Shown: positions 1 through 64,000 of the stretch, one piece after another | Numbering within the stretch: the stretch's first letter is position 1 | How the letters are laid out: each line of letters starts with the position of its first letter | Source: Halomonas halmophila | GTDB taxonomy: Bacteria > Pseudomonadota > Gammaproteobacteria > Pseudomonadales > Halomonadaceae | Length of the DNA: 64,000 bases | Direction of reading: 5' to 3' | NCBI RefSeq assembly: GCF_006540005.1 | Contig: NZ_BJOC01000013.1 | Coordinates: 62,001 to 126,000 of the forward strand | Notes under the pieces: model-generated | Databases searched by the model: none | What the model saw: only the letters and a program-made list of their open reading frames with translations | What the model was told of the DNA's origin: nothing | Made by a program: the position numbers and the translations under genes

Positions 1-1110
1 GATTTTGCCCTGACGTTCGGTCCAGCAGAATATTTCGCGCTTTTCCTGCTGGCTTTTGCCACCCTGGGGGGCATCACCGGCAAGAACCCCATGAAGACCG
101 TGGTGGCGGCCTGTATCGGCTTGATGATCGCGACCGTGGGCATCGATACCACCGGCGTGCAACGCTATACCTTCGGTGTGCTGGAGCTTTATGAAGGCGT
201 CGACTTCATCATCGCTATCGTTGGCCTGTTTGCCATCTCCGAGCTGCTGTTCTTCATCGAGGACAAGGCGGGTGGCGGCAAGGAAAAGATGTCCGTCAAC
301 AAGTTGACTCTGTCCTTCAAGGACTTGCGCGCGATCATGCCGTCCAGCATTCGTGGCGGCATCCTGGGCTTTATTGCCGGGGTTCTGCCGGGGGCAGGGG
401 CGTCGCTGGGCAGCTTTATCGGCTATACACTGGAAAAGAAGGTCGTCGGCAAGAAGGGCTACTTCGGTCAAGGTGATCCGCGCGGTGTGGCCGGTCCCGA
501 GGCCGGCAACAATGGTGCGTCCAGCGGTGCACTGGTGCCCATGCTGACGCTTGGTGTCCCGGGGAGTGGTACCACCGCCGTGCTGCTGGCGCTATTGATC
601 TCGTTGAATATCACCCCCGGGCCGCTGATGTTCACGCAGAATGCCGATATCGTCTGGGGCGTGATCGCGGCCCTGCTGATCGGCAACTTCCTGCTGCTGG
701 TGCTGAACATCCCGCTGGTGGGCATCTTCGTCAAGCTGCTCTCGGTACCGCCGATGTATCTGCTGCCGATCGTCACCATGATCGCCTTCGTGGGTATCTA
801 CTCGATCTCCAACACCGCCTTCGATCTCTACTTCATGGTGGCCTTCGGGGTGGCCGGGTACCTGTTGCGCAAGCTGGAGATACCCTTGGTGCCGGTCATA
901 CTCGGCCTGTTGCTGGGGCCAGAGATGGAGAAGAATCTGCGCCATGCCATGACCCTGTCCGAGGGCGACTGGAGCATCCTGTGGAGCAGCGGCCTGGCCA
1001 TCGGTCTGTGGGTCTTCGCCGGCCTGGGGCTGATTCTGCCGTACATCGTCGGCCCCATACTGCGTCGACGCATGAAGGTAGAGACGGCCGATGCAGGTAC
1101 CGATGATTAA
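1..1110 (+). CDS. tctA: Tripartite tricarboxylate transporter large permease TctA, 5'-truncated by window edge
   Basis: The open frame runs from base 1 to the stop at 1110, giving 369 visible residues of a family that is usually about 500, so roughly 130 N-terminal residues lie upstream of the window. The methionine at base 91 is internal: residues coded before it (FGPAEYFALFLLAFATLGG) are typical TctA sequence. The family is the large inner-membrane subunit, with about 12 helices, of TTT systems that import carboxylates using a periplasmic TctC and small TctB. Conserved stretches PGAGASLGSFIGY, GPEAGNNGASSG and LTLGVPGSGTTA are visible, followed by many hydrophobic helices and a charged tail. 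A strong terminator follows, so this is probably the last gene of its operon. The substrate cannot be read from sequence. Confidence 0.93.
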   Translation, partial: DFALTFGPAEYFALFLLAFATLGGITGKNPMKTVVAACIGLMIATVGIDTTGVQRYTFGVLELYEGVDFIIAIVGLFAISELLFFIEDKAGGGKEKMSVNKLTLSFKDLRAIMPSSIRGGILGFIAGVLPGAGASLGSFIGYTLEKKVVGKKGYFGQGDPRGVAGPEAGNNGASSGALVPMLTLGVPGSGTTAVLLALLISLNITPGPLMFTQNADIVWGVIAALLIGNFLLLVLNIPLVGIFVKLLSVPPMYLLPIVTMIAFVGIYSISNTAFDLYFMVAFGVAGYLLRKLEIPLVPVILGLLLGPEMEKNLRHAMTLSEGDWSILWSSGLAIGLWVFAGLGLILPYIVGPILRRRMKVETADAGTDD

Positions 1111-1141
1111 GCCCTGACGGGTCAGCTGGCTGAAAAGGAAC

Positions 1142-1168
1142 AAGGCGCCGCTCAAACCGGCGCCTTTT
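1142..1168 (+). terminator. Rho-independent terminator after tctA
   Basis: A perfect 9-bp stem (AAGGCGCCG at 1142-1150 with CGGCGCCTT at 1158-1166) encloses a 7-nt loop and runs into TTTT. It begins 31 bases after the tctA stop. Confidence 0.85.
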
Positions 1169-1179
1169 CGTTGTGCGCT

Positions 1180-1284
1180 TTGTCTGAAAACTGACTACCC
1201 GCGCCCATTCGGCGTTGAAAATCGACTCGAAATACTCATTTACACGACGCAAACTCCAGTTCGTCGGCTTTGCCTTGCCTCAGG
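1180..1284 (+). repeat. Palindromic intergenic repeat, truncated copy
   Basis: This stretch aligns in the same orientation with the left two thirds of the full elements at 26563-26705 and 45198-45342. It shares GTCTGAAAACTG, CGGCGTTGAAAATC, a CTCATTTAC core and the start of the right arm near GCCTTGCCT. It then stops and is followed by unrelated sequence, so the right end is missing. The right arm no longer pairs well with the left, consistent with a decaying copy. Confidence 0.7.
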
Positions 1285-1545
1285 GAAACGCTGAATAAAA
1301 TGCCGAGTATAGTGAAGCGCAAGGCCCCGGAGCACAGAAAGCGATACATAACAGATAGTTAGGCGAGATTTCGACCGGGCTGGCGCACCAGCACCGCGCA
1401 CAAATTCGCCAGGAGCGAATTTGAACCTTCTTTCGACGGGCCCGCAGGGTAGCCGCCAAGGATTGCGGCTATAACGCAGCGATTTGAATGCGCAGGCATT
1501 TAGGCAGTGTTTCCTCAGCAGTCTCGTCGACTTTCAGACTAAAGC
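1285..1545. other. Non-coding stretch with two stem-loops between tctA and the yihY-type gene
   Basis: No credible gene is seen in this part of the 435-base convergent gap. Two inverted repeats are clear. CAAATTCGC at 1401-1409 pairs with GCGAATTTG at 1415-1423 (perfect 9 bp, 5-nt loop). GCCGC at 1452-1456 pairs with GCGGC at 1465-1469. Neither has a T-run, so they are not obvious terminators. The role is unknown. Confidence 0.5.
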
Positions 1546-2475
1546 TTAGTTTACGCGAGTCACGGCCTGATGACGCGAGTCGACATGCCAGGGCAGGCCG
1601 AGCCGGGTGTTGCGTTCCAGCTCGGCAATCACCTGGGCACCGAGCAGCAGGATGATGGCGCCGACCTCGAGGATCAGCAGGATGACGATCAGGGTCGCCA
1701 GGGAGCCATAGACGGCGTTGACGAACGACAGGTTGGTGAAATAGAAGACCAGCAGCAGGCGCGCGCCTTCCCACATCAAGGCGGCCACAAAGCCGCCGAT
1801 CAGGGCGCGATGAATGGCAATGCGCACCACCGGAAGCACCTTGTAGATGGCACTGAACAGCAGGAATACGCCGATGAAGCTGGTCAGGTTGAGCATCGAG
1901 CCGGACAGCCCCGCCAGCGGAAGCTCGCGGCCCAGCAGTGCCATCCAGACGGTATTGACGGTATTGGCCAGGCTGACCATCAGCGTCAGACTCAACAGGG
2001 CGGCGCCGAGCACCAGCATGAAGGCATAGGGCATTAGCACCGAGACCCAGACCGAACGGCCGGCATGGGTGTCCGAGGCATGAAAGATGATCGCCAGGGC
2101 GTCCTCGAGCATGCGAAAGGCGAAGGAACTGAAGACCAGCAGTACGGGAATGCCGAGCACACCGATGGCATCTCGAGAATCCAGCAGGGAACGCACGGCA
2201 TCCAGGACCACCTCGGCATAGGCCGGGGTGAGGTGGCGTACCTGAATGGCCAGCACACCCATGAGCTGTTGTTCATCGACCACACCGGCCAGCAGCACGA
2301 CCAGCAAAGCAAACAACGGCACGATCGACAACAGTACATTGTAGCCGACGCCACCCGCCAGCAGGATCCCGCGGTTGCCCAGGAAGGCGGTCAGCACGCG
2401 CCAGGCAAAGCGGGCCCCACGATGCAGGAGCACGCCGGGACGGTGCCTGTCTTTTACTGTTGAAGCCTTTGTCAT
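1546..2475 (-). CDS. YihY/BrkB-family inner membrane protein
   Basis: The product (309 aa from the ATG at 2475) is a polytopic membrane protein of the YihY/UPF0761 (BrkB) family, once misnamed ribonuclease BN. Visible family features are GVGYNVLLSIVPLFALLVVLLAG near the N-terminus, a central LMVSLANTVNTVW segment, and the C-terminal FYFTNLSFVNAVYGSLA stretch followed by a long hydrophobic helix. About six transmembrane segments are apparent. A TTG at 2523 would add 16 residues, but the ATG leaves a normal short basic cytoplasmic tail before the first helix. The gene stands alone, convergent with tctA. Its biochemical function is unknown. Confidence 0.82.
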   Translation of the reverse strand: MTKASTVKDRHRPGVLLHRGARFAWRVLTAFLGNRGILLAGGVGYNVLLSIVPLFALLVVLLAGVVDEQQLMGVLAIQVRHLTPAYAEVVLDAVRSLLDSRDAIGVLGIPVLLVFSSFAFRMLEDALAIIFHASDTHAGRSVWVSVLMPYAFMLVLGAALLSLTLMVSLANTVNTVWMALLGRELPLAGLSGSMLNLTSFIGVFLLFSAIYKVLPVVRIAIHRALIGGFVAALMWEGARLLLVFYFTNLSFVNAVYGSLATLIVILLILEVGAIILLLGAQVIAELERNTRLGLPWHVDSRHQAVTRVN

Positions 2476-2682
2476 GGCCGTATCCGCCGGGAGTCTGCGA
2501 GTATGATACGCTGTTCCTCGCAATACCCGTCAATTGCTGGGTACTCCGCGGCGTGTCTGGGTTGGTATTGGCGAAAGGTTGAGCAACGGGCAAGTCGGGG
2601 TGTATATGTTGATAGGATCCATGCTGTAGGGTTCAGGACTTGACCCTGCCACACACATCGACCCATAACGGGGAGAAAGCCG

Positions 2683-3957
2683 ATGTCAGATAGTTCCATG
2701 CGAGAGCTTTTTCAGGACAACCGCGTCAAGGCCATTTCTGCAGTGGCAGTGGTCGGCGTGGTCTGGGCGGTGTTTGCCCAGTCCAGTGCCAGCTCCAGTG
2801 ATGAGGCGCTGCAGGCGATGCAGTCCCGGCTCGAGTCTGTGCAGTCCAAGAATCAGACGCTGCAGAATCAGGTGGCTGAACAGGCAGCGGCCAAGGACAA
2901 AGTCGAAGCGCTCAAGGTCCGCACCCAAGAACTCGAGCAGCAGCGCCAGGCCGCTCAGACAGAGCTCGACAAGGTGACATCCCAGGTGAAGCAAGCACGG
3001 GCTAAGCTGGAAGAAGCCAACGCTGCTCTGGAGCCGGTTCAGGCCAAGGTCAATGAGGCCGAGAAGAAGCTGGAAGAGCGCCAGGCATCCCTGGCCAGCG
3101 TGCAACAGGAACTCGACAAGGCCAAGCAGGCTCGTGATGAAGCCCAGGCGGCTCGTGACGAGGCCGTGGCAGCGCGCCAGCAGGCCGAAGAGAAGAAGGC
3201 TGGTCTCAGCAAACAGATAGCCGAGCTGGAGCAGCAGCATAAAGAGTTAAGCACTACGATTGAGCGTCTCACCGCAGAGCGCAAGCAGCTTCAAGCGCAG
3301 CGTGATGAGGCCAGTCAGGCACTCGAAAGCGTCAAGGGCGACCTGCAAGCTGGCCGCGAAGAACTGGCAAATCTGAAAGACAAGGTCGATACCCGTAGTC
3401 AGCAACTGGCCAGCCTGAAAAGCGATCTGGCCGCATGGCGGGACAGGCTCTCTGACCTCGGTAGTGATGACCAGTCCGGCGGTGATGCCGCGGCGTCTTC
3501 CAGCGAGTCCGATGCGGCTGAGCAGAGCGACACCCAGTCCGGCGGTGATGCCGCGGCGTCTTCCAGCGAGTCCGATGCGGCCGAGCAGAGCGACACCCAG
3601 TCCGGCAGTGATGCCGCGGCGTCTTCCAGCGAGTCCGATGCGGCCGAGCAGGGCGACACCCAGTCCGGCGGTGATGCCGCGGCGTCTTCCAGCGAGTCCG
3701 ATGCGGGCGAGCAGGGCGACAGCCAATCCGGCAGTGATGACTCGGCGTCTTCCAGCGAGTCCGATGCGGGTGAGCAGGGCGATAGCCAGTCCGGCAGTGA
3801 TGCCTCGGCGTCTTCCAGCGAGTCCAGCGCGGGCGAGCAGGGCGATAGCCAGTCCGGCAGTGATGCCTCGGCGTCTTCCAGCGAGCCCGATGCGGCGCCA
3901 TCCGAAGACGAGGCCTCGACTCGCAACCGCGAACAGGAATCGGCTCAGGAAGTCTGA
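2683..3957 (+). CDS. Membrane-anchored coiled-coil protein with acidic serine-rich tandem repeats
   Basis: I do not recognise a named family for this 424-residue protein. A single hydrophobic segment (about residues 14-31) is followed by a long alanine/glutamine/glutamate/lysine-rich heptad region (about 40-255) with strong coiled-coil character, like that of spindly envelope or chromosome-associated proteins. Residues 264-410 are seven 21-residue repeats of the type QSGGDAAASSSESDAAEQSDT: acidic, serine-rich and probably disordered. A short tail follows. A good ribosome site (GGGGAGA) precedes the ATG at 2683. The gene is monocistronic, between yihY (divergent) and a terminator-like hairpin. 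A tethering or spacing role in the envelope is inference only. Confidence 0.8.
   Translation: MSDSSMRELFQDNRVKAISAVAVVGVVWAVFAQSSASSSDEALQAMQSRLESVQSKNQTLQNQVAEQAAAKDKVEALKVRTQELEQQRQAAQTELDKVTSQVKQARAKLEEANAALEPVQAKVNEAEKKLEERQASLASVQQELDKAKQARDEAQAARDEAVAARQQAEEKKAGLSKQIAELEQQHKELSTTIERLTAERKQLQAQRDEASQALESVKGDLQAGREELANLKDKVDTRSQQLASLKSDLAAWRDRLSDLGSDDQSGGDAAASSSESDAAEQSDTQSGGDAAASSSESDAAEQSDTQSGSDAAASSSESDAAEQGDTQSGGDAAASSSESDAGEQGDSQSGSDDSASSSESDAGEQGDSQSGSDASASSSESSAGEQGDSQSGSDASASSSEPDAAPSEDEASTRNREQESAQEV
3472..3912 (+). repeat. Seven in-frame 63-bp tandem repeats inside the coiled-coil gene
   Basis: Each 63-bp unit begins CAGTCCGGC and encodes 21 residues. Units 1 and 2 are almost identical and differ from later ones at a few positions (GGD/GSD, AAEQ/AGEQ, SDT/GDT/GDS). 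The last unit diverges at its end (SEPDAAPSEDE). The gradient of divergence suggests recent expansion at the 5' side. The antisense strand also stays open across the array, producing spurious reading frames. Confidence 0.95.
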
Positions 3958-3981
3958 CGTCGGGTCCCGAGGCGGCTCGAG

Positions 3982-4017
3982 GGGCGCGCTCATGGCGCGC
4001 CCTTCGTCGTTTTCAGG
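3982..4017 (+). terminator. Terminator-like hairpin after the coiled-coil gene
   Basis: GGGCGCGC at 3982-3989 pairs perfectly with GCGCGCCC at 3995-4002 around a 5-nt loop. The following tract TTCGTCGTTTTC is only moderately T-rich. Confidence 0.55.
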
Positions 4018-4029
4018 CATCCCGCAAGA

Positions 4030-4060
4030 TTGCATGCCGCCTTCTGGTGGCAGGTATACT
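4030..4060 (+). promoter_or_regulatory. Candidate sigma70 promoter of mrp
   Basis: The -10 element TATACT at 4055-4060 is close to consensus. TTGCAT at 4030-4035 is the best -35 match but lies 19 bp away, longer than ideal. The start codon is 55 bases downstream. Confidence 0.4.
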
Positions 4061-4115
4061 GGTCGATGTTCCGGCCCTTGCAGGGGCCGGCCCCAAGCAT
4101 TGAAAGGAGCGAGTC

Positions 4116-4919
4116 GTGATCGAAGGGGTCAAGCATATTGTTGCCGTGGCATCCGGCAAGGGGGGCGTCGGTAAGTCCACCGTGACCGCCAACCTGGCAC
4201 TGGCCATGGCGGCCGAAGGCTATCGTGTGGGCGTGCTGGACGCCGATATCCATGGGCCCAGCCAGGCTCGCATGCTGGGGGTTGCCGATGATGCGCGGCC
4301 CGAGACGGCCGGTGAAAAACGCCTCAAGCCACTGCAGGCCCACGGGCTGCAGACGATGTCCATGGCCTTCATGGTGGATATTCGTGAACCCACGGTGTGG
4401 CGTGGGCCCATGGTTGCCGGGGCCTTTCAGCAGCTGCTGACGCAGACCGTCTGGGATGATCTCGATGTCCTCTTCATCGACATGCCGCCCGGTACCGGCG
4501 ATGTTCAGCTGACGCTGGCGCAGAAGGTACCGGTAGATGGTGCCGTGATCGTCACCACGCCACAGGACATTGCCCTGCTGGATGCGCGCAAGGGCATCGA
4601 GATGTTCCGCAAGGTCAATGTGCCGTCTTTCGGTGTGGTCGAGAACATGAGCCTGCATGTCTGCACCCAATGCGGGCACAGCGAGCCGATTTTCGGCGAA
4701 GGAGGTGGGGAGAAGATCGCCCAGGAATATGACACCCGCCTGCTGGGCCGCTTGCCGCTGACCCTGGGCATTCGCGAACAGGCGGATGGCGGCAATCCCA
4801 CCGTGGTAGCCGAGCCCGATGGTGAGGTGACGCATACCTTCCGCGACATGGCGCGCCAGGTGGCCGAGCAGCTCGGCAAGCCGGTGGATGATGGCCCGGA
4901 GATCTCGTTCAGCGAGTGA
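4116..4919 (+). CDS. mrp: Mrp/ApbC-type iron-sulfur cluster carrier ATPase
   Basis: A cytosolic P-loop ATPase of the Mrp/NBP35 family, which binds and transfers Fe-S clusters to apoproteins. The deviant Walker A GKGGVGKS sits at residues 14-21, DADIHGPSQ follows the first strand, and the cluster-ligating CxxC is at C183/C186. At 267 residues it consists of the ATPase alone: the N-terminal MIP18/DUF59 domain found in many Mrp proteins is absent, as in shorter ApbC forms. The start is GTG at 4116 with GAAAGGAG a few bases upstream. It precedes dcd and is separated from it by two GC-rich hairpins. Confidence 0.92.
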   Translation: MIEGVKHIVAVASGKGGVGKSTVTANLALAMAAEGYRVGVLDADIHGPSQARMLGVADDARPETAGEKRLKPLQAHGLQTMSMAFMVDIREPTVWRGPMVAGAFQQLLTQTVWDDLDVLFIDMPPGTGDVQLTLAQKVPVDGAVIVTTPQDIALLDARKGIEMFRKVNVPSFGVVENMSLHVCTQCGHSEPIFGEGGGEKIAQEYDTRLLGRLPLTLGIREQADGGNPTVVAEPDGEVTHTFRDMARQVAEQLGKPVDDGPEISFSE

Positions 4920-4932
4920 AGGTCGTGACGGC

Positions 4933-4980
4933 GGGCGCCGCGACGGCTATCATGTGCGGCGCCCGGCCGTGAGCGGCCGG
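4933..4980 (+). other. Two adjacent GC-rich stem-loops between mrp and dcd
   Basis: GGGCGCCGC at 4933-4941 pairs perfectly with GCGGCGCCC at 4956-4964. CCGGCCG at 4963-4969 pairs with CGGCCGG at 4974-4980. The two hairpins share bases 4963-4964, so they may compete. There is no T-run, so this may be a weak terminator, an mRNA-stability hairpin or simply GC-rich sequence. Confidence 0.5.
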
Positions 4981-5012
4981 GACCTTCACCCTTTACCCGG
5001 CAGGACCTTCCC

Positions 5013-5579
5013 ATGAGCATCAAATCAGACCACTGGATACGCCGCATGGCCGCAAGCGACGGCATGATCGAGCCCTTCGAAGCCGATCAGGTGCGTTATG
5101 TGAACGACCAGCGGGTGATCTCATACGGAACATCCAGTTACGGGTATGACGTGCGCTGTTCCGATGAATTCAAGGTGTTCACCAACATCCACTCGGCGGT
5201 CGTCGACCCCAAGGGCTTCGATGAAAAAAGCTTCGTCGACGTCAAGGGGGATGTCTGCGTGATCCCGCCCAATTCCTTCGCTCTGGCGCGGACCATCGAG
5301 TACTTTCGGATCCCGCGCAGCGTGCTGACCATCTGCCTGGGCAAGTCGACCTATGCCCGCTGCGGTATCATCGTCAATGTGACCCCGCTCGAACCCGAGT
5401 GGGAAGGCCATGTGACCCTGGAGTTCTCCAACACCACCAACCTCCCGGCGAAGATCTACGCCAATGAAGGCGTGGCGCAGATGCTCTTCCTGGAATCCGA
5501 CGAGGTCTGCTCGACCTCCTACAAGGACCGCGGCGGCAAGTACATGGGGCAACGCGGCGTGACACTGCCGAGGACCTGA
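5013..5579 (+). CDS. dcd: dCTP deaminase
   Basis: The 188-residue length matches the Dcd family, which converts dCTP to dUTP in the cytoplasm and supplies dUTP for dTMP synthesis. Family landmarks are [12 protein letters not shown] near residue 30, the nucleotide-binding GKSTYARCG, and [13 protein letters not shown] with the catalytic glutamate. The C-terminal [13 protein letters not shown] is the nucleotide-closing tail. It is transcribed in the direction of mrp but separated from it by hairpins. Its end is convergent with purN across a short-repeat element. Confidence 0.96.
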
Positions 5580-5585
5580 TACCGG

Positions 5586-5785
5586 CCCGGCCTTCGGCCG
5601 GGAGCTATAAGCTTGAAGAGCGCGGCTGGCGTCGCCTGGAGAGCGAAGAACGGCGCTGCGAGCGTTCCAGGAATGAAGAGGGAAGAACGGCGCTGCGCGC
5701 CTTGAAGAGGGAAGAAAACCCTGACACCACTGTGGTCGGTCGTAAGCTTCCTTCTTCATTCTTCATTCTTCATTCTTCCTTCTTC
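5586..5785. repeat. Purine-rich/pyrimidine-rich short-repeat element at the dcd-purN convergent junction
   Basis: The element opens with a perfect hairpin (CCCGGCC at 5586-5592 with GGCCGGG at 5596-5602). A GAAG-rich strand follows, with AGCTTGAAG at about 5609-5617 and two copies of GAAGAACGGCGCTGCG (near 5645 and 5684). After a short central spacer comes a pyrimidine tract with CTTCATT tandem repeats near 5755-5775 that abuts the purN stop codon. The purine half can fold back on the pyrimidine half. The same architecture recurs at 12302-12450, also between two convergent genes. Confidence 0.65.
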
Positions 5786-6520
5786 CTAGAGTCCTTCGTC
5801 CAACTCCTCGGCGGCGTCTTCGTGGGAGAGTCGCATGCCGGTGGGGGGCAGACTGATGCCGTCCATGGTGATGTGGTCGCCGGTCAGTTGCAGGCGGCCT
5901 TCCAGGAACCAGTTGACGGCGATCGGCAGGATCAGGTGTTCGCGAGCCTGTACCTTGTCCTTGAGGTTTTCCAGGCCATCGTCGGCGTCGACGCGGACCG
6001 CGGCTTGCAGGGCGACCGGCCCGCCGTCCAGTTCCTCGGTGACGAAATGGACGCTGCAGCCATGTTCGCTCACGCCGTCCTCGAGTGCCCGGGCATGGGT
6101 ATGCAGGCCCTGATAAGCCGGCAGCAGCGACGGATGGATGTTGAGCATCCGGCCCAGGAAGCGCTGTACGAAGCGTGGTGTCAGAATGCGCATGAAGCCG
6201 GCCAGCACGACCAGGTCGGGTTCATGGCGTTCGATGACCTTGATCAGCGCGCCGTCGAAGGTCTCGCGACTCTCGTATTCGCGATGCGGCAGGGCGACCG
6301 CATCGATGCCGGCATCGCGGGCGCGCTTGAGGCCCTGGGCATCCGCCTGGTTGGAGACCACGGCGACGATCTCACCGCCCAGGCGGTCATGTTCCTGGGC
6401 TTCGATCAAGGCCTGCAGGTTGCTGCCGGTACCGGAAATCAGCACCACGATACGCCGCGCGTCGGCGGGCTCGGGGGTGAAGTCCTGGAGCGTGTCGCTC
6501 GGGTAGTCGGTGTCGCTCAT
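5786..6520 (-). CDS. purN: Phosphoribosylglycinamide formyltransferase (GART, PurN)
   Basis: Catalyses the folate-dependent formylation of GAR, the third step of purine synthesis. Visible motifs are [14 protein letters not shown] (phosphate binding), the catalytic [12 protein letters not shown] with Asn and His, and the ELDGGP segment with the catalytic Asp. At 244 residues it is longer than the usual 210 or so. The extra length is a polar N-terminal stretch of about 20 residues and a C-terminal tail. The ATG at 6520 overlaps the purM stop codon by four bases (ATGA), showing translational coupling in a purM-purN operon, the standard gammaproteobacterial order. Confidence 0.95.
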
Positions 6521-7590
6521 TCGTTCAGGTTCTCCAGCTGGACTACTTCGTCGTCCTCGCCACGCGCCACGATCTGGCCGATGCGGTGTACCGTCTCGCC
6601 CTGGGCCTGGAGGTGGGCGCGCGCCTGGTCGGCACGTTCGGCGGGGACGGCCAGGACCATGCCGATGCCGCAGTTGAGGACTCGATGCATCTCGTGTTCG
6701 TCGACGTTGCCGTGTTGCTTGAGCCAGTCGAACACCGCGGGACGTTGCCAGCTGCTGGTGTCGATGCGTGCTGCAGCACCCTCGGGGAGCACGCGCGGCA
6801 GGTTTTCCAGCAGGCCGCCGCCGGTGATGTGCGACAGGGCATGGACCGGGATATCGGTCTCCTTGAGCAGCGACAGCAGCGGCTTGACGTAGATGCGGGT
6901 CGGTGCCATCAGGGCATCGCCCAGGGCGCGTCCGTCGAGCGCGGTATCCAGCGAGGTCGCGTTGAGTTCGAGGATCTTGCGGATCAGCGAATAGCCGTTG
7001 GAGTGTGGCCCCGAGGACGTCATGCCGAGCAGTACGTCGCCTTCGCCGACAGCCTGGCCGTCGAGGATGGCGTCCTTTTCTACGACGCCGACGCAGAAGC
7101 CGGCCAGGTCATAGTCGTTGCCGGCATACATGCCCGGCATCTCGGCGGTTTCGCCACCGACCAGGGCGCAGCCAGCCTGCTCGCAGCCCTGACCGATGCC
7201 GGTGACCACGTCGGCGGCGATGTCGACATTCAACTGACCCGTGGCATAGTAGTCGAGGAACAGCAGGGGTTCGGCACCGGCGACCACCAGGTCATTGACG
7301 CACATGGCCACCAGGTCGATGCCGATGGTGTCGTGACGCCCCAGGTCCATGGCCAGGCGCAGCTTGGTGCCGACGCCATCGGTGCCGGTGACCAGCACCG
7401 GCTCGCGATACCCGCTCGGCAGCTGGCAGAGGGCGCCGAAGCCGCCCAGTCCGCCCATGACTTCGGGACGCGTGGTGCGTTTGGCGACGCCCTTGATGCG
7501 GTCGACCAGGGCATTGCCGGCGTCGATGTCGACGCCGGCATCCTTGTAGCTGAGCGATGCGCCGTGCGGGCGCTGGGTGGAATCGGTCAT
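6517..7590 (-). CDS. purM: Phosphoribosylformylglycinamidine cyclo-ligase (AIR synthetase)
   Basis: ATP-dependent closure of FGAM to AIR in purine biosynthesis. Landmarks are the N-terminal [49 protein letters not shown] and [11 protein letters not shown], in the family order. The chosen ATG at 7590 gives 357 residues, close to the family norm of about 345, with AGGA eight to eleven bases upstream. The longer open frame up to 7731 has no family similarity at its start. First gene of the purM-purN operon. The divergent neighbour is perM, as in many gammaproteobacteria. Confidence 0.96.
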
Positions 7591-7748
7591 GACCTGTCCT
7601 GTTATGAACATTGCTGTCGAAGGGCGCGACCCGCGATCCGCTCGTTGACTGGCGCCAGCGCGTCGCGGTGGGCAATATGGGTCGCAGATTGTAGCATCAC
7701 CAGGCGTGGCACGCACCGCCACATCAGGCATCGCACAGGGAGAGCAGG

Positions 7749-8825
7749 ATGCGTAGACAGGGTTGGATCGTCGCCATACTGGCGGCCATCGGGTTGTGGT
7801 TTTTCATCAGCATCGAGCCGGTGCTGATGCCGTTTTTTGTCAGCATGGTACTGGCCTACCTCGGCGACCCGCTCGCCGACCGGCTAGAGGAACGGGGGTT
7901 ATCCAGGCGCCTGGCGGTCTCGGTGGTATTCCTGCTGCTGATCCTGGTCATCAGCCTCAGCCTGGTGCTGGTGATTCCGGTGCTGGGCCGTCAGCTGGGC
8001 CAGTTCATCGAATCGATACCGGCTATCCTGGGCTGGGTGCAGAGCACGGTGGTGCCGCATGTGCGTTCGGCGACCGGCCTGGACCTGAGTACCGATTTCG
8101 ATCAGATGCGCCAGACCCTGGTCGACAACTGGAAGGAGACCGGGACCCTGGCAGCCACCCTGCTGGCCAAGGTGTCCAAATCCGGCATGGCTCTGGTCGC
8201 CATGATTGGCAACCTGGCGCTGATTCCGGTGGTGACCTTCTACCTGCTGCTCGACTGGGACGACCTGGTGGCCAAGGTGCGCAGCGTGCTGCCACGCCGC
8301 TGGGAGCCGACCGTGGCGCGCCTGGCTGCGGAATGCGACGAGGTACTGTCGTCCTTCTTGCGTGGCCAGCTGATCGTCATGCTGTGCCTGGGCGTGATCT
8401 ATGCCATTGGCTTGACGCTGCTGGGTGTCAGGTTCGGTCTGCTGATCGGCCTGTTATCCGGCCTGGCCAGCATCGTGCCGTATCTCGGCGTGATCGTGGG
8501 GATCTCGGTGGCCGGCCTGGTGGCGTTCTTTCAGTCCGGCGAGTTGTGGATGCTGGTCGGTGTGGCCGCGGTATTCGGCTTCGGTCAGTTCGTCGAGAGT
8601 ATCGTCCTGCAACCCAAGTTGCTCGGCGACAAGATCGGCCTCCATCCGGTCGCCGTGATCTTTGCCGTCCTGGCCGGTGGTCAGCTGTTCGGCTTCACCG
8701 GCGTGTTGCTGGCGCTGCCCGTGGCGGCCATGGTCATGGTGGTGTTGCGTTATCTGCATGATCGCTATAAAAACAGCTCGCTGTATGATGCAGAGCGGTC
8801 CGTATCCGACGAGGAGTCTCCATGA
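7749..8825 (+). CDS. perM: AI-2E/PerM family membrane permease
   Basis: A 358-residue polytopic membrane protein of the AI-2E transporter (PerM, YdiK, TqsA) superfamily. It shows two N-terminal helices, a central amphipathic segment (about residues 95-160) and five C-terminal helices, including the typical [18 protein letters not shown] and [27 protein letters not shown]. The substrate is unproven for PerM members. Its stop codon overlaps the hda start (ATGA at 8822-8825), so the two are translated together. This purM/perM-hda neighbourhood is common in gammaproteobacteria. Confidence 0.9.
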
Positions 8826-9523
8826 GCCGAGCACCCGCGCAGCTGCCACTGGGAGTGGGGCTGCGTGACGACGCCACTTTCGCCAACTTCCATCCGGGGC
8901 CCAATGCCACCCTGGTGGCTTGCCTGAAGCGGCAGCTCGAGGCCGCCGGGGAACCCTTCGTCTATATCTGGGGAGGCGATGGCGTCGGGCGCAGTCATCT
9001 GCTCCAGGCGGCCTGTCACGCGGCATCCGACCAGGACCGGCGATCCCTGTATCTGCCCCTCGAAGAGCTCGGCCACTTCCCGCCCCTGATGCTCGAGGAG
9101 GTCGAACGGCTCGACCTGGTGGCCATCGATGACCTGGACAGGGTCGTGGGGCGCAAGCGTTGGGAAGAGGCGCTCTTCCATGCCTTCAATCGTCTGCGTG
9201 ATGGCGGGCGACGCCTTGTCGTGGCCGCTTCCGCACCACCACGCCAGCTGTCGGTCCAGTTGCCGGATCTGGCCTCGCGGCTGACCTGGGGCATGACGTT
9301 CCAGGTTCCCGGCCTGGATGACCAGGGGCGCCTCGAGGCCTTGCAACTGCGTGCCAGGGGGCGCGGCATGCAACTTTCCGATGAGGTCGCGCGTTATATT
9401 CTGCACCGTGGCCCACGGCATCTGGAATCGATGTTCGAAGTGCTGGAGACCCTCGACCGAGCCTCACTATCTGCCCAGCGCAAGCTCACGATTCCGTTCG
9501 TCAAGCAGGCGCTGGGCTGGTAA
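8822..9523 (+). CDS. hda: DnaA regulatory inactivator Hda
   Basis: An AAA+ protein of 233 residues, homologous to the ATPase domain of DnaA. With the beta clamp it stimulates hydrolysis of DnaA-bound ATP and so limits initiation. The N-terminal QLPLGV (residues 6-11) is the clamp-binding motif. The Walker A is WGGDGVGRSHLL, atypical as in Hda. AIDDLDRV gives Walker B, and a sensor-II region follows near the C-terminus (LHRGPRHLESMFEVLETLD). It is translationally coupled to perM and convergent with the downstream lipoprotein gene. Confidence 0.94.
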   Translation: MSRAPAQLPLGVGLRDDATFANFHPGPNATLVACLKRQLEAAGEPFVYIWGGDGVGRSHLLQAACHAASDQDRRSLYLPLEELGHFPPLMLEEVERLDLVAIDDLDRVVGRKRWEEALFHAFNRLRDGGRRLVVAASAPPRQLSVQLPDLASRLTWGMTFQVPGLDDQGRLEALQLRARGRGMQLSDEVARYILHRGPRHLESMFEVLETLDRASLSAQRKLTIPFVKQALGW

Positions 9524-9557
9524 CTGGCCAACGGTGAGGGTCGGGGGCCAGCGGACC

Positions 9558-10130
9558 TTAGCGGTTCAAGTCGATCTCGTGGTGCTGTCCCTTGCCCAGG
9601 CTGATTTCGTGAATAACGACCTGGCGCTGACCGCTGGATGGGTTGACCAGGCTGCCGGATACATAGAAATCGCCACTGGGCAGGCCGCGCAGCGTGAAAT
9701 AGCCGTTGCTGTCGGTGCGGGTAGTGTGGGTATAGGCGCGCGCCCGAGGGTCGGCCCGTTCGACCGCGCGGCCGGCGAGGGCCTGCTCGGCGGCTTCCGC
9801 CGAATAGGTCGTGATCGGCGCGACCGAGATGGTTTCGCCGGCGCCGACGACCGTGCCTGATGCCGTATCGAGTGTCAGTCGCCCGCTGAGAGCGGCAGAG
9901 CCGGACTTTTCCAGGGAAGCATACTGATCCTCGGGAAAGTCGACCTGGCGCGCTACCCGCCCGCGGTCGGACGGCGGGGTATCGGCTTCGGCGCTTTCTG
10001 CTCTGTCAGTACCCCGGTTGACGTCCGAGATCTCGATGGACTCGTCGCGTTGCGTCTCGCCGGAGTAGGGGGCCATCTGGCAACCGGCGAGTAGCATGGC
10101 GAGGGAAAGTCCCAAGAAGAGGTGTCGCAT
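9558..10130 (-). CDS. Putative lipoprotein with carboxypeptidase-regulatory-like domain
   Basis: The 190-residue protein begins with a lipoprotein signal peptide, MRHLFLGLSLAMLLAGC, with the lipidated cysteine at position 17. A polar linker with many Asp, Glu and Arg residues follows. Residues from about 85 look like a small beta-sandwich of the carboxypeptidase-regulatory type (SGRLTLDTASGTVVGAG ... TRTDSNGYFTLRGLPSGDFYVSGS). Such domains usually mediate surface or polymer contacts. The ribosome site AGGAGA precedes the ATG. It is convergent with hda and apparently monocistronic. The function is unknown. Confidence 0.8.
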   Translation of the reverse strand: MRHLFLGLSLAMLLAGCQMAPYSGETQRDESIEISDVNRGTDRAESAEADTPPSDRGRVARQVDFPEDQYASLEKSGSAALSGRLTLDTASGTVVGAGETISVAPITTYSAEAAEQALAGRAVERADPRARAYTHTTRTDSNGYFTLRGLPSGDFYVSGSLVNPSSGQRQVVIHEISLGKGQHHEIDLNR

Positions 10131-10177
10131 GAAGTCTCCTGGTGGCTGGGGCCCTGTGTGCCAGGAGAGCTTAACGC

Positions 10178-10208
10178 AAAAAGGCTACCGCCAGTAGCGG
10201 TAGCCTTT
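10178..10208 (-). terminator. Rho-independent terminator of the phasin gene
   Basis: Read on the minus strand, AAAGGCTACCGC pairs perfectly with GCGGTAGCCTTT around a 5-nt loop and ends in a run of five T. It lies 24 bases past the phasin stop codon. Confidence 0.9.
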
Positions 10209-10231
10209 CATCGTCACGCACGAGGCCGGAT

Positions 10232-10606
10232 TCAGGCCTTGCGAGTGGCCTTTTCGACGGACTCGGAAGCCTGCTTGACGTTGGCATCGGTCAGCTTCTG
10301 GCTTTCCTGAACGAAGTCCTGCTGCATGGAGACGACCTTTTCGGCGTCGCCCTTGAAGCGCTCGGTAAGCTCCTTGGCGACCTTCTGCTGGCCTTCCATG
10401 TAGCTACGCAGGCCTTCGGCATCCTTGACGTCGATCAGCGAGCGAAGCTGAGCAATACCGGTCTCGGTATAGGCCTGGCCGGCGTCCATCTGGGCGCGCA
10501 GCATCTTCTCGGTGAAGTCCACGGACAGCGACGCATAGGCGCGGGCCGGGCCAAAGAACAGAGACTCGAATTGCTCGCTAAACTGTTGGGTGTTGAAATC
10601 GCGCAT
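10232..10606 (-). CDS. Phasin family protein (polyhydroxyalkanoate granule-associated)
   Basis: A 124-residue, helix-rich amphipathic protein: MRDFNTQQFSEQFESLFFGPARAYASLSVDFTEKML at the start, a central LRSLIDVKDAEGLRSYMEGQQKVAKEL, and a Gln/Lys-rich C-terminus. This is the Phasin_2 pattern of proteins coating PHA granules and suggests that the organism stores polyhydroxyalkanoate. The ATG at 10606 has a strong GGAGGG ribosome site. The reading frame extends to 10708 but without family similarity. A large inverted repeat upstream (10673-10716) and its own terminator suggest a strongly controlled single-gene unit. Confidence 0.88.
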   Translation of the reverse strand: MRDFNTQQFSEQFESLFFGPARAYASLSVDFTEKMLRAQMDAGQAYTETGIAQLRSLIDVKDAEGLRSYMEGQQKVAKELTERFKGDAEKVVSMQQDFVQESQKLTDANVKQASESVEKATRKA

Positions 10607-10672
10607 CGTGTGAACCCTCCTGGGGTCGGTCTTCGTTGAAGGCCTGGGCGATTCGCCGATGCCTTCGCGTTG

Positions 10673-10716
10673 ATGTTGCAATGCACAATAGCAGTGCTTT
10701 TTGTGCATTGCAACAT
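10673..10716. promoter_or_regulatory. Perfect 16-bp inverted repeat upstream of the phasin gene, candidate operator
   Basis: ATGTTGCAATGCACAA at 10673-10688 is repeated in perfect inversion at 10701-10716 after a 12-base spacer. Each arm contains TGCAATGCA, that is TGC-N3-GCA, itself a small palindrome. This resembles the TGC/GCA half-sites recognised by PhaR-type repressors at phasin genes. The distance to the phasin start codon (67 bases) fits an operator. PhaR itself is not in the window, so the assignment is an inference. Confidence 0.6.
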
Positions 10717-10904
10717 AGGCCGAAGAATTTCTTTCGTCGCTTCACACGGCGTTCCCGCTGAAGGGGCGGGTGGGCTCGCTCTCGATATGCCTGTGCCCGG
10801 GGCCGGGCACCGGGGCATGCCGTCGGGACGCGTTATCAAAGACCTTGCATGCTCGCCCGGCCAGCGCCATGGTGAGCGGAGACTCTGTCGACAAGGAGGC
10901 GAAG

Positions 10905-12284
10905 ATGACCGATACACGCATCGAGCGGGACAGCATGGGCGAACTGGAGGTGCCGGCGACGGCGCTTTACGGCGCCCAGACCCAGCGAGCCGTCAATAAC
11001 TTTCCGGTATCCGGGCAGGCCATGCCGGCGGCCTTCATCCATGCCATCGCGCACATCAAGCGCGCTGCGGCCCGCGTCAATCAGGACCTGGGGCTGCTCG
11101 ATGAGCAACGCGCCGACGCCATCGTCGAGGCGGCGGAAGCCGTCATCGACGGACAGCATGACGATCAGTTCCCGGTGGATGTCTTCCAGACCGGCTCAGG
11201 CACCTCGAGCAACATGAACGTCAACGAGGTGCTGGCCCATCTGGCGAGTAGCGAAGGCCTGGAAGTCGGCCCCAATGATCACGTCAACATGGGGCAGTCG
11301 AGCAATGATGTCATTCCCACTGCGCTCCACCTTTCTGCGGCGCTGGAAGTGACCCGGGAACTGCGTCCCACACTCGAGTATCTGCGCAAGGCGATCGACA
11401 AGCGGGCCGTCGAACTCGACGGGGTGGTCAAGACCGGGCGCACGCATCTCATGGATGCCATGCCATTGCGCATGAGTCAGGAACTGGGTGCCTGGTCGAG
11501 TCAGGTGGGCCAGGCCATCGAACGCCTCGACAGTGCCATGACGCGACTCTGCCGTCTGGCGCAGGGGGGCACGGCCGTGGGCACTGGCATTAATGCGCAT
11601 CCGGAGTTTGCCGAGCGCATGGCGGCACAGCTCAGCGAGCGCACCGGTCTGTCGCTGACGCCCAATGACAGCTTTTTCGCCAGCCTGGGCTCCCAGGATG
11701 CTGCCGTGGAGCTTTCCGGTCAGCTGCGCGGCCTGGCCTGCGTGATCATGAAGATCGCCAACGATCTGCGCTGGATGAACTCCGGCCCACTGGCCGGGCT
11801 GGGCGAGATCGAACTCGAGGCCCTGCAGCCCGGCAGCTCGATCATGCCCGGAAAGGTCAACCCGGTGATCCCTGAATCTGCCGCTCAGGCCGCCGCTCAG
11901 GTCATCGGCCTGGACACTGCGGTGAGCGTGGCCGGGCAGAGCGGCAACTTCCAGCTCAATGTCATGCTGCCGATGGTGGCCAACAACCTGCTGTCCTCGA
12001 TTCAACTGATGAGCAATACCTCCGCCCTGCTGGCGGATCGCGCCATCGCGACCTTCAAGGTACGCGAGGATCAACTGAGCGACCCCCTTTCACGCAATCC
12101 CATCCTGGTCACGGCGTTGAACTCGGTGATCGGCTACAACGCCGCGGCGGCCATCGCCAAGCAGGCCTACCAGGCCGGCCGCCCGATCATCGATGTCGCG
12201 GAGGAAGAGACCGAGCTATCCCGCGAAGAACTGCAACGCCTGCTCGACCCCGCGGCCCTGACCCGAGGCGGGATACCCGAGTAA
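10905..12284 (+). CDS. fumC: Class II fumarate hydratase
   Basis: A 459-residue, iron-independent fumarase converting fumarate to L-malate in the TCA cycle. The signature GSSIMPGKVNP is present, together with SSNDVIPTALHLS, TGRTHLMDAMP and the GGTAVGTGIN loop. An aspartase or argininosuccinate lyase identity is less likely because of the start TRIERDSMGELEVPATALYGAQTQRAV and the length. The ATG at 10905 follows AAGGAGG; the longer open frame from 10770 lacks similarity. Divergent from the phasin gene. Confidence 0.95.
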   Translation: MTDTRIERDSMGELEVPATALYGAQTQRAVNNFPVSGQAMPAAFIHAIAHIKRAAARVNQDLGLLDEQRADAIVEAAEAVIDGQHDDQFPVDVFQTGSGTSSNMNVNEVLAHLASSEGLEVGPNDHVNMGQSSNDVIPTALHLSAALEVTRELRPTLEYLRKAIDKRAVELDGVVKTGRTHLMDAMPLRMSQELGAWSSQVGQAIERLDSAMTRLCRLAQGGTAVGTGINAHPEFAERMAAQLSERTGLSLTPNDSFFASLGSQDAAVELSGQLRGLACVIMKIANDLRWMNSGPLAGLGEIELEALQPGSSIMPGKVNPVIPESAAQAAAQVIGLDTAVSVAGQSGNFQLNVMLPMVANNLLSSIQLMSNTSALLADRAIATFKVREDQLSDPLSRNPILVTALNSVIGYNAAAAIAKQAYQAGRPIIDVAEEETELSREELQRLLDPAALTRGGIPE

Positions 12285-12301
12285 GCGAGCGTCGCCCGGC
12301 T

Positions 12302-12450
12302 CCGCCGGGAGCTTGAAGCCATAAGCTTGAAGCTGGAAGAAAAACCTTGGCCCCATGTCGTCGGGGTTCATGCTGTCTTCGAGCTTCGAGCTTCGAGCTT
12401 CGAGCTTCGAGCTTCGAGCTTCGAGCTTCGAGCTTCGAGCTTCGAGCTTC
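12302..12450. repeat. Purine/pyrimidine short-repeat element with ten CTTCGAG heptamers
   Basis: The left half carries AGCTTGAAG-type repeats (12309-12340). A central spacer of about 35 bases follows. Then ten exact CTTCGAG heptamers run from 12377 to 12446, followed by a final CTTC that overlaps the stop codon of the next gene. The halves can pair as a long hairpin. It occupies the convergent fumC/endonuclease junction and parallels the element at 5586-5785. It may act as a bidirectional transcription end. Confidence 0.8.
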
Positions 12451-13510
12451 AGTCTTCCTGCTCCCTGAGCTGTCCTTCGCGAATGGTGTCGCGGGCGTCC
12501 TGATGCTCCTGGCTGTCGGCTTGCGGGTTGTCGTGCTCGTCGGCACGTGAGGGGCGGTAGCAGAGAGTCGTGAGGATCGGGAAGTGGTCGGAACCGAAGC
12601 CGGGCAGACGTTGCATGACGCTCAGCGTGAAGTGTTCGCTGGAAAAGACGTGGTCGAGCGGCCAGCGCATCACTGGGTAGCTGGCGTGAAAGGTGCTGAA
12701 CATACCGCGGCCGCGTCTCGGGTCGAGCATGCCGCTGACGCGACAGAAGCTGCGTGTGGTGCGCGACCAGGCCACGTCATTGAGGTCGCCGGCGACCAGC
12801 GTCGGTCCGGGGTCGGCATGAATCCGTTTGCCCACCAGCAACAGCTCGGCGTCGCGCCATAGGGATTCCTTGCTCTCGCTGGGAGCGGGTGGGCGCGGAT
12901 GTACCGCATAGAGGTGGATGCTGTCGCCGCAGCGCAGCTGGATCCCGGTCGAGATGGAGGGAATATCCTCCTGAATCAGTCGTTCGACACGGGGCGATAG
13001 CAGCGGCAGGCGCGAGTAGAGGTGCATGCCGTAGAGGTTGTCCTGTGGGATGCGCACGGCATGTGGCCAGTCATCGGCGAGGGCCTCGTCGAGCTGCTGC
13101 TCCCACCAGGCGTCGGACTCCAGGGTCAGGACGATATCCGGCGAATGTTGATGAATGAGCGCGACCAGCCCTTCGGCATTGCGGTTGGGCGTCAGCACAT
13201 TGGCGACCAGCAGGCGCAGGCAGCGATCCTCATGGCCGGGCTGGGCCGGCTGTACCTGTATCGGCCACAGGCGGGTCCAGGGCAGGATATGCACGACCTG
13301 TAACATCAGGGTGACAAGGCCGCAGACCATGGCCAGCCAATACCAGGGCGGCTCCACCAGTGGAGTGGCAACCAGGCAGAGCAGGGCGAGGGCGGCGATC
13401 TGCAGGCGGGGAAACTCGCAGCTGCGAATGCCCCACCAGTGCATCGGCAGGTGAGCCACCAGAGTGGCCGCCAGCAGCAAGGCCGCCAGTAGTGTGATCG
13501 TGGATGTCAC
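12449..13510 (-). CDS. Membrane-anchored endonuclease/exonuclease/phosphatase family protein
   Basis: A 353-residue protein with three N-terminal hydrophobic segments (about residues 3-22, 36-52 and 55-75) followed by an EEP-fold domain. The metal and catalytic motifs appear in order: LLVANVLTPNRNAEGL, TLESDAWW, YAVHPRPP, VAGDLNDVAWS and GSDHFPILTTL. Family members hydrolyse phosphodiester or phosphomonoester bonds, in nucleic acids, sphingomyelin or inositol phosphates. The membrane anchor suggests an envelope substrate. The apparent start is GTG at 13510 with GGAG upstream. The last codons overlap the heptamer array. Confidence 0.82.
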   Translation of the reverse strand: MTSTITLLAALLLAATLVAHLPMHWWGIRSCEFPRLQIAALALLCLVATPLVEPPWYWLAMVCGLVTLMLQVVHILPWTRLWPIQVQPAQPGHEDRCLRLLVANVLTPNRNAEGLVALIHQHSPDIVLTLESDAWWEQQLDEALADDWPHAVRIPQDNLYGMHLYSRLPLLSPRVERLIQEDIPSISTGIQLRCGDSIHLYAVHPRPPAPSESKESLWRDAELLLVGKRIHADPGPTLVAGDLNDVAWSRTTRSFCRVSGMLDPRRGRGMFSTFHASYPVMRWPLDHVFSSEHFTLSVMQRLPGFGSDHFPILTTLCYRPSRADEHDNPQADSQEHQDARDTIREGQLREQED

Positions 13511-13698
13511 CGGACACTCCCCGTTGCGATCCGCCCTCTGGCCTCCCTACGGCCTTTCAGGACATGAATGCTAGGAGCATACATGGGTTGCCGGGGGTTG
13601 GCATGGTCGCCAGTATGGATTGGCGGTATGGTGCCAAGCCGCTGTGGTAAATGAAATCTATGTGCGGACGAGCCAAGAGCTGTCAGGAGAATCGCGTG

Positions 13699-14298
13699 AT
13701 GTCATCAGGCCCGACCGCATGCCGGAACACCTACCTGCTGATGCGGCATGGTCATAGCGAAGCGAATCAACAAGGGCGCATCGTGAGTTCGCCGTGTCGG
13801 GGCGTTGCTTCATTCGGCCTGTCCGACCGGGGGCGGAAAGAAGTGGGCGAGACCCTGATGGCCTGGCACTGGGCCTTGCCAACACGGGTCGTGCATTCCG
13901 ATTTTCTGCGCACGACCCAGACGGCCCAGCGTGTGGCGAAGTGGTTCGATGTCGAGGGCGTTGTCGACCGGCGTCTGCGTGAGCGGGATTTCGGTGAGCT
14001 TGAGGGGCAGCCGGACGCGCGTTATGCCGAGGCCTGGGCCCAGGACGCCCTGGATGCCGAGCATCAGTGCCAGGGGATCGAAGCCGTAAATCGCGTGGCC
14101 GCGCGCCTGCTGGCGGTCATCCGGGATCTGGAGCAGGCGTCGCGCGACGAGTGTGTACTGCTGGTCAGTCACGGCGACCCCTTGCAGATTCTCTTGACCG
14201 CCCTCGAGGGGCGTGATCTACGACAGCATCGCGACCGGGCACTCATGCAGCCGGCTGATGTAGTGGCCTGGCCGCCGCCTGTCAGGCAATGGCCGTGA
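13699..14298 (+). CDS. Histidine phosphatase family protein (phosphoglycerate mutase-like)
   Basis: A 199-residue branch-1 histidine phosphatase. The phosphoacceptor motif is LMRHGHSEANQQG. SDFLRTTQTA, the proton donor region ERDFGELEG and the second histidine in LLVSHGDPLQ complete the active site. Similar bacterial proteins act as broad phosphomonoesterases; the substrate is unknown. The ATG at 13699 is preferred because CAGGAGA lies nine bases upstream; an in-frame ATG at 13651 is less likely. Its 3' end overlaps the convergent glpD by 17 bases. Confidence 0.85.
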   Translation: MSSGPTACRNTYLLMRHGHSEANQQGRIVSSPCRGVASFGLSDRGRKEVGETLMAWHWALPTRVVHSDFLRTTQTAQRVAKWFDVEGVVDRRLRERDFGELEGQPDARYAEAWAQDALDAEHQCQGIEAVNRVAARLLAVIRDLEQASRDECVLLVSHGDPLQILLTALEGRDLRQHRDRALMQPADVVAWPPPVRQWP

Positions 14299-15787
14299 GC
14301 CTGGCCCGTTGCAGATAGCGGGCGAGCCGCTGCTGCTGCTCGGTGGTCAGCCGCAGGGCCAGTTTGGTGCGCCGCCACAGGATGTCTTCCGGCAGGCGTG
14401 CCCATTCGTGTTCCACCAGGTAGTCGACTTCGGCGGCCGTCAGGCCGGCACCGAAGGCCTCGCCCAGGTCTTCCTCGCGGCGTGCGCCCTGTAGAAATGC
14501 CAGACAGAGGCTGCCGTAGCTGCGGGCCAGACGTGCTGCACGTGCGTGACCCAGAAAAGGATAGTCGGCTTCCAGGCGGGCCGCAAAACTCGCCTGATCC
14601 TGGATATCGCCGCCGGGCAGCACAGTGTCCTTCGTCCAGGGCTCGCCCATGTACGGGAAGTGCGCCGCCAGCGCGCCTAGCGCCGCCTCGGCGAGCTTGC
14701 GATAAGTGGTGATCTTGCCGCCGAAGATCGACAGCAGCGGTGCGCCCTGGTCGTCGTCCAGGTCCAGGGTGTAATCACGGGTCATGGCGGCAGGGTCGGC
14801 GGATTCGTCGTCACACAGGGGGCGTACGCCGGAGAAGGTGCGCAGCACGTCCTCGCGTTCGAGGTGCGTGGTGAAGTGTTCATTGACCACCTTGAGCAGA
14901 TACTCGATTTCCGCCTCGCTGGCCTCGACCCGGGAGGGGTCCCCCTGATATTGACGGTCCGTGGTGCCGATAAGGCTGAAATCGTCCTCATAGGGCAACA
15001 CGAAAACGATGCGCTGGTCGCTGTTCTGCAGGATGTAGGCCCGCTCGTCGACGTTGAGACGCGGCACGATCAGGTGACTGCCTTGAATCATGCGTACCCC
15101 GTAGCGGGATGTACGCTGAGCCTGGTTGCGCACCACGTTGTCCACCCAGGGGCCGGCGGCGTTGACCAGGGCTCTGGCATATCGACGCTGTCGGTGGCCC
15201 GTATCGCGGTCCTCGAGCTCGATTTCCCAGTACTGCTGCCGGTCTCGGGCCGCGACACAGCGGCTGCGGGTCATGACCTCGGCTCCGTACTGTCGGGCCT
15301 GCATGGCATTGAGCACCACCAGCCGTGCATCATCGACCCAGCAATCCGAGTACTCGAAACCGCGACGGATGTCCGCTTTCAAGCCCTGGCGCGAGTCCAG
15401 GCGAATGCCGCGCGAACTGGCGAGTGTCTGACGCTTGCCCAGGTGGTCGTAGAGGAAAAGGCCGGCACGCAACATCCAGGCCGGGCGTAGGTGAGCTCGA
15501 TGAGGCAGCACGAAGCGCAGTGGGCTGATGATGTGCGGTGCCTTGGCCATGAGGACTTCGCGTTCGCGCAGGGCTTCGCGGACCAGTCGGAATTCGTGAT
15601 GCTCCAGATAGCGCAGACCACCGTGAATCAGCTTGCTGCTGGCCGAGGACGTGGCGCTGGCCAGGTCGGCCTGTTCGCACAGGGCCACGCCGAGGCCTCT
15701 ACCCCCAGCATCGGCGGCAATGCCGGTACCATTGATTCCGCCACCGATGACAAACAGATCCAGGATATCGTCCTTGGTAGGGTGCAT
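14282..15787 (-). CDS. glpD: Aerobic glycerol-3-phosphate dehydrogenase GlpD
   Basis: A membrane-associated flavoenzyme oxidising sn-glycerol-3-phosphate to dihydroxyacetone phosphate and feeding electrons to quinone. The FAD-binding GGGINGTGIAADAGGRGL is at the N-terminus, followed by ASSKLIHGGLRYLEHHEFRLVREAL, both typical of GlpD. The 501-residue length from the ATG at 15787 (GGAG nine bases upstream) equals that of the E. coli enzyme. It lies beside glpR and glpK. A GlpR-like operator at 15835-15854 sits just upstream, so it has its own controlled promoter. Confidence 0.95.
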   Translation of the reverse strand: MHPTKDDILDLFVIGGGINGTGIAADAGGRGLGVALCEQADLASATSSASSKLIHGGLRYLEHHEFRLVREALREREVLMAKAPHIISPLRFVLPHRAHLRPAWMLRAGLFLYDHLGKRQTLASSRGIRLDSRQGLKADIRRGFEYSDCWVDDARLVVLNAMQARQYGAEVMTRSRCVAARDRQQYWEIELEDRDTGHRQRRYARALVNAAGPWVDNVVRNQAQRTSRYGVRMIQGSHLIVPRLNVDERAYILQNSDQRIVFVLPYEDDFSLIGTTDRQYQGDPSRVEASEAEIEYLLKVVNEHFTTHLEREDVLRTFSGVRPLCDDESADPAAMTRDYTLDLDDDQGAPLLSIFGGKITTYRKLAEAALGALAAHFPYMGEPWTKDTVLPGGDIQDQASFAARLEADYPFLGHARAARLARSYGSLCLAFLQGARREEDLGEAFGAGLTAAEVDYLVEHEWARLPEDILWRRTKLALRLTTEQQQRLARYLQRARLTAIA

Positions 15788-15834
15788 CGTGCCAGCTCCG
15801 ACCGGCGAGCCGCCGGGTTCAGGTGTGAACATTG

Positions 15835-15854
15835 AGTGTTTGAAAACGAAAATA
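15835..15854 (-). promoter_or_regulatory. GlpR-like operator upstream of glpD
   Basis: The 20-base site matches 16 of 20 positions of the enterobacterial GlpR consensus (ATGTTCG-type half, four central A/T-type bases, CGAACAT-type half); the core is TGTTTGAAAACGAAAATA. It lies 48 bases before the glpD start. A second right half-site (CGAACAT at 15868-15874) lies a little further upstream. Confidence 0.7.
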
Positions 15855-15983
15855 AAACAATCGCGTTCGAACATCAAGAGTCGCCGTGCTCCCAACGCAG
15901 TGAGGAGGAGGCACGAGGCGCGGAGTGCAGAATGCGAGATACGGGCCGCGTTCGAACGGGCGGCCAGGAGTGGCGGGGGGCTG

Positions 15984-16742
15984 TCAGGCCAGGTGGAGGA
16001 TCACGTCATGCTGGTTCAGCAGTCGCCGGATGCTTTCGGGAGGCTCTCGATCGGTGAAGAGGGCATCCAGCTGAGCCAGATTGCCCTGGCGCACCACGGG
16101 GTTGCGCTGGAACTTGGAGTGGTCCGCGGCCAGGAAGACCTGCCGGGAGTTGTGGATAATGGCCTGTGCGACCCTGACTTCCTGATAGTCGAATTCGAGC
16201 AGCGAGCCATCTTCATCGATACCGCTGATGCCGATAATGCCGAAGTCCACCTTGAACTGGTTGATGAAATCGATGGTGGCCTCACCGATGATGCCGCCAT
16301 CCCGTGAGCGGATCTGGCCCCCGGCGATGATGACATTGAAGTCCTCCTTGTGCTGGAGGATAGCGGCGACATTGAGGTTGTTGGTGATGATCTCGAGCCC
16401 GCGGTGGTCCAGCAAGGCCTCGGCAATGACCTCGTTGCTGGTGCCGATATTGATGAACAGGGAGGCGTGGTCGGGAATCTGTTCCGCCAGCAGTGCCGCT
16501 ATGCGCTGCTTGGCCTCGAGGTTGAGCGTCTTGCGAGTCGCGTAGGCGGTGTTGACGGTGCTCGACTCCATGCCGGCACCGCCGTGCACGCGGCGCAGAT
16601 GTCCTTCGGCGGACAGCTGATTGAGATCACGTCGTATGGTCTGGGGCGTGACCGCAAAGTGCTCGGTGAGCTGCTCGATACTGGCGTATCCCTGGCGGGC
16701 CACGAGTTCGAGAATGCTGGCCTGGCGTTGTTGTTGATTCAT
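15984..16742 (-). CDS. glpR: DeoR-family glycerol-3-phosphate regulon repressor
   Basis: A 252-residue DeoR-family repressor. The N-terminal winged helix ([42 protein letters not shown]) is followed by a DeoRC sensor domain with [16 protein letters not shown]-like phosphate-binding sequence (here [20 protein letters not shown]) and [19 protein letters not shown]. GlpR repressors release DNA on binding glycerol-3-phosphate. The gene lies between glpD (downstream) and glpK (divergent), and GlpR-like operators occur at three loci in the window. GGAG precedes the ATG at 16742. Confidence 0.93.
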
Positions 16743-16871
16743 GGCGACTCCTTGATGCCGATCATTCTACGATATCGTCATCTTCAATGCAGTGAAGGCT
16801 GATATACGCCGAAGGTCTTAGGTGTCCAGGCGTCATGTCAATTGAGCGCAGGCCGCCACTGGAGTAGGCTT

Positions 16872-16891
16872 TGTGATCAGAAACGAACATT
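16872..16891 (+). promoter_or_regulatory. GlpR-like operator between glpR and glpK
   Basis: The right half ACGAACATT is a perfect half-site and the left half is degenerate (TGTGATCAG). A further imperfect repeat TTTCG...CGAAA follows at 16891-16907 and may be a second site. The location, 115 bases before glpK and 130 bases from divergent glpR, fits control of both genes. Confidence 0.6.
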
Positions 16892-16923
16892 TTCGTTGGA
16901 AAGCGAAATTGCCGAATCATCCA

Positions 16924-16954
16924 GTGCCGAGCGCAGACAGTTTTCGGACAATGC
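16924..16954 (-). repeat. Isolated end fragment of the palindromic intergenic repeat
   Basis: About 30 bases are the reverse complement of the left end of the element at 45198 (GCATTGTCCGAAAAC and on into GCGCTCGG), with near-perfect identity. Nothing else of the element is present. The fragment lies in the glpK leader between the GlpR operator and the start codon. Confidence 0.75.
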
Positions 16955-17006
16955 TTAGTGCGGCTCGTGGTTGTCGGCCAAACTCCACAACAATCAGGGT
17001 GCTTGC

Positions 17007-18515
17007 ATGGCTTCTTATCTGCTCGCCATTGACCAGGGCACGACCAGTTCTCGCGCCATCGTCTTCAATCGGGAAGGCAATGTGGTATTGACCGCCCAGC
17101 GGGAATTCGAGCAATGGTTTCCCCAGGATGGGTGGGTCGAGCACGACCCCGAGGCAATCTGGGAGACGGTCGTCGCCACCTGTCGGGAGGCCATCGAACG
17201 GCTCGAGGGTGGTGTCGAGCTGATCGATGGTATCGGCATCACCAATCAGCGGGAAACCACCCTGGTCTGGGACCGGAAGACCGGCAAGCCGCTGTATAAC
17301 GCCATTGTCTGGCAGGACCGGCGTACCGCCGATGCCTGCGAGCGGCTGCGCGAAGCCGGTCATGCCGAGGATCTGCAGGCACGCACCGGCCTGCTGATCG
17401 ATCCCTATTTCTCGGCCAGCAAGCTGGCCTGGATACTGGATAATGTGCCGGGCGCGCGTGAGCGGGCTGAGCGCGGCGAACTGGCCTTCGGCACGGTGGA
17501 CACCTTCCTGATATGGCGGCTCACCGGCGGCAAGGTACATGCCACCGATGCCACCAATGCCTCGCGTACCGCGCTGTTCAATATCCACGAGCAGTGCTGG
17601 GATGCCACTCTGCTGGAACGCTTCGACATTCCCGAGAGCCTGCTGCCGGAGGTCAAGGACTCCAGCGATGACTTCGGCCGGGCCGATGCCGAATGGCTGG
17701 GGACCGAGCTGCCGATTGCCGGTGTCGCCGGTGATCAGCAGGCCGCCCTGGTCGGCCAGGCCTGCTTTACCCCGGGGATGGGCAAGAGCACTTATGGCAC
17801 CGGCTGTTTCATGATCGTCAACATGGGGCAGGAAGCCGGCATTTCGCGCAATCGTTTGCTGACCACCGTGGGCTATCGCCTGAATGGCGTCCCGACCTAC
17901 GCCATGGAGGGCAGCATCTTCGTGGCGGGGGCAACCGTGCAATGGCTGCGCGACGGTCTGCAGCTGTTCGCCGATGCGGCCGAGACCGAAGCGCTGGCCA
18001 GCAAGACCCGGCGTGGTCACAGTGTCTACCTGGTGCCTGCCTTCACCGGCCTGGGCGCCCCGCACTGGGACCCAAAGGCGCGCGGGGCCATCCTGGGCCT
18101 GACTCGTGATACCGGGATCGCCGAGATCGTTGCCGCCGGCCTGCAGGCGGTCTGCTACCAGACGCGCGATCTGCAGGTCTGCATGAATGATGACATGAGC
18201 GCCGGCTCCAACACCCTCAGGGTGGATGGCGGCATGGTCGGCAACAATTGGGTCATGCAGTTCCTGGCCGACATGCTGGGCGTGCAGGTGGACCGGCCCA
18301 CTGTGCTCGAGACAACGGCGCTGGGCGCCGCCTATCTGGCCGGACTGCACTTGGGCTGGTACCGCAACCTGGACGAGATTGCCGGGCTGTGGCGTTGCGA
18401 GCGCAGCTTCCATCCCGCCATGGAGGAAGAAGAGCGCAGTCGTCTTTACGCCGGCTGGCTGGAGGCGGTGGATCGGGTACGCACCTCGCCCGGTGAGCAT
18501 GACTCAAGTCACTGA
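17007..18515 (+). CDS. glpK: Glycerol kinase
   Basis: Phosphorylates glycerol to sn-glycerol-3-phosphate, the committing step of glycerol use. The FGGY-family start [16 protein letters not shown], the substrate motif [17 protein letters not shown]-like segment ([17 protein letters not shown]), [12 protein letters not shown] and [18 protein letters not shown] are present, and the 502-residue length matches the family. The ATG at 17007 is used; the frame is open to 16971 without similarity. Divergent from glpR with a GlpR-like operator in between. The matching glycerol importer is about 9 kb downstream. Confidence 0.96.
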
Positions 18516-18546
18516 TCTTCGGGATCTTGATCAAGGTATTGAGGGG

Positions 18547-18574
18547 TTGCATTTGCGTGCCGGATAGGTAGAAT
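18547..18574 (+). promoter_or_regulatory. Promoter of the tRNA-Val pair
   Basis: TTGCAT at 18547-18552 and TAGAAT at 18569-18574 are separated by 16 bp and followed by a GC-rich discriminator (ACGCATCCG), a common arrangement for stable RNA genes. The first tRNA starts 38 bases downstream of the -10. Confidence 0.7.
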
Positions 18575-18611
18575 ACGCATCCGTTGTCGAGGCGAACCCG
18601 GCTCCAAAGGC

Positions 18612-18688
18612 AGGACCATAGCTCAGTTGGTTAGAGCGCCACGTTGACATCGTGGAGGTCGGCGGTTCAAATCCGCCTGGTCCTACCA
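18612..18688 (+). tRNA. tRNA-Val(GAC), copy 1
   Basis: The 77-nt cloverleaf includes an encoded CCA. The acceptor AGGACCA pairs with TGGTCCT, the D-arm GCTC...GAGC and the anticodon stem CCACG/CGTGG are perfect, and the loop TTGACAT gives anticodon GAC at 18646-18648. The T-arm GGCGG TTCAAAT CCGCC is standard. It decodes GUC (and GUU) valine codons. Confidence 0.98.
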
Positions 18689-18719
18689 AGCCTCATCCGG
18701 TAGTTCGGCAGCGTGCATC

Positions 18720-18796
18720 AGGACCATAGCTCAGTTGGTTAGAGCGCCACGTTGACATCGTGGAGGTCGGCGGTTCAAATCCGCCTGGTCCTACCA
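18720..18796 (+). tRNA. tRNA-Val(GAC), copy 2
   Basis: Identical over all 77 bases to copy 1 and separated from it by 31 bases of unrelated spacer. It is co-transcribed from the upstream promoter and ends at a strong terminator 8 bases later. Confidence 0.98.
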
Positions 18797-18803
18797 GATA
18801 TCG

Positions 18804-18837
18804 AAAAGCCCCGGGGCCTCGCGCCTCGGGGCTTTTT
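18804..18837 (+). terminator. Rho-independent terminator of the tRNA-Val operon
   Basis: AAAAGCCCCG at 18804-18813 pairs with CGGGGCTTTT at 18827-18836. The run of five T completes a classic terminator. The loop can form a smaller inner hairpin. Confidence 0.92.
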
Positions 18838-18869
18838 GCATGCCGGGCATCAGTCCTGCGGGGCAGGGG

Positions 18870-19328
18870 TCAGTCGTTGAACGTCGTGCTGGCCACGAAG
18901 ATATCGACCAAGGCCTCGATGCCGGCCTGGTCTTCCGCGGCGAAGCGGCCCGGCACCGGGCTGTCCAGGTCGAGCACGCCCCACAGTCGGCCATCGACGA
19001 CCACCGGAACTACCAGTTCGGCTTGAGAGGCGCTGTCGCAGGCAATGTGATCGGCGATGGCATGCACGTCGTCGACGCGTTGTGTCTGCCGTGTACGGGC
19101 CGCGGCGCCACAGACGCCCTTGTCGAAGGGAATCGGGTGGCATGCCGGTTTGCCCTGGAAGGGCCCCAGGTGCAGTACGCCGGGCTCGCGTTGCACATAG
19201 AAGCCCACCCAATTGAGGTCCGGCACTTCCTGCACCAGCATGGCGCAGGTCTGAGCACTGTTGGTCAGCCAGTCGGTGGTATCCAGCAGGGCGTCCAGTT
19301 GTCGGCCCAGCAGGGCGTAATTCGTCAT
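18870..19328 (-). CDS. msrC: Free methionine-(R)-sulfoxide reductase (GAF domain, YebR/MsrC type)
   Basis: A 152-residue single GAF-domain protein reducing free methionine R-sulfoxide in the cytosol with thioredoxin. Typical features are the start NYALLGRQLDALLD, LNWVGFYV, LGPFQGKPACHPIPFDKGVCG and the third conserved cysteine in HIACDSAS, the catalytic and resolving set. The ATG at 19328 has AAGGAAG upstream; the frame upstream to 19394 is not conserved. It neighbours the methionine uptake operon metNIQ, a sensible though unproven link. Convergent with the tRNA operon. Confidence 0.9.
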   Translation of the reverse strand: MTNYALLGRQLDALLDTTDWLTNSAQTCAMLVQEVPDLNWVGFYVQREPGVLHLGPFQGKPACHPIPFDKGVCGAAARTRQTQRVDDVHAIADHIACDSASQAELVVPVVVDGRLWGVLDLDSPVPGRFAAEDQAGIEALVDIFVASTTFND

Positions 19329-19432
19329 GATGTTGCGCTTCCTTGAACGCTCGAGGCCGGCATCATGGCCGGCCTCGAAGGGTGGATCAAGCAAGGTTCC
19401 CGAGCGGCTTCAGGCCAGGCCCGGGGACCGAT

Positions 19433-20221
19433 TCATTTCCAGCCGGGAACCGCCTGGGCACCGAACAGCTCTTCGGCCTTGGCTTCCACTGCTTCGCTCT
19501 GATAGGCATCGACCAGCTGCTGAATGCTCTCCTTGTCTTCATCGCCGGCGCGCACGGCAATGATGTTGACGTAGGGAGACTCCGGCCCTTCCCTGATCAG
19601 GGCATCATCCAGTGTCAGGCCGGCCGGTTGGGCGAAGGTGTTGTTGATGAAGGCCATGTCGACGTCGGGCAGCACGCGTGGCAGTTGTGCGGCCGCGATT
19701 TCGCGGAACTCGAAGTCGTGGGGGTTCTCGACGATGTTGAGCGGCGTGGCTTCGAGATTGCTCGGATCGTCCAGCGTGATCATGCCTTTGTTGTGCATCA
19801 GGATCAGCGAGCGGCCCTCGTTGGACGGGTCGTTGGGCAGGGCGATAGTAGCCCCGTCCGGCAGCGCCTCGATGCTGTCGTACTGCTCGGAGTAGGCACC
19901 GATCGGGTAGACGAAGGTGCGCCCGGCAATGGCGAAGTCGTAGCCGCGGTCCTCGACCATGGACTGCATGTAGGGCTCGTGCTGGTAGGCGTTGGCATCC
20001 AGACTGCCGTCGGCCAGGGCGGCATTGGGCGTGACATAGTCGGTGAACTCGATGATTTCGATGTTCAGGTCGTACTTTCTCTCGGCGAGGTCGGCGGCGA
20101 CCTGCATTACCTCGGTTTCGGGGCCGGCGACGGTGCCGACCTTGAGACTCTGCTCGTCGGCCTGGGCCTGGCCGAAGGCCAGCACGGAAGCGGCGAGGCC
20201 GCCGATCAGGATATGGCGCAT
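19433..20221 (-). CDS. metQ: D,L-methionine ABC transporter substrate-binding protein
   Basis: A 262-residue NlpA/MetQ family protein that delivers methionine to MetNI. Landmarks are LKVGTVAGPETEVMQVAADLAERKYDLNIEIIEFTDYVTPN, LDANAYQHEPYM and the C-terminal PYVNIIAVR. The signal peptide ends in AQA before DEQ and has no lipobox cysteine, so it is predicted to be a soluble periplasmic protein rather than a lipoprotein as in E. coli. AAGGAGAG lies before the ATG. Last gene of the metN-metI-metQ operon, 99 bases after metI with a hairpin in the gap. Confidence 0.93.
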   Translation of the reverse strand: MRHILIGGLAASVLAFGQAQADEQSLKVGTVAGPETEVMQVAADLAERKYDLNIEIIEFTDYVTPNAALADGSLDANAYQHEPYMQSMVEDRGYDFAIAGRTFVYPIGAYSEQYDSIEALPDGATIALPNDPSNEGRSLILMHNKGMITLDDPSNLEATPLNIVENPHDFEFREIAAAQLPRVLPDVDMAFINNTFAQPAGLTLDDALIREGPESPYVNIIAVRAGDEDKESIQQLVDAYQSEAVEAKAEELFGAQAVPGWK

Positions 20222-20270
20222 GTCGGTCTCTCCTTTGCGGAAATGGTGAGGTTGCTCACTACTATATTGG

Positions 20271-20305
20271 AATAACCGTAAAAAGTGTAATGCTTTTTGG
20301 TTATT
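20271..20305 (-). other. AT-rich hairpin between metI and metQ
   Basis: AATAACCGTAAAAAG at 20271-20285 pairs, with two bulged bases, with CTTTTTGGTTATT at 20293-20305. The minus-strand loop is followed by a T-rich arm. It may be an intercistronic stability hairpin or a partial attenuator that sets the ratio of MetQ to MetI. Confidence 0.55.
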
Positions 20306-20320
20306 AAACGATGGTCCGGC

Positions 20321-20974
20321 TCACTTGTGATCGCTCTTGCGTACCAGGTAGTCACCCAGGCTCTGGAAGCCTTGCACCATCACTACCAGAATCGCCACGG
20401 TGATCAGCATGATGGTCGGGTTGAAACGGTTGTAGCCATAGCGGATGCCCAGATCGCCCAGGCCGCCGCCGCCGACGGCACCGGCCATGGCCGAGTAGCT
20501 GACCAGGGTGACGATGGTCACCGTCAGCGCGGTGAAGATTCCGCCACGCGCTTCCGGCAGCAGCACCTTGGTGATGATCTGCCAGGGGGTGGCGCCCATC
20601 GACTGGGCAGCTTCGACCAGGCCGGGGGAGATCTCGTTCAAGGCGCCTTCCACCAGGCGTGCGATGAAGGGGATGGCTGCAATTGTCAGGGGCACGACGG
20701 CGGCATTGGTGCCGATGGATGAGCCGACCAGCACGCGGGTAAAGGGGATGATGGCCACCATCAAAATGATGAAGGGCACCGAGCGGCCGATATTGGTGAT
20801 CACACCCAGCACGCCTTGGAGCATCGGCTGGGCGAGTATCTGGCGAGGTCGCGTGACATACAGCATGACACCCAACGGGATACCGAGTATCGCGGCGATC
20901 AGGCCGGAGACGGCGACCATGTAGAGCGTGGCCAGGGTTGCCTCGAGAATGAGGTTAAGCATTGCGCTGGACAT
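20321..20974 (-). CDS. metI: D,L-methionine ABC transporter permease
   Basis: A 217-residue inner-membrane subunit with five or six helices. The EAA loop lies in LVEGALNEISPGLVEAAQSMGATPWQIITKVLLPEARGG, which contacts the ATPase. The C-terminal YSAMAGAVGGGGLGDLGIRYGYNRFN is characteristic of MetI. The ATG at 20974 lies 20 bases inside the metN coding sequence, so translation is coupled. It pairs with MetN and MetQ for methionine import. Confidence 0.95.
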   Translation of the reverse strand: MSSAMLNLILEATLATLYMVAVSGLIAAILGIPLGVMLYVTRPRQILAQPMLQGVLGVITNIGRSVPFIILMVAIIPFTRVLVGSSIGTNAAVVPLTIAAIPFIARLVEGALNEISPGLVEAAQSMGATPWQIITKVLLPEARGGIFTALTVTIVTLVSYSAMAGAVGGGGLGDLGIRYGYNRFNPTIMLITVAILVVMVQGFQSLGDYLVRKSDHK

Positions 20975-22013
20975 GGCCGAGTACCTCCACTTGCAGGTCG
21001 TGGTCTTGCAGATAGGCGAGGGCACGCCGCGTATCTTCGGCGTCGCCCATGAGTTCGGCGATCATCAGCCCCAGGGTACGGTCCTGGATGGACTCCACCT
21101 TGGCCTGCAGGATGCTGACATCCACCCCGCATTCGCGGGCCAGTCGTGAGACCAGCGGGGTGGAAACGGCGTCCCCGGAAAAGGCCAGGCGCACGACCGG
21201 GTGGCTGTGAGCGCCGGGCTGATCTTCGAGACGCTCGACGAGCGCATCCGGCGGCTCGAGCTCCAGAAAATCGTTGAGGAAGTCGCGGCCGAGCTGTGTC
21301 GCCGGCGCCGTGAAGAAATCGCCGACATCGGCGGCCTCGACCAGCTCGCCGTCGGAGATCAGGCTGACCCGGTGGCAGATCGACTTGACGACTTCCATCT
21401 CGTGGGTGATCAGCAGGATGGTCAGGCCCAGCTTGCGGTTGATGTCGCGCAGCAGCTCCAGGATGGCGCCAGTGGTATGGGGGTCCAGCGCCGAGGTCGC
21501 CTCGTCGCACAGCAGCACGCGGGGGCGGCTGGCCAGGGCGCGGGCGATGGCGACGCGCTGCTTCTGCCCGCCGGAGAGCTGAGCGGGATACTGGTCGGCC
21601 TTGTCGTCCAGGCCGACCAGCTCGAGCAGGGGGGTGACGCGGTCGCGGATATCACGTCGTGACACGCCCATCAGTTCCAGGGGCAGGGCCACATTGTCGA
21701 AGACATGGCGGGACGTCAGCAGGTTGAAGTGCTGGAAGATCATGCCGATGCGATGGCGGGCCTGGTTGAGGGCTTCCCGGGACAGGTCGGTGAGCTCCTG
21801 GCCGTCGACGCTCACGCTGCCGGTCGTGGGCCGCTCGAGCAGATTGACGCAGCGGATGAGGGTCGATTTGCCGGCGCCGGAAAGCCCGATCACGCCGTGA
21901 ATCTGGCCCTCCGGCACATGCAGGTCGACCGGCTTCAGGGCTTCGACGCCCGTGGCGTTGCGGCTTTTGCGCGTGGGGTAGTACGTCTTGGAAACGTTCT
22001 GCAGTCGAATCAT
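20955..22013 (-). CDS. metN: D,L-methionine ABC transporter ATP-binding protein
   Basis: A 352-residue ATPase: Walker [10 protein letters not shown], signature LSGGQKQR, Walker [13 protein letters not shown] and switch His in ITHEME. A C-terminal NIL domain (about residues 265-350; [38 protein letters not shown]) binds methionine and causes trans-inhibition of uptake in characterised MetN proteins. The ATG at 22013 begins [11 protein letters not shown], the family start. The frame is open to 22112 but proline-rich and non-homologous there. First gene of the operon. Confidence 0.95.
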
Positions 22014-22470
22014 CACAGCCACCGAAGGTGGCGCCGCAGGTGACGGAGCGGGCGGGCAGGGAAGGGGGCCGAAAAAAGGCCACCCTGACGGGTGGCCATC
22101 AACGCTGGACACACCCTTTTAGCTGCATTTCACGCGACGATAGCCAGGCCGTCGCCGCGTCGGCGCCCGCAATCCGGGTACAAATCGGCGCCTACGAAAT
22201 GTAGCGCGCAATCCTAGGTGTCATACGAGCGTATGTCAAACGTGTGCCACTCAGATGCCTGAGCAAAAGACGGCTGACTAGTGAAATATGCTGCATGAAT
22301 GCCTTTTTCAGCAATATTTATGGCACTGGTGCACGGCGGGTCGCGGCAACATGGACGCCACCGGGAGGCGTTGCCTAAACTGTTTGCCTTCATCGGGCGC
22401 GGCCTGTCGAGCCGCGTCCTTACTGTGTCATGCCAACCGACGGCAGCAGCTCAATCAACGGGGATTCATC
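22014..22470. other. Divergent metN-ribE intergenic region with a palindromic site
   Basis: No gene is supported in these 457 bases. A palindrome is centred on 22228-22229: CATAC at 22222-22226 and GTATG at 22231-22235, extended imperfectly to 20 bases (22219-22238). It lies about 205 bases before metN and 235 before ribE and could be an operator for either. The enteric MetJ box core AGACGTCT and an FMN riboswitch were sought and not seen. Confidence 0.4.
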
Positions 22471-23100
22471 ATGTTCACGGGCATCGTTCAGGGAACCGCC
22501 GAGGTGGTGGCCATCGAGGCAGCACAGGATTTCCGCACGCATGTGTTATGGCTACCGGCGCCCTTGCGCGAGGGGCTCGAGCTCGGCGCGTCGGTATCGC
22601 ATAACGGTGCTTGCCTGTCGGTAACCGCGATCAAGGGCGAGCGGGTCAGTTTCGATCTGATGCGCGAGACGCTGCAGCGGACCAATCTGGGAAGCCTGCG
22701 CGTCGGAGATAGGGTCAATATCGAGCGGGCTGCCCGCTTCGGTGACGAAATCGGCGGTCACGCCATGTCGGGGCATATCATGGGCATGGCGGAAGTCCAG
22801 TCGATCGAGGAGGCCCCCAACAATCGCCGCATCTGGTTCGTGCCGCCGCCGGGGCTGGTTCGCTTCCTGTTCGACAAGGGTTACATCGGTCTCGATGGCA
22901 CCAGCCTGACCATCGGTGAGGTGCGCACGGCCCGCGACGGTCATCCGGCCAGCTTCTGTGTCGACCTGATTCCCGAAACCCTGGCGCGCACGGTGATCGG
23001 CGAGCGTCGGCCGGGGGATCGGGTCAATCTGGAGATCGACCCTCAGACCCAGGCCATTGTCGAGACCGTCGAGCGCGTGCTGCAAGGGCGGGAGCAGTGA
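22471..23100 (+). CDS. ribE: Riboflavin synthase alpha subunit
   Basis: A 209-residue protein with two lumazine-binding repeats (about residues 1-97 and 98-200) that dismutates two lumazine molecules into riboflavin. MFTGIVQGTAEV, NGACLSVTAI, GGHAMSGHIMG and GTSLTIGEV are the repeat signatures. The ATG at 22471 begins the invariant MFTGI, so the longer upstream frame is rejected. It stands away from other rib genes here, and no FMN riboswitch is seen upstream. The symbol is ribE or ribC depending on the naming scheme. Confidence 0.94.
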   Translation: MFTGIVQGTAEVVAIEAAQDFRTHVLWLPAPLREGLELGASVSHNGACLSVTAIKGERVSFDLMRETLQRTNLGSLRVGDRVNIERAARFGDEIGGHAMSGHIMGMAEVQSIEEAPNNRRIWFVPPPGLVRFLFDKGYIGLDGTSLTIGEVRTARDGHPASFCVDLIPETLARTVIGERRPGDRVNLEIDPQTQAIVETVERVLQGREQ

Positions 23101-23208
23101 GTGACGGCGCCGTGTCTCGCAAGACCCGGTGCCATCCGCTATCATGAGCGGTTTTCTTGCCCCGGACTCGAGGACGCGCTGGCCAGGCTGGCGTGAAGGA
23201 CACGACGC

Positions 23209-24513
23209 ATGCTGAAACATTGGATCGACAACCATTTCAAGCTGGCCGAGCATGGCACCACCGTCAAGACGGAGGTGATCGCGGGTATCACCACCTTCCT
23301 GACCATGGCCTACATCATTTTCGTCAACCCGAGTATTCTGTCGGAATCCGGGATGGACTATGGTGCCGTCTTCGTTGCCACCTGTGTGGCATCGGCGCTC
23401 GGTTGCCTGATCATGGGGCTGTGGGCCAATTACCCGGTTGCCCTGGCACCCGGCATGGGCCTCAACGCCTTCTTTACCTATGGCGTGGTCATGGGCATGG
23501 GGTATACCTGGGAGGCGGCGCTGGGCGCGGTCTTCCTGTCCGGCCTGACCTTTTTCCTGCTGAGCATATTCCGCATTCGCGAGTGGATCATCAACTCGAT
23601 CCCCACGTCGCTGCGCCTGGGTATCGCCGCGGGTATCGGCCTGTTCCTGGCCATGATCGCGCTCAAGAATGCCGGCATCGTGGTGGCCAACGATGCCACC
23701 TATGTGGCGCTGGGGGATCTCACCGAACCCGCCGCCCTCTATGCACTGCTGGGCTTTTTCGTGATCACGGCCCTGGCCTATCGGCGCGTCACCGGCGCCG
23801 TGATGATCGGCATTCTCGGCGTGACTGTGCTGGCCATGCTGCTGGGGCACAATGAATTCGGCGGCGTGATGTCCATGCCGCCCTCCGTCGCGCCGACCTT
23901 CATGGCCATGGACCTGGCCGGTGCGCTGGACGTGGCGATGCTCAGCGTGGTGTTCGCCTTCCTGTTCGTCGATCTGTTCGATACCTCGGGTACCCTGATC
24001 GGCGTGGCCCATCGCGGTGGCCTGCTCGACGAGCAGGGCAAGCTGCCGCGCATCGGCAAGGCCATGATGGCCGACAGCTCCGCCTCGATGGCCGGCGCCG
24101 CCCTGGGCACCTCGACCACCACCAGCTACATCGAGTCGACCGCGGGCATCGTCTCCGGCGGGCGTACCGGTCTGACGGCCGTGGTGGTGGCCGTGCTGTT
24201 CCTGGTCAGCCTGTTCTTCGCGCCGCTGGCCGGTTCCATTCCGGCCTATGCCACGGCCGGCGCATTGCTTTATGTGGCCGTGCTGATGGCGGGCAGTCTG
24301 GCCCATGCCGACTGGGACGATGCCACGGAAGCCGCTCCTGTACTGATTGCCGCGCTCGCCATGCCGCTGACCTTCTCGATCGCCGAAGGCATCGCGCTGG
24401 GCTTTATCAGCTATGCCGCCATCAAGGCCCTGGCGGGCCGCTTCAAGGACCTGAACCCGGCCGTGATCATTCTGGCGCTGGTCTTTGCCGCCAAGGTACT
24501 CTTCCTCGACTGA
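23209..24513 (+). CDS. AzgA-type purine (adenine/hypoxanthine/guanine) permease
   Basis: A 434-residue NCS2/AzgA-family proton symporter. It starts with the conserved [26 protein letters not shown] and contains [67 protein letters not shown] and [21 protein letters not shown], all diagnostic for AzgA over xanthine/uracil NCS2 permeases. The spacing of 22 bases to apt and the shared strand suggest a purine salvage unit: uptake followed by phosphoribosylation. AAGGA precedes the ATG. Confidence 0.92.
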
Positions 24514-24535
24514 CACTTACCTACTGAGATTCGTG

Positions 24536-25081
24536 ATGAGCATTTACGGCGACTATATCAAGTCTGTGATCCGCACCGTTCCTGACTGGCCGCAGGAAGG
24601 GGTCAATTTTCGCGATATCACGCCGCTGCTGCAGAACAGCGCAGCGTTTCGCAAGCTGATCGACAGCTTCGTGCATCGCTACCAGGAGATGGAGCTTGAT
24701 GCCATTGCCGCCATCGATGCCCGTGGCTTCATCGTCGGGGCTCCCCTGGCCTATGAACTGGGCTGCAGCTTCGTGCCGGTGCGCAAGAAGGGCAAGCTGC
24801 CATTCCAGACCATCAGCGAGACCTATACCCTGGAATATGGCGAGGCCGAGGTCGAACTGCATGCCGATGCCTTCCGCAAGGGTGATCGCATCCTGCTGGT
24901 CGACGACCTGATTGCCACGGGCGGCACCATGCTGGCCGCCGCCAAGCTGATCACGCGCAGTGGCGGCCTGGTGGTCGAGACCTCGACCATCGTCGATCTA
25001 CCCGACCTGGGCGGCGCGCAGCTCATTCGCGATGCCGGCTACAGTGTCTTCGCGGTGTGCTCGTTCACCGAGGACGAGTGA
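24536..25081 (+). CDS. apt: Adenine phosphoribosyltransferase
   Basis: Converts adenine and PRPP to AMP. The 181-residue protein has the family start [26 protein letters not shown], the flexible-loop [10 protein letters not shown] and the PRPP-binding [13 protein letters not shown]. The ATG at 24536 is chosen because the open frame from 24485 overlaps the permease and has no homology. Downstream of the purine permease, with which it probably forms an operon. Confidence 0.96.
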
Positions 25082-25137
25082 GTCGTCCGTCGTTGATCGA
25101 CATGCCAGGATTGCGCCATCAGCTTGGACGGTGAGGC

Positions 25138-25821
25138 ATGAGCAAGGTACTTCCCGACACTTGGCACCAATACCTGGGTGACGAATTCCAGGCCCCCTAC
25201 ATGCAGGCACTGCGTGACTTCCTCGCCGCCGAGAAGGCGGCGCACAAGGTCATCTATCCGCATTCGTCCCACTGGTTCAGGGCCTTCGAGCTGACCCCGC
25301 TGGATGAGGTACGGGTGGTCGTGCTGGGGCAGGATCCCTATCACGGCCCTGACCAGGCACATGGCCTGTGCTTTTCGGTGCGCCCCGGCATCCAGATCCC
25401 GCCGTCGCTGCAAAACGTCTACAAGGAATTGGAGCAAGACCTGGGCTGCGAGCCGGTCGGTCACGGCTTTCTCGAAAGCTGGGCACGCCAGGGAGTCTTG
25501 TTGCTCAATACCTCGCTGACGGTCGAGCAGGGCAATGCCGGCTCGCACCGCGGCAAGGGCTGGGAGACCTTCACCGACCGCGCCATTGCCACGGTCAACG
25601 CGCATGCCGGGCCGACGGTCTTTCTGCTGTGGGGTGGCCACGCACGCAAGAAAAAGGCACTGATCGACACGCGCCGCCATCTGGTTCTGGAGTCCCCGCA
25701 CCCGTCGCCGCTATCGGCCTATCGTGGCTTCTTTGGCTGCCGACATTTCTCGCGAGCCAATGCCTTCCTGGCCGAGCAGGGCCGCAGCCCCGTGGACTGG
25801 CAGCTCCCCGCCCAACCGTGA
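25138..25821 (+). CDS. ung: Uracil-DNA glycosylase
   Basis: Family 1 UDG, 227 residues, which removes uracil from DNA. The catalytic water-activating motif is [18 protein letters not shown], the uracil-recognition region includes [10 protein letters not shown], and the DNA-intercalation loop is [18 protein letters not shown] with the catalytic histidine. It lies between apt and upp on the same strand. Co-transcription with apt is possible, while upp has its own promoter. Confidence 0.96.
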
Positions 25822-25854
25822 GATGTCCCGCCTGACACGTCGTGGCGGGCCAGC

Positions 25855-25883
25855 TTAACCTCGCGGCGCGATACGGGTAGAAT
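25855..25883 (+). promoter_or_regulatory. Candidate promoter of upp
   Basis: TTAACC at 25855-25860 and TAGAAT at 25878-25883 are separated by 17 bp, with the upp start 51 bases downstream. Confidence 0.5.
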
Positions 25884-25933
25884 GCTCGGCAATTTGTGCC
25901 ACCGACCCAACCGCCGCCAAGAGGTTCTCGCTC

Positions 25934-26563
25934 ATGAGTGTCCATGCCATTCAACACCCGCTCGTTCAACACAAACTGGGACTGATGCGTCAGGCGGGCA
26001 TCAGTACCAAGAGCTTTCGCGAGCTGGCCGGCGAGGTGGCCAAGCTGCTGACCTATGAAGCCACCCAGGACCTCGAACTGGAACTGCAGGACATTCCGGG
26101 CTGGAGTGGCGAGCCGATCACCGTCAACCAGCTCAAGGGCAAGAAGGTGACCATCGTGCCCATCCTGCGTGCCGGCCTCGGCATGCTGGAAGGCGTGACC
26201 GACCTGATTCCCAGTGCACGTGTGAGTGTCGTGGGGCTTTATCGCGATGAAGATACCCTCCAGCCGGTACCGTACTTTTCCAAGTTCGTCGGCGATCTCG
26301 ACGAACGCATGGCCATTGTCATCGATCCCATGCTGGCCACCGGCGGCTCCATGGTGGCCACTCTGGATATGCTGCGCGAACGCGGCTGCAAGCATATCAA
26401 GGTGATCGTGCTGGTCGCGGCACCCGAGGGCATCGAGCGCGTGCAGCGCGACTATCCGGATCTGGAGATCTATACTGCCTCGGTGGATGAAAAGCTCGAC
26501 GACAACGGTTATATCGTGCCCGGGCTGGGTGATGCAGGCGACAAGATCTTCGGTACCCGCTGA
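25934..26563 (+). CDS. upp: Uracil phosphoribosyltransferase
   Basis: Salvages uracil with PRPP to UMP. The 209-residue protein shows [24 protein letters not shown], the RAGLGMLEG motif, the PRPP loop [11 protein letters not shown] and the C-terminal uracil-binding [20 protein letters not shown]. Its stop codon shares a base with the first base of a palindromic repeat element, so the transcript 3' end runs into that structure. Its functional partner, the uracil permease uraA, is about 8.5 kb away. Confidence 0.97.
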
Positions 26564-26705
26564 GAGGGTGTTTACAAACTACTGCGCTCGCCCATGCGGC
26601 GTTGAAATCAGCCTTAAAATGCTCATTTACCAGCTCGTAAACTCCGCTTTTGCGGCTGATTTCGCCTAGCCTGGCCGTCGCTCGTGACTTTCGTAAACAC
26701 CCTCT
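26563..26705. repeat. Palindromic intergenic repeat, full copy (143 bp) downstream of upp
   Basis: Perfect 13-bp terminal inverted repeats (AGAGGGTGTTTAC at 26563-26575; GTAAACACCCTCT at 26693-26705) enclose a nested palindrome. GAAATCAGCC at 26604-26613 pairs with GGCTGATTTC at 26654-26663, and the inner TTTAC/GTAAA pair surrounds the core. It encodes no transposase. It shares core words CGGCGTTGAAA, TGCTCATTTAC, GTAAACTCCG and TTTCGCC with the copy at 45198. Confidence 0.9.
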
Positions 26706-26786
26706 GAGTCGTCCGCCCCCGTCCATGGCGGGGGACGCCTGGTGACGGTCTGACTGGCCGTCTGCGCCAATCTTTCTGGGGGCGCC

Positions 26787-26804
26787 AAGGGGCGGCCCCT
26801 TTTT
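26787..26804 (+). terminator. Terminator between upp and the glycerol transporter operon
   Basis: AAGGGG at 26787-26792 pairs with CCCCTT at 26796-26801 around CGG and continues into a T-run ending at 26804. The preceding CCCCC/GGGGG hairpin near 26717-26736 may add to termination. Confidence 0.7.
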
Positions 26805-26823
26805 ATGTTCGAAAACGAAAAAT
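26804..26823 (+). promoter_or_regulatory. GlpR-like operator upstream of the glycerol ABC transporter operon
   Basis: Matches 17 of 20 positions of the enterobacterial GlpR consensus; the left half TATGTTCG is perfect. It abuts the upstream terminator and lies 241 bases before the first ATPase gene. The rest of the interval to 27064 has no gene. It includes a small palindrome TTTCGCGAAA at 26964-26973, but I could not fix a promoter. Confidence 0.7.
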
Positions 26824-27064
26824 ATCGAACCTGGTTCCTGCACAGCCATCCGGGTGGCGGTTTTCATCGACCACCTAGACAAAAGTTATAGAGCCTCATT
26901 AATTTCTTTTTATTCAGAGTGTTATGCGTGAACTGCGGGCGCTGACGGGCTGCGTTGAGCGGTTTTCGCGAAATAACATTTGTGTCTGAATTCGAATCTC
27001 GGCTAACTTGGTGCGACACGCCTGCTTAGCGTGGTCTCAACAACAATGATCAGCCGAGATCCGT

Positions 27065-28153
27065 ATGTCATTGACCCTCGAAAACATGGACCGGGTGGTC
27101 GGCGGTGAAACCCATATCGCCGACATGAACCTGACGCTGGAACCCGGCTCCTTCAATGTGTTGCTGGGCCGGACGCTCTCCGGCAAGACCAGCCTGATGC
27201 GCCTGATGGCCGGGCTCGATACGCCGACCCGAGGCCGGATCCTGATGAACGGCGAGGACGTGACGGGACGTTCGGTGCGCCATCGCAACGTCTCCATGGT
27301 CTACCAGCAGTTCATCAACTATCCCGGCTTGAGCGTCTACGACAACATCGCCTCGCCGTTGAAACTGGCCAGGGTCCCGCGCGCCGAGATCGATCGGCGG
27401 GTACGCCAGATTGCCGAGATGCTGCACATGGAGCACCTGCTGGAGCGTCTCCCCCTGGAGCTTTCCGGCGGTCAGCAGCAACGCACCGCCATGGGTCGGG
27501 CACTGGTCAAGGACGCCGATGTGGTGCTGTTCGACGAGCCGCTGGTCAACCTCGACTACAAGCTTCGCGAGGAGTTTCGCGAGGAACTGCGCGCGGTGTT
27601 CAGCGAGCGCAACTGCATTGCCGTCTATGCCACCACCGAGCCCGGCGAAGCCCTGGCGCTGGGCGGCAATACCGCCGTGCTGCATGAAGGCCGTCTGGTC
27701 CAGTACGGCGCTACCGAGGATGTCTATCACCGTCCGGGCAACATTGCGGCGGCGGAGATGTTCTCCGAACCTCCGATCAATATCGTCACCGGCAGCGTGT
27801 CCGGCACCGAGATCCGCTTCGATGAGAGCCTGCACTTTCCGGCGGGGGAAGCGCTGGGCAAGCTGTCGCCGGGTGACTACCGCTTCGGTATCCGCGCCTC
27901 GCATATCACCCTCGAGCCACGTGCCAGCGATGATGTCGAGCTCCGGATGAGTGTCGATATCGCCGAAATCAGTGGCTCGGAAACCTTCCTTCATGTGCAC
28001 AACGACCACTTCCACATGACGGTTCACCTGGACGGGGTGCACGAATTTGCCGTGGATGAGCCGGTCACGCTGTATTTTCCGGCTCACAAGGTCTATGCCT
28101 TCGATCCTGACGGGGCCGTGGTCCACATACCGGCGCATCTGGGAGGTATCTGA
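27065..28153 (+). CDS. glpS: Glycerol ABC transporter ATP-binding subunit 1 (GlpS type)
   Basis: A 362-residue MalK/UgpC-type ATPase: Walker A GRTLSGKTS (residues about 34-42), Q-loop VYQQFINYPGLSVYDNIASPLK, signature LSGGQQQR and Walker B VVLFDEPLVNLD, with a C-terminal TOBE-like domain (from about 240). First gene of six with the order glpS-glpT-glpP-glpQ-glpU-glpV described for the rhizobial glycerol importer. One base separates it from glpT. Assignment to glycerol rests on gene order, the DUF2160 gene, the adjacent GlpD-like gene and the GlpR-like operator. Confidence 0.88.
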   Translation: MSLTLENMDRVVGGETHIADMNLTLEPGSFNVLLGRTLSGKTSLMRLMAGLDTPTRGRILMNGEDVTGRSVRHRNVSMVYQQFINYPGLSVYDNIASPLKLARVPRAEIDRRVRQIAEMLHMEHLLERLPLELSGGQQQRTAMGRALVKDADVVLFDEPLVNLDYKLREEFREELRAVFSERNCIAVYATTEPGEALALGGNTAVLHEGRLVQYGATEDVYHRPGNIAAAEMFSEPPINIVTGSVSGTEIRFDESLHFPAGEALGKLSPGDYRFGIRASHITLEPRASDDVELRMSVDIAEISGSETFLHVHNDHFHMTVHLDGVHEFAVDEPVTLYFPAHKVYAFDPDGAVVHIPAHLGGI

Positions 28154-28154
28154 C

Positions 28155-29255
28155 ATGGCCGAGATTACACTGAAGTCCCTGGCGCACACTTATTCGGCCG
28201 CTCCCCGGTGCGACGCGGACTATGCCATTCGCGAGATGGACCATGTCTGGCATCAGGGCGGGGCCTATGCGTTGCTCGGCCCGTCGGGTTGCGGTAAATC
28301 AACGCTGCTCAACATCATCTCCGGCTTGCTGGAGCCCTCGAGCGGCGAGGTGCTGTTCGATGGCGAGGTGGTCAATGCACTACCACCGGAGGAGCGCAAC
28401 ATCGCCCAGGTTTTCCAGTTCCCGGTCATCTACGACACCATGACGGTCTACGATAACCTGGCGTTTCCCCTGCGCAACGTGAAGACACCGGAAGCCCGCG
28501 TCCATGAACGCGTCATGGAAGTGGCTGATGTCCTGGAGCTGACCGCGCAACTCAAGCGCAAGGCCAAGAACCTCACCGCGGATGAGAAGCAGAAGGTCTC
28601 CATGGGACGCGGGCTGGTGCGTGATGACGTCTCGGCGATTCTCTTCGATGAGCCGCTGACCGTGATCGACCCGCAGCTCAAGTGGAAGCTGCGCCGCAAG
28701 CTCAAGGAGATCCACCAGCGCTTCGCCATCACCATGGTCTACGTCACCCATGACCAGCTCGAAGCCTCCACCTTCGCCGACAAGATCGCGGTCATGTACG
28801 AGGGCCAGGTCGTGCAGTTCGGCACGCCGCGCGAGCTGTTCGAAACCCCCAACCACACCTTCGTCGGCTACTTCATTGGCAGCCCCGGCATGAACTTCCT
28901 GGATGTCGAAGCCCGTGATGGGAGTGTCTGGGCCGGTGATACCCGTCTGGAAGTCGGGCGGGGCGTGCACGCCACAATCCTCAGGGCCGACTCCTCCAAT
29001 GTCCGGCTGGGTATTCGGCCGGACTTCATCGAGGTGCACGACGAGCCGCTGGAAGGGAGCATGGAGGCGCGCGTCGAGCATGCCCAGGACCTGGGGACCT
29101 ATTCCATCGTCTATCTGTCGCTGGGCGGCGTCTCGCTCAAGGCGCGCATCGAAGAGGACCAGAAGACGCCGCTCGAGACGGCCTGGTTACGCTTCCCGGA
29201 TGAGCGTCTCGGCGTCTATGTCGATGAATACCGCGTGGAGATCGACCATGAATAA
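28155..29255 (+). CDS. glpT: Glycerol ABC transporter ATP-binding subunit 2 (GlpT type)
   Basis: A 366-residue second ATPase, predicted to form a heterodimer with GlpS. Walker A GPSGCGKST and Walker B AILFDEPLTVIDP are intact and the switch His lies in YVTHDQLEA. The signature motif is degenerate: the usual LSGGQ is replaced by LTADEKQKV, so one of the two composite ATP sites may be weak. A TOBE-like region follows. The ATG at 28155 begins MAEITLKSLAHTYS. It overlaps the permease gene glpP by eight bases. Not to be confused with the enteric GlpT antiporter. Confidence 0.88.
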   Translation: MAEITLKSLAHTYSAAPRCDADYAIREMDHVWHQGGAYALLGPSGCGKSTLLNIISGLLEPSSGEVLFDGEVVNALPPEERNIAQVFQFPVIYDTMTVYDNLAFPLRNVKTPEARVHERVMEVADVLELTAQLKRKAKNLTADEKQKVSMGRGLVRDDVSAILFDEPLTVIDPQLKWKLRRKLKEIHQRFAITMVYVTHDQLEASTFADKIAVMYEGQVVQFGTPRELFETPNHTFVGYFIGSPGMNFLDVEARDGSVWAGDTRLEVGRGVHATILRADSSNVRLGIRPDFIEVHDEPLEGSMEARVEHAQDLGTYSIVYLSLGGVSLKARIEEDQKTPLETAWLRFPDERLGVYVDEYRVEIDHE

Positions 29256-30126
29256 AGTCTACAACAATCGGGCCTGGTGGCTGATCCTGCCCATGCTGCT
29301 GCTGGTGGCCTTCTCGGCCATCATTCCCTTGATGACGGTCGTCAACTATTCGGTGCAAGACGTCTTCGACGCCCATACGCGCTTCTTTACGGGAACCGAA
29401 TGGTTCAAGGAGATGCTCAACGATCCTGCCCTCCAGGCGGCCGTGCTGCGGCAATTTGCCTTCTCACTGACGATTCTGGCCATTGAGGTGCCTTTGGGGA
29501 TTGGTATTGCATTGCTCATGCCCAAGAAGGGCTGGCAGGCCTCGGCGGTGCTGATCCTGGTCACCATGCCGCTGCTGATTCCCTGGAATGTGGTGGGCAG
29601 TATCTGGCAGATCTTCACGCGTGGCGATATCGGCCTGATGGGCTGGAGCCTGCGCGAGCTGGGCTATGGTTACAACATCACGGCCAGTCCGGTGGATGCC
29701 TGGGCCACCATCATTCTGATGGATGTCTGGCACTGGACGCCGCTGATCGCACTGCTCTGCTACAGCGGCCTGCGTTCGATTCCGGATGCCTATTATCAGG
29801 CGGCACGCATCGATCGTGCCTCGAAGTGGTCGGTGTTTCGCTACATTCAGTTGCCCAAGCTGACCAATGTGCTGGTGATCGGGGTGCTGTTGCGCTTCAT
29901 GCACTCCTTCATGATCTATGCCGAGCCCTTCGTGCTCACCGGGGGCGGGCCGGGCAGTTCGACGACCTTCCTCAGTCAGTCGCTGACCACCATGGCGATC
30001 GGCCAGCAGGATCTGGGGCCATCTGCCGCCTTTTCGCTGATCTATTTCCTGATCATTCTGCTGGTCACCTGGGTGTTTTACACCGCGATCATGAACATGC
30101 AGAAAGACAACAACAAGGGGGCATGA
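29248..30126 (+). CDS. glpP: Glycerol ABC transporter permease 1 (GlpP type)
   Basis: A 292-residue MalF-type permease with six predicted helices. The EAA loop is YYQAARIDRASKWSVFRYIQLPKLTNVLVI. The first helix WWLILPMLLLVAFSAIIPLMTVVNYSVQD is typical of sugar/polyol permeases. The ATG at 29248 overlaps the end of glpT by eight bases, and one base separates the stop from glpQ, so the proteins are made in a coupled way. Pairs with GlpQ to form the channel. Confidence 0.88.
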   Translation: MNKVYNNRAWWLILPMLLLVAFSAIIPLMTVVNYSVQDVFDAHTRFFTGTEWFKEMLNDPALQAAVLRQFAFSLTILAIEVPLGIGIALLMPKKGWQASAVLILVTMPLLIPWNVVGSIWQIFTRGDIGLMGWSLRELGYGYNITASPVDAWATIILMDVWHWTPLIALLCYSGLRSIPDAYYQAARIDRASKWSVFRYIQLPKLTNVLVIGVLLRFMHSFMIYAEPFVLTGGGPGSSTTFLSQSLTTMAIGQQDLGPSAAFSLIYFLIILLVTWVFYTAIMNMQKDNNKGA

Positions 30127-30127
30127 G

Positions 30128-31024
30128 ATGAGCCATTCATCACAGCCGACAACACCCGAAGCGGTTCGTCAATCCGCTGCGGCCGCCGACAACCGCCGGC
30201 GTCGCAAGGCACGGCCGGCTTCCCGGCAGTGGCGTCGTCGCGGCCTGATGGCGGCCTACATCGTCTTCGTGCTGCTGCCGATCTACTGGCTGCTGAACAT
30301 GTCCTTTCAGTCGAACACTGAAATCCTCGGTAGCCTGACATTGTGGCCGCAAGACTTCACGGTCGAGCACTACGCCAAGATTCTCACCGAGTCCAGTTGG
30401 TACATGGGTTATGTCAACTCCATCACCTATGTGTTGATGAACATGCTGATCAGCATTGTGGTCGCGCTGCCGGCCGCCTATGCCTTCAGTCGCTACCAGT
30501 TCATCGGTGACAAGCACCTGTTCTTCTGGCTGTTGACCAACCTGATGGCACCACCGGCCGTCTTCCTGCTGCCGTATTTCCAGCTGTATTACACCGTGGG
30601 GCTGTTCGACACCCACTTGGCCGTTGCCCTGGCGCACTGCCTGTTCAATATTCCGCTGGCGGTATGGATTCTCGAAGGCTTCATGAGCGGTGTTCCCAAG
30701 GAAATCGACGAAACGGCGTTTATCGACGGCTACAGCTTCCCGCGTTTTTTCGTCAAGATTTTCATTCCCATGATCAGCTCGGGGATCGGCGTCACGCTGT
30801 TCTTCCTGTTCATGTTCTCGTGGGTCGAACTGCTGTTGGCCAGCACCCTGACTTCCACCGATGCCCAGCCGATTGCCTCGGTGATGACGCAGACCAAGGG
30901 CGCCTCGGGTATCGACTGGGGGGCACTGTCCGCGGCCGGCGCCCTGACCATACTGCCGGGTATCGTGGTGGTGTACTTCGTTCGCAATCACATCGCCAAG
31001 GGCTTTGCCCTGGGCCGTACCTGA
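30128..31024 (+). CDS. glpQ: Glycerol ABC transporter permease 2 (GlpQ type)
   Basis: A 298-residue MalG-type permease. About 36 polar residues rich in Arg and Ser precede the first helix (GLMAAYIVFVLLPIYWLLNMSFQ). The EAA loop is PKEIDETAFIDGYSFPRFFVKIFIPMISSGIGVTLFF. The C-terminus ends KGFALGRT, as is usual for this family. The symbol follows the rhizobial glpSTPQUV naming and is unrelated to the glycerophosphodiesterase GlpQ. Confidence 0.88.
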   Translation: MSHSSQPTTPEAVRQSAAAADNRRRRKARPASRQWRRRGLMAAYIVFVLLPIYWLLNMSFQSNTEILGSLTLWPQDFTVEHYAKILTESSWYMGYVNSITYVLMNMLISIVVALPAAYAFSRYQFIGDKHLFFWLLTNLMAPPAVFLLPYFQLYYTVGLFDTHLAVALAHCLFNIPLAVWILEGFMSGVPKEIDETAFIDGYSFPRFFVKIFIPMISSGIGVTLFFLFMFSWVELLLASTLTSTDAQPIASVMTQTKGASGIDWGALSAAGALTILPGIVVVYFVRNHIAKGFALGRT

Positions 31025-31037
31025 GGAGGGTCGTGAC

Positions 31038-31310
31038 ATGGAATGGATGGTCTGGACCACGCCCACTGCCGTCTTCTTTGCTGTCATCGCGGCCCTGCTG
31101 GCCTGCATGACGACCTGGGAAGTCGTGTCACCGACCGTCGAGCGCAAGGGCTTTCTGCCCATTTCGACCACCCGTGGTGATCGCTTCTTTATCGGCCTGC
31201 TTTCGGCGGCCTATATCCACCTGATCGTGATCGGATTCACGCCACTCAGCATCTGGATGGCTCTGGGGGCATCGGTAGTCTGGTGTCTGATACTGATGCG
31301 CTGGGGCTGA
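31038..31310 (+). CDS. glpU: DUF2160 small membrane protein (GlpU type)
   Basis: A 90-residue protein with two or three hydrophobic helices, starting MEWMVWTTPTAVFFAVIAALL, with the conserved WEVVSPTVERKGFLPISTTRGDRFFIGLL and YIHLIVIGF. DUF2160 proteins occur almost only in this transporter operon, between the permeases and the binding protein. No mechanism is established; an accessory subunit role is plausible. The ribosome site CTGAGGAGGG is strong. Confidence 0.88.
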   Translation: MEWMVWTTPTAVFFAVIAALLACMTTWEVVSPTVERKGFLPISTTRGDRFFIGLLSAAYIHLIVIGFTPLSIWMALGASVVWCLILMRWG

Positions 31311-31366
31311 CAGAAACGCATGGAGCCCAATGTCCAGGACGGACCACAACAACTCAAGAGGTCAAC

Positions 31367-33109
31367 ATGAAATACACAACAATGCGACTCTCTGCACTGG
31401 CGGCCAGTGTCATGCTGGCCAGCGGTGCGCTGCACGCCGATGATCACGATGCTCGCGCCATTGCCGAGCGCCTGGTCGATGAGCACTTTCAGGACTCGAC
31501 GCTGAGCCGCAAGGAGCAGATCGAGGAACTGATGTGGTTTGCCGAGGCGGCGGAGCCCTTCCGGGGGATGGAGATCAACACGGTAGCGGAAGGCCTGACC
31601 ACGCACATCTACGAACGTGATGTGCTGGCCGAGGCCTTCAGCGAGCTGACCGGTATCGAGCTGACCCACAACATCATTGGCGAAGGTGATGTGGTGTCCA
31701 ACATGCAGACGCAAATGCAGACGGGGCGCAATATCTATGATGGTTACGTCAATGATACCGATGCCATCGGCACGCATATCCGTTATGGCGATACGGTAAA
31801 CCTCTCCAAGGCCATGGAGAATGAGTGGGCCGACTATACGCTGCCGACACTGGATCTCGATGATTTTATCGGGCTGCAATATGGTACGGCACCGGATGGC
31901 AGCGTCTATCAGCTCCCGACCCAACAGTTCGCCAACCTCTACTGGTTCCGCTATGACTGGTTCCAGCGCGAAGATTTCCAGAAGCAGTTTCGGGAGATCT
32001 ATGGCTATGACCTGGGTGTCCCCACCAACTGGACAGCCTACGAAGATATCGCCGAGTTCTTCACCGAGCATGTCGGCGAAATCGATGGTACCAAGGTCTA
32101 TGGCCACATGGACTATGGGCGTCGCGACCCGTCCCTGGGCTGGCGCTTCCACGACTCCTGGCTGTCCATGGCCGGCATGGGCAGTCCCGGGGTGCCGTTC
32201 GGTAATCCGGTTGATGACTGGGGCATTCGTGTGAACGAGCAAAGCCAGCCGGTGGGCGCCAGCGTGTCACGTGGTGGCGCGACCAACTCGCCGGCTTCGG
32301 TGTTTGCCGTGACCAAGATGGTCGACTGGCTCGAGAAGTATGCCCCGCCCGAAGCTAGTGGCATGACCTTTGGCGAGGCTGGCCCGGTACCCGCACAGGG
32401 TAATATTGCCCAACAGATGTTCTGGTACACCGCCTTCACCGCCGACATGACCGCTCCCGACCTTCCGGTGACTGACGCTGAAGGCAATCCCAAGTGGCGC
32501 ATGGCACCGTCACCCACGGGTCCCTACTGGGAAGAAGGCATGAAGGTCGGTTATCAAGACGTGGGCGCCTGGACCTTCTTCGAGTCAACTCCCGAGGATC
32601 GCCGCACCGCGGCCTGGTTGTTCGCCCAGTTCACCGTGTCCAAGACGGTGTCGCTGGAGAAGCTGATGGAAGGGCTGACACCGATTCGCGAGTCCGATGT
32701 GTTCTCCGAACAGATGACCGAGATGGCACCCAAGCTGGGCGGCCTGGTGGAGTTCTATCGCAGCCCCAACGAGTCCAAGTGGACGCCGTCGTCCACCAAT
32801 GTGCCGGACTATCCGCGCATGGCACCGCTGTGGTGGCAGAACCTGGCACCCGCGGTCAGTGGAGATATGTCACCCAAGGAGGCTCTGGACAACCTGGCCG
32901 GTGAACTCGACAGCATCATGTCACGCCTGGCGCGAGCCGATGTCTTCGACAGCTATTCCCCGGTGCTCAATGAGGAGCGGGACCCGCAATATTGGCTTGA
33001 ACAACCGGGTGCCCCCAAGCAGGAGCTCGACAACGAAATGCCCGAGGGCAAGACCGTGCCCTATGACGAACTTATGGAGGCGTGGATGGCTGCCGGCGAA
33101 CGTGAATGA
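31367..33109 (+). CDS. glpV: Glycerol ABC transporter substrate-binding protein (GlpV type)
   Basis: A 580-residue periplasmic binding protein, larger than typical sugar-binding proteins as expected for this subfamily. The signal peptide covers residues 1-24 (cleavage after GALHA, before DDHD). Family sequence follows, such as FRGMEINTVAEGLTTHIYERDVLAEAF and IGEGDVVSNMQTQMQTGRNIYDGYVNDTD. It captures glycerol for GlpPQ. The in-frame extension upstream of the ATG at 31367 overlaps glpU and is not used. Last gene before a strong terminator. Confidence 0.88.
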   Translation: MKYTTMRLSALAASVMLASGALHADDHDARAIAERLVDEHFQDSTLSRKEQIEELMWFAEAAEPFRGMEINTVAEGLTTHIYERDVLAEAFSELTGIELTHNIIGEGDVVSNMQTQMQTGRNIYDGYVNDTDAIGTHIRYGDTVNLSKAMENEWADYTLPTLDLDDFIGLQYGTAPDGSVYQLPTQQFANLYWFRYDWFQREDFQKQFREIYGYDLGVPTNWTAYEDIAEFFTEHVGEIDGTKVYGHMDYGRRDPSLGWRFHDSWLSMAGMGSPGVPFGNPVDDWGIRVNEQSQPVGASVSRGGATNSPASVFAVTKMVDWLEKYAPPEASGMTFGEAGPVPAQGNIAQQMFWYTAFTADMTAPDLPVTDAEGNPKWRMAPSPTGPYWEEGMKVGYQDVGAWTFFESTPEDRRTAAWLFAQFTVSKTVSLEKLMEGLTPIRESDVFSEQMTEMAPKLGGLVEFYRSPNESKWTPSSTNVPDYPRMAPLWWQNLAPAVSGDMSPKEALDNLAGELDSIMSRLARADVFDSYSPVLNEERDPQYWLEQPGAPKQELDNEMPEGKTVPYDELMEAWMAAGERE

Positions 33110-33200
33110 CCTCAGGCGCCGGTCGTGAGACCGGCGTGGTCACGCCCGGACCCAGGCTCGGGCGACTGGACAAGGTTTCACCGGTTGCCTGAACGGGACG

Positions 33201-33238
33201 AGGCCCCGCTCGGAGCAAACCGAGCGGGGCCTTCTTTC
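33201..33238 (+). terminator. Rho-independent terminator of the glycerol transporter operon
   Basis: A perfect 12-bp stem (AGGCCCCGCTCG at 33201-33212 with CGAGCGGGGCCT at 33221-33232) is followed by TCTTTCT. Confidence 0.88.
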
Positions 33239-33254
33239 TGAACAAGGGCCAAAC

Positions 33255-34898
33255 ATGCAACTTAGAGAAAGCAATATTCGTCAACTGACCGAGCAGACCT
33301 TCGATACCCTGGTCATCGGGGCGGGCATCAATGGCGCCTCGGCAGCGGCGGCACTCAGCGGCAAGGGCAGCAGTGTTGCGCTGATCGACCGCGGAGACTT
33401 TGCCGGCAGCACCAGCATGCACTCCTCAAATCTGGTCTGGGGCGGCATCAAGTACATGGAAAGCGGCGACTTCAAACTGGTGCGCAAGCTGTGCAAGAGT
33501 CGCAACCATCTGATCCGCAGCTATCCCTCGACGGTGCAGGAGATCCGCTTTCTGACCACCATCGACAAGGGCTTCCGGCATCATCCGTTATACCCCTGGG
33601 CGGGAACCTGGCTCTACTGGTTGATGGGAAGCGCCTTCACCCGGATGCCGCACTTTCTGCGACCTGGGGCTATCAAGGCGCGCGAGTCGATCATCGATAC
33701 CTCGAATGCGCAGGGGGGCTTCGAATACTCCGATGCTTATCTGCATGACAATGATGCACGCTTTGTCTTCAGTTTCGTCCGCAATGCGCTGGATTTCGGT
33801 GCCATGGTGGCCAATTACGTCGAATCCCTGGGCTCGCGCCGCGAAGGCGATGTGTGGGTGACGCAGGTGAGGGATGGCATCGACGGCCGGACCTTCGAGA
33901 TTCGCTCGCGAGTGCTGATCAATGCCGCCGGCCCCTGGGTCGATGAGCACAATCGGCTCACGCAACAGCCGACCGACCACCATCATGTGTTCTCCAAGGG
34001 CATACACCTGATCGTGCCACGCCTGACCCCCAACAAGCGAGTGCTGGCTTTCTTTGCCGATGACGGCCGACTGTTCTTCGTGATTCCCATGGGTCGGCGC
34101 ACCTGCATCGGCACCACCGACACCCGGGTCGACAGCCCTGACGTATCGGTGACCGAGGATGACATCCGCTTCGTGCTCGACAACATCAACAAGCGCCTCG
34201 AACTCGACAGCCCCTTGACCAGTGAAGACATCATCTCGACGCGCTGTGGTGTCAGGCCGCTGGCCGTGAAACCCAGCGGTGGCAATGATCGGGACTTTCT
34301 CAACCTGTCGCGCAAGCATGCCATCGACATTGACCCGAACAGCTACCACCTCAGCATCTTCGGCGGCAAGCTGACGGACTGCCTGAATGTCGGCGAAGAG
34401 GTCGTGGCGGAAGTGCGCCAACTGGGCATCGACATGCCGTACCCCGAGCATCGCTGGTATGGCGAGCCGGATGAGGCAGTCCGCGAGGACTTCATGCACC
34501 AGGCGAGCCGCATGGGGCTGGACAGCATGACGCACCCGGATGCATCGGAACCGCTCAGCACGCGGCTATGGCGACGCTATGGGCGTCAGGCACTGGAACT
34601 GCTCGAGGACATTCGCCTCGATCCCGAACAGGCGCAGGTCCTGATCGAAGGCACCGAGTATCTGCGCTGCGAGCTGAAGCTGGCGCGACGCAGTGAAATG
34701 GTGACCAAGCTGGATGACTTCCTGCGGCGCCGCTCGAAGGTGTCGCTGGTCGTCTCCGAGGCGACATTGCATGCCTCGCCCGGTCTCATGGAAGCATGCC
34801 GCATCCTGTTCGACGATCAGGCCGAGCAGCGTCTGGCCGAATACTGGCAGTCACGGCAGGCACTGCCCCGGGGAGAAGCGGCGGAAGAGGCGGGCTGA
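33255..34898 (+). CDS. Second GlpD-like FAD-dependent glycerol-3-phosphate dehydrogenase
   Basis: A 547-residue FAD-dependent oxidoreductase of the GlpD/GlpA family. The N-terminal LVIGAGINGASAAAALSGKG binds FAD, SSNLVWGGIKYMESGDFKLVRKLC matches the GlpD motif, and FGGKLTDCLNVGEEV is the conserved C-terminal FAD region. It diverges strongly from the 501-residue GlpD at 14.3 kb and is a distinct subfamily, not a recent duplicate. It lies 145 bases beyond glpV, separated by a terminator, so it may be read from its own promoter or by read-through. It could oxidise glycerol-3-phosphate or a related polyol phosphate. Confidence 0.85.
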   Translation: MQLRESNIRQLTEQTFDTLVIGAGINGASAAAALSGKGSSVALIDRGDFAGSTSMHSSNLVWGGIKYMESGDFKLVRKLCKSRNHLIRSYPSTVQEIRFLTTIDKGFRHHPLYPWAGTWLYWLMGSAFTRMPHFLRPGAIKARESIIDTSNAQGGFEYSDAYLHDNDARFVFSFVRNALDFGAMVANYVESLGSRREGDVWVTQVRDGIDGRTFEIRSRVLINAAGPWVDEHNRLTQQPTDHHHVFSKGIHLIVPRLTPNKRVLAFFADDGRLFFVIPMGRRTCIGTTDTRVDSPDVSVTEDDIRFVLDNINKRLELDSPLTSEDIISTRCGVRPLAVKPSGGNDRDFLNLSRKHAIDIDPNSYHLSIFGGKLTDCLNVGEEVVAEVRQLGIDMPYPEHRWYGEPDEAVREDFMHQASRMGLDSMTHPDASEPLSTRLWRRYGRQALELLEDIRLDPEQAQVLIEGTEYLRCELKLARRSEMVTKLDDFLRRRSKVSLVVSEATLHASPGLMEACRILFDDQAEQRLAEYWQSRQALPRGEAAEEAG

Positions 34899-35028
34899 GC
34901 CGGCGCCGGGTCGCCATGGTCAGGGCGTGGGCGAGTGTAGCTCAGGCGCTCAGGGTTACCGGGCGGGGCCGGGTTGCTAGAATGGCCAGGCTCGAGCCAT
35001 TCATCCCGCCCTGCAGGAGCCTTTCCCG

Positions 35029-36270
35029 ATGACTGACGATACGCCAGCCGCGGCGACGCCGACGGATTCCCCCATGCGCACCCTGCTGGTCGGTGCACAG
35101 ATGCTCTTCGTGGCCTTCGGAGCCCTGGTACTGGTGCCGCTGCTGACCGGCCTCGATCCCAATGTAGCGTTGTTCACCGCCGGCGTCGGTACCCTGGTCT
35201 TTCATGCCGTGACTGGTGCCAGCGTACCGGTCTTCCTGGCATCATCCTTCGCCTTCATTGCCCCCATTCAGAGTTCGGTGAAGAGTTTCGGCATTCCGGC
35301 CACGCTCGGCGGGATCCTGGCCGCCGGCCTGGTCTATGTGCTGATCTCGCAGTTCGTCCGACTCAAGGGCACGGCCTGGCTGCATCGGCTGTTGCCGCCG
35401 GTGGTGGTCGGCCCGGTGATCATGGTGATCGGCCTGGCGCTGGCGCCGGTGGCGGTGGACATGGCCACCGGGGGCACCAGCGATGATATCGGCTATGGCC
35501 AGGCCATCACGCTGTCCATGGCCAGTCTGCTGGTGACCATGGTGCTGGCCGTCTTCGGCCGCGGGCTGATCCGCCTGGTACCCATCATGGGCGGCATCGT
35601 GACCGGGTACATCCTGTCCATGATCATGGGCGTGGTGGACTTCGCTCCGGTCCGGGATGCCGCCTGGCTGGCGCTGCCGTCCTTCACAGCTCCCAGCTTT
35701 CACTGGGCGGCCATTCTCTTCATGATTCCCGTGGCCATTGCTCCGGCGGTGGAGCACATCGGCGACATGGTGGCCATCGGCTCGGTGACGCGTCGGCACT
35801 ATCTCGAGAAGCCCGGATTGCACCGCACGCTGCTTGGCGACGGCCTGGCGACCTGCTCGGCCGCACTGTTCGGCGGGCCGCCCAATACCACCTACTCCGA
35901 GGTGACCGGGGCCGTGACCCTGACGCGTGCCTTCAACCCGCGCATCATGCTGGTGACCGCCGTCATCGCCATTCTGCTGTCCTTCCTCGGCAAGCTGGGC
36001 GCTGTCCTGCAGACCATTCCGGCCCCGGTCATGGGCGGCATCATGACATTGCTGTTCGGCTCGATTGCCGTGGTCGGCATGAACACCCTGGTACGTGCAG
36101 GTAGTGAACTCACGGCCTCACGCAATCTGGTGGTGGTGTCCTTGATTCTGGTCTTCGGCATCGGCGGCATGCAGTTCGGGGAAGGCCAGTTCACACTGCA
36201 GGGCGTCAGCCTGGCGGCCCTGGTCGGCATCCTGCTCAATGCCGTATTGCCCCGGGAAGCGGAAGACTGA
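35029..36270 (+). CDS. uraA: Uracil permease (NCS2 family, UraA type)
   Basis: A 413-residue NCS2 proton symporter with about 14 helices. QMLFVAFGALVLVPLLTGLDPNVALFTAGVGTLVFH opens the first repeat, SSFAFIAPIQSS follows, and VAIAPAVEHIGDMVAIGSVT plus FGGPPNTTYSEVTGAV are the substrate-site motifs of uracil transporters. The ATG at 35029 is preceded by GCAGGAGCC. A TAGAAT hexamer at 34978-34983 may be its -10. It works with upp (26 kb) in uracil salvage. Confidence 0.93.
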   Translation: MTDDTPAAATPTDSPMRTLLVGAQMLFVAFGALVLVPLLTGLDPNVALFTAGVGTLVFHAVTGASVPVFLASSFAFIAPIQSSVKSFGIPATLGGILAAGLVYVLISQFVRLKGTAWLHRLLPPVVVGPVIMVIGLALAPVAVDMATGGTSDDIGYGQAITLSMASLLVTMVLAVFGRGLIRLVPIMGGIVTGYILSMIMGVVDFAPVRDAAWLALPSFTAPSFHWAAILFMIPVAIAPAVEHIGDMVAIGSVTRRHYLEKPGLHRTLLGDGLATCSAALFGGPPNTTYSEVTGAVTLTRAFNPRIMLVTAVIAILLSFLGKLGAVLQTIPAPVMGGIMTLLFGSIAVVGMNTLVRAGSELTASRNLVVVSLILVFGIGGMQFGEGQFTLQGVSLAALVGILLNAVLPREAED

Positions 36271-36361
36271 ACCGGGCAATACAGCATGGCGCCCGGCATT
36301 GCGCTCAGGCATCATGAGAGGCATCAATGATGAACGTCGAGGACAAGCATCAGGAGGCGTG

Positions 36362-36967
36362 GTGATTCCTCGTGATGAGCTGACGGGGCTGATACTGGCC
36401 GGGGGCCGCGGGCAGCGCATGGGGGGCTGCGACAAGGGGCTGGTTGCCTTTCGCGGCAGGCCGCTTGCCGGACACGCGGCCGAGGTGCTGCGTGAGCATG
36501 TCGGCGAGCTGCTGATCGTGGCCAATCGCCATCAGCAGGCCTATGCCAGCCTGGCCGATCGCGTCATCGGGGATGTCGAGACCGACTATCAGGGACCCTT
36601 GATGGGGCTCTACAGTGGCTTGCGGGCGGCACGTGGTCGCTGGCTGGTCGTCGTGCCCTGCGATGTCCCGGCCCTGCCGGCCAACCTGGTAACGCGTCTC
36701 GCCGATGCGGTTGGCGATGCCGATATCGGCGTGGCGCATGATGGCCACAGGAGTCATCCGGTCGTGGCCCTGTTGCGCGTGACGCTGGCCGCGGACCTGG
36801 CCCACTGCCTGGCGCAGGGCGAGCGCAAGCTCGATAGCTGGCAGGCCCGCCATCGGCGCGTACGGGTCGACTTCTCCGACTGTCCCGCGGCGTTCGTCAA
36901 CCTCAACACCCAGGCCGAGCGTCTGCGCCTGGAACGCGCACTCGACGAGGAGCCGCCAACGTCATGA
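36362..36967 (+). CDS. mobA: Molybdenum cofactor guanylyltransferase MobA
   Basis: Attaches GMP to molybdopterin to make MGD. The nucleotidyltransferase motif LILAGGRGQRMGGCDKGLVAF is near the N-terminus, and PLMGLYSGL and VVPCDVPALP follow. The start is uncertain. GTG at 36362 gives 201 residues with AGGAGG four bases upstream. GTG at 36359 is also possible, and so is an ATG at 36314. The stop overlaps the mobB start by four bases (ATGA). First gene of the molybdenum cofactor cluster, on the same strand as uraA. Confidence 0.9.
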   Translation: MIPRDELTGLILAGGRGQRMGGCDKGLVAFRGRPLAGHAAEVLREHVGELLIVANRHQQAYASLADRVIGDVETDYQGPLMGLYSGLRAARGRWLVVVPCDVPALPANLVTRLADAVGDADIGVAHDGHRSHPVVALLRVTLAADLAHCLAQGERKLDSWQARHRRVRVDFSDCPAAFVNLNTQAERLRLERALDEEPPTS

Positions 36968-37554
36968 CCGATGCCATACCCGCCAGCCTCGATCTGTCGG
37001 CGTCGCCGGCCTTGCTGGGCATCGCCGCCTGGAGCGGTACCGGCAAGACCACGCTGCTCGAGCAGCTGTTGCCCGCCCTGCGTCAGCGTGGCCTGAGGGT
37101 GGCGGTCATCAAGCATGCCCACCATGACTTCGATGTCGATAAGCCCGGCAAGGACAGTCACCGTCTGCGCCAGGCCGGGGCAACCCCCATGCTGGTGGCC
37201 TCCCGGGCGCGTATCGCGCTGATGATGGAAACGCCCGAGCGTGCAGAAGCGGACCTGGCAGAGCTGATCGACATGGTCAGCCATCAGTCGCCGGATCTGA
37301 TTCTCGTCGAGGGCTTCAAGGCCTGGCCGCTGCCGAAACTCGAGCTCTACCGCAGTGAGCTCGGCAAGCCGCCACTGGCGGCGCAGGACCCGTGGATCAA
37401 GGCGGTGGCCAGCCAGGGGGATCTCACGCCGCCGGCCGATGTCGAGCACCTGGATCTCGATGATGTCGAGGCGCTGGTGAGCTGGGTCGCGCACTGGCCG
37501 GCACGCTGGCCGCAGGCAGGCCGACCGCGTGGATCATCGGGGGCCGCCACCTGA
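36964..37554 (+). CDS. mobB: Molybdopterin-guanine dinucleotide biosynthesis adaptor MobB
   Basis: A 196-residue P-loop GTP-binding protein that assists MobA. Walker A is IAAWSGTGKTTLLEQL. It also shows VAVIKHAHHDFDVDKPGKDSHRLRQAG and LILVEGFKAWPLPKLELYR, the family signatures. The C-terminus carries about 15 extra residues rich in Pro, Gly and Arg. It is translationally coupled to mobA, and 151 bases separate it from the next gene. Confidence 0.94.
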   Translation: MTDAIPASLDLSASPALLGIAAWSGTGKTTLLEQLLPALRQRGLRVAVIKHAHHDFDVDKPGKDSHRLRQAGATPMLVASRARIALMMETPERAEADLAELIDMVSHQSPDLILVEGFKAWPLPKLELYRSELGKPPLAAQDPWIKAVASQGDLTPPADVEHLDLDDVEALVSWVAHWPARWPQAGRPRGSSGAAT

Positions 37555-37705
37555 TGCTGTTCCGATGACAGGCAGTTGCTCGCTGCCTGCCCGAGCCGGC
37601 CGATCAAAATCCATGCATGACTGTCACACGATAGAGGCAAGAACTCTCTGCTCCACTGGCTGATTGCATGACGTTTCCGACGACCTGAAACTAGGCATTA
37701 ACACC

Positions 37706-38515
37706 ATGACTCTGACTCATCTCAACGCCCAGGGTGAAGCGCGAATGGTCGATGTGGCCGACAAGCCGGAGAGCCGGCGTGAGGCGAGTGCCTCGGGTGC
37801 CATCTACATGCATCCGGCCACGCTCCAGCGGCTTGCCGACGGCAATCTGCCCAAGGGAGACGTGCTGGCCACGGCCCGTATTGCGGCCATTCAGGGCGCC
37901 AAGCGTACCCACGAACTGATCCCCTTGTGTCACGCCTTGCCACTGTCGAAGGTCGAAGTCGACTTTCGCGTCGATGAAGCCGCGGGATGTGTGCACGTGT
38001 TTGCCCATTGCCGCCTGAATGGGCGCACCGGTGTGGAGATGGAGGCCCTGACGGCGGTGTCGGTTGCCTGTCTGACGCTCTACGACATGTGCAAGGCGGT
38101 GGACAAGGACATGGTGATCGGCTCGATCCAGCTGGATGAGAAGAGCGGTGGAATGTCCGGTGACTATCAACGTGCGGCGTCCGCCGAAAGAACCCCGATC
38201 GTGACCGGGGAGGGCGCCAGTGGCGAGGTCTCCCTGGGCTCCCTGATCGGCGCGGATGAACCCTGTGTGAGGGTCAAGTGCCTGGCAGAGCTGCGCGAGC
38301 GGCTGGGGATCGGCGAAGTCAACGTGCCCTTCGAGCGCATGAAAAGTGCCGATGTCAGTGGCCTGAAGACCGTGCTCAAATCCATGGATTCGCGTTTCGT
38401 CGGCCTCGAGGAAGGGCGTATCCTGTGTGCCGTTAACCAGGTCATGGCGGGTGATGCCACGCCACTGACCGCCGATGATGAAGTGGCGTTTTTCCCCCCG
38501 GTAACCGGAGGTTGA
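37706..38515 (+). CDS. MoaC-MoaD fusion: cyclic pyranopterin monophosphate synthase joined to the molybdopterin synthase sulfur carrier
   Basis: The single 269-residue frame contains two enzymes. Residues 1-155 are MoaC ([74 protein letters not shown]). Residues about 188-269 are MoaD-like ([14 protein letters not shown] ... [11 protein letters not shown]), ending in the double glycine that must be adenylated and thiocarboxylated. The 32-residue linker contains no start codon in a plausible place, so this is a true fusion rather than two overlapping genes. MoaE follows after four bases. The ATG at 37706 has a weak ribosome site. Confidence 0.88.
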
Positions 38516-38519
38516 GTGA

Positions 38520-38975
38520 ATGATCCGTGTCCAGCCACAGCCCTTTGATGCCGGTGAGGAACAGCGACTGTTGCTGGCCGGGCGTCGCGACATCGGCGCC
38601 GTCGTGAGTTTCACCGGCCTGGTGAGAGACTTCAATGAGCGTCCGGATGTGCAGGCGCTGAGTCTCGAACATTATCCCGGCATGACGGAATCGGCACTGG
38701 CCGGGATCGTGGCCGAAGCCGAGGCCCGCTGGTCCTTGCAGGGCGTGCGCCTGGTTCACCGGGTCGGGCATCTGCAACCGGGCGATCCCATCGTGCTGGT
38801 GATGGTCGCCAGTGCGCATCGTCGCGCCGGCTTCGAGGCCTGTGACTTCATCATGGATTATTTGAAGACCCGGGCCCCTTTCTGGAAAAAGGAACACACC
38901 GCCAGTGGCGATTACTGGGTCGCGGAACGCCAGACTGATCTTCAGGATGCCCAGCGTTGGGAGGCTTCATCATGA
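38520..38975 (+). CDS. moaE: Molybdopterin synthase catalytic subunit MoaE
   Basis: A 151-residue protein that, with the MoaD thiocarboxylate, inserts sulfur into cPMP. Typical sequence is [16 protein letters not shown] near the N-terminus, [54 protein letters not shown] with the active-site lysines, and a C-terminal tail. It starts four bases after the fused MoaC-MoaD gene and overlaps moaA by four bases (ATGA). Confidence 0.95.
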
Positions 38976-39964
38976 CCGACGAGTTGATCGACAATTTTGG
39001 ACGCAAGGTAAGCTATGTGCGCCTGTCCGTCACCGATCGCTGTGACTTTCGCTGTGTCTACTGCATGAGCGAAGAGATGACCTTCCTGCCGCGCGATGAG
39101 GTCCTCAGCCTCGAAGAGCTGGGACTGGTGGCGAAGGCCTTCACCGAGCTGGGGGTCGAGAAGATTCGCCTGACCGGTGGTGAGCCGCTGGTGAGACGGG
39201 ATATCTCGCGCCTGGTCTCGGATATCGGGGCCTTGCCGGGCCTCAAGGACTTCTCCATGACCACCAATGGTGCCGGGCTGGGTCGACATGCGCAGGCCTT
39301 GCGTCAGGGCGGTCTGGAACGCCTCAATATCAGCCTGGACACCCTGGATCCCGAGCGTTTCAAGCGCGTGACGCGTACCGGGGATCTCCAGAAGGTGCTG
39401 GATGGCATGCGTGCCGCGCGCGACGCCGGTTTTCGGCGCATCAAGCTCAATGCCGTGATCCTCAAGGGGCGCAATGACGATGAAGTGACGTCGCTGGTCG
39501 ATTTCGCGCGTCGCGAGCAGGTCGATATCAGCTTTATCGAGGAAATGCCGCTGGGCGAGGTGTCCGATCACTCGCGTGCCGAGACCTATTGCTCGAGTGA
39601 TGAAGTCAAGGCCATGATCGAACAGCACCATGAACTGCTGCCCACCACGGAGACGACGCCGGGGCCCTCTCGCTATTTCCGCATGCCGGACAGCGAAACA
39701 AGAATCGGCTTCATTTCTCCCCATAGCCACAATTTCTGCTCTTCCTGCAATCGCGTGCGTGTCACCGTCGAAGGGCGCCTGTTGCTGTGCCTGGGCAACG
39801 AACACTCCGTCGATCTGCGTGCCGTGTTGCGTCGTCACCCCGGCAATATCGAGGAACTCAAGAAGGCCATCATTGCCGCGATGCCGCTCAAGCCGGAACG
39901 CCATCACTTCACCACGGATGGGGATGTGCAGGTCGTGCGCTTCATGAACATGACCGGCGGTTGA
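38972..39964 (+). CDS. moaA: GTP 3',8-cyclase MoaA
   Basis: A 330-residue radical SAM enzyme converting GTP to 3',8-cyclo-GTP, the first step of molybdenum cofactor synthesis. The N-terminal cluster ligands are C24, C28 and C31 (CDFRCVYC). The second C-terminal cluster is in [23 protein letters not shown]. It ends in the required GG. It is coupled to moaE. The cluster order mobA-mobB-moaCD-moaE-moaA contains a nearly complete cofactor pathway; moaB/mogA and moeA are not in the window. A terminator follows. Confidence 0.96.
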
Positions 39965-39972
39965 GCTCTTCT

Positions 39973-40001
39973 CAGGCCTCTTGCCTCAATTGGCCTGTTT
40001 T
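39973..40001 (+). terminator. Terminator after moaA
   Basis: CAGGCC at 39973-39978 pairs with GGCCTG at 39992-39997, followed by TTTT. It begins 9 bases beyond the moaA stop codon. Confidence 0.65.
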
Positions 40002-40105
40002 ACCCGGCGCCTTTTCCCTATCAAAGGTTCTCGCAATTCTCTCCAGAACGTCCGAGTACACGGTACTTTTTCCGGGTGCTGGACAGGGGATTTTCCTTTC
40101 TTTTC

Positions 40106-40133
40106 TTGCTAAAATGCAATTCGTCAATATACT
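40106..40133 (+). promoter_or_regulatory. Candidate promoter of the H-NS-like gene
   Basis: TTGCTA at 40106-40111 and TATACT at 40128-40133 are 16 bp apart, in a stretch much richer in A/T than the surroundings. This predicts a leader of about 145 bases before the start at 40285. The remainder of the 320-base interval after moaA holds no gene. Confidence 0.55.
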
Positions 40134-40284
40134 TTTGTTGAGGTTGCTCGAACAGCTCACGGGAACGGCTGGGCAACCCGGTGCGGTTCAAACTTGATGA
40201 AATCGATCCAGCCTGCGCAGATCGGCAGAGTTTGTTTCAGTACTGACAAGTTTATACGTCCAATAATTCTTCACGGAGGGGGTA

Positions 40285-40575
40285 ATGTCCACTCAGACCC
40301 TGGAACAGATCGCTCGAAACAAGAACGTGGCCCGGGCTGCCGCTCGTCAGTTGAGCATGGAGCAGCTTCACAAGCTCGCCGAGGTGATCGGTGAAGTGAT
40401 CGAGCAGAAGAACGACGAAGAAAAACGTCGTCAGGATGAAGAAGAGCAGAAGGCACGCAAACTGGCCGAAATTCGCGAGCAGATCAACGAAGCCGGCCTG
40501 TCGGTCGAGGATCTCGTGCCGGATCAGCCCAAGCGTAAACGCGGACGCCCGCCGAAGAATGCCGAGAAGTCGTGA
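40285..40575 (+). CDS. Short H-NS-like protein with AT-hook-like C-terminus
   Basis: A 96-residue basic/acidic protein. The N-terminal 80 residues (ARQLSMEQLHKLAEVIGEVIEQKNDEEKRRQDEEEQKARKLAEIREQINEAGLSVEDL in outline) match the dimerising coiled-coil domain of H-NS proteins in this family. The C-terminus is only PKRKRGRPPKNAEKS: an AT-hook-like GRP core flanked by lysines and arginines. The usual H-NS DNA-binding domain with its conserved Trp/Gly loop is missing, and the stop is clean. It may bind A/T-rich DNA through the hook, or act as a modifier of a full-length H-NS. ACGGAGGGGG is an excellent ribosome site. Confidence 0.8.
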   Translation: MSTQTLEQIARNKNVARAAARQLSMEQLHKLAEVIGEVIEQKNDEEKRRQDEEEQKARKLAEIREQINEAGLSVEDLVPDQPKRKRGRPPKNAEKS

Positions 40576-40624
40576 GGGCTATTCAAGGGTTCGCCTGGAT
40601 GACAGCGAGGCAGTGAGATGGCGG

Positions 40625-40646
40625 CGTGCATCGGGAAGGATGCACG
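40625..40646. other. Stem-loop at the convergent H-NS-like/RNase J junction
   Basis: CGTGCATC at 40625-40632 pairs perfectly with GATGCACG at 40639-40646 and abuts the stop codon of the nuclease gene. There is no T-run. It may mark the 3' ends of both transcripts. Confidence 0.6.
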
Positions 40647-42320
40647 TCAGTCATTGCCTGCCACGGCCTGGTTTTCCATGGCGAATATCTGCAGATGAAC
40701 CTCCGGTACACGCTGGAGGTGGTCCGCCAGCCAGGCCATGACATCCGGATAGAGCATTTCCCGCAACTCGACCAGGGAGTCGCCCCCAGCGCTCTCCAGG
40801 CACTCGTCCAGCCGGTCCGCCAGCGCGGTTTCATCCAGCGGGCTGGCATGACTGTCATCCAGCATCAGTCGTCCGATACGGCTCCAGCCCAGACCCGTGG
40901 CCGCCACGGTGATGGCCACGAACAGCTCGTCGTGTCGTGATGCCGTCTCTCCCCCGGCGCCTGCCACCGGCGCGTTGCGGTTCTGGTCGATGATGCGTGG
41001 CGTCAGGCGATGGTGCTGCTCGAGCACCAGGCCGTCATCATCCAGGCGCAGCATGTCGCCATTGCGCGGGATCAGCGGCGCGTCGATACCCAGTTCCTGC
41101 GCCAGAGCCTGGTGGGCATGCTGATGTCGGGCTTCGCCGTGCACCGGCAGTAGACGCTCGGGTGCCACCCACTGATAGAAGGTACGCAATTCCTCCTGAT
41201 AGGGGTGGCCGGAAGCATGCAGGGCCGGTTGGGCGTCATCATCCAGCAAGGTGATGCCCTTGATCCGCAGGGCATGCTTGAGGCGTTCGATGATGCGCTC
41301 GTTGCCCGGAATCGCCCGCGCCGAAAAGATCACGCTATCGCCGGGGGTCAGCTCGAAGTGTGGGTGACGGCCGGCCGCCAGGCGAGACAGGGCGGCGCGG
41401 GGTTCGCCCTGGCTGCCGGTCGCGATCACCAGGACTTCCTCGGGTGGCAGATACCCCAGGTCATGCACCGGCACCAGGGCGGGAAAGTCCTCCAGATAGC
41501 CGAGTCCCTGGGCAATGCGCACCATGCGTTCCATGGAACGTCCCATCAGGCTGACCCGGCGCCCACAGCGCTCGGCGGCCCGCCCAATGGCGAGGACGCG
41601 ATCCAGGTTGCTGGCAAAGCAGCTGACCACCACCCGTCCGGGCAGGGGAGCAATGGCCTCGGCCAGCGCATCGGAGACCTCGCTCTCGCTGCGTGAATGC
41701 CCGGCGTCGGGGGCACAGGTGGAGTCGCCCACCACCAGATCCACCGGCGCGATGGCGCGGAAGGTGTCGGCATCCACCGGGGCGCCCAGCAGCGGGGCAG
41801 GGTCGAGTTTCCAGTCACCGGTGTGCAGGATCCGGCGATCGCCGGCCTGAATCAGCAGGGCGCAGCTTTCCGGAATCGAATGGGTTACCGGGAGGTAGCG
41901 CAAGGTAAAGAAGCCGACCTCGGTGGCTTCGCCGGGCTCGATGACCCGGATGGCATGGCTGCTCAGGCCATGTTCGGCAAACTTGCTGCGCAGCAGGCCG
42001 GCGGCCAGGGGGGTGGCATGAATGGGGCAGCCCCAGCGCGGCCAGAGCCAGGCCGCGGCCCCGATGTGATCCTCGTGACCATGGGTGATGATCAGTGCCT
42101 CGGGCGCGATGTTCAGTGTCTCGAGCAGGGCAGTGTCGGGTATCTGCAGCGGGCCGCCGGGTAGATCCTGGCGAATCATCATGCCGCAATCCACGGCTAT
42201 CCAGTGGTCGCGGTGGCCGTAGAGCATGAAGTTCATCCCGATTTCGCCACACCCGCCGAGTGGAAGCAATTGCAAAGGGGAGCGTCGGCGGGAGCGTATT
42301 TGCACGCGGGGCTTCAACAT
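40647..42320 (-). CDS. RNase J-type metallo-beta-lactamase nuclease
   Basis: A 557-residue beta-CASP metallo-beta-lactamase of the ribonuclease J family. Metal ligands lie in ITHGHEDHIGA and LPVTHSIPES, with LHTGDWKLDP. The beta-CASP part has DSTCAPDAGHSRSE, ATGSQGEP, FSARAIPGNE and ASGHPYQEEL. RNase J enzymes act as 5'-3' exo- and endoribonucleases. They are typical of Firmicutes and alphaproteobacteria, less so of gammaproteobacteria, which rely on RNase E. The start is uncertain: ATG at 42320 is used, while GTG at 42353 would add 11 residues. Divergent from purU. Confidence 0.85.
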   Translation of the reverse strand: MLKPRVQIRSRRRSPLQLLPLGGCGEIGMNFMLYGHRDHWIAVDCGMMIRQDLPGGPLQIPDTALLETLNIAPEALIITHGHEDHIGAAAWLWPRWGCPIHATPLAAGLLRSKFAEHGLSSHAIRVIEPGEATEVGFFTLRYLPVTHSIPESCALLIQAGDRRILHTGDWKLDPAPLLGAPVDADTFRAIAPVDLVVGDSTCAPDAGHSRSESEVSDALAEAIAPLPGRVVVSCFASNLDRVLAIGRAAERCGRRVSLMGRSMERMVRIAQGLGYLEDFPALVPVHDLGYLPPEEVLVIATGSQGEPRAALSRLAAGRHPHFELTPGDSVIFSARAIPGNERIIERLKHALRIKGITLLDDDAQPALHASGHPYQEELRTFYQWVAPERLLPVHGEARHQHAHQALAQELGIDAPLIPRNGDMLRLDDDGLVLEQHHRLTPRIIDQNRNAPVAGAGGETASRHDELFVAITVAATGLGWSRIGRLMLDDSHASPLDETALADRLDECLESAGGDSLVELREMLYPDVMAWLADHLQRVPEVHLQIFAMENQAVAGND

Positions 42321-42464
42321 CGGGAAGGGCTGGGTCGAGAATGTGCCGTTCACTATACGGGATCGCCACCATGACCCACAATCAACGCCCGGAACCTGTG
42401 TCCCTGCGACGTCATTTCGCTACAATGGCGCGCTTTCTTGTTTCCCTAATGGAACGCATTCGCC

Positions 42465-43319
42465 ATGTGTCATCGTTATCGTCTGGTCATTTCCTGTCCG
42501 GATCAGCTGGGTATTGTGGCCGGGGTGTCGAGCTTCATTACCGGGCATGGTGGGTCGATCACCGAAGCCAGTCAGCACTCCGATCTGGAGACAGGGCGCT
42601 TTTTCATGCGTTACGAGATTCGCGCGGATTCGCTCGGCATGACGGCCGACAGTATGCGCGATGCCTTCCTGCCCATTGCGCAGGAATTCGATATGCACTG
42701 GGCGCTGACGGACACTCGCCAGCGGCGTCGAATGGTGTTGATGGTCTCGCGCGAAAGCCATTGTCTGGTCGACCTGCTGTACCGTTGGACCGCCGGTGAG
42801 CTCGATTGCGATATCGCGGCCGTGATCTCCAATCATGATGATCTGCGCAGCCTGGTCGAATGGCACGCGATACCCTTTCATCATGTTCCCGTGGAGGCGC
42901 AGGACAAGGCGCCGGCCTTTGCCGAGATCGAAGGGCTGGTCGAGGCGGCGCAGGCTGACTGCGTGGTGCTGGCCCGTTACATGCAGATCCTGCCGCCGGC
43001 CATCTGCCAACGCTATGCCGGCCGGGTGATCAACATCCACCACAGTTTCCTGCCGTCCTTTGCCGGCGCCAAGCCTTACCACCAGGCCCATGAGCGCGGC
43101 GTCAAGCTGATCGGCGCGACCTGCCATTATGTCACCGAGGAGCTGGATGCCGGACCGATCATCGAGCAGGGGGTACATCGCGTCAGTCACTGTCACACAC
43201 CCTCGGACCTGGTGCGTTTCGGGCGCGATGTGGAAAAGGCCGTGCTGGCTCGCGGCGTGCGCTGGCATCTCGAGGACCGGGTCCTGATGCATGGCAACAA
43301 GACGGTCGTCTTTGCCTGA
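42465..43319 (+). CDS. purU: Formyltetrahydrofolate deformylase
   Basis: A 284-residue enzyme hydrolysing 10-formyl-THF to THF and formate, balancing one-carbon pools. An N-terminal ACT domain (YRLVISCPDQLGIVAGVSSFITGHGGSITEASQH) is followed by a formyltransferase-fold domain with INIHHSFLPSFAGAKPYHQAHERGVKLIGATCHYVTEELDAGPIIEQ, where the catalytic Asn, His and Asp lie. The ATG at 42465 opens MCHRYRLV. It is convergent with dinB, with eight bases between the stop codons. Confidence 0.95.
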   Translation: MCHRYRLVISCPDQLGIVAGVSSFITGHGGSITEASQHSDLETGRFFMRYEIRADSLGMTADSMRDAFLPIAQEFDMHWALTDTRQRRRMVLMVSRESHCLVDLLYRWTAGELDCDIAAVISNHDDLRSLVEWHAIPFHHVPVEAQDKAPAFAEIEGLVEAAQADCVVLARYMQILPPAICQRYAGRVINIHHSFLPSFAGAKPYHQAHERGVKLIGATCHYVTEELDAGPIIEQGVHRVSHCHTPSDLVRFGRDVEKAVLARGVRWHLEDRVLMHGNKTVVFA

Positions 43320-43327
43320 GACACTCT

Positions 43328-44374
43328 CTAGAGGGGCAGCGGCAACTGCTGACGCGCCTGTTCGGGGACCAGGCGGGCCCCGACACCCAGCAGGCGCACG
43401 GGGCGGTGCGCCCGTGCCCAGGCCTGCTCGAGCAGTTGCGCGAAGCTTTCCGGCGTCACGGCCATGCCACGACTCTCCATGGTGGTGATGCTGAAGTCAT
43501 CGAAACGCACCTTGACGAAAATGCCCGACAACGGGGGTTGGCCATGGCCGTCGATGCGCTGGGTCAGCCGCTCGCATAACGGCAGGAGTGCCTGGTGGGC
43601 GCTGTCGAGGTCGGGGAGGTCCTGGCCGAAGGTGGTCTCGACACTGATCGACTTGCGTTCACGCTCGGTGCGTACCGGCCGCTCGTCGATGCCCCGCGAC
43701 AATTCGAACAGTCGTCTGCCGAATTTGCCGAATTCGTCGAGCAGTTTTTCGAAGGGCTGTTGGCGCAGGTCGGTGCAGGTCGCGATCCCGAGGGCGTCCA
43801 GTCGCGCCGCCGTGGCGGGCCCGACACCATGCAGCTTGTTGACCGGCAGGCGCGCGATGAAGTCATCGACCCTGTCGGGGGCAATGACGGTGAGGCCATC
43901 AGGCTTTTCCCAGTCACTGGCAATCTTGGCCAGGAACTTCGAGGGGGCGGCGCCCACCGAGACGGTAATGCCGGTGCGTGCCATGCACTCCTGCTTGAGC
44001 CACTGGGCCATCCAGGTGGCGCTGCCCTGAAAGGCCTCGACGGCGCTGACATCCAGATAGGCTTCATCCAGAGAGAGGGGCTCGACCAGGGGAGTCAGCT
44101 CGTGAAAGATGGCCTGGATATCCCGTGAGACCGCGCGATACTTGTCGAAATTGCCGGGCATCAGGGTCAGGTCCGGGCAGAGCTTCAAGGCGCGAGCGGT
44201 GGGCATGGCCGAGTGAATGCCATAGGTGCGAGCCGGGTAATTGCAGGTGGCAATCACCCCGCGCCGCTCGCGCGAACCACCGATCGCCAGCGGGATGTCG
44301 CGCAACGCGGGATCGTCGCGCATTTCGACGGCCGCATAGAAACAGTCGCAGTCGGCATGCAGAATCTTGCGCAA
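43328..44374 (-). CDS. dinB: DNA polymerase IV
   Basis: A 348-residue Y-family translesion polymerase. Metal-binding residues are in LHADCDCFYAAVEMRDDP and SLDEAYLDVS, and KIASDWEKPDGLTVI and the helix-hairpin region HGVGPATAARLDALGI follow. The start appears to be TTG at 44374, giving the conserved start RKILHADCDCF; no in-frame ATG fits. It lies 67 bases downstream of lexA on the same strand, so it is probably transcribed with lexA and induced by DNA damage. Confidence 0.93.
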   Translation of the reverse strand: MRKILHADCDCFYAAVEMRDDPALRDIPLAIGGSRERRGVIATCNYPARTYGIHSAMPTARALKLCPDLTLMPGNFDKYRAVSRDIQAIFHELTPLVEPLSLDEAYLDVSAVEAFQGSATWMAQWLKQECMARTGITVSVGAAPSKFLAKIASDWEKPDGLTVIAPDRVDDFIARLPVNKLHGVGPATAARLDALGIATCTDLRQQPFEKLLDEFGKFGRRLFELSRGIDERPVRTERERKSISVETTFGQDLPDLDSAHQALLPLCERLTQRIDGHGQPPLSGIFVKVRFDDFSITTMESRGMAVTPESFAQLLEQAWARAHRPVRLLGVGARLVPEQARQQLPLPL

Positions 44375-44441
44375 GGCCGCCTTACCCCTTCATGCGATGG
44401 GCCCGGAACGATACGGGCGGATGCGATTCAATCCGGGGGCA

Positions 44442-45104
44442 TCAGTTCAGTGCCTGGCCATTGCCGCCACGGATCACTCCCACGCCGATGCCCTCGATCT
44501 CCAGTTCCTGATGGCGCAGATCGACTTCGATGGGGGCGAAATCGGCATTCTCGGCTTCCAGCGTGACATGATGGCCCTGACGGTGGAAGCGCTTGACCGT
44601 GACCTCATCCTCGAGGCGGGCCACCACGATCTGTCCATCGCGGATGCGGTCGGTGCGGTGGACCGCCAGCAGGTCCCCCTCGAGGATGCCGATGTCCTGC
44701 ATGGACAAGCCGCGTACCCGAAGCAGGTAATCGGCCCGCGGCGTGAAGAACTCGGCGGGCAGGGGGCAGTAGCGATCGATGTGCTCGGTGGCCAGGACCG
44801 GGCTGCCGGCGGCCACTTCACCAATGATCGGCAGCCCCTGGGAGCTCTCGGTTTCGTTCGAGGACTCGGCCGTGAGGGGCTCGGCTTCCTGTGCCGGTAG
44901 CCGGATGCCCCGGGAAGTGCCGCGAATCACACGGATCACGCCCTTGCGTTCGAGCGCACGCAGGTGCTCCTCGGCGGCATTCGGCGAGCGAAACCCCAGG
45001 GCGCGCGAGATTTCTGCCCGTGTCGGCGGATAGCCCAGTTCATTCATGGTCTTGACGATGAAGTCGAAGACATTCTGCTGGCGAGGCGTGAGGGAGCGAG
45101 TCAT
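44442..45104 (-). CDS. lexA: SOS repressor LexA
   Basis: A 220-residue repressor-protease. The N-terminal winged helix ([50 protein letters not shown]) binds SOS boxes. The autocleavage site is Ala-Gly in [11 protein letters not shown], with catalytic Ser in RVRGLSMQD and Lys in VTVKRF. The gene is divergent from psrA, as in Pseudomonas, and is followed by dinB. A palindromic repeat of about 145 bp lies between the start codon and the predicted promoter and SOS boxes, giving an unusually long leader. Confidence 0.95.
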
Positions 45105-45197
45105 GCGACCTCCGGTTCATGGACCTGGGGATGGTGCCGATCATGGTTGTCGGGAAACACGGTGCCGGCGTCTGTGCGGGCAGCTTGCCGAGCAGTT

Positions 45198-45342
45198 TAG
45201 GCATTGTCCGAAAACTGTCTGCGCTCGGTTATACGGCGTTGAAAATCTTCTCAAAATGCTCATTTACTCCTTGTAAACTCCGCGTTTTCGTAGATTTTCG
45301 CCTTGTCTAACCTTCGCTCGTCGACTTTTCAGACAGGCCTAG
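45198..45342. repeat. Palindromic intergenic repeat, full copy between lexA and its promoter
   Basis: Imperfect terminal inverted repeats (AGGCATTGTCCGAAAA at the left, GACTTTTCAGACAGGCCT at the right) enclose the same core words as the copy at 26563. The internal stem is GAAAATCT at 45241-45248 with AGATTTTC at 45292-45299. Compared with the other copy, paired bases have changed together. The rest of the lexA-psrA interval holds the promoter and operator sites listed next and no gene. Confidence 0.88.
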
Positions 45343-45354
45343 TGCTTCCTCCTG

Positions 45355-45391
45355 GTGGTCAAGTATACAGCATGATTATCCATCCAGTAAA
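45355..45391 (-). promoter_or_regulatory. Predicted lexA promoter with two degenerate LexA boxes
   Basis: On the minus strand TTTACT (45386-45391) and TATACT (45362-45367) form a -35/-10 pair with 18-bp spacing. Two 16-base sites of LexA type overlap it: CTGGATGGATAATCAT (45372-45387) and CTGTATACTTGACCAC (45355-45370), each matching about 10 of 16 consensus positions. The start codon is about 250 bases downstream. Confidence 0.5.
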
Positions 45392-45488
45392 AGTGTGCCG
45401 CGATTGACGGGCAAAACGTGATGTTTCAAACAGTTGACAGAAGCCTGAATTGAGGCAATGTGATGCATGACGTACACTGCAGACAATT

Positions 45489-45502
45489 CAAACAATTGTT
45501 TC
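45489..45502. promoter_or_regulatory. PsrA-type operator upstream of psrA
   Basis: CAAACAATTGTTTC contains a perfect 12-base palindrome (AAACAATTGTTT) and fits the published PsrA motif G/C-AAAC-N2-4-GTTT-G/C. It lies 17 bases before the psrA start, as expected for autoregulation. Confidence 0.75.
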
Positions 45503-45519
45503 CAACCCGGACTCGACTC

Positions 45520-46185
45520 ATGGCCCAACCGGACACCGTCACGCGCATCCTGGATACCGCCGAGGTGCTGTTCGCCGAGCGAGGGTTCGCCGAGACCTCG
45601 TTACGCCATATCACCAGCAAGGCCAAGGTCAATCTGGCTGCCGTCAACTATCATTTCGGCTCCAAGAAGTCGTTGATCCAGGCGGTCTTCGCCCGTTATC
45701 TGGATCCCTTCACGCTGCGCTTTCATGCCGCTCTGGATGAGCTGGAAGCGCAGCATCGTCACGATGACAGCATCATTCCACTCGAGGAGCTCCTCGAGAC
45801 CATGGCCCGTACCGTGCTCGAAGTACCGGCCGAACGGAACAGTCTGAAGGTCTTCATGCGGCTCCTGGGGCTGGCGTACAGCCAGGCTCAGGGCCATCTG
45901 CGTCGCTATATCCAGGAAGAATACGGCAGTGTCTTCCGCCGCTTCACGGAACTGGTCAGGCGTGCCACGCCCGAGCTGCCGGATGCCGAGCGTTTCTGGC
46001 GCCTGCACTTCGTGCTGGGCACGGTGATCTTCACGCTTTCCGGGCTCGATGCGCTGCGCGATATCGCCGAGCAGGACTATCAGGAACATGTCTCGGTACG
46101 CGACCTGATACGGCGGCTGCGTCCCGTCGTGGTCTCGGCCATGCAGGCGCCATTGCCGGAACTGCCGGCTCAGGAGGCCGGTTGA
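45520..46185 (+). CDS. psrA: TetR-family regulator PsrA
   Basis: A 221-residue TetR-family protein. The N-terminal helix-turn-helix VTRILDTAEVLFAERGFAETSLRHITSKAKVNLAAVNYHFGSKKSLIQAVF closely resembles Pseudomonas PsrA, a fatty-acid-sensing regulator of beta-oxidation genes and rpoS. The C-terminal region FMRLLGLAYSQAQGHLRRYIQEEYGSVFRRF is also PsrA-like, and the position next to lexA is the conserved Pseudomonas arrangement. A matching operator precedes it. The ATG at 45520 is chosen over an upstream start at 45460, which would place the operator inside the gene. It shares one base with the next gene. Confidence 0.85.
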   Translation: MAQPDTVTRILDTAEVLFAERGFAETSLRHITSKAKVNLAAVNYHFGSKKSLIQAVFARYLDPFTLRFHAALDELEAQHRHDDSIIPLEELLETMARTVLEVPAERNSLKVFMRLLGLAYSQAQGHLRRYIQEEYGSVFRRFTELVRRATPELPDAERFWRLHFVLGTVIFTLSGLDALRDIAEQDYQEHVSVRDLIRRLRPVVVSAMQAPLPELPAQEAG

Positions 46186-46700
46186 TGCGAACCCCGCGCC
46201 TGCCGTCACTGCCGCCCGAGGCCGAGACCTGGGTGGAGATCGATGTTGACGCCCAGCAGCTGACTCTCCACCAGGGCAGAGAGGCGCTCTGGTCCTGTGC
46301 GGTATCCACCGGGGCCGCCGGCACCGGAGAACTCGATGGCAGTGGTGCCACGCCCTTGGGCTGGCACTATGTCCGCGCGGCCATCGGGGAGGGCAACCCG
46401 TGCGGGACCGTCTATCGGGGGCGACGTCTGACCGGCGAGGTGTTCGATGAGCAGCTCGCCGCCGCGCATCCCGAGCGTGACTGGATCCTGACCCGTATCC
46501 TCTGGCTGTGCGGACTGGAACCGGGCCGCAACCGGGGTGGCCGGGTCGATTCCCAGCGGCGTTATATCTACCTGCACGGCACGCCGAGTGACCAGCCCAT
46601 GGGCGTGCCGGCGTCCCACGGCTGTGTGCGACTGCGTGACCCCGACCTGCTGGCCGTCTTCCGTCATGCCGTGCCCGGCACGCCGGTCTGGTTGCATTGA
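46185..46700 (+). CDS. L,D-transpeptidase (YkuD domain)
   Basis: A 171-residue YkuD-fold protein. The catalytic motif is HGTPSDQPMGVPASHGCVRLRDPD, with His and Cys of the SHGC(V)R signature. It has no clear signal peptide, so it resembles the short YbiS/ErfK-like proteins predicted to be cytoplasmic, or export is by an unrecognised route. Such enzymes crosslink peptidoglycan or attach lipoproteins. The ATG overlaps the psrA stop (TGATG) with CAGGAGG upstream, so the two are coupled. Convergent with pilC, nine bases away. Confidence 0.85.
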   Translation: MRTPRLPSLPPEAETWVEIDVDAQQLTLHQGREALWSCAVSTGAAGTGELDGSGATPLGWHYVRAAIGEGNPCGTVYRGRRLTGEVFDEQLAAAHPERDWILTRILWLCGLEPGRNRGGRVDSQRRYIYLHGTPSDQPMGVPASHGCVRLRDPDLLAVFRHAVPGTPVWLH

Positions 46701-46708
46701 GAGCGGCG

Positions 46709-47938
46709 CTACAGGGCACCGCCTAGCGCGAAAATCGGCAGATACATGGCCACGACCAGGCCACCGACCATCACCCCCAGGATGACGATGACCAGCGGCT
46801 CGAGCAGCGAGGTCAGGACATCGACCCGCTCGTCGACTTCGCTCTCGTGGTGTTCGGCCACCCGTTCCAGCATCTGGTCGAGCGTGCCGGAGGCCTCGCC
46901 GATGGCCACCATCTGCAGGGCCATGGCCGGGAAGCGCCCCGCACGCCGCATCGACAGCCCCAGCGACTGGCCGTCCAGGACGTCTCGACGCACCTGCTCC
47001 ACCGCCTGTTCGAAGACCCGGTTGCCGCTGGCGCCCGCTGCACTCTTCAGGCCTTCCACCAGCGGCACACCGGCCCCGGTGGTGGTCGCCAGGGTACGGC
47101 AGAATCTCGCCACGCAGGAAGCCCGCAGCATTTCGCCCAGCACTGGCAGGCGCAGGGCCAGGCCCTGAAGTCGCAAGGCCAGGCTGTGCGAGCGTTGCTG
47201 GCCCCAGTACGCCAGCAGCGGCAGGCCCAGACCCAGCAGCAAGCCCCACAGCCAGTACGCCTGTGCCGCCTCGGACAGGCGCAATGCCAGCCGGGTGAGG
47301 GCCGGCAGTTCGGCCCCGAAATCGTGGAACAGCGTCTCGAAGCGTGGCACGACCTTGACCAGCAGCAGGGCAGCTACACCGACACCCGTGATCAAAACCA
47401 CGGCGGGATACCATAGCGCCTTGCGTACCCTGGCCTGGAGCCGCTCCGCTTTCTCCTTGTGGAGGGCGATGCGTTCCAGCATGCGTTCCAGTGTGCCGGA
47501 CTGTTCGCCCGCCGCCACCAGGTGCACGAAGAGCCCGCCGAAGTGCCGTGGATGCTGCCGCAGGGCCTCGGCAACGCTGGCGCCCTGGGACACGGCCTTG
47601 CTCAGGGACTGGACCAGGAGTCGCATGGCCGGCTTGTCGACGCCCTCCGCAATGACGTTGAACCCCTGGAGGACAGGCACGCCGGCGCGCAGCAGGGTCG
47701 CCATCTGACGCGCCAGAAGGGTGATATCGCGGCTCTTGATGCGCCCCGACCCTGCTGTCAGGCGTCGGCCTGGCTGGATACGCCGCACCAGGATGCGTTG
47801 CTCGGCCAGCTGCTGGACGACGTCGTCGCGTCGCACGGCGAAGCTTTCGCCACGCACGCGCTTGCCATGTCGATCAAGGCCGCTCCATTGCCAGCGTCGC
47901 GGTCTGCTGGCGTCAGATCCGGGCTGTGCTCTGGCCAT
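46709..47938 (-). CDS. pilC: Type IV pilus assembly platform protein PilC
   Basis: A 409-residue inner-membrane protein with two T2SSF domains (about residues 75-195 and 275-400) and three helices near WYPAVVLITGVGVAALLLVKVVP, YWLWGLLLGLGLPLLAYWG and the C-terminus LEPLVIVILGVMVGGLVVAMYLPIF. Family words include LARQMATLLRAGVPVLQGF and GVPLVEGLKSAAGASGN. The ATG at 47938 has GGAGGTC upstream. It follows pilB by 37 bases in the same operon. pilD, which usually follows, is not here. Confidence 0.93.
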   Translation of the reverse strand: MARAQPGSDASRPRRWQWSGLDRHGKRVRGESFAVRRDDVVQQLAEQRILVRRIQPGRRLTAGSGRIKSRDITLLARQMATLLRAGVPVLQGFNVIAEGVDKPAMRLLVQSLSKAVSQGASVAEALRQHPRHFGGLFVHLVAAGEQSGTLERMLERIALHKEKAERLQARVRKALWYPAVVLITGVGVAALLLVKVVPRFETLFHDFGAELPALTRLALRLSEAAQAYWLWGLLLGLGLPLLAYWGQQRSHSLALRLQGLALRLPVLGEMLRASCVARFCRTLATTTGAGVPLVEGLKSAAGASGNRVFEQAVEQVRRDVLDGQSLGLSMRRAGRFPAMALQMVAIGEASGTLDQMLERVAEHHESEVDERVDVLTSLLEPLVIVILGVMVGGLVVAMYLPIFALGGAL

Positions 47939-47975
47939 GTGACCTCCGTCGTGGATGGCATAGCGCAAGGGGCCG

Positions 47976-49712
47976 TCAGTTGTGGCCGGTGACGCGGTGG
48001 ATTTCGGCGAGACTGGTCAATCCCTGCAGGACCTTGTCGATGCCGTGCTGGCGCAGGCTCGGGTAGCCGCTGTCACGAGCCTGCTGCTCGAGATCCGAAG
48101 CCTTGCCGCGGCGCAGAATGCGTTCACGCATGGCGGCGTCGATGGGTACCACCTCATACAGCCCGATGCGCCCCCGGAAGCCCTGGATGCACTCATGGCA
48201 ACCGACCGGCTCATGGAGGGTCGGCGCCTGCTCCTGGCCGATATCGAGGCCCATCGCCTCCAGGCTGGCAGCGTCCGGGCGGACTGCCCGCTTGCAGTGG
48301 TCGCACAGGCGACGGGCGAGGCGCTGTGCAATGATCAGACTGACCGAACTGGCCACATTGAAGGGCGCAATGCCCATGTCGGCCAGCCGGGCCAGGGTCT
48401 GCGCCGCCGAGTTGGTGTGCAGAGTGGACAGCACCAGGTGGCCGGTCTGTGCGGCCTTGACGGCGATCTCCGCGGTTTCGCGGTCGCGGATCTCGCCGAC
48501 CATCACCACATCCGGATCCTGACGCAGGAAGGCACGCAGCGTGCTGGCGAAGTCCAGCCCGATACGTGGCAGCACATTGACCTGGTTGATGCCTTCCAGC
48601 TTGATCTCCACCGGGTCCTCGGCGGTACAGATGTTGCGGCTGGTCTCGTTGAGCTGGCGCAGACCGGTGTACAGCGTGACCGTCTTGCCGCTGCCGGTGG
48701 GTCCGGTCACCAGAATCATGCCCTGAGGGTTGTCCAGCGCCTGAGCATAGAGCGCCTGTTGCGCCGCATTGAGCCCCAGCTGGTCCAGGTCCCAGAGGGC
48801 GGTCGCCGGGTCGAGCAGGCGCAGCACCACCTTCTCGCCATGCACGGTCGGCAGGGTGTTGACACGGAAGTCCACGGCATCCCCATGCCTGGGGCGCCAC
48901 TTGATGGCGCCATCCTGCGGCAAGCGGCGCTCCGAGATATCCAGCCGGGCCATGACCTTGAGTCGCGCCGCCAGCCGAGCCCGCAGCGCGCAGGGCGGGT
49001 GGGCCTGATCGTGCAGCCGGCCGTCGATGCGCAGGCGAATGCGCAGCTGGTCCGCATAGGGTTCGAAGTGAATATCCGAGGCGCCCTGCTTGATGGCGTC
49101 CTGCAGGATGCTGTCGACGAAGGCCACCAGCGGCCCGTCCGTCTCGGGGGCATCGGCGGCGTCAGATGCGTCCTCGGTAGCGTACTCGGCCGGGGATGAG
49201 GCAATGCGTGCCATGGCCGACGGCGTGTCGCGGCGTGCCGCCAGATAGCGGTGCAGGCAGGTCCGCAGCTGATCCCCGGAGGCGAGCACGCCCTCGATGG
49301 CGAGGCCGGTAGCGAATCTCAGTTCATCGAGTTCGGCCAGCAGCCCCGGATGGCCGATGGCCACCCCCAGTCGCTTGTCATCGCTGTACAGCGGCAGGGC
49401 TTCCAGCCGACGCAGCAGTTCGACGGAATGATCATCGAGGGCGGGCAGAGTCATGACATCCGTATCGTCCAGATCGATTACCGGCAGGTCATAGGCCCGG
49501 CCGGCTGCCTCCACGGCCTGACGGGACGTGACGGCGGCGACGTCGACGACATGACTGAGCAGGGAGCGTCCGGCCTGGCGTGCCTGTTGCTCGAGCTGAC
49601 GGGCCGTCTCGGCGTCCAGCAGGCCGTCGTCGACCAGGCGACACGCCAGGCCACTCAGCCGCGAGCGGTCGTGATCGGGCCCGTCGTCCCGGGGGGAAGC
49701 ATCATGCGCCAT
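47976..49712 (-). CDS. pilB: Type IV pilus assembly ATPase PilB
   Basis: A 578-residue GspE/PilB extension ATPase. An N-terminal GspE_N domain (about 25-150) is followed by the ATPase core: Walker A GPTGSGKTVTLY, Asp box, Walker B GEIRDRETAEIA, His box STLHTNSAAQTL, and the zinc-binding tetracysteine CDHC...CHEC. It powers pilus assembly on the cytoplasmic face with PilC. The ATG at 49712 is preferred over codons at 49763 and 49730. It diverges from the prepilin gene, as in Pseudomonas. Confidence 0.94.
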   Translation of the reverse strand: MAHDASPRDDGPDHDRSRLSGLACRLVDDGLLDAETARQLEQQARQAGRSLLSHVVDVAAVTSRQAVEAAGRAYDLPVIDLDDTDVMTLPALDDHSVELLRRLEALPLYSDDKRLGVAIGHPGLLAELDELRFATGLAIEGVLASGDQLRTCLHRYLAARRDTPSAMARIASSPAEYATEDASDAADAPETDGPLVAFVDSILQDAIKQGASDIHFEPYADQLRIRLRIDGRLHDQAHPPCALRARLAARLKVMARLDISERRLPQDGAIKWRPRHGDAVDFRVNTLPTVHGEKVVLRLLDPATALWDLDQLGLNAAQQALYAQALDNPQGMILVTGPTGSGKTVTLYTGLRQLNETSRNICTAEDPVEIKLEGINQVNVLPRIGLDFASTLRAFLRQDPDVVMVGEIRDRETAEIAVKAAQTGHLVLSTLHTNSAAQTLARLADMGIAPFNVASSVSLIIAQRLARRLCDHCKRAVRPDAASLEAMGLDIGQEQAPTLHEPVGCHECIQGFRGRIGLYEVVPIDAAMRERILRRGKASDLEQQARDSGYPSLRQHGIDKVLQGLTSLAEIHRVTGHN

Positions 49713-49917
49713 GTGTCTGCCCCTATCCATGGGTTCATGGCGGAGTCTAGTCACGCAGGCCATCGCCGGCCCTGAGTCTTTTGCTGAGCACTGGCGAAGA
49801 CTCTACCCACGCCATCCCAGGAAATCTCGTCGGCTCGGTGTCGGGGAATCTGCCTTGTGGGCGCCTGAAGGCACTGCCTAGTTTCAGAACAGGGCACGCC
49901 ACACGGAGAGGTGCACC

Positions 49918-50433
49918 ATGCAGAGAATGACAATCACAATCAGGAACACGTCAGTGCTCACGGGGTCGGATGCCGGCCATGTCACACGGCTTCAGTTGGC
50001 AGGTTACAAGGCGCTGGCGCCCCCATCGGACAGGCGGGCGTTCGCTGTATCAACCGCGCGGGGCAGCCCGAGGCAGCAATCCGGTTTCACCCTGATCGAG
50101 CTGCTGATCGTGGTGGCCATTGTCGGCATTCTTGCCGCCGTGGCGGTTCCGCAATATCAGGATTACACCGAACGTGCCGAGCACAGCGCGGCCATTTCGG
50201 AACTGAGTGCTGCCAAGCTCAGCGTGTCAATGAACCTTTCCGAAGGCCGGGATAACCCCTGCGCGGACGTGGGTTGGGGCTGCGCCGCCAACGGCGATGG
50301 CACCGGAACCATCGAGAACACTCAGGCCAGCAATGACTCCGGCTCCGGCAATACGCATCCCAATGCCATCCTGACCTGGGATACCACTGCCGGTGATGGC
50401 ATCACCTGGGAAACCACCAGCTGGAATGGCTGA
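49918..50433 (+). CDS. pilA: Type IV major-type prepilin with unusually long leader
   Basis: A 171-residue prepilin. The cleavage site is G56|[22 protein letters not shown] with Glu at mature position 5. The mature part is 115 residues with a cysteine pair (C103 and C110 region, PCADVGWGC) and a Gly/Thr/Asn-rich tail. The leader is 56 residues, far longer than the usual 5-15. The ribosome site GGAGAGGTG just before the ATG at 49918 supports this start, and no ATG or GTG lies closer in frame. Divergent from pilB. An alternative is an internal TTG start. Confidence 0.82.
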
Positions 50434-50443
50434 GTCCGGTACT

Positions 50444-50863
50444 TCATTCCCCGTTTAGCGTCGCGATCAGCCGCCGAGCGCCTCCCTGATCGCGATGCTC
50501 ACCCAGCCAGATGCCCTGCCAGGTGCCCAGCGCCAGCCGGCCATGCCGCACCGCCAGTGTCACCTGGGTGCCCATGAGGCTGGCGGCGATATGAGCCGGC
50601 ATGTCATCCGGCCCTTCCATGGTGTGCCGAAAGTAGGGCAGGTCACCGGGAATGCGGTCACGCAGGAAGGCATCCAGGTCATGACGCACATCCGGGTCGG
50701 CGTTCTCGTTGAGGGTCAGCGAGGCCGAGGTGTGCAGCAACTGTAGATGCAGCAGACCCACCTGCAGTTCGCCCAGGCGCGGCAACGCCTCGCTGACCTC
50801 GTCGCTGATCAGATGAAAGCCTCGGGAACGAGGGGCCAGTCGCAGTTCCTGCTGGTGCCACAT
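50444..50863 (-). CDS. YjbQ/UPF0047 family protein
   Basis: A 139-residue single-domain protein. Family motifs HTSASLTLNENADPDVRHDLDAFL, HIAASLMGTQVTLAVRHGRLALGTWQGIWLGEHRDQG are clear. Members have reported thiamine-phosphate synthase-like side activity, but the physiological role is unsettled. It is convergent with pilA and ten bases from its stop. Confidence 0.88.
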   Translation of the reverse strand: MWHQQELRLAPRSRGFHLISDEVSEALPRLGELQVGLLHLQLLHTSASLTLNENADPDVRHDLDAFLRDRIPGDLPYFRHTMEGPDDMPAHIAASLMGTQVTLAVRHGRLALGTWQGIWLGEHRDQGGARRLIATLNGE

Positions 50864-50928
50864 GTCGTGTGTCCTGATGGTGAATGCGACGCTCAGCCTA
50901 CCCCATGGGCGAACCGCACAACACCGGT

Positions 50929-52089
50929 TCAGGGGCTCTGGCTGGCGCTATCTTCCTCCAGCAGAGCGTCCTCGAAGTAGTCGTTGATGCGTTCATGGCT
51001 GCGGGCGTACCACTCGTCATCCTTGGTCAGCGCATGTTCGGCGTTCAAGGGGTGAGTGGGAATGTGCAGTCGCATGTCGACGCCCGTGTCCGGGTGGTTG
51101 GCGACCTGAAGGGTGGCCGAGCGGCGCGAGGGACCATAGGGAATGAGCTCGGCAAACGCCGTCTGACGCTCGGCCGAGGTGGCGAAGCCGATGAACTCCC
51201 GCGCCTGTTGCGGCTGTTCGGCGCCCCGCGGCACGGTCCAGACTTCGTGCTCCTGAACCTGCCCATCCCAGAGGATCTCGATGGGCAGGTCGCGATTGAC
51301 CATGGCATCGAAAAACCGACCATTGAAGCCGGAAGCCATGACGACCTTTTTCTCGGCGAGCAGTTGTACCGGAGTATCGCCGGCTTCCCACCAGTGCAGA
51401 TTGTCGAGGTTATCGAGACGCTTGAAGGCGAGTGACAGTCCGCGTCGCGTGCTCAGGAGACGATAGATCTCCTCCTCGGGAACGCCATAGGACAGTAGCG
51501 CCCATTCGAGATTGACCGCCGGACCGCGGTGCAGGGCACGTGGCCCCGGAAAGTTCTTTTGATCGAAGAGATCGGATATCTCGGTGGGACGCTGCCCGGG
51601 AAACGCATCCCGACGGTACGCCACCACGGTGGCGAATACCGAATGAGTGATGGAACAACGGTTGAGGGCGCCATCGATGAAGTCGCGCTCGGCCGGGCGG
51701 CCCTGTGGCGAGGGGGAGAGGATGTCCGACGACAGGGCCTCCAGCAGGTTATCGGCGCATGCGGTCTTGGCCTCGCTGCGGCTCATGTCGATCAGGTCCC
51801 AGGGCATCCGGCCGGCGTCGATGGCCTGGCGCAACTCGGTCAGGCCGCCATTGTAGCGATGTACGCGCACTTCAATGCCCGTTTCGCGGGTGAATGGCTC
51901 GAACAGCGCACGGCGCTGGGCGCGTTCGTAGGCGCCGCCCCAGGTCAGGATGTCCAGGGTCGCCTCACCCGGCGCTGCGGCCGGCTCATCGCCTGGGGCC
52001 AGCGGCGATATCCCGATGAGCGCGACGAGCAGCAGCCTGCATGCCTTGTTAAGCCAGCTTGCGCCGGCCTGTCGCTCAGCCTGTACCAT
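50929..52089 (-). CDS. Orphan periplasmic substrate-binding protein, polyamine (PotD/PotF) type
   Basis: A 386-residue binding protein of the spermidine/putrescine class: LDILTWGGAYERAQRRALFEPFTRETGIEVRVHRYNGGLTELR, then WDLIDMSRSEAKTAC and VQEHEVWTVPRGAEQPQQAREFIGFATS. An N-terminal hydrophobic segment (about residues 15-33) is the export signal. No permease or ATPase lies nearby. The gene starts inside the 3' end of the chloride channel gene (14-base overlap), with GGGAGGAGC upstream, so it is coupled to it. It could serve an unlinked transporter or a sensor. Confidence 0.82.
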   Translation of the reverse strand: MVQAERQAGASWLNKACRLLLVALIGISPLAPGDEPAAAPGEATLDILTWGGAYERAQRRALFEPFTRETGIEVRVHRYNGGLTELRQAIDAGRMPWDLIDMSRSEAKTACADNLLEALSSDILSPSPQGRPAERDFIDGALNRCSITHSVFATVVAYRRDAFPGQRPTEISDLFDQKNFPGPRALHRGPAVNLEWALLSYGVPEEEIYRLLSTRRGLSLAFKRLDNLDNLHWWEAGDTPVQLLAEKKVVMASGFNGRFFDAMVNRDLPIEILWDGQVQEHEVWTVPRGAEQPQQAREFIGFATSAERQTAFAELIPYGPSRRSATLQVANHPDTGVDMRLHIPTHPLNAEHALTKDDEWYARSHERINDYFEDALLEEDSASQSP

Positions 52090-53890
52090 GCTCCTCCCGT
52101 CGCAGCTCTTCACTGTATTTCAGGTAGGCGCGGGCAATGCTCGACTCGTATACCACCCCGAGGAAGGCATCGCCCGCCTTGTCATCCACGACCGCGATGG
52201 CCTCGCCGGTCACATCCTGAACATGGTGCATGGCATCCCAGACCGACGCCTCGGGGCTGAGTACCGGTCGCGGGGTGCGCTGACAGCTCCTGACCCGGCG
52301 GTGGCCCTGTCCCTTGCCGCGCATGACCTCGAGATCGGCCAGGGTGACGCTGCCGCGATAGCGTTGCCTGTCATCCACCAGGTAGGCCTCGCCATGCCCG
52401 CCTTCGCCGACTCGGGTGACCGCTTCCTGCACGCTGTCGTTCGGATTCAGGATCACGCATTCCTGGCTGACCAGGCTCTTGAGACGGGCATTCTGCAACA
52501 GGGCCCGGCCGCGCCCAGCAGATAGGTCCAGCCCGCGTCGGGCGAGTTGAATGTCGAACAGCGAGCGACCGAAGAGTTGAGCCGCGATGGGGCTTGCCAG
52601 GGTGACGCTGGCCAGGGCCGCCGTGGTCAGCACATAGCTGCCGGTGAGTTCGAAGACGATCAGCAGGGTGGTCAAGGGCGCGCCGATCACCGGTGCGGTT
52701 ACCGCCACCATGCCGCAGACCGCATAGAAAATGAAGGTCTCGCCGGCCATGCCCAGCTGGGTGACCAGGGTTCCGCAGAGGGCGCCGAACAGGGTGCCGA
52801 TCACCAGTGCCGGGCTGAATACGCCGCCGCCGAATCCCATGCCGATGCACATGGCGGTGGCCGCCAGCTTGAGCACCAGCACGATGACCAGGTCGAGGCT
52901 GCTGAAGGCGCCCTGAATGGTGGCGAAGCGCAGGGTTTCCTGTCCCATGCCGAGGATATCCGGCACCCAGAGCGCGACGAGCCCCAGAGCTGCCCCGGCG
53001 ATCGCCGGGCGCAGCGAGGGCACCACAGGCAGTTTCGCCGCCCAGCGGCCCACGGCCAGGATGGCATGCATGTAGCCGCCGGCCACCAGTGCCCCGAGGC
53101 CACCGATGACGATGAAGGCGGCGAACTCCCAGGGCCGCGGGACAGCGGTGTCGGTGACATGGAAGAGGGCCCCCTGGGAGAGCACGTTGGTGGCAATCAC
53201 ATGGCCGACGATGGCGGCAGCGGCGACCGGCGCGAAAGCGCGCAGCGCGTAGTGACGCAGCACCACCTCATGGGCAAAGACGATGCCGGCCAGGGGCGCG
53301 TGGAAGGCCGTGGCAATGGCGGCTGCGACACCGCAGGCAATGGTGACATTGTCGTCGGAGCGTCCCATGCGCAGCAGCCTGGCGGCCAGCGACCCGAGGC
53401 TGGCGCCCATGTGCACCAGGGGGCCGTATTGCCCCACCGAGGCACCGGAGCCCAGCGAGACCAGCCCCGACAGCGCCGACAGCAGGCCGGCTCGCGGCGG
53501 CAGACGACCGCGCCGAGTCTGTACCGCGGCAATCAGGTCGGCCGGCGTGTGGGGGCGGCGTTCGCGAATGACGCGATGCAGCTGTCCCACCACCAGGCCG
53601 CCCAGGGCCGGCACGGCGACCGTGGCAAGGGCCAGCGCCTCGGGATGGGCGAACATCATGCGGCCGCGGGGGGAGATCAGCAGCAGGTCATTGAGCCAGA
53701 TAACCGCACTGACAAAGCCCACCGCGGCCAGCGCCGCCAGGCCACCGATAACGGCGCCCAGCAACACCAGCCCCAGAAAACGCAGCATGCCCCGGGCACC
53801 ATTGGGGGAGTGTGCGTCGGAGGCGGGAGAGCTGTAGGGGATATCCTGTCCGGTTGTCGTTGAGGTCGGCTGATCCTTGTCGGCTGCCAC
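52076..53890 (-). CDS. CLC-family chloride channel with CBS domains, lacking both key glutamates
   Basis: A 604-residue CLC protein: about 435 residues of membrane core, then two CBS motifs (from about 465 and 540). Family motifs are HAPLAGIVFAHEV and GFGGGVFSPALVIGT (the GxFxP filter). The position of the gating glutamate (GREGP in E. coli ClcA) reads GQYGP with Tyr at 155, and the internal proton glutamate position (FIIEE) reads FAHEV with Val at 209. This suggests a passive anion channel rather than a proton exchanger. The start is GTG at 53890. It overlaps the binding-protein gene by 14 bases. Confidence 0.88.
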   Translation of the reverse strand: MAADKDQPTSTTTGQDIPYSSPASDAHSPNGARGMLRFLGLVLLGAVIGGLAALAAVGFVSAVIWLNDLLLISPRGRMMFAHPEALALATVAVPALGGLVVGQLHRVIRERRPHTPADLIAAVQTRRGRLPPRAGLLSALSGLVSLGSGASVGQYGPLVHMGASLGSLAARLLRMGRSDDNVTIACGVAAAIATAFHAPLAGIVFAHEVVLRHYALRAFAPVAAAAIVGHVIATNVLSQGALFHVTDTAVPRPWEFAAFIVIGGLGALVAGGYMHAILAVGRWAAKLPVVPSLRPAIAGAALGLVALWVPDILGMGQETLRFATIQGAFSSLDLVIVLVLKLAATAMCIGMGFGGGVFSPALVIGTLFGALCGTLVTQLGMAGETFIFYAVCGMVAVTAPVIGAPLTTLLIVFELTGSYVLTTAALASVTLASPIAAQLFGRSLFDIQLARRGLDLSAGRGRALLQNARLKSLVSQECVILNPNDSVQEAVTRVGEGGHGEAYLVDDRQRYRGSVTLADLEVMRGKGQGHRRVRSCQRTPRPVLSPEASVWDAMHHVQDVTGEAIAVVDDKAGDAFLGVVYESSIARAYLKYSEELRREEHGTG

Positions 53891-54140
53891 TAGGCGTCAT
53901 CCCTGATCGTACGCGGTCGATGCGTCCCGGCTGGCGTGCGTCACTTCACGAACCGGGATACCTCTCTCATGTGTAGGGGGAAAGTGCGGCCGGAGCAAGT
54001 CGCGCACGGCGCTCCTCGAGCCTGAGAAGACAGCCGCGCGGCGTTCCGGTAACCCCCTCACAAGGCCGGCATGGCGGGAATGGTAGCGACGCTTGACGCA
54101 CCACGCCAAGGCGTTGAAACAGGGTGAGCCGGGGCATGAC

Positions 54141-55535
54141 CTACATGGTGTGCCAGGTATCGCTGGGCGGTGTTGCCAGCGTCTCGGCAATGAGGTCCAG
54201 GCCACGTGTCAGGCTCTCACGACTGGCCGGTGGACCCAGGCACAGGCGCAGCGCCTGGGGGGCCGGTTCGCTGCCCGTGCAGAAGGGCTCCGGCGTCGAG
54301 ACGCGCACCCCGCGTTCCGCCAGCATGGCCTGGATCCGGCCGCTGCGTTGCCCGGCCGGCAGCGGCAGCCAGACCAGTGACGAACCCCGGCGGCATTGTG
54401 GAGCCTGCGCCGCCAGCCGCTCGAGTGCCAGCTGCCGGCGCTCGGCCAGCTCGTCGACTTGCCATCGCAGCAGGGACTGGCTGGCCGGATCTTCCACCCA
54501 CTGGCAGCTCGCTTCCGCCATCAGGGGCGGCACCATCCAGCTTTGGGAGCGCAGGGCCGCGCAGAGGCGTTCCTGCAATGCTTGCGGTACGCTGAGCGTG
54601 CCGATGCGCAGTCCGCCGGCCAGCACCTTGGAGGTGCTGAAGATGTGCAGGGTGCGCTCGGGCGCCAGGTTTACCAGGGGCGTCCCGCGCTCGCTTTCGG
54701 GCAGGTACTGGACGGCATCCTCGACGAGCCAGAAATCGTGCTCGCGGGCCAGCTCGACCAGGCGCCGGCGGCGCTCCTCGGACAGTTGCGCCCCGGTGGG
54801 ATTGTTGAGGTCCGGCATGCAGTAGAGCAGCCGCGGTGGCTGCCGCTCGCACAAGCGGGCGAGTGCCTCGATGTCCATGCCATCGGCATCCATGGGGATG
54901 GCCAGTTGTCGTAAATGCGCCTGCTGGGCGGCGCAGACGAACCCCGGATAGGTGAGGGCCTCGGCGGCCACCAATTCGCCGGGTTGTACCAGGGTGCGCA
55001 GGGCCAGATGAATGCCGTGCTGGCCACCCTGGGTGATCAACAGCCGCTGCGGGTCCGCGGGCAGACCGAGGCGCCCCTGCCAAGCCGCCATCCTGGCCCG
55101 CTGAGAGGCATTGCCGGCTTCGTGCTGGTATTCGGTGGCCGCCTGTATCGCCTCGGGGCAGGCGGTGATCCGCTCCAGGGCATGCTGCAACCCCTGGGCT
55201 CGCAGTGGATGAGGCGGCGGAAAGCTCATGCTCATGTCGATGACGCCCTCATCCACCGATCGGGTAGCACGAAACGAAGTCCTGGCGTCATGCCGCGGTG
55301 GGCAGACATAGGTGCCGCTGCCGACACGGGACTCGACCCAGCCCTGGTGTTGAGCCTCGGCATAGGCGCGGGTGACGGTACCGATGGTCACGCCGAGCTG
55401 GTCGGCCAGGCGACGTTGCGGGGGCAGGCGTTCACCGGGTGCCAGCTCGCCACAAGTGATGGCCTCGGCCATGGCCTCGGCGATGCGCCGATAGCGTGGC
55501 CCCTTGTCGCCGAGTCGGGGTGTCCAGATTGTCAT
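54141..55535 (-). CDS. MocR-type GntR/aminotransferase regulator
   Basis: A 464-residue fusion. A GntR winged helix (about residues 10-80; RIAEAMAEAITCGELAPGERLPPQRRLADQLGVTIGTVTRAYAEA) is joined to a class I aminotransferase fold (about 105-455) with the PLP lysine in FSTSKVLAGGLRIG. Members such as PdxR and GabR use PLP adducts as signals. Divergent from a LysE-type exporter, which is the probable target. The ATG at 55535 begins MTIWTPRLGDKGPRYRRIAEA; sequence upstream is not homologous. Confidence 0.9.
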   Translation of the reverse strand: MTIWTPRLGDKGPRYRRIAEAMAEAITCGELAPGERLPPQRRLADQLGVTIGTVTRAYAEAQHQGWVESRVGSGTYVCPPRHDARTSFRATRSVDEGVIDMSMSFPPPHPLRAQGLQHALERITACPEAIQAATEYQHEAGNASQRARMAAWQGRLGLPADPQRLLITQGGQHGIHLALRTLVQPGELVAAEALTYPGFVCAAQQAHLRQLAIPMDADGMDIEALARLCERQPPRLLYCMPDLNNPTGAQLSEERRRRLVELAREHDFWLVEDAVQYLPESERGTPLVNLAPERTLHIFSTSKVLAGGLRIGTLSVPQALQERLCAALRSQSWMVPPLMAEASCQWVEDPASQSLLRWQVDELAERRQLALERLAAQAPQCRRGSSLVWLPLPAGQRSGRIQAMLAERGVRVSTPEPFCTGSEPAPQALRLCLGPPASRESLTRGLDLIAETLATPPSDTWHTM

Positions 55536-55615
55536 GGTGACAATAAAACCTTTGACGCCAATTTTGTACTCATTATGCTCAAGGATACGGCTAGTGCAAT
55601 CGCATTTCTCCAATA

Positions 55616-55629
55616 TTGTATGGGTACAA
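55616..55629. promoter_or_regulatory. Candidate operator between mocR-type and lysE-type genes
   Basis: TTGTA at 55616-55620 and TACAA at 55625-55629 form a perfect inverted repeat with a 4-base spacer, immediately before the exporter start at 55634. A further TTTTGTAC at 55562-55569 points the same way. The A/T-rich intergenic sequence is consistent with divergent promoters. Confidence 0.5.
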
Positions 55630-55633
55630 TTTT

Positions 55634-56233
55634 ATGAGCTCGCTGGCATACCTGGGGCCCGTGACCCTGTTCATGATCTCTATGAGTATCACCCCCGGCC
55701 CTAACAATGTGATGTTGACTGCCTCGGGGGCCAATTACGGCTTACGGCGGACCCTACCGCACATGCTGGGCATACTGGGAGGGTGCTTCGTGCTCTTTGC
55801 GGCGATTGCCCTGGGACTGGGTATCATCTTCGAACGCTATCCGCTGGTGCAGACGTCGCTGCAGGTGGTCGGCAGCCTCTATCTGCTGTACCTGGCCTGG
55901 AAGATCGCCACCGCGCCGCCACCCGAGTTCGGCGATGCCGAGGGGCGTCCTCTCGACTTCTGGCAGGCGGCGGCCTTTCAATTCGCCAACCCCAAGGCCT
56001 GGGTGATGGGGCTGACGCTGATGGCGAGTTTCCTGCCGGAAGGGGGGAATACCGTCGTCAATGCCTTTCTGCTGGCCGGCTTCGCCGAACTGGTGGCGCT
56101 GCCCTGCATATCCCTGTGGGCCGGCTTCGGCATGGCCATCGGCCGCTGGCTCAAGGGGCCGCGCTCATGGCGCGTCTTCAACGGCACCATGGGCGCGCTC
56201 ACCGCGGCCTGCGTGTTCTTCATCCTCGGTTGA
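55634..56233 (+). CDS. LysE/RhtB-family amino acid exporter
   Basis: A 199-residue membrane protein with six helices. The start MISMSITPGPNNVMLTASGANYGLRRTLPHMLGILGG is the LysE/RhtB signature, and FQFANPKAWVMGLTLMASFLP is the second conserved block. Substrates in the family are amino acids and derivatives; specificity cannot be told. ATG at 55634 is preferred to the in-frame ATG at 55616 because the latter lies in the putative operator. Its 3' end overlaps ridA convergently by 14 bases. Confidence 0.9.
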   Translation: MSSLAYLGPVTLFMISMSITPGPNNVMLTASGANYGLRRTLPHMLGILGGCFVLFAAIALGLGIIFERYPLVQTSLQVVGSLYLLYLAWKIATAPPPEFGDAEGRPLDFWQAAAFQFANPKAWVMGLTLMASFLPEGGNTVVNAFLLAGFAELVALPCISLWAGFGMAIGRWLKGPRSWRVFNGTMGALTAACVFFILG

Positions 56234-56633
56234 CGGCCAGGTCGTCATTGTCCGAACGGCGCGCCACCAGCGTGATTTCGACATTGGCGTCGTCCAGCAG
56301 GGCGGGTGACTGGGTGCAAGTGCGGGCTGGGTAATATGGCGCTTCGAAAAACTCGGCATAAGCCGCGTCCATGTCATGGATCTTCTCGAGATCGGTGAGA
56401 TGCAGATCGGCCCGCACGATATCGGCCAACCGACAGCCCACCGAGTCGAACAAGTGCTCGACTCGCCGCATGATCCAGCGAGTTTCCTCACCGACATCAC
56501 CGAGCACTGCTTCGCTGCCCTGGATGTCCGCGGCCGTCAGCCCCGAGAGGTAGACGTAGCGGTCATCCAGTACCATATGGCTGCCGGGAAAGGTGGGCGT
56601 CGGCATGGTGGCATCGTTATGGAAAGTCGGCAT
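56220..56633 (-). CDS. RidA-family (YjgF) protein
   Basis: A 137-residue protein of the RidA/YER057c superfamily, which hydrolyses reactive enamine/imine intermediates. VYLSGLTAADIQGSEAVLGDVGEETRWIMRRVEHLF and the C-terminal YYPARTCTQSPALLDDANVEITLVA with the conserved Arg are present. The ATG at 56633 has GGAG upstream; the frame extends to 56897 without homology. The neighbouring MocR and LysE genes suggest a role in amino acid or PLP metabolite damage control, an inference from context. Confidence 0.88.
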   Translation of the reverse strand: MPTFHNDATMPTPTFPGSHMVLDDRYVYLSGLTAADIQGSEAVLGDVGEETRWIMRRVEHLFDSVGCRLADIVRADLHLTDLEKIHDMDAAYAEFFEAPYYPARTCTQSPALLDDANVEITLVARRSDNDDLAVNRG

Positions 56634-56858
56634 TGTCGCTCCTGCTTCCATTGAATGGCCTTCCACTTCAATGCGACAGGGCAGCGTACGGTGATGTTCC
56701 TGCCCATCTGGATCTGCCTGACAACCTGAAGCTCCGCTCTCTGGCCCGGGCTCCCCACTGGCGAGTGTTGGCGATAACAGGGATACTGGGGCGCTTCGCC
56801 GAGCCGGCTTGCGTCGGACATCGGCATTGCCACGCCTCGCTGACAGGAATACTCCGCC

Positions 56859-57341
56859 ATGGATCCAGGCTTGCCTCTCGTCCGTATCGATGCCCATTCA
56901 CCTCATGTCGCCACCCTGGCCGGCTGGACCCATGCCGCATGGGGCCACCTGAACCCCGGTCGTGATCTCGCTGCCACCGTCGAGCAGTTGCGCGCCGACT
57001 GTGGCCCGGCCGGCGTGCCCTCGGTATTCGCCGTCATGTGCGGTGAGCTGCCGGTGGGCATGGCCAGCCTGGTCGTCGACGACATGAGTGATCGGCGCGA
57101 CCTGACGCCCTGGCTGGCCTCGGTCTATGTATTGCCCGAGTGGCGCGGCCATGGCATCGCCTCGCGGCTGGTGCGCCGCGTCGAAGAGGAGGCCGAGGCC
57201 CACGGCGTCGGGCGCTTCTACCTCTATACGCCGGATCAACAGGCGCTCTACCGGCGGCTTGGCTGGCAGGACGTCGAGGAACGTGAGTACCGTGGCGAGG
57301 TAGTGACCATCATGCAGCGCGATCTGCAGCCCCGGAACTGA
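56859..57341 (+). CDS. GNAT-family N-acetyltransferase
   Basis: A 160-residue acetyltransferase. Acetyl-CoA motif A is YVLPEWRGHGIASRLVRRVEEEA (core RGHGIA). A following FYLYTPDQQALYRRLGWQDVEEREYRG completes the fold with the conserved Tyr. The substrate is unknown. It is divergent from ridA. Confidence 0.88.
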   Translation: MDPGLPLVRIDAHSPHVATLAGWTHAAWGHLNPGRDLAATVEQLRADCGPAGVPSVFAVMCGELPVGMASLVVDDMSDRRDLTPWLASVYVLPEWRGHGIASRLVRRVEEEAEAHGVGRFYLYTPDQQALYRRLGWQDVEEREYRGEVVTIMQRDLQPRN

Positions 57342-57436
57342 TCGATGCATTGGTGGGCATTGCGTCGTGTCGACGTGGTGGTCCGCCATCAAGCGAATTC
57401 AGGTGTCCGGGTCTGGTGATCCCGGGAGGATTTGGC

Positions 57437-57670
57437 ATGTCCCGTCTTGTTGTGTTGCCCACCAGTCGCGCCGGCTGGGCGCTGCTGATTGCCTTCATCG
57501 CCGTGGTGGCGGCCGGCATCTGGCCGGTCATCGGCTGGGTGAATCGCAACATTCTGGTGTTCGGCTTGCCATTGTTAGTGGTGTGGAGCTATGTGGTGAT
57601 CTTCGCCTGTTTCGCCGTCATGCTGATCGCCAATCGTGTCCTCGAGAGCAAGGAGGACCACCATGACTAG
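57437..57670 (+). CDS. DUF3311-like two-helix membrane protein, partner of the symporter
   Basis: A 76-residue protein with two hydrophobic segments (about residues 14-32 and 38-64), ending in a basic/acidic tail. It overlaps the start of the sodium:solute symporter by eight bases. Small two-helix proteins of this type precede SSS-family symporters elsewhere (DUF3311, like YhdT before PanF), and I assign it to that class by size, topology and position. GGGAGGA precedes the ATG at 57437. Its function is not established. Confidence 0.75.
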   Translation: MSRLVVLPTSRAGWALLIAFIAVVAAGIWPVIGWVNRNILVFGLPLLVVWSYVVIFACFAVMLIANRVLESKEDHHD

Positions 57671-59180
57671 CCCCTGGCCGCTGCTCATCACCCTGGCCTA
57701 TGTCGCCATCGCCATGTTCATCGGCCTGCGTGCCCGGGGCGGGCGGCGCATGAACAGCCTCGAGGAGTGGGGCGTGGCCGGGCGCAGCATGGGCCCGGTA
57801 ACGCTCTACCTGCTGATCGCCGCCGGCAGCGTCAGCGCCTACACCTTCATGGGCGCGCCGGGCTGGGCCTACTCGAAAGGCGTGCCGGTATTCTATGTAG
57901 CCGTCTATCTCGCCTACCTGGCGCTGGTGGCCTGGTACGTAGGCCCCAAGGTGTGGCAGTTCGGCGAGCGCTTCGGCCATGTGACCCAGGCCAGCGCCAT
58001 CACCGATCGTTATCAGAGCCCCTTGCTCGGTGCGCTCGCCGCCCTGGTCATGTCGATCGGCTCGATCGCCTACGCCGTGCTGCAGACCATCGGCTCGGCC
58101 TACATCCTCAACGTGATGAGCGGTGGGGCGATTCCGGTATGGCTGGGCGTGGCGCTGGTGCTGGCCTGCATCGCTGTCTACCTGTTCGTCAGCGGCCAGC
58201 GGGCCATCGGCCGGACCAACGCCTTTCAGGGCGTGCTGATGCTGGTGGTGGCCTGGGCCGTGGGGCTCTGGGCGTTGCACGGCGCCACCGGCGGGCTCGA
58301 TGTCGGCGTGCTGTTCACGCGACTCCAGGCCGAGCATGGCGAGTTCCTGACCCTGCCCGGCGCCGGCGGTGACATGAGCTTCAGCTTCTGGACGACGTCC
58401 GTCATCGTCTCGATGTTCTCCTTCATGCCGCCGGTGTGGACCCAGTGGATGAGTGCCTCCTCGGCGCGCACTATTCGGCGCAGCGCCACTTGGCTGCCGA
58501 CCTACTACGTGGTGATCCTGCCGATGGTGGTGTTGGGCTTCATCGGCATCTTCGCGCTGCCCGACCTGGCCCGTGCCGACACCGTGGTGCTGGAGTACGC
58601 CATGCAGCACCTGCCGGTCGTGCTGGTCGGACTGCTCGGCGCCGGCACTCTGGCCGCCTCGATGTCGTCCAGTGAACCCTTCATCCACTCGGTGGCGCTC
58701 TCCTGGAGCAGAGACGTGCTGCAGCCGCTGCTCGGCTTCTCCGACGCCTTCACCGGAAAGCTGGCGCGCTGGATGACTCTGCCGCTGATGGCGCTGGTGA
58801 TCGCTCCGCTGGCCATCGCCGAGCCGGGCAGCCTGGTGATGATCCTGCTGGTCGGGCTGGGCTTCGCCACCCAGGTGATGCCAGCCTTCATCGGCATGTT
58901 CCTGTGGCCGCGGGCCTCAAAACTGGGGGTGCTGGCGGGCATCGTCGCAGGCTTCGTGGTGACCGTGGCCTTCACCACCCTGTGGAAGCACCCGTTGGGC
59001 ATCCACGCCGGTTTCTGGGGATTGATGCTCAACCTGCCGGTCTTCGTCATCGTCTCGCTGATGACCTCGCCAACCCAGGCCGAGGTCGTCGAACGCTTCT
59101 TCCGTATCGCGGCTCCGCATGGTCTGACGCGGCTCGGCGACGGAAACGTTCAGCGTCCCAGCGACTGTCTGCAGCAATAA
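57663..59180 (+). CDS. Sodium:solute symporter family protein
   Basis: A 505-residue SSS-family transporter with about 13 helices. GVAGRSMGPVTLYLLIAAGSVSAYTFMGAPGWAYSKG is the conserved N-terminal block, and QASAITDRYQSPLLGALAALVMSIGSIAYAVLQTIGSAYIL and PPVWTQWMSASSARTIRRSATW follow. Family substrates are monocarboxylates, pantothenate, proline or sugars; none can be fixed here. ATG at 57663 overlaps the small partner gene. A degraded copy of the 3' end of a related gene lies about 220 bases downstream. Confidence 0.88.
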   Translation: MTSPWPLLITLAYVAIAMFIGLRARGGRRMNSLEEWGVAGRSMGPVTLYLLIAAGSVSAYTFMGAPGWAYSKGVPVFYVAVYLAYLALVAWYVGPKVWQFGERFGHVTQASAITDRYQSPLLGALAALVMSIGSIAYAVLQTIGSAYILNVMSGGAIPVWLGVALVLACIAVYLFVSGQRAIGRTNAFQGVLMLVVAWAVGLWALHGATGGLDVGVLFTRLQAEHGEFLTLPGAGGDMSFSFWTTSVIVSMFSFMPPVWTQWMSASSARTIRRSATWLPTYYVVILPMVVLGFIGIFALPDLARADTVVLEYAMQHLPVVLVGLLGAGTLAASMSSSEPFIHSVALSWSRDVLQPLLGFSDAFTGKLARWMTLPLMALVIAPLAIAEPGSLVMILLVGLGFATQVMPAFIGMFLWPRASKLGVLAGIVAGFVVTVAFTTLWKHPLGIHAGFWGLMLNLPVFVIVSLMTSPTQAEVVERFFRIAAPHGLTRLGDGNVQRPSDCLQQ

Positions 59181-59196
59181 ATCATCGACTCCCACC

Positions 59197-59228
59197 GGGC
59201 GGGGCGCTCTGAACCCCGCCCATTCTCG
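59197..59228 (+). terminator. Terminator-like hairpin after the symporter
   Basis: GGGCGGGG at 59197-59204 pairs perfectly with CCCCGCCC at 59214-59221, followed by ATTCTCG, a weak T-tract. Confidence 0.5.
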
Positions 59229-59401
59229 CATGGCATCTGTAGAACCGGTGTCAGGTACTGGCGCGTCAAGACAGCGGTTGTTAATACCGGTAGGTCAGGT
59301 GGTCTAAGTATGTCTGGGTGGAGTTTCTTAACATACCGGGACGGTATTCAAGGCCCTGGAGCGTCATGTCGTGTCGCTTGTAAAAATTGATTAGTAGGAG
59401 C

Positions 59402-59500
59402 CGCCTTATCGTTTCGCTGCTTACGACACCAGCCGCTTCGGGCGTGCTCGAGCGTCTTTCCGCATTGCGGCACCCCATGGCTTGACGCGTCTGGGTAGTT
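59402..59500 (+). pseudogene. Relic of the 3' end of a second sodium:solute symporter
   Basis: Bases 59405-59455 translate as LIVSLLTTPAASGVLER, matching VIVSLMTSPTQAEVVER of the intact symporter (coded near 59048-59098). The nucleotide similarity continues through CCCATGGCTTGACGCG after a one-base deletion. Nothing of the upstream gene remains. The rest of the 600-base gap between symporter and diguanylate cyclase has no credible gene; a 120-codon antisense frame there lacks any family character. Confidence 0.7.
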
Positions 59501-59572
59501 CGCGGCGAGATTCTAGCGACGAGTTGTTGCATGTTCACAATAGTTAACGTAACTCCGCCCATGTCGAGTATG

Positions 59573-59602
59573 AGCGAGCCCTGCTGCGTCGGGGCTTTTT
59601 TA
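59573..59602 (+). terminator. Rho-independent terminator downstream of the symporter relic
   Basis: AGCCC at 59577-59581 pairs with GGGCT at 59592-59596 and continues into six T. It probably served the lost symporter gene. Confidence 0.65.
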
Positions 59603-59788
59603 TTGAGTCGGATCATCCTTTTACGCCGCTTCCAGCCCCACATCAGTGTGAAATGATAGCCCTCGACTGAAGTCCGTCATCCTGAGCGGTTGAGCCCTTG
59701 AGCTGATACATTAGGGTTAAAGATACTCGTTCACTGAAGATTAGGATGGTGATTCAGGGTAGCCACTGAGGCCATGGAGTCGTGCCAC

Positions 59789-62035
59789 ATGGATTCATCC
59801 ATCAGAAGTTCAGACTTCTCCAACAAGCTTGGCGGCTCGAGCCTTGGTGGATCAGACTCTCCGCGACTTCGCCCTCGGAGCCGGTTCGTCAGGTTGGGAC
59901 TGCTGACCTTTGTGGCCAGCTTGATGGTGGCGAGCGGCGTGGTATTTCACCAGCAGCAGGAAGTCGTGGATGCTCGCAAGATGGAGGCTGCCTATCAGGC
60001 GGCGCATCAAGCGCGATTGCTGGAGGTCCGGCTGACTTATGCCCTGGGGGCGGCTTCTAGTCTGGCGGCATTGCGGCTCGAGGCTCCCGACCTGGAGGAA
60101 CGCTTCGAGCGCGTCGCGGCTCAGCTGGATGCGAGCCACCCGAACGTGACGGTGCTGGTTCTCGCGTCGGAAGGCATGACGCGCTACCGCTATGCGGCAC
60201 AACAGGACGATAGCGCAGAGCAGTGGGAAGAGCTGGCGTCCGTGACACAAGCCGCCCCGACTCCGGCGGATGACAGCTTGCAGCTGATGGGCCCGATGAC
60301 GTTGGAAGACGGCACGCAGGTCGTCGTGGGGCGCCACCCCTTGATGAGTGACCAGGCATTCAGGGGCTACAGTGATGCAGTGGTGTCACTCACGTCGCTG
60401 CTGTCAGACTCGGGCCTGCAGGCGCTCGGCCAACAGGGTTATCGGTTTCAGGTACTGGCCGAAGAGGGGGATGGCGACTCGAGGCCGGTGGTATTCCGTA
60501 ATACCCAGTCGACTCTGGAACAGCCAGTCGTGCATGAAATGGATATCGCCGGCAGTACCTGGACGCTCGCCATGGCGCCTGCCGCAGGGTGGCTGCCCGC
60601 CGGCTGGCTGATGTCGAGCCTGGGCATGGCCCTGGGTGTCTCGGGCCTGCTGGCCTATCTCGTCACCAGCGTGACCGAATTGCGCTGGCGCCGTCGCACG
60701 CTCGAGCAGCAGGTGGAGGAGCGCACACGTGATCTGCGCAAGAGCCTCGATCGCTTTCAGTCTCTGATTGCAGCGACCAATACGGGCGTCTGGGAGTATA
60801 CGCCCAGCCAGGATATTGCCCGCTTTAGTCCCGAGTATATTGCCATGATGGGTTTCGATCCCGGTGACTATCCCGCCGATGGTCGAGCCAGCATCGAAGA
60901 GCTATGGAGTGACCTGCTGCACCCCGATGACCATGACAAGGCCATCGAAAATCTGCAGAACTTCCTGATCGATGATAGCGGCCGGATGTACGAAGGGCGC
61001 TTTCGGATGAAACACAAGAATGGCGACTGGCGCTGGATACTCTGTCGTGGTCATTTCATCAATCTGGATGACGAGACTGACCGAGTGATCGTGGGCAGCC
61101 ACATCGATATCACGGGGCAGGTCGAAAGTCAGCGTCAACTCGATCTGGCCGCCGAGGTCTTCGAGAAGACGAGCGAAGGTATCGTCGTGACCCTGCCGTC
61201 CGAGGAGATCGTGCTCGTCAATGATGCCTTCATGCGCATCTCCGGTTATAGCGAGCAAGAAGCCATAGGGGCCAGGCCCAGCATCATGGCTTCAGGACGC
61301 CATGACCACTTCTTTTTCGAAAAAATGTGGCACAGCATACAGAACCATGGGACCTGGCAGGGCGAGGTCTGGAATCGGCGCAAGAATGGTGAGGTTTGCC
61401 CACAGTGGTTGACGATCTCCGAAGTTCGCGACAGTGAGAATACGCTCACCCACTATATCGGCATCATCAGCGACATGAGCCGCTTGAAGCAGGATCAGCA
61501 TCAGATCCACCAGATGGCCTACTATGATCCCCTGACCAGCCTGCCCAACCGGACCATGCTGGAAGAACGCGCCGAGATGGCCATCAACTCGGCCAGTCGC
61601 CGCAAGGCGCATCTGTCATTGATGTTCTTCGATCTGGATGGCTTCAAGAACGTCAATGACGCCCGGGGACACCAGGTCGGTGACAAGCTGTTGAAGGCGT
61701 TCGCGGAACGCGTTTCGCCCCTGCTGCGCAAGCAGGACACCTTCTCCCGCCCGGGAGGCGATGAGTTCGTCATCCTGCTGCCGGATTCCGATGCGAGGGC
61801 GGCCATCCGGGTGGTGGAAAAGATCCTGGCCTCGCTGGAGTTCTCTTTCGATATAGACGGCGAGGAAATTCACATCGGGGGATCGGTGGGAATCGCGATC
61901 TACCCGGAAGATGGCGACTCCATGAGCCAGCTGTATATCAACGCGGATACCGCCATGTACCGAGCGAAACAACAGGGTCGCAGTACCTACAGCTTCTACT
62001 CGGAGTTGGACGCAGTGGACCAGAACCGCTTCTGA
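59789..62035 (+). CDS. Membrane-bound PAS-GGDEF diguanylate cyclase
   Basis: A 748-residue sensor cyclase making cyclic di-GMP. Order: cytoplasmic N-terminus, helix about 34-54, a periplasmic sensor region of CHASE-like size (about 55-270), second helix (about 277-298), short coiled coil, PAS-PAC (about 325-440; WRWILCRGHFI), second PAS-PAC (about 450-565), GGDEF (about 575-745). The active site GGDEF is at 656-660, and the inhibitory RxxD site (RKQD, 647-650) is intact, so both catalysis and product inhibition are expected. No EAL domain. ATG at 59789 with GGAG upstream is preferred over 59774. Confidence 0.92.
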   Translation: MDSSIRSSDFSNKLGGSSLGGSDSPRLRPRSRFVRLGLLTFVASLMVASGVVFHQQQEVVDARKMEAAYQAAHQARLLEVRLTYALGAASSLAALRLEAPDLEERFERVAAQLDASHPNVTVLVLASEGMTRYRYAAQQDDSAEQWEELASVTQAAPTPADDSLQLMGPMTLEDGTQVVVGRHPLMSDQAFRGYSDAVVSLTSLLSDSGLQALGQQGYRFQVLAEEGDGDSRPVVFRNTQSTLEQPVVHEMDIAGSTWTLAMAPAAGWLPAGWLMSSLGMALGVSGLLAYLVTSVTELRWRRRTLEQQVEERTRDLRKSLDRFQSLIAATNTGVWEYTPSQDIARFSPEYIAMMGFDPGDYPADGRASIEELWSDLLHPDDHDKAIENLQNFLIDDSGRMYEGRFRMKHKNGDWRWILCRGHFINLDDETDRVIVGSHIDITGQVESQRQLDLAAEVFEKTSEGIVVTLPSEEIVLVNDAFMRISGYSEQEAIGARPSIMASGRHDHFFFEKMWHSIQNHGTWQGEVWNRRKNGEVCPQWLTISEVRDSENTLTHYIGIISDMSRLKQDQHQIHQMAYYDPLTSLPNRTMLEERAEMAINSASRRKAHLSLMFFDLDGFKNVNDARGHQVGDKLLKAFAERVSPLLRKQDTFSRPGGDEFVILLPDSDARAAIRVVEKILASLEFSFDIDGEEIHIGGSVGIAIYPEDGDSMSQLYINADTAMYRAKQQGRSTYSFYSELDAVDQNRF

Positions 62036-62289
62036 TAAGCGGGATGGGGCTCGGCACGGTAATTTCGCGCGAAACGGGGCAGGTGTTTCAAATGCAACCA
62101 GGCTCTGAGTGGAACTTCCGGATTGCAAGGCCGTCAGCACCCGGCACTGACACTACTCGGCCTCGGCCGCGCATCCTGCCTACCGCCAGACGGTTTTTCG
62201 CCCACCCCAAGACGAAGCCCATGAAAAGCTGGATAATGGCGGGCTACGCCGCTCAGGCCGCCTGAATCCATCAATCCGGTGCTTTGTCC
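62036..62289. other. Intergenic region before the OsmC-YcaO gene
   Basis: A perfect 12-base palindrome TTTCGCGCGAAA lies at 62063-62074. No gene or clear promoter was recognised in the rest. Confidence 0.4.
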
Positions 62290-64000
62290 ATGGAAATCAA
62301 GGTCAACTATCTCGACAACCTCCGGCTGGAGGCCAGGTTCGATGACTTCACGGTCATCTCCGACCAGCCCATCCGCTACAAGGGCGATGGCTCGGCGCCC
62401 GGTCCCTTCGACTACTTCCTGGCATCGTCGGCGATGTGCGCGGCCTACTTCGTCAAGGTCTACTGCAACGCGCGGGACATTCCCACCGAGAACATCCGGC
62501 TGTCGCAAAACAACATCGTCGACCCGGAGAACCGCTACAAGCAGATCTTCAAGATCCAGGTCGAGCTGCCGGAGGATATCTCCGACAAGGACCGCCAGGG
62601 CATCATGCGTTCCATCGAGCGCTGCTCGGTCAAGCGGGTGGTGCAGAACGTGCCGGACTTCCAGATCGAGGTCGTCGAGAACCTGGACGAGGATGCCCAG
62701 GCGCTGCTGATGGCCGAGCCGGAGGAGGGCGCGAACACCTGGATCGAGGGCAAGGACCTGCCCCTGGAGCAGACCATCGCCAACATGACGCGCATGCTCG
62801 AGTCGCTGGGCATGCAGATCGAGATCGCCTCCTGGCGCAACATCGTGCCTCATGTGTGGTCTCTGCACATCCGCGATGCCCACTCCAACATGTGCTTCAC
62901 CAACGGCAAGGGCTCCACCAAGGAGAGCGCCCTGGCCTCGGCGTTGGGCGAGTTCATCGAGCGGCTGAGCTGCAACTTCTTCTACAACGACCAGTTCTTC
63001 GGCGAGGCCATCGCCCACAGCGAGTTCGTGCATTATCCCGACGAGAAGTGGTTCCAGCCCGGGCCCAATGACGAACTGCCGGTGGGCATCCTGGATGAGC
63101 ATTGTCGCGACTTCTACGACCCGGATGGCGAGCTGCGCGGCAGCCACCTCATCGATACCAACTCCGGCAGGACGGATCGCGGCATCGTGGCGCTGCCCTT
63201 CGTGCGCCAGTCGGATGGCGAGGCGATCTACTTCCCCTCGAACCTCATCGAGAACCTTTACCTAAGCAATGGCATGAGTGCCGGCAACACCCTGGCCGAG
63301 GCCAAGGTGCAGTGCCTGTCGGAGATCTTCGAGCGGGCCGTGAAGCGTCAGATCATCGAGGAAGAGATCGCTCTGCCGGATGTGCCGCGGGCGGTGCTCG
63401 AGAAGTATCCGCGGATCCTCGAAGGTGTCGAGGCCCTGGAAAAGCAGGGCTTTCCGGTGCTGGTCAAGGATGCCTCGCTGGGCGGTGATTATCCGGTGAT
63501 GTGCGTCACCCTGATGAACCCGCGCACTGGCGGGGTCTTCGCCTCCTTCGGCGCCCACCCGAGCTTCGAGGTGGCGCTCGAGCGCAGTCTCACCGAGTTG
63601 TTGCAGGGCCGCAGCTTCGAGGGCATGAACGACTTCATGCCGCCGACCTTCAATTCGCTGGCCGTCACCGAGCCCAACAACTTCGTCGAGCACTTCATCG
63701 ACTCCTCGGGCCTGATGTCCTGGCGCTTCTTCAGCGCCCGCTCGGATATCGACTTCGTCGAATGGGATTTCGCCGGCACCAACGAAGAGGAAGCGGCGAC
63801 ACTGTTCGGTCTGCTCGAGGCGCTGGATCTGGAGGTCTACGTGGCCGTACACGAGGACCTTGGCGCGCCGGTGTGTCGTATTCTGGTGCCGGGCTACTCC
63901 GAGGTCTATCCGGTCGAGGATCTGATCTGGGACAACACCAACAAGGCACTGCTGTTCCGCGAGGACATTCTCAACCTGCATGCGCTCGACGATCAGCAAC
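62290..64000 (+). CDS. ycaO: OsmC domain/YcaO domain fusion protein, 3'-truncated by window edge
   Basis: The frame is open from ATG 62290 to the window end, giving 570 residues. Residues 1-140 form an OsmC-like domain (PIRYKGDGSAPGPFDYFLASSAMCAAYFVKVYCNARDIP), but the second catalytic cysteine region reads RSIERCSVKRVV. From about residue 150 the protein matches E. coli YcaO closely (LEQTIANMTRMLESLGMQIEIASWRNIVPHVWSLHIRD, SNGMSAGNTLAEAKVQCLSEIFERAVK, SFGAHPSFEVALERSLTELLQGR), including ATP-binding glutamates. YcaO proteins use ATP to activate amide or thioamide chemistry; E. coli YcaO is linked to RimO-dependent ribosomal protein S12 methylthiolation. The missing part is about 160 C-terminal residues. 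Confidence 0.92.
   Translation, partial: MEIKVNYLDNLRLEARFDDFTVISDQPIRYKGDGSAPGPFDYFLASSAMCAAYFVKVYCNARDIPTENIRLSQNNIVDPENRYKQIFKIQVELPEDISDKDRQGIMRSIERCSVKRVVQNVPDFQIEVVENLDEDAQALLMAEPEEGANTWIEGKDLPLEQTIANMTRMLESLGMQIEIASWRNIVPHVWSLHIRDAHSNMCFTNGKGSTKESALASALGEFIERLSCNFFYNDQFFGEAIAHSEFVHYPDEKWFQPGPNDELPVGILDEHCRDFYDPDGELRGSHLIDTNSGRTDRGIVALPFVRQSDGEAIYFPSNLIENLYLSNGMSAGNTLAEAKVQCLSEIFERAVKRQIIEEEIALPDVPRAVLEKYPRILEGVEALEKQGFPVLVKDASLGGDYPVMCVTLMNPRTGGVFASFGAHPSFEVALERSLTELLQGRSFEGMNDFMPPTFNSLAVTEPNNFVEHFIDSSGLMSWRFFSARSDIDFVEWDFAGTNEEEAATLFGLLEALDLEVYVAVHEDLGAPVCRILVPGYSEVYPVEDLIWDNTNKALLFREDILNLHALDDQQ

Follow-up and report, generated by a model that had tools for sequence, protein, structure and literature searches.

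The window, by which we mean the whole 64-kb stretch of DNA analysed, carries four related palindromic sequences, all of them present as the preliminary description had them: full copies at 26563-26705 and 45198-45342, a truncated copy at 1180 and a solo end at 16924. The first full copy lies directly after the ORF at 25934-26563, which from its gene product we take to be upp. The following features were assigned on the sequence and, for the truncated copy, also by blastn.

1180..1284, + strand: degenerate truncated copy with left end and core, without the right end
16924..16954, - strand: class B solo end without core
26561..26563: left 3-bp target duplication TGA, the stop codon of the presumed upp (ORF 25934-26563)
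26564..26704, + strand: full element with class A ends GAGGGTGTTTAC..GTAAACACCCTC, core on the + strand
26604..26613, + strand: left arm of the inner stem, GAAATCAGCC
26620..26647, + strand: conserved core TGCTCATTTAC..GTAAACTCCGC of the class A copy
26654..26663, + strand: right arm of the inner stem, GGCTGATTTC
26705..26707: right target duplication TGA, placed by the sequence and the TNA rule
45200..45339, + strand: full element with class B ends GGCATTGTCCGAAAA..TTTTCAGACAGGCC, TA on each side
45257..45283, + strand: conserved core of the class B copy

The full elements measure 141 bp (class A) and 140 bp (class B), and there is no transposase inside. The class A element (26564-26704) is bounded by GAGGG and CCCTC and has the perfect 13-base terminal inverted repeats, AGAGGGTGTTTAC, that had been ascribed to it; the class B element (45200-45339) is bounded by GG and CC. 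The inner stem reads GAAATCAGCC/GGCTGATTTC in the class A copy and GAAAATCT/AGATTTTC in the class B copy and has indeed changed on both sides. The core motif was observed three times in the window, against 0.01 occurrences expected from shuffles. When folded as single-stranded DNA, the stretches 26564-26704 (z -5.27) and 45199-45341 (z -3.23) were each better than 200 of 200 shuffles.

A sister repeat with other ends (GGGAAACGCTG..) was found at 1281-1350 of the window (- strand), where a fragment of it adjoins the truncated copy at 1180, as well as at locus L283 and in the left flank of L002. At L283 the unpaired CTCA/CTCC is as in the element, but the apical stem that it encloses is CATAT/ATATG. 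The local alignment scored 34.5, compared to 14.5 for the best of 200 shuffles. Three matches in viral DNA to the sister core with the CATAT apical stem look like chance.

Copy number and spread

Blastn with the 26563 copy gave 22 rows at E<=1e-5 in the host genome, corresponding to 20 places because two elements are split by an insert; the covariance model gave 19 matches. The claim of a multi-copy, non-coding nested palindrome is borne out. Copies of 97% to the class A window copy occur elsewhere in this genome (blastn), and the class B window copy has a closely similar counterpart at G000:C19:155788-155928. The copies fall into two end classes, GAGGGTGTTTACAAA and GGCANTGTCYGAAAA. The true copy number may be higher, since class A copies are cut off by the ends of several contigs (L008, L040-L043). 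Class A copies L005 and L006/L011 carry the same ~70-bp hairpin-rich insert at the same point, so the insert has probably multiplied with the element.

We searched one genome per species for the exact 22-base core, TGCTCATTTAC-N4-8-GTAAACTCCGC; the invariance of the core among these matches is a matter of search design. At least 119 stretches were obtained, most of them in Pseudomonas and Halomonadaceae. Among the 119 core matches listed, classified by their record titles, 22 are from Bacteroidota (one of which, L103, resembles Pseudomonas and could be a binning error), 7 from Nitrosomonadales/Nitrosomonas, 3 from Mariprofundales and 2 from Vibrio. One core occurs with many different terminal repeats, several of them within one genome, in both Pseudomonadota and Bacteroidota. 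As had been proposed, the terminal repeats vary between copies yet remain paired; clear terminal inverted repeats were seen in many, not all, of 154 copies.

Covariance model R1 matched 47 of 58 relatives, the host genome included. The 14 genomes searched with the model had been chosen as carriers, so that 14/14 is no frequency; among the best 70 or 150 scored candidates per genome, the matches ranged from 2 (a Vibrio) to at least 150, with 41 in a Rikenellaceae genome and 16 in an Alistipes genome. Two MAGs of Nitrosomonadales and Mariprofundales (G059, G065) hold at least 150 model matches each in ~2 Mb, which is unusually dense. No core match was found in phage records. Viral contigs gave 10 stretches, of which 7 have element-like arms by eye and the others are chance-like, and an 81-base core query found no match in 5,426 E. 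coli genomes at E<=0.1. The outcome that would have spoken against the family, a genome search without other copies, did not occur; the searches, the covariance model among them, returned many.

Paired changes in the hairpin arms

The element consists of variable stems between conserved unpaired stretches, GCGTT / GCCTTG, TC / TC and TGCTCA / CTCCGC. The apical stem is usually TTTAC-n4-7-GTAAA, and the apical loop varies in length from 4 to 7 in 93 copies.

Covariation was tested with the arms anchored on the core, ungapped and not fitted to the structure. This is the less selected test, and it used 93 of 117 copies after removal of near-duplicates. Excess pairing was observed at (i,i) for most i of 1-16, with z up to 9.4, and it continued at (24,23) and from (27,26) to (29,28), becoming weaker in the terminal repeat. 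Alignment A1 comprises 29 of 36 sequences, the 7 with an interrupted or shifted arm having been left out. Because the 36 had been pre-selected for at least 7 paired of 10 positions in the inner stem, its percentages flatter the pairing: 91.3% of cells are paired, compared to 71.3% in shuffled arms and at most 48% when the arms are slid. Both sides changed at 18 of the 25 pairs (160 double-change cells), and only 4 of 725 cells are G-U or U-G. In 49 well-paired copies out of the 93, the mismatches G.T (7 of 490) and A.C (17 of 490) are both rare. The changes in the stems are therefore far from random with respect to pairing, and the randomness that would have refuted the preliminary description was not seen.

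In the collected DNA, 301 distinct GCTCA-stem-CTCCG hairpins have TTTAC/GTAAA as the apical stem and 6 have other complementary stems (permuted control motifs, 0 or 1); single mismatches are also present. In a core-blind sample, chosen through the outer left arm, exact CTCATTTAC was present in 23 of 30 cases, as counted by eye.

Within one genome, Pseudomonas EpS/L25, we counted stem changes in the 42 of 72 copies whose arms have no indels; the cells count copies rather than events, owing to shared descent. In the 27 copies of one type, 26 double stem changes compare to 13 single ones, and apart from one variable position the unpaired stretches showed few differences. A second type (15 copies) showed 20 double and 10 single changes, with more loop variants. 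Some of the copies studied are best-scoring model matches, and others complete the exact-core set of one genome.

Additional hairpin modules were found in the internal loops of some copies. A short hairpin with YCCGRTC lies in the left internal loop at L016, L017 and L021 of the host genome and at L447 and L449 of Pseudomonas, and a short hairpin with the same motif lies in the right internal loop at L476 and L478. The small hairpin module, which ends in YCCGRTC, occupies different loops in different genera. A longer module is on the right arm in some copies; in others the left arm carries its inverted complement.

With respect to genes, 61 of 67 elements lie outside called ORFs (random positions fell inside in 1837 of 2180 cases, as judged by a crude ORF caller). 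Between tandem genes, 18 elements are on the same strand and 19 on the opposite one, hence no strand preference, and there is no excess between convergent genes (12 of 61 elements, compared to 76 of 304 gene pairs). As to strand against replication in P. oryzihabitans, exact cores counted by hand are 6 plus and 13 minus before mid-chromosome and 8 and 7 after it.

In RNA, many G-U intermediates would be expected. The near lack of G-U cells, together with the even strand distribution relative to genes, makes the constraint on the stems look DNA-level rather than RNA-level, and RNA-seq, which had been proposed as a check, is not a decisive test. Of the suggestion that structure is selected, the compensatory change is real, selection at the RNA level is not supported by the same two observations, and arm-to-arm copying may yield much of the paired change.

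Target sites and candidate helper transposases

Among 76 copies with GA(A/G)CC-type ends, the flanking 3-mers are identical in 33, compared to 10.3 in shuffled flanks (the largest of 2000 shuffles gave 20). TNA stands on both sides in 38 of the 76; their middle bases agree in 32 cases and are complementary in 0. This supports a TNA duplication and rules out that the palindrome simply runs on into the flanks. For class A, the flanking triplets are identical in 4 of 6 copies (shuffled mean 1.5, largest 4). Read by eye, five of six class A copies of the host genome that retain both ends stand between identical TNA triplets, and one is flanked by TGA/TAA. The 34 copies with GG..GAAAA ends have TA on the left in 30, on the right in 25 and identically in 22; these 22 pairs are no proof of duplication because a TA preference alone predicts them.

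We inspected the 3' end of upp in 30 of 60 matching genomes. Of these 30 genus members, the host included, 4 carry a core-bearing element immediately behind the stop codon; stub-like remnants stand there in 5, and 21 have neither. The genome nearest by upp identity (G035, 87%) reads TGAGAGCC without an element, an apparent empty site. Since the ends differ between species, insertion at upp has probably occurred more than once. The site behind the upp stop codon is probably a recurrent insertion spot (elements L274, L293, L296 and L302); the stubs at L290, L292, L295, L297 and L300 look like internal deletions and may offer a view of palindrome collapse.

Upstream of lexA in the host genome, the class B copy stands between the start codon and a promoter-like block that is conserved (CTGTATACTTGACCA). 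The copy is probably in the lexA leader (window 45200-45394), where nature would have set up a test of whether it affects SOS control. The 230 bases upstream of lexA in 21 other relatives contain no full element; a stub-like sequence is present in G017, perhaps also in G020 and G014, and in G008, G010 and G019 an element stands just after lexA instead. Of the two marks of insertion that had been called for, TNA duplications were seen in the flanks of the copies, and apparent empty sites in relatives at upp and at lexA.

As the elements are non-coding, the earlier view that they need a helper in trans appears right. Pseudomonas EpS/L25 has 22 PF13340 matches, and its resident IS5-family copies, many of them truncated, end in CTAGGCTCTGTACGAAAAAT or CTAGGGTTTGTCTGAAAAGT. 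Comparing ends only, we found that 15 of the 72 elements there match CTAGGCTCTGTACGAAAAAT at each end with no more than 4 mismatches in 20, and that 7 of the 72 carry the second IS end on both sides; the reversed strings gave 0. For the commonest element type of this genome, that with GA(A/G)CC ends, no IS partner was found there. Two truncated IS5-family copies at L217-L219 and L224 of the same genome stand head to head in a near-perfect 616-bp palindrome, either real or an assembly artefact.

Ends like those of class A also occur in Salinicola tamaricis, on a degraded IS of 1174 bp. ISPsy19 is an IS5-family element of 1178 bp with ends GAGGGTGTAGACAAAAT and a 3-nt duplication, and in these ends and this duplication it resembles the class A ends here (PMC3189936). 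The host genome has an IS5-family element with its transposase in two overlapping frames and ends CTAGGTTTTGTACGAAAAGT, related, not identical, to class B; no exact IS partner of the class A and B ends was found in the host assembly. The IS5-family assignment of these IS was made from Pfam models and ends.

No autonomous element with GA(A/G)CC, CAGGCCGTTG, TTACTGTGTCACA, GTAACTACTCAG or GAGGCTGAATAAAAAG ends was found in the collected loci. A GAACCTG end pair at L474, considered as a full IS, apparently consists of two degenerate elements flanking an unrelated ORF. PF13340 and PF01609 searches gave no match in 7 of the 14 carrier genomes, and these seven hold 16 to at least 150 model matches, one of them a complete genome with 65. 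The helper there may have been lost, may belong to another family or may not be needed. Given the TNA duplications, the apparent empty sites and the matching ends of IS5-family elements, the helper is probably an IS5-family transposase.

Origin of the family and comparison with known systems

Judged by its sequence, the family is of MITE type by the criteria tested: it is short, lacks a transposase, is multi-copy and has inverted repeats and a TNA duplication. We consider it likely that these are ~140-bp non-autonomous MITE-type elements moved in trans by IS5-family transposases, with a modular and widespread hairpin core. The transposases would recognise the terminal repeats, one end type duplicating TNA on insertion and the other preferring TA. 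Our best guess is that the hairpin core helps copying or transposition, during which it would matter as extruded or single-stranded DNA. Arm-to-arm templating, by hairpin repair or template switching, would keep the arms matched, and selection would keep the unpaired stretches.

The matched arms could also be purely mutational, with template switching or hairpin repair correcting imperfect palindromes and the structure itself unselected. This is possible, if on the whole unlikely. It agrees with the excess of double over single stem changes in one genome (26 to 13 and 20 to 10 cells), with the near absence of G-U cells and with the module that swaps arm, inverted, between copies, for which loss from one arm is also possible because L082 carries it on both. 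Non-complementary stretches, however, persist across phyla without being homogenised (the core being there by search design), and loop variants are few in the 27 copies bar one variable position. That high-copy genomes hold dead leftovers of past bursts, the core being conserved through recency, seems quite unlikely to us: near-identical copies with intact ends occur inside genomes, and recency alone hardly accounts for a core common to two phyla, even if 7 of 14 genomes have no transposase match and stub-like remnants stand at 5 of 30 upp loci.

We doubt still more that the elements are moved mainly by an enzyme reading the folded strand, as IntI does with attC or a Y1 transposase with REP; the core would then be the recognition hairpin and the terminal repeats no more than the stem base. 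TNA duplications and ends common to IS5-family elements fit a DDE transposase; on the other side stand the apical loop length of 4-7 with a covarying apical stem, the flanking unpaired motifs kept in most of the core-blind sample, and the high copy numbers in genomes without PF13340/PF01609 matches. A structured RNA, or a transcription or mRNA-stability element spread by selection on RNA, is very improbable. The location of 61 of 67 elements outside called ORFs and the class B copy in the probable lexA leader would suit it; the G-U frequency and strand-bias tests led us to reject an RNA function, and the lack of a convergent-gene excess and of Rfam matches also speaks against it. Rfam gave no match at gathering score, and a relaxed threshold gave chance-level ones only.

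Beyond the preferred reading of a MITE-type family lies a bolder one, which we rate as unlikely. The core hairpin would be a functional DNA module, recognised by a widespread factor in its extruded or single-stranded form, that helps any carrier multiply; shared among unrelated bacteria of two phyla, it would repeatedly have switched transposase by way of both terminal repeats, a parasite of successive ISs and not a derivative of one. If the finding of one core with covarying DNA stems and many terminal repeats holds, the family would supply covariation data from nature on hairpins of DNA instead of RNA, an opening to study what keeps the arms of a palindrome matched, and an instance of a non-autonomous element that changes its helper.

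We found no published description or name of the family in the open-access literature examined. MITEs are usually viewed as short-lived deletion products of one insertion sequence. REP/REPIN sequences with RAYT are dispersed palindromes of high copy number with a helper in trans, ERIC sequences are mobile, and integron attC sites combine variable stems with conserved unpaired features in a DNA hairpin. Unlike attC sites, the elements here have terminal repeats, target duplications and dispersed copies.

ERIC, of ~127-bp length (PMC2267715), is likewise an intergenic repeat with a stem-loop; it differs in that the core of the present element has no match in the 5,426 E. coli genomes at E<=0.1. 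REP/REPIN sequences are defined by a hairpin of 20-40 bp with an adjoining GTAG or CGTC tag (PMC3733652); by eye this tag is absent at the element ends, which, together with the TNA duplications, are IS5-like. Among the P. fluorescens R-families, intergenic repeats of 50-352 bp of which five have inverted repeats, R0 and R2 have the same ends as resident IS and were proposed as MITEs, and R6 (177 bp, 34-bp repeats) and R178 are leads by description only (PMC2718517). MITEPsy1 of Pseudomonas syringae (100 nt, ends GGAAGGTCTGAAAAAGCC) is non-coding and transposes in vivo; it and ISPsy2 resemble the family in that MITEPsy1 is short and non-coding and the ends are IS5-like, the duplication there being CTAG or YTAA (PMC3189936). 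The MITEPsy1 end motif GTCTGAAAAAGCC, as given in that source, occurs in 0 of 533 collected loci. From the MITEs described in the literature examined, the present family differs in its two-phylum reach, in a modular hairpin that covaries as DNA, and in the varied terminal repeats carried on one core.
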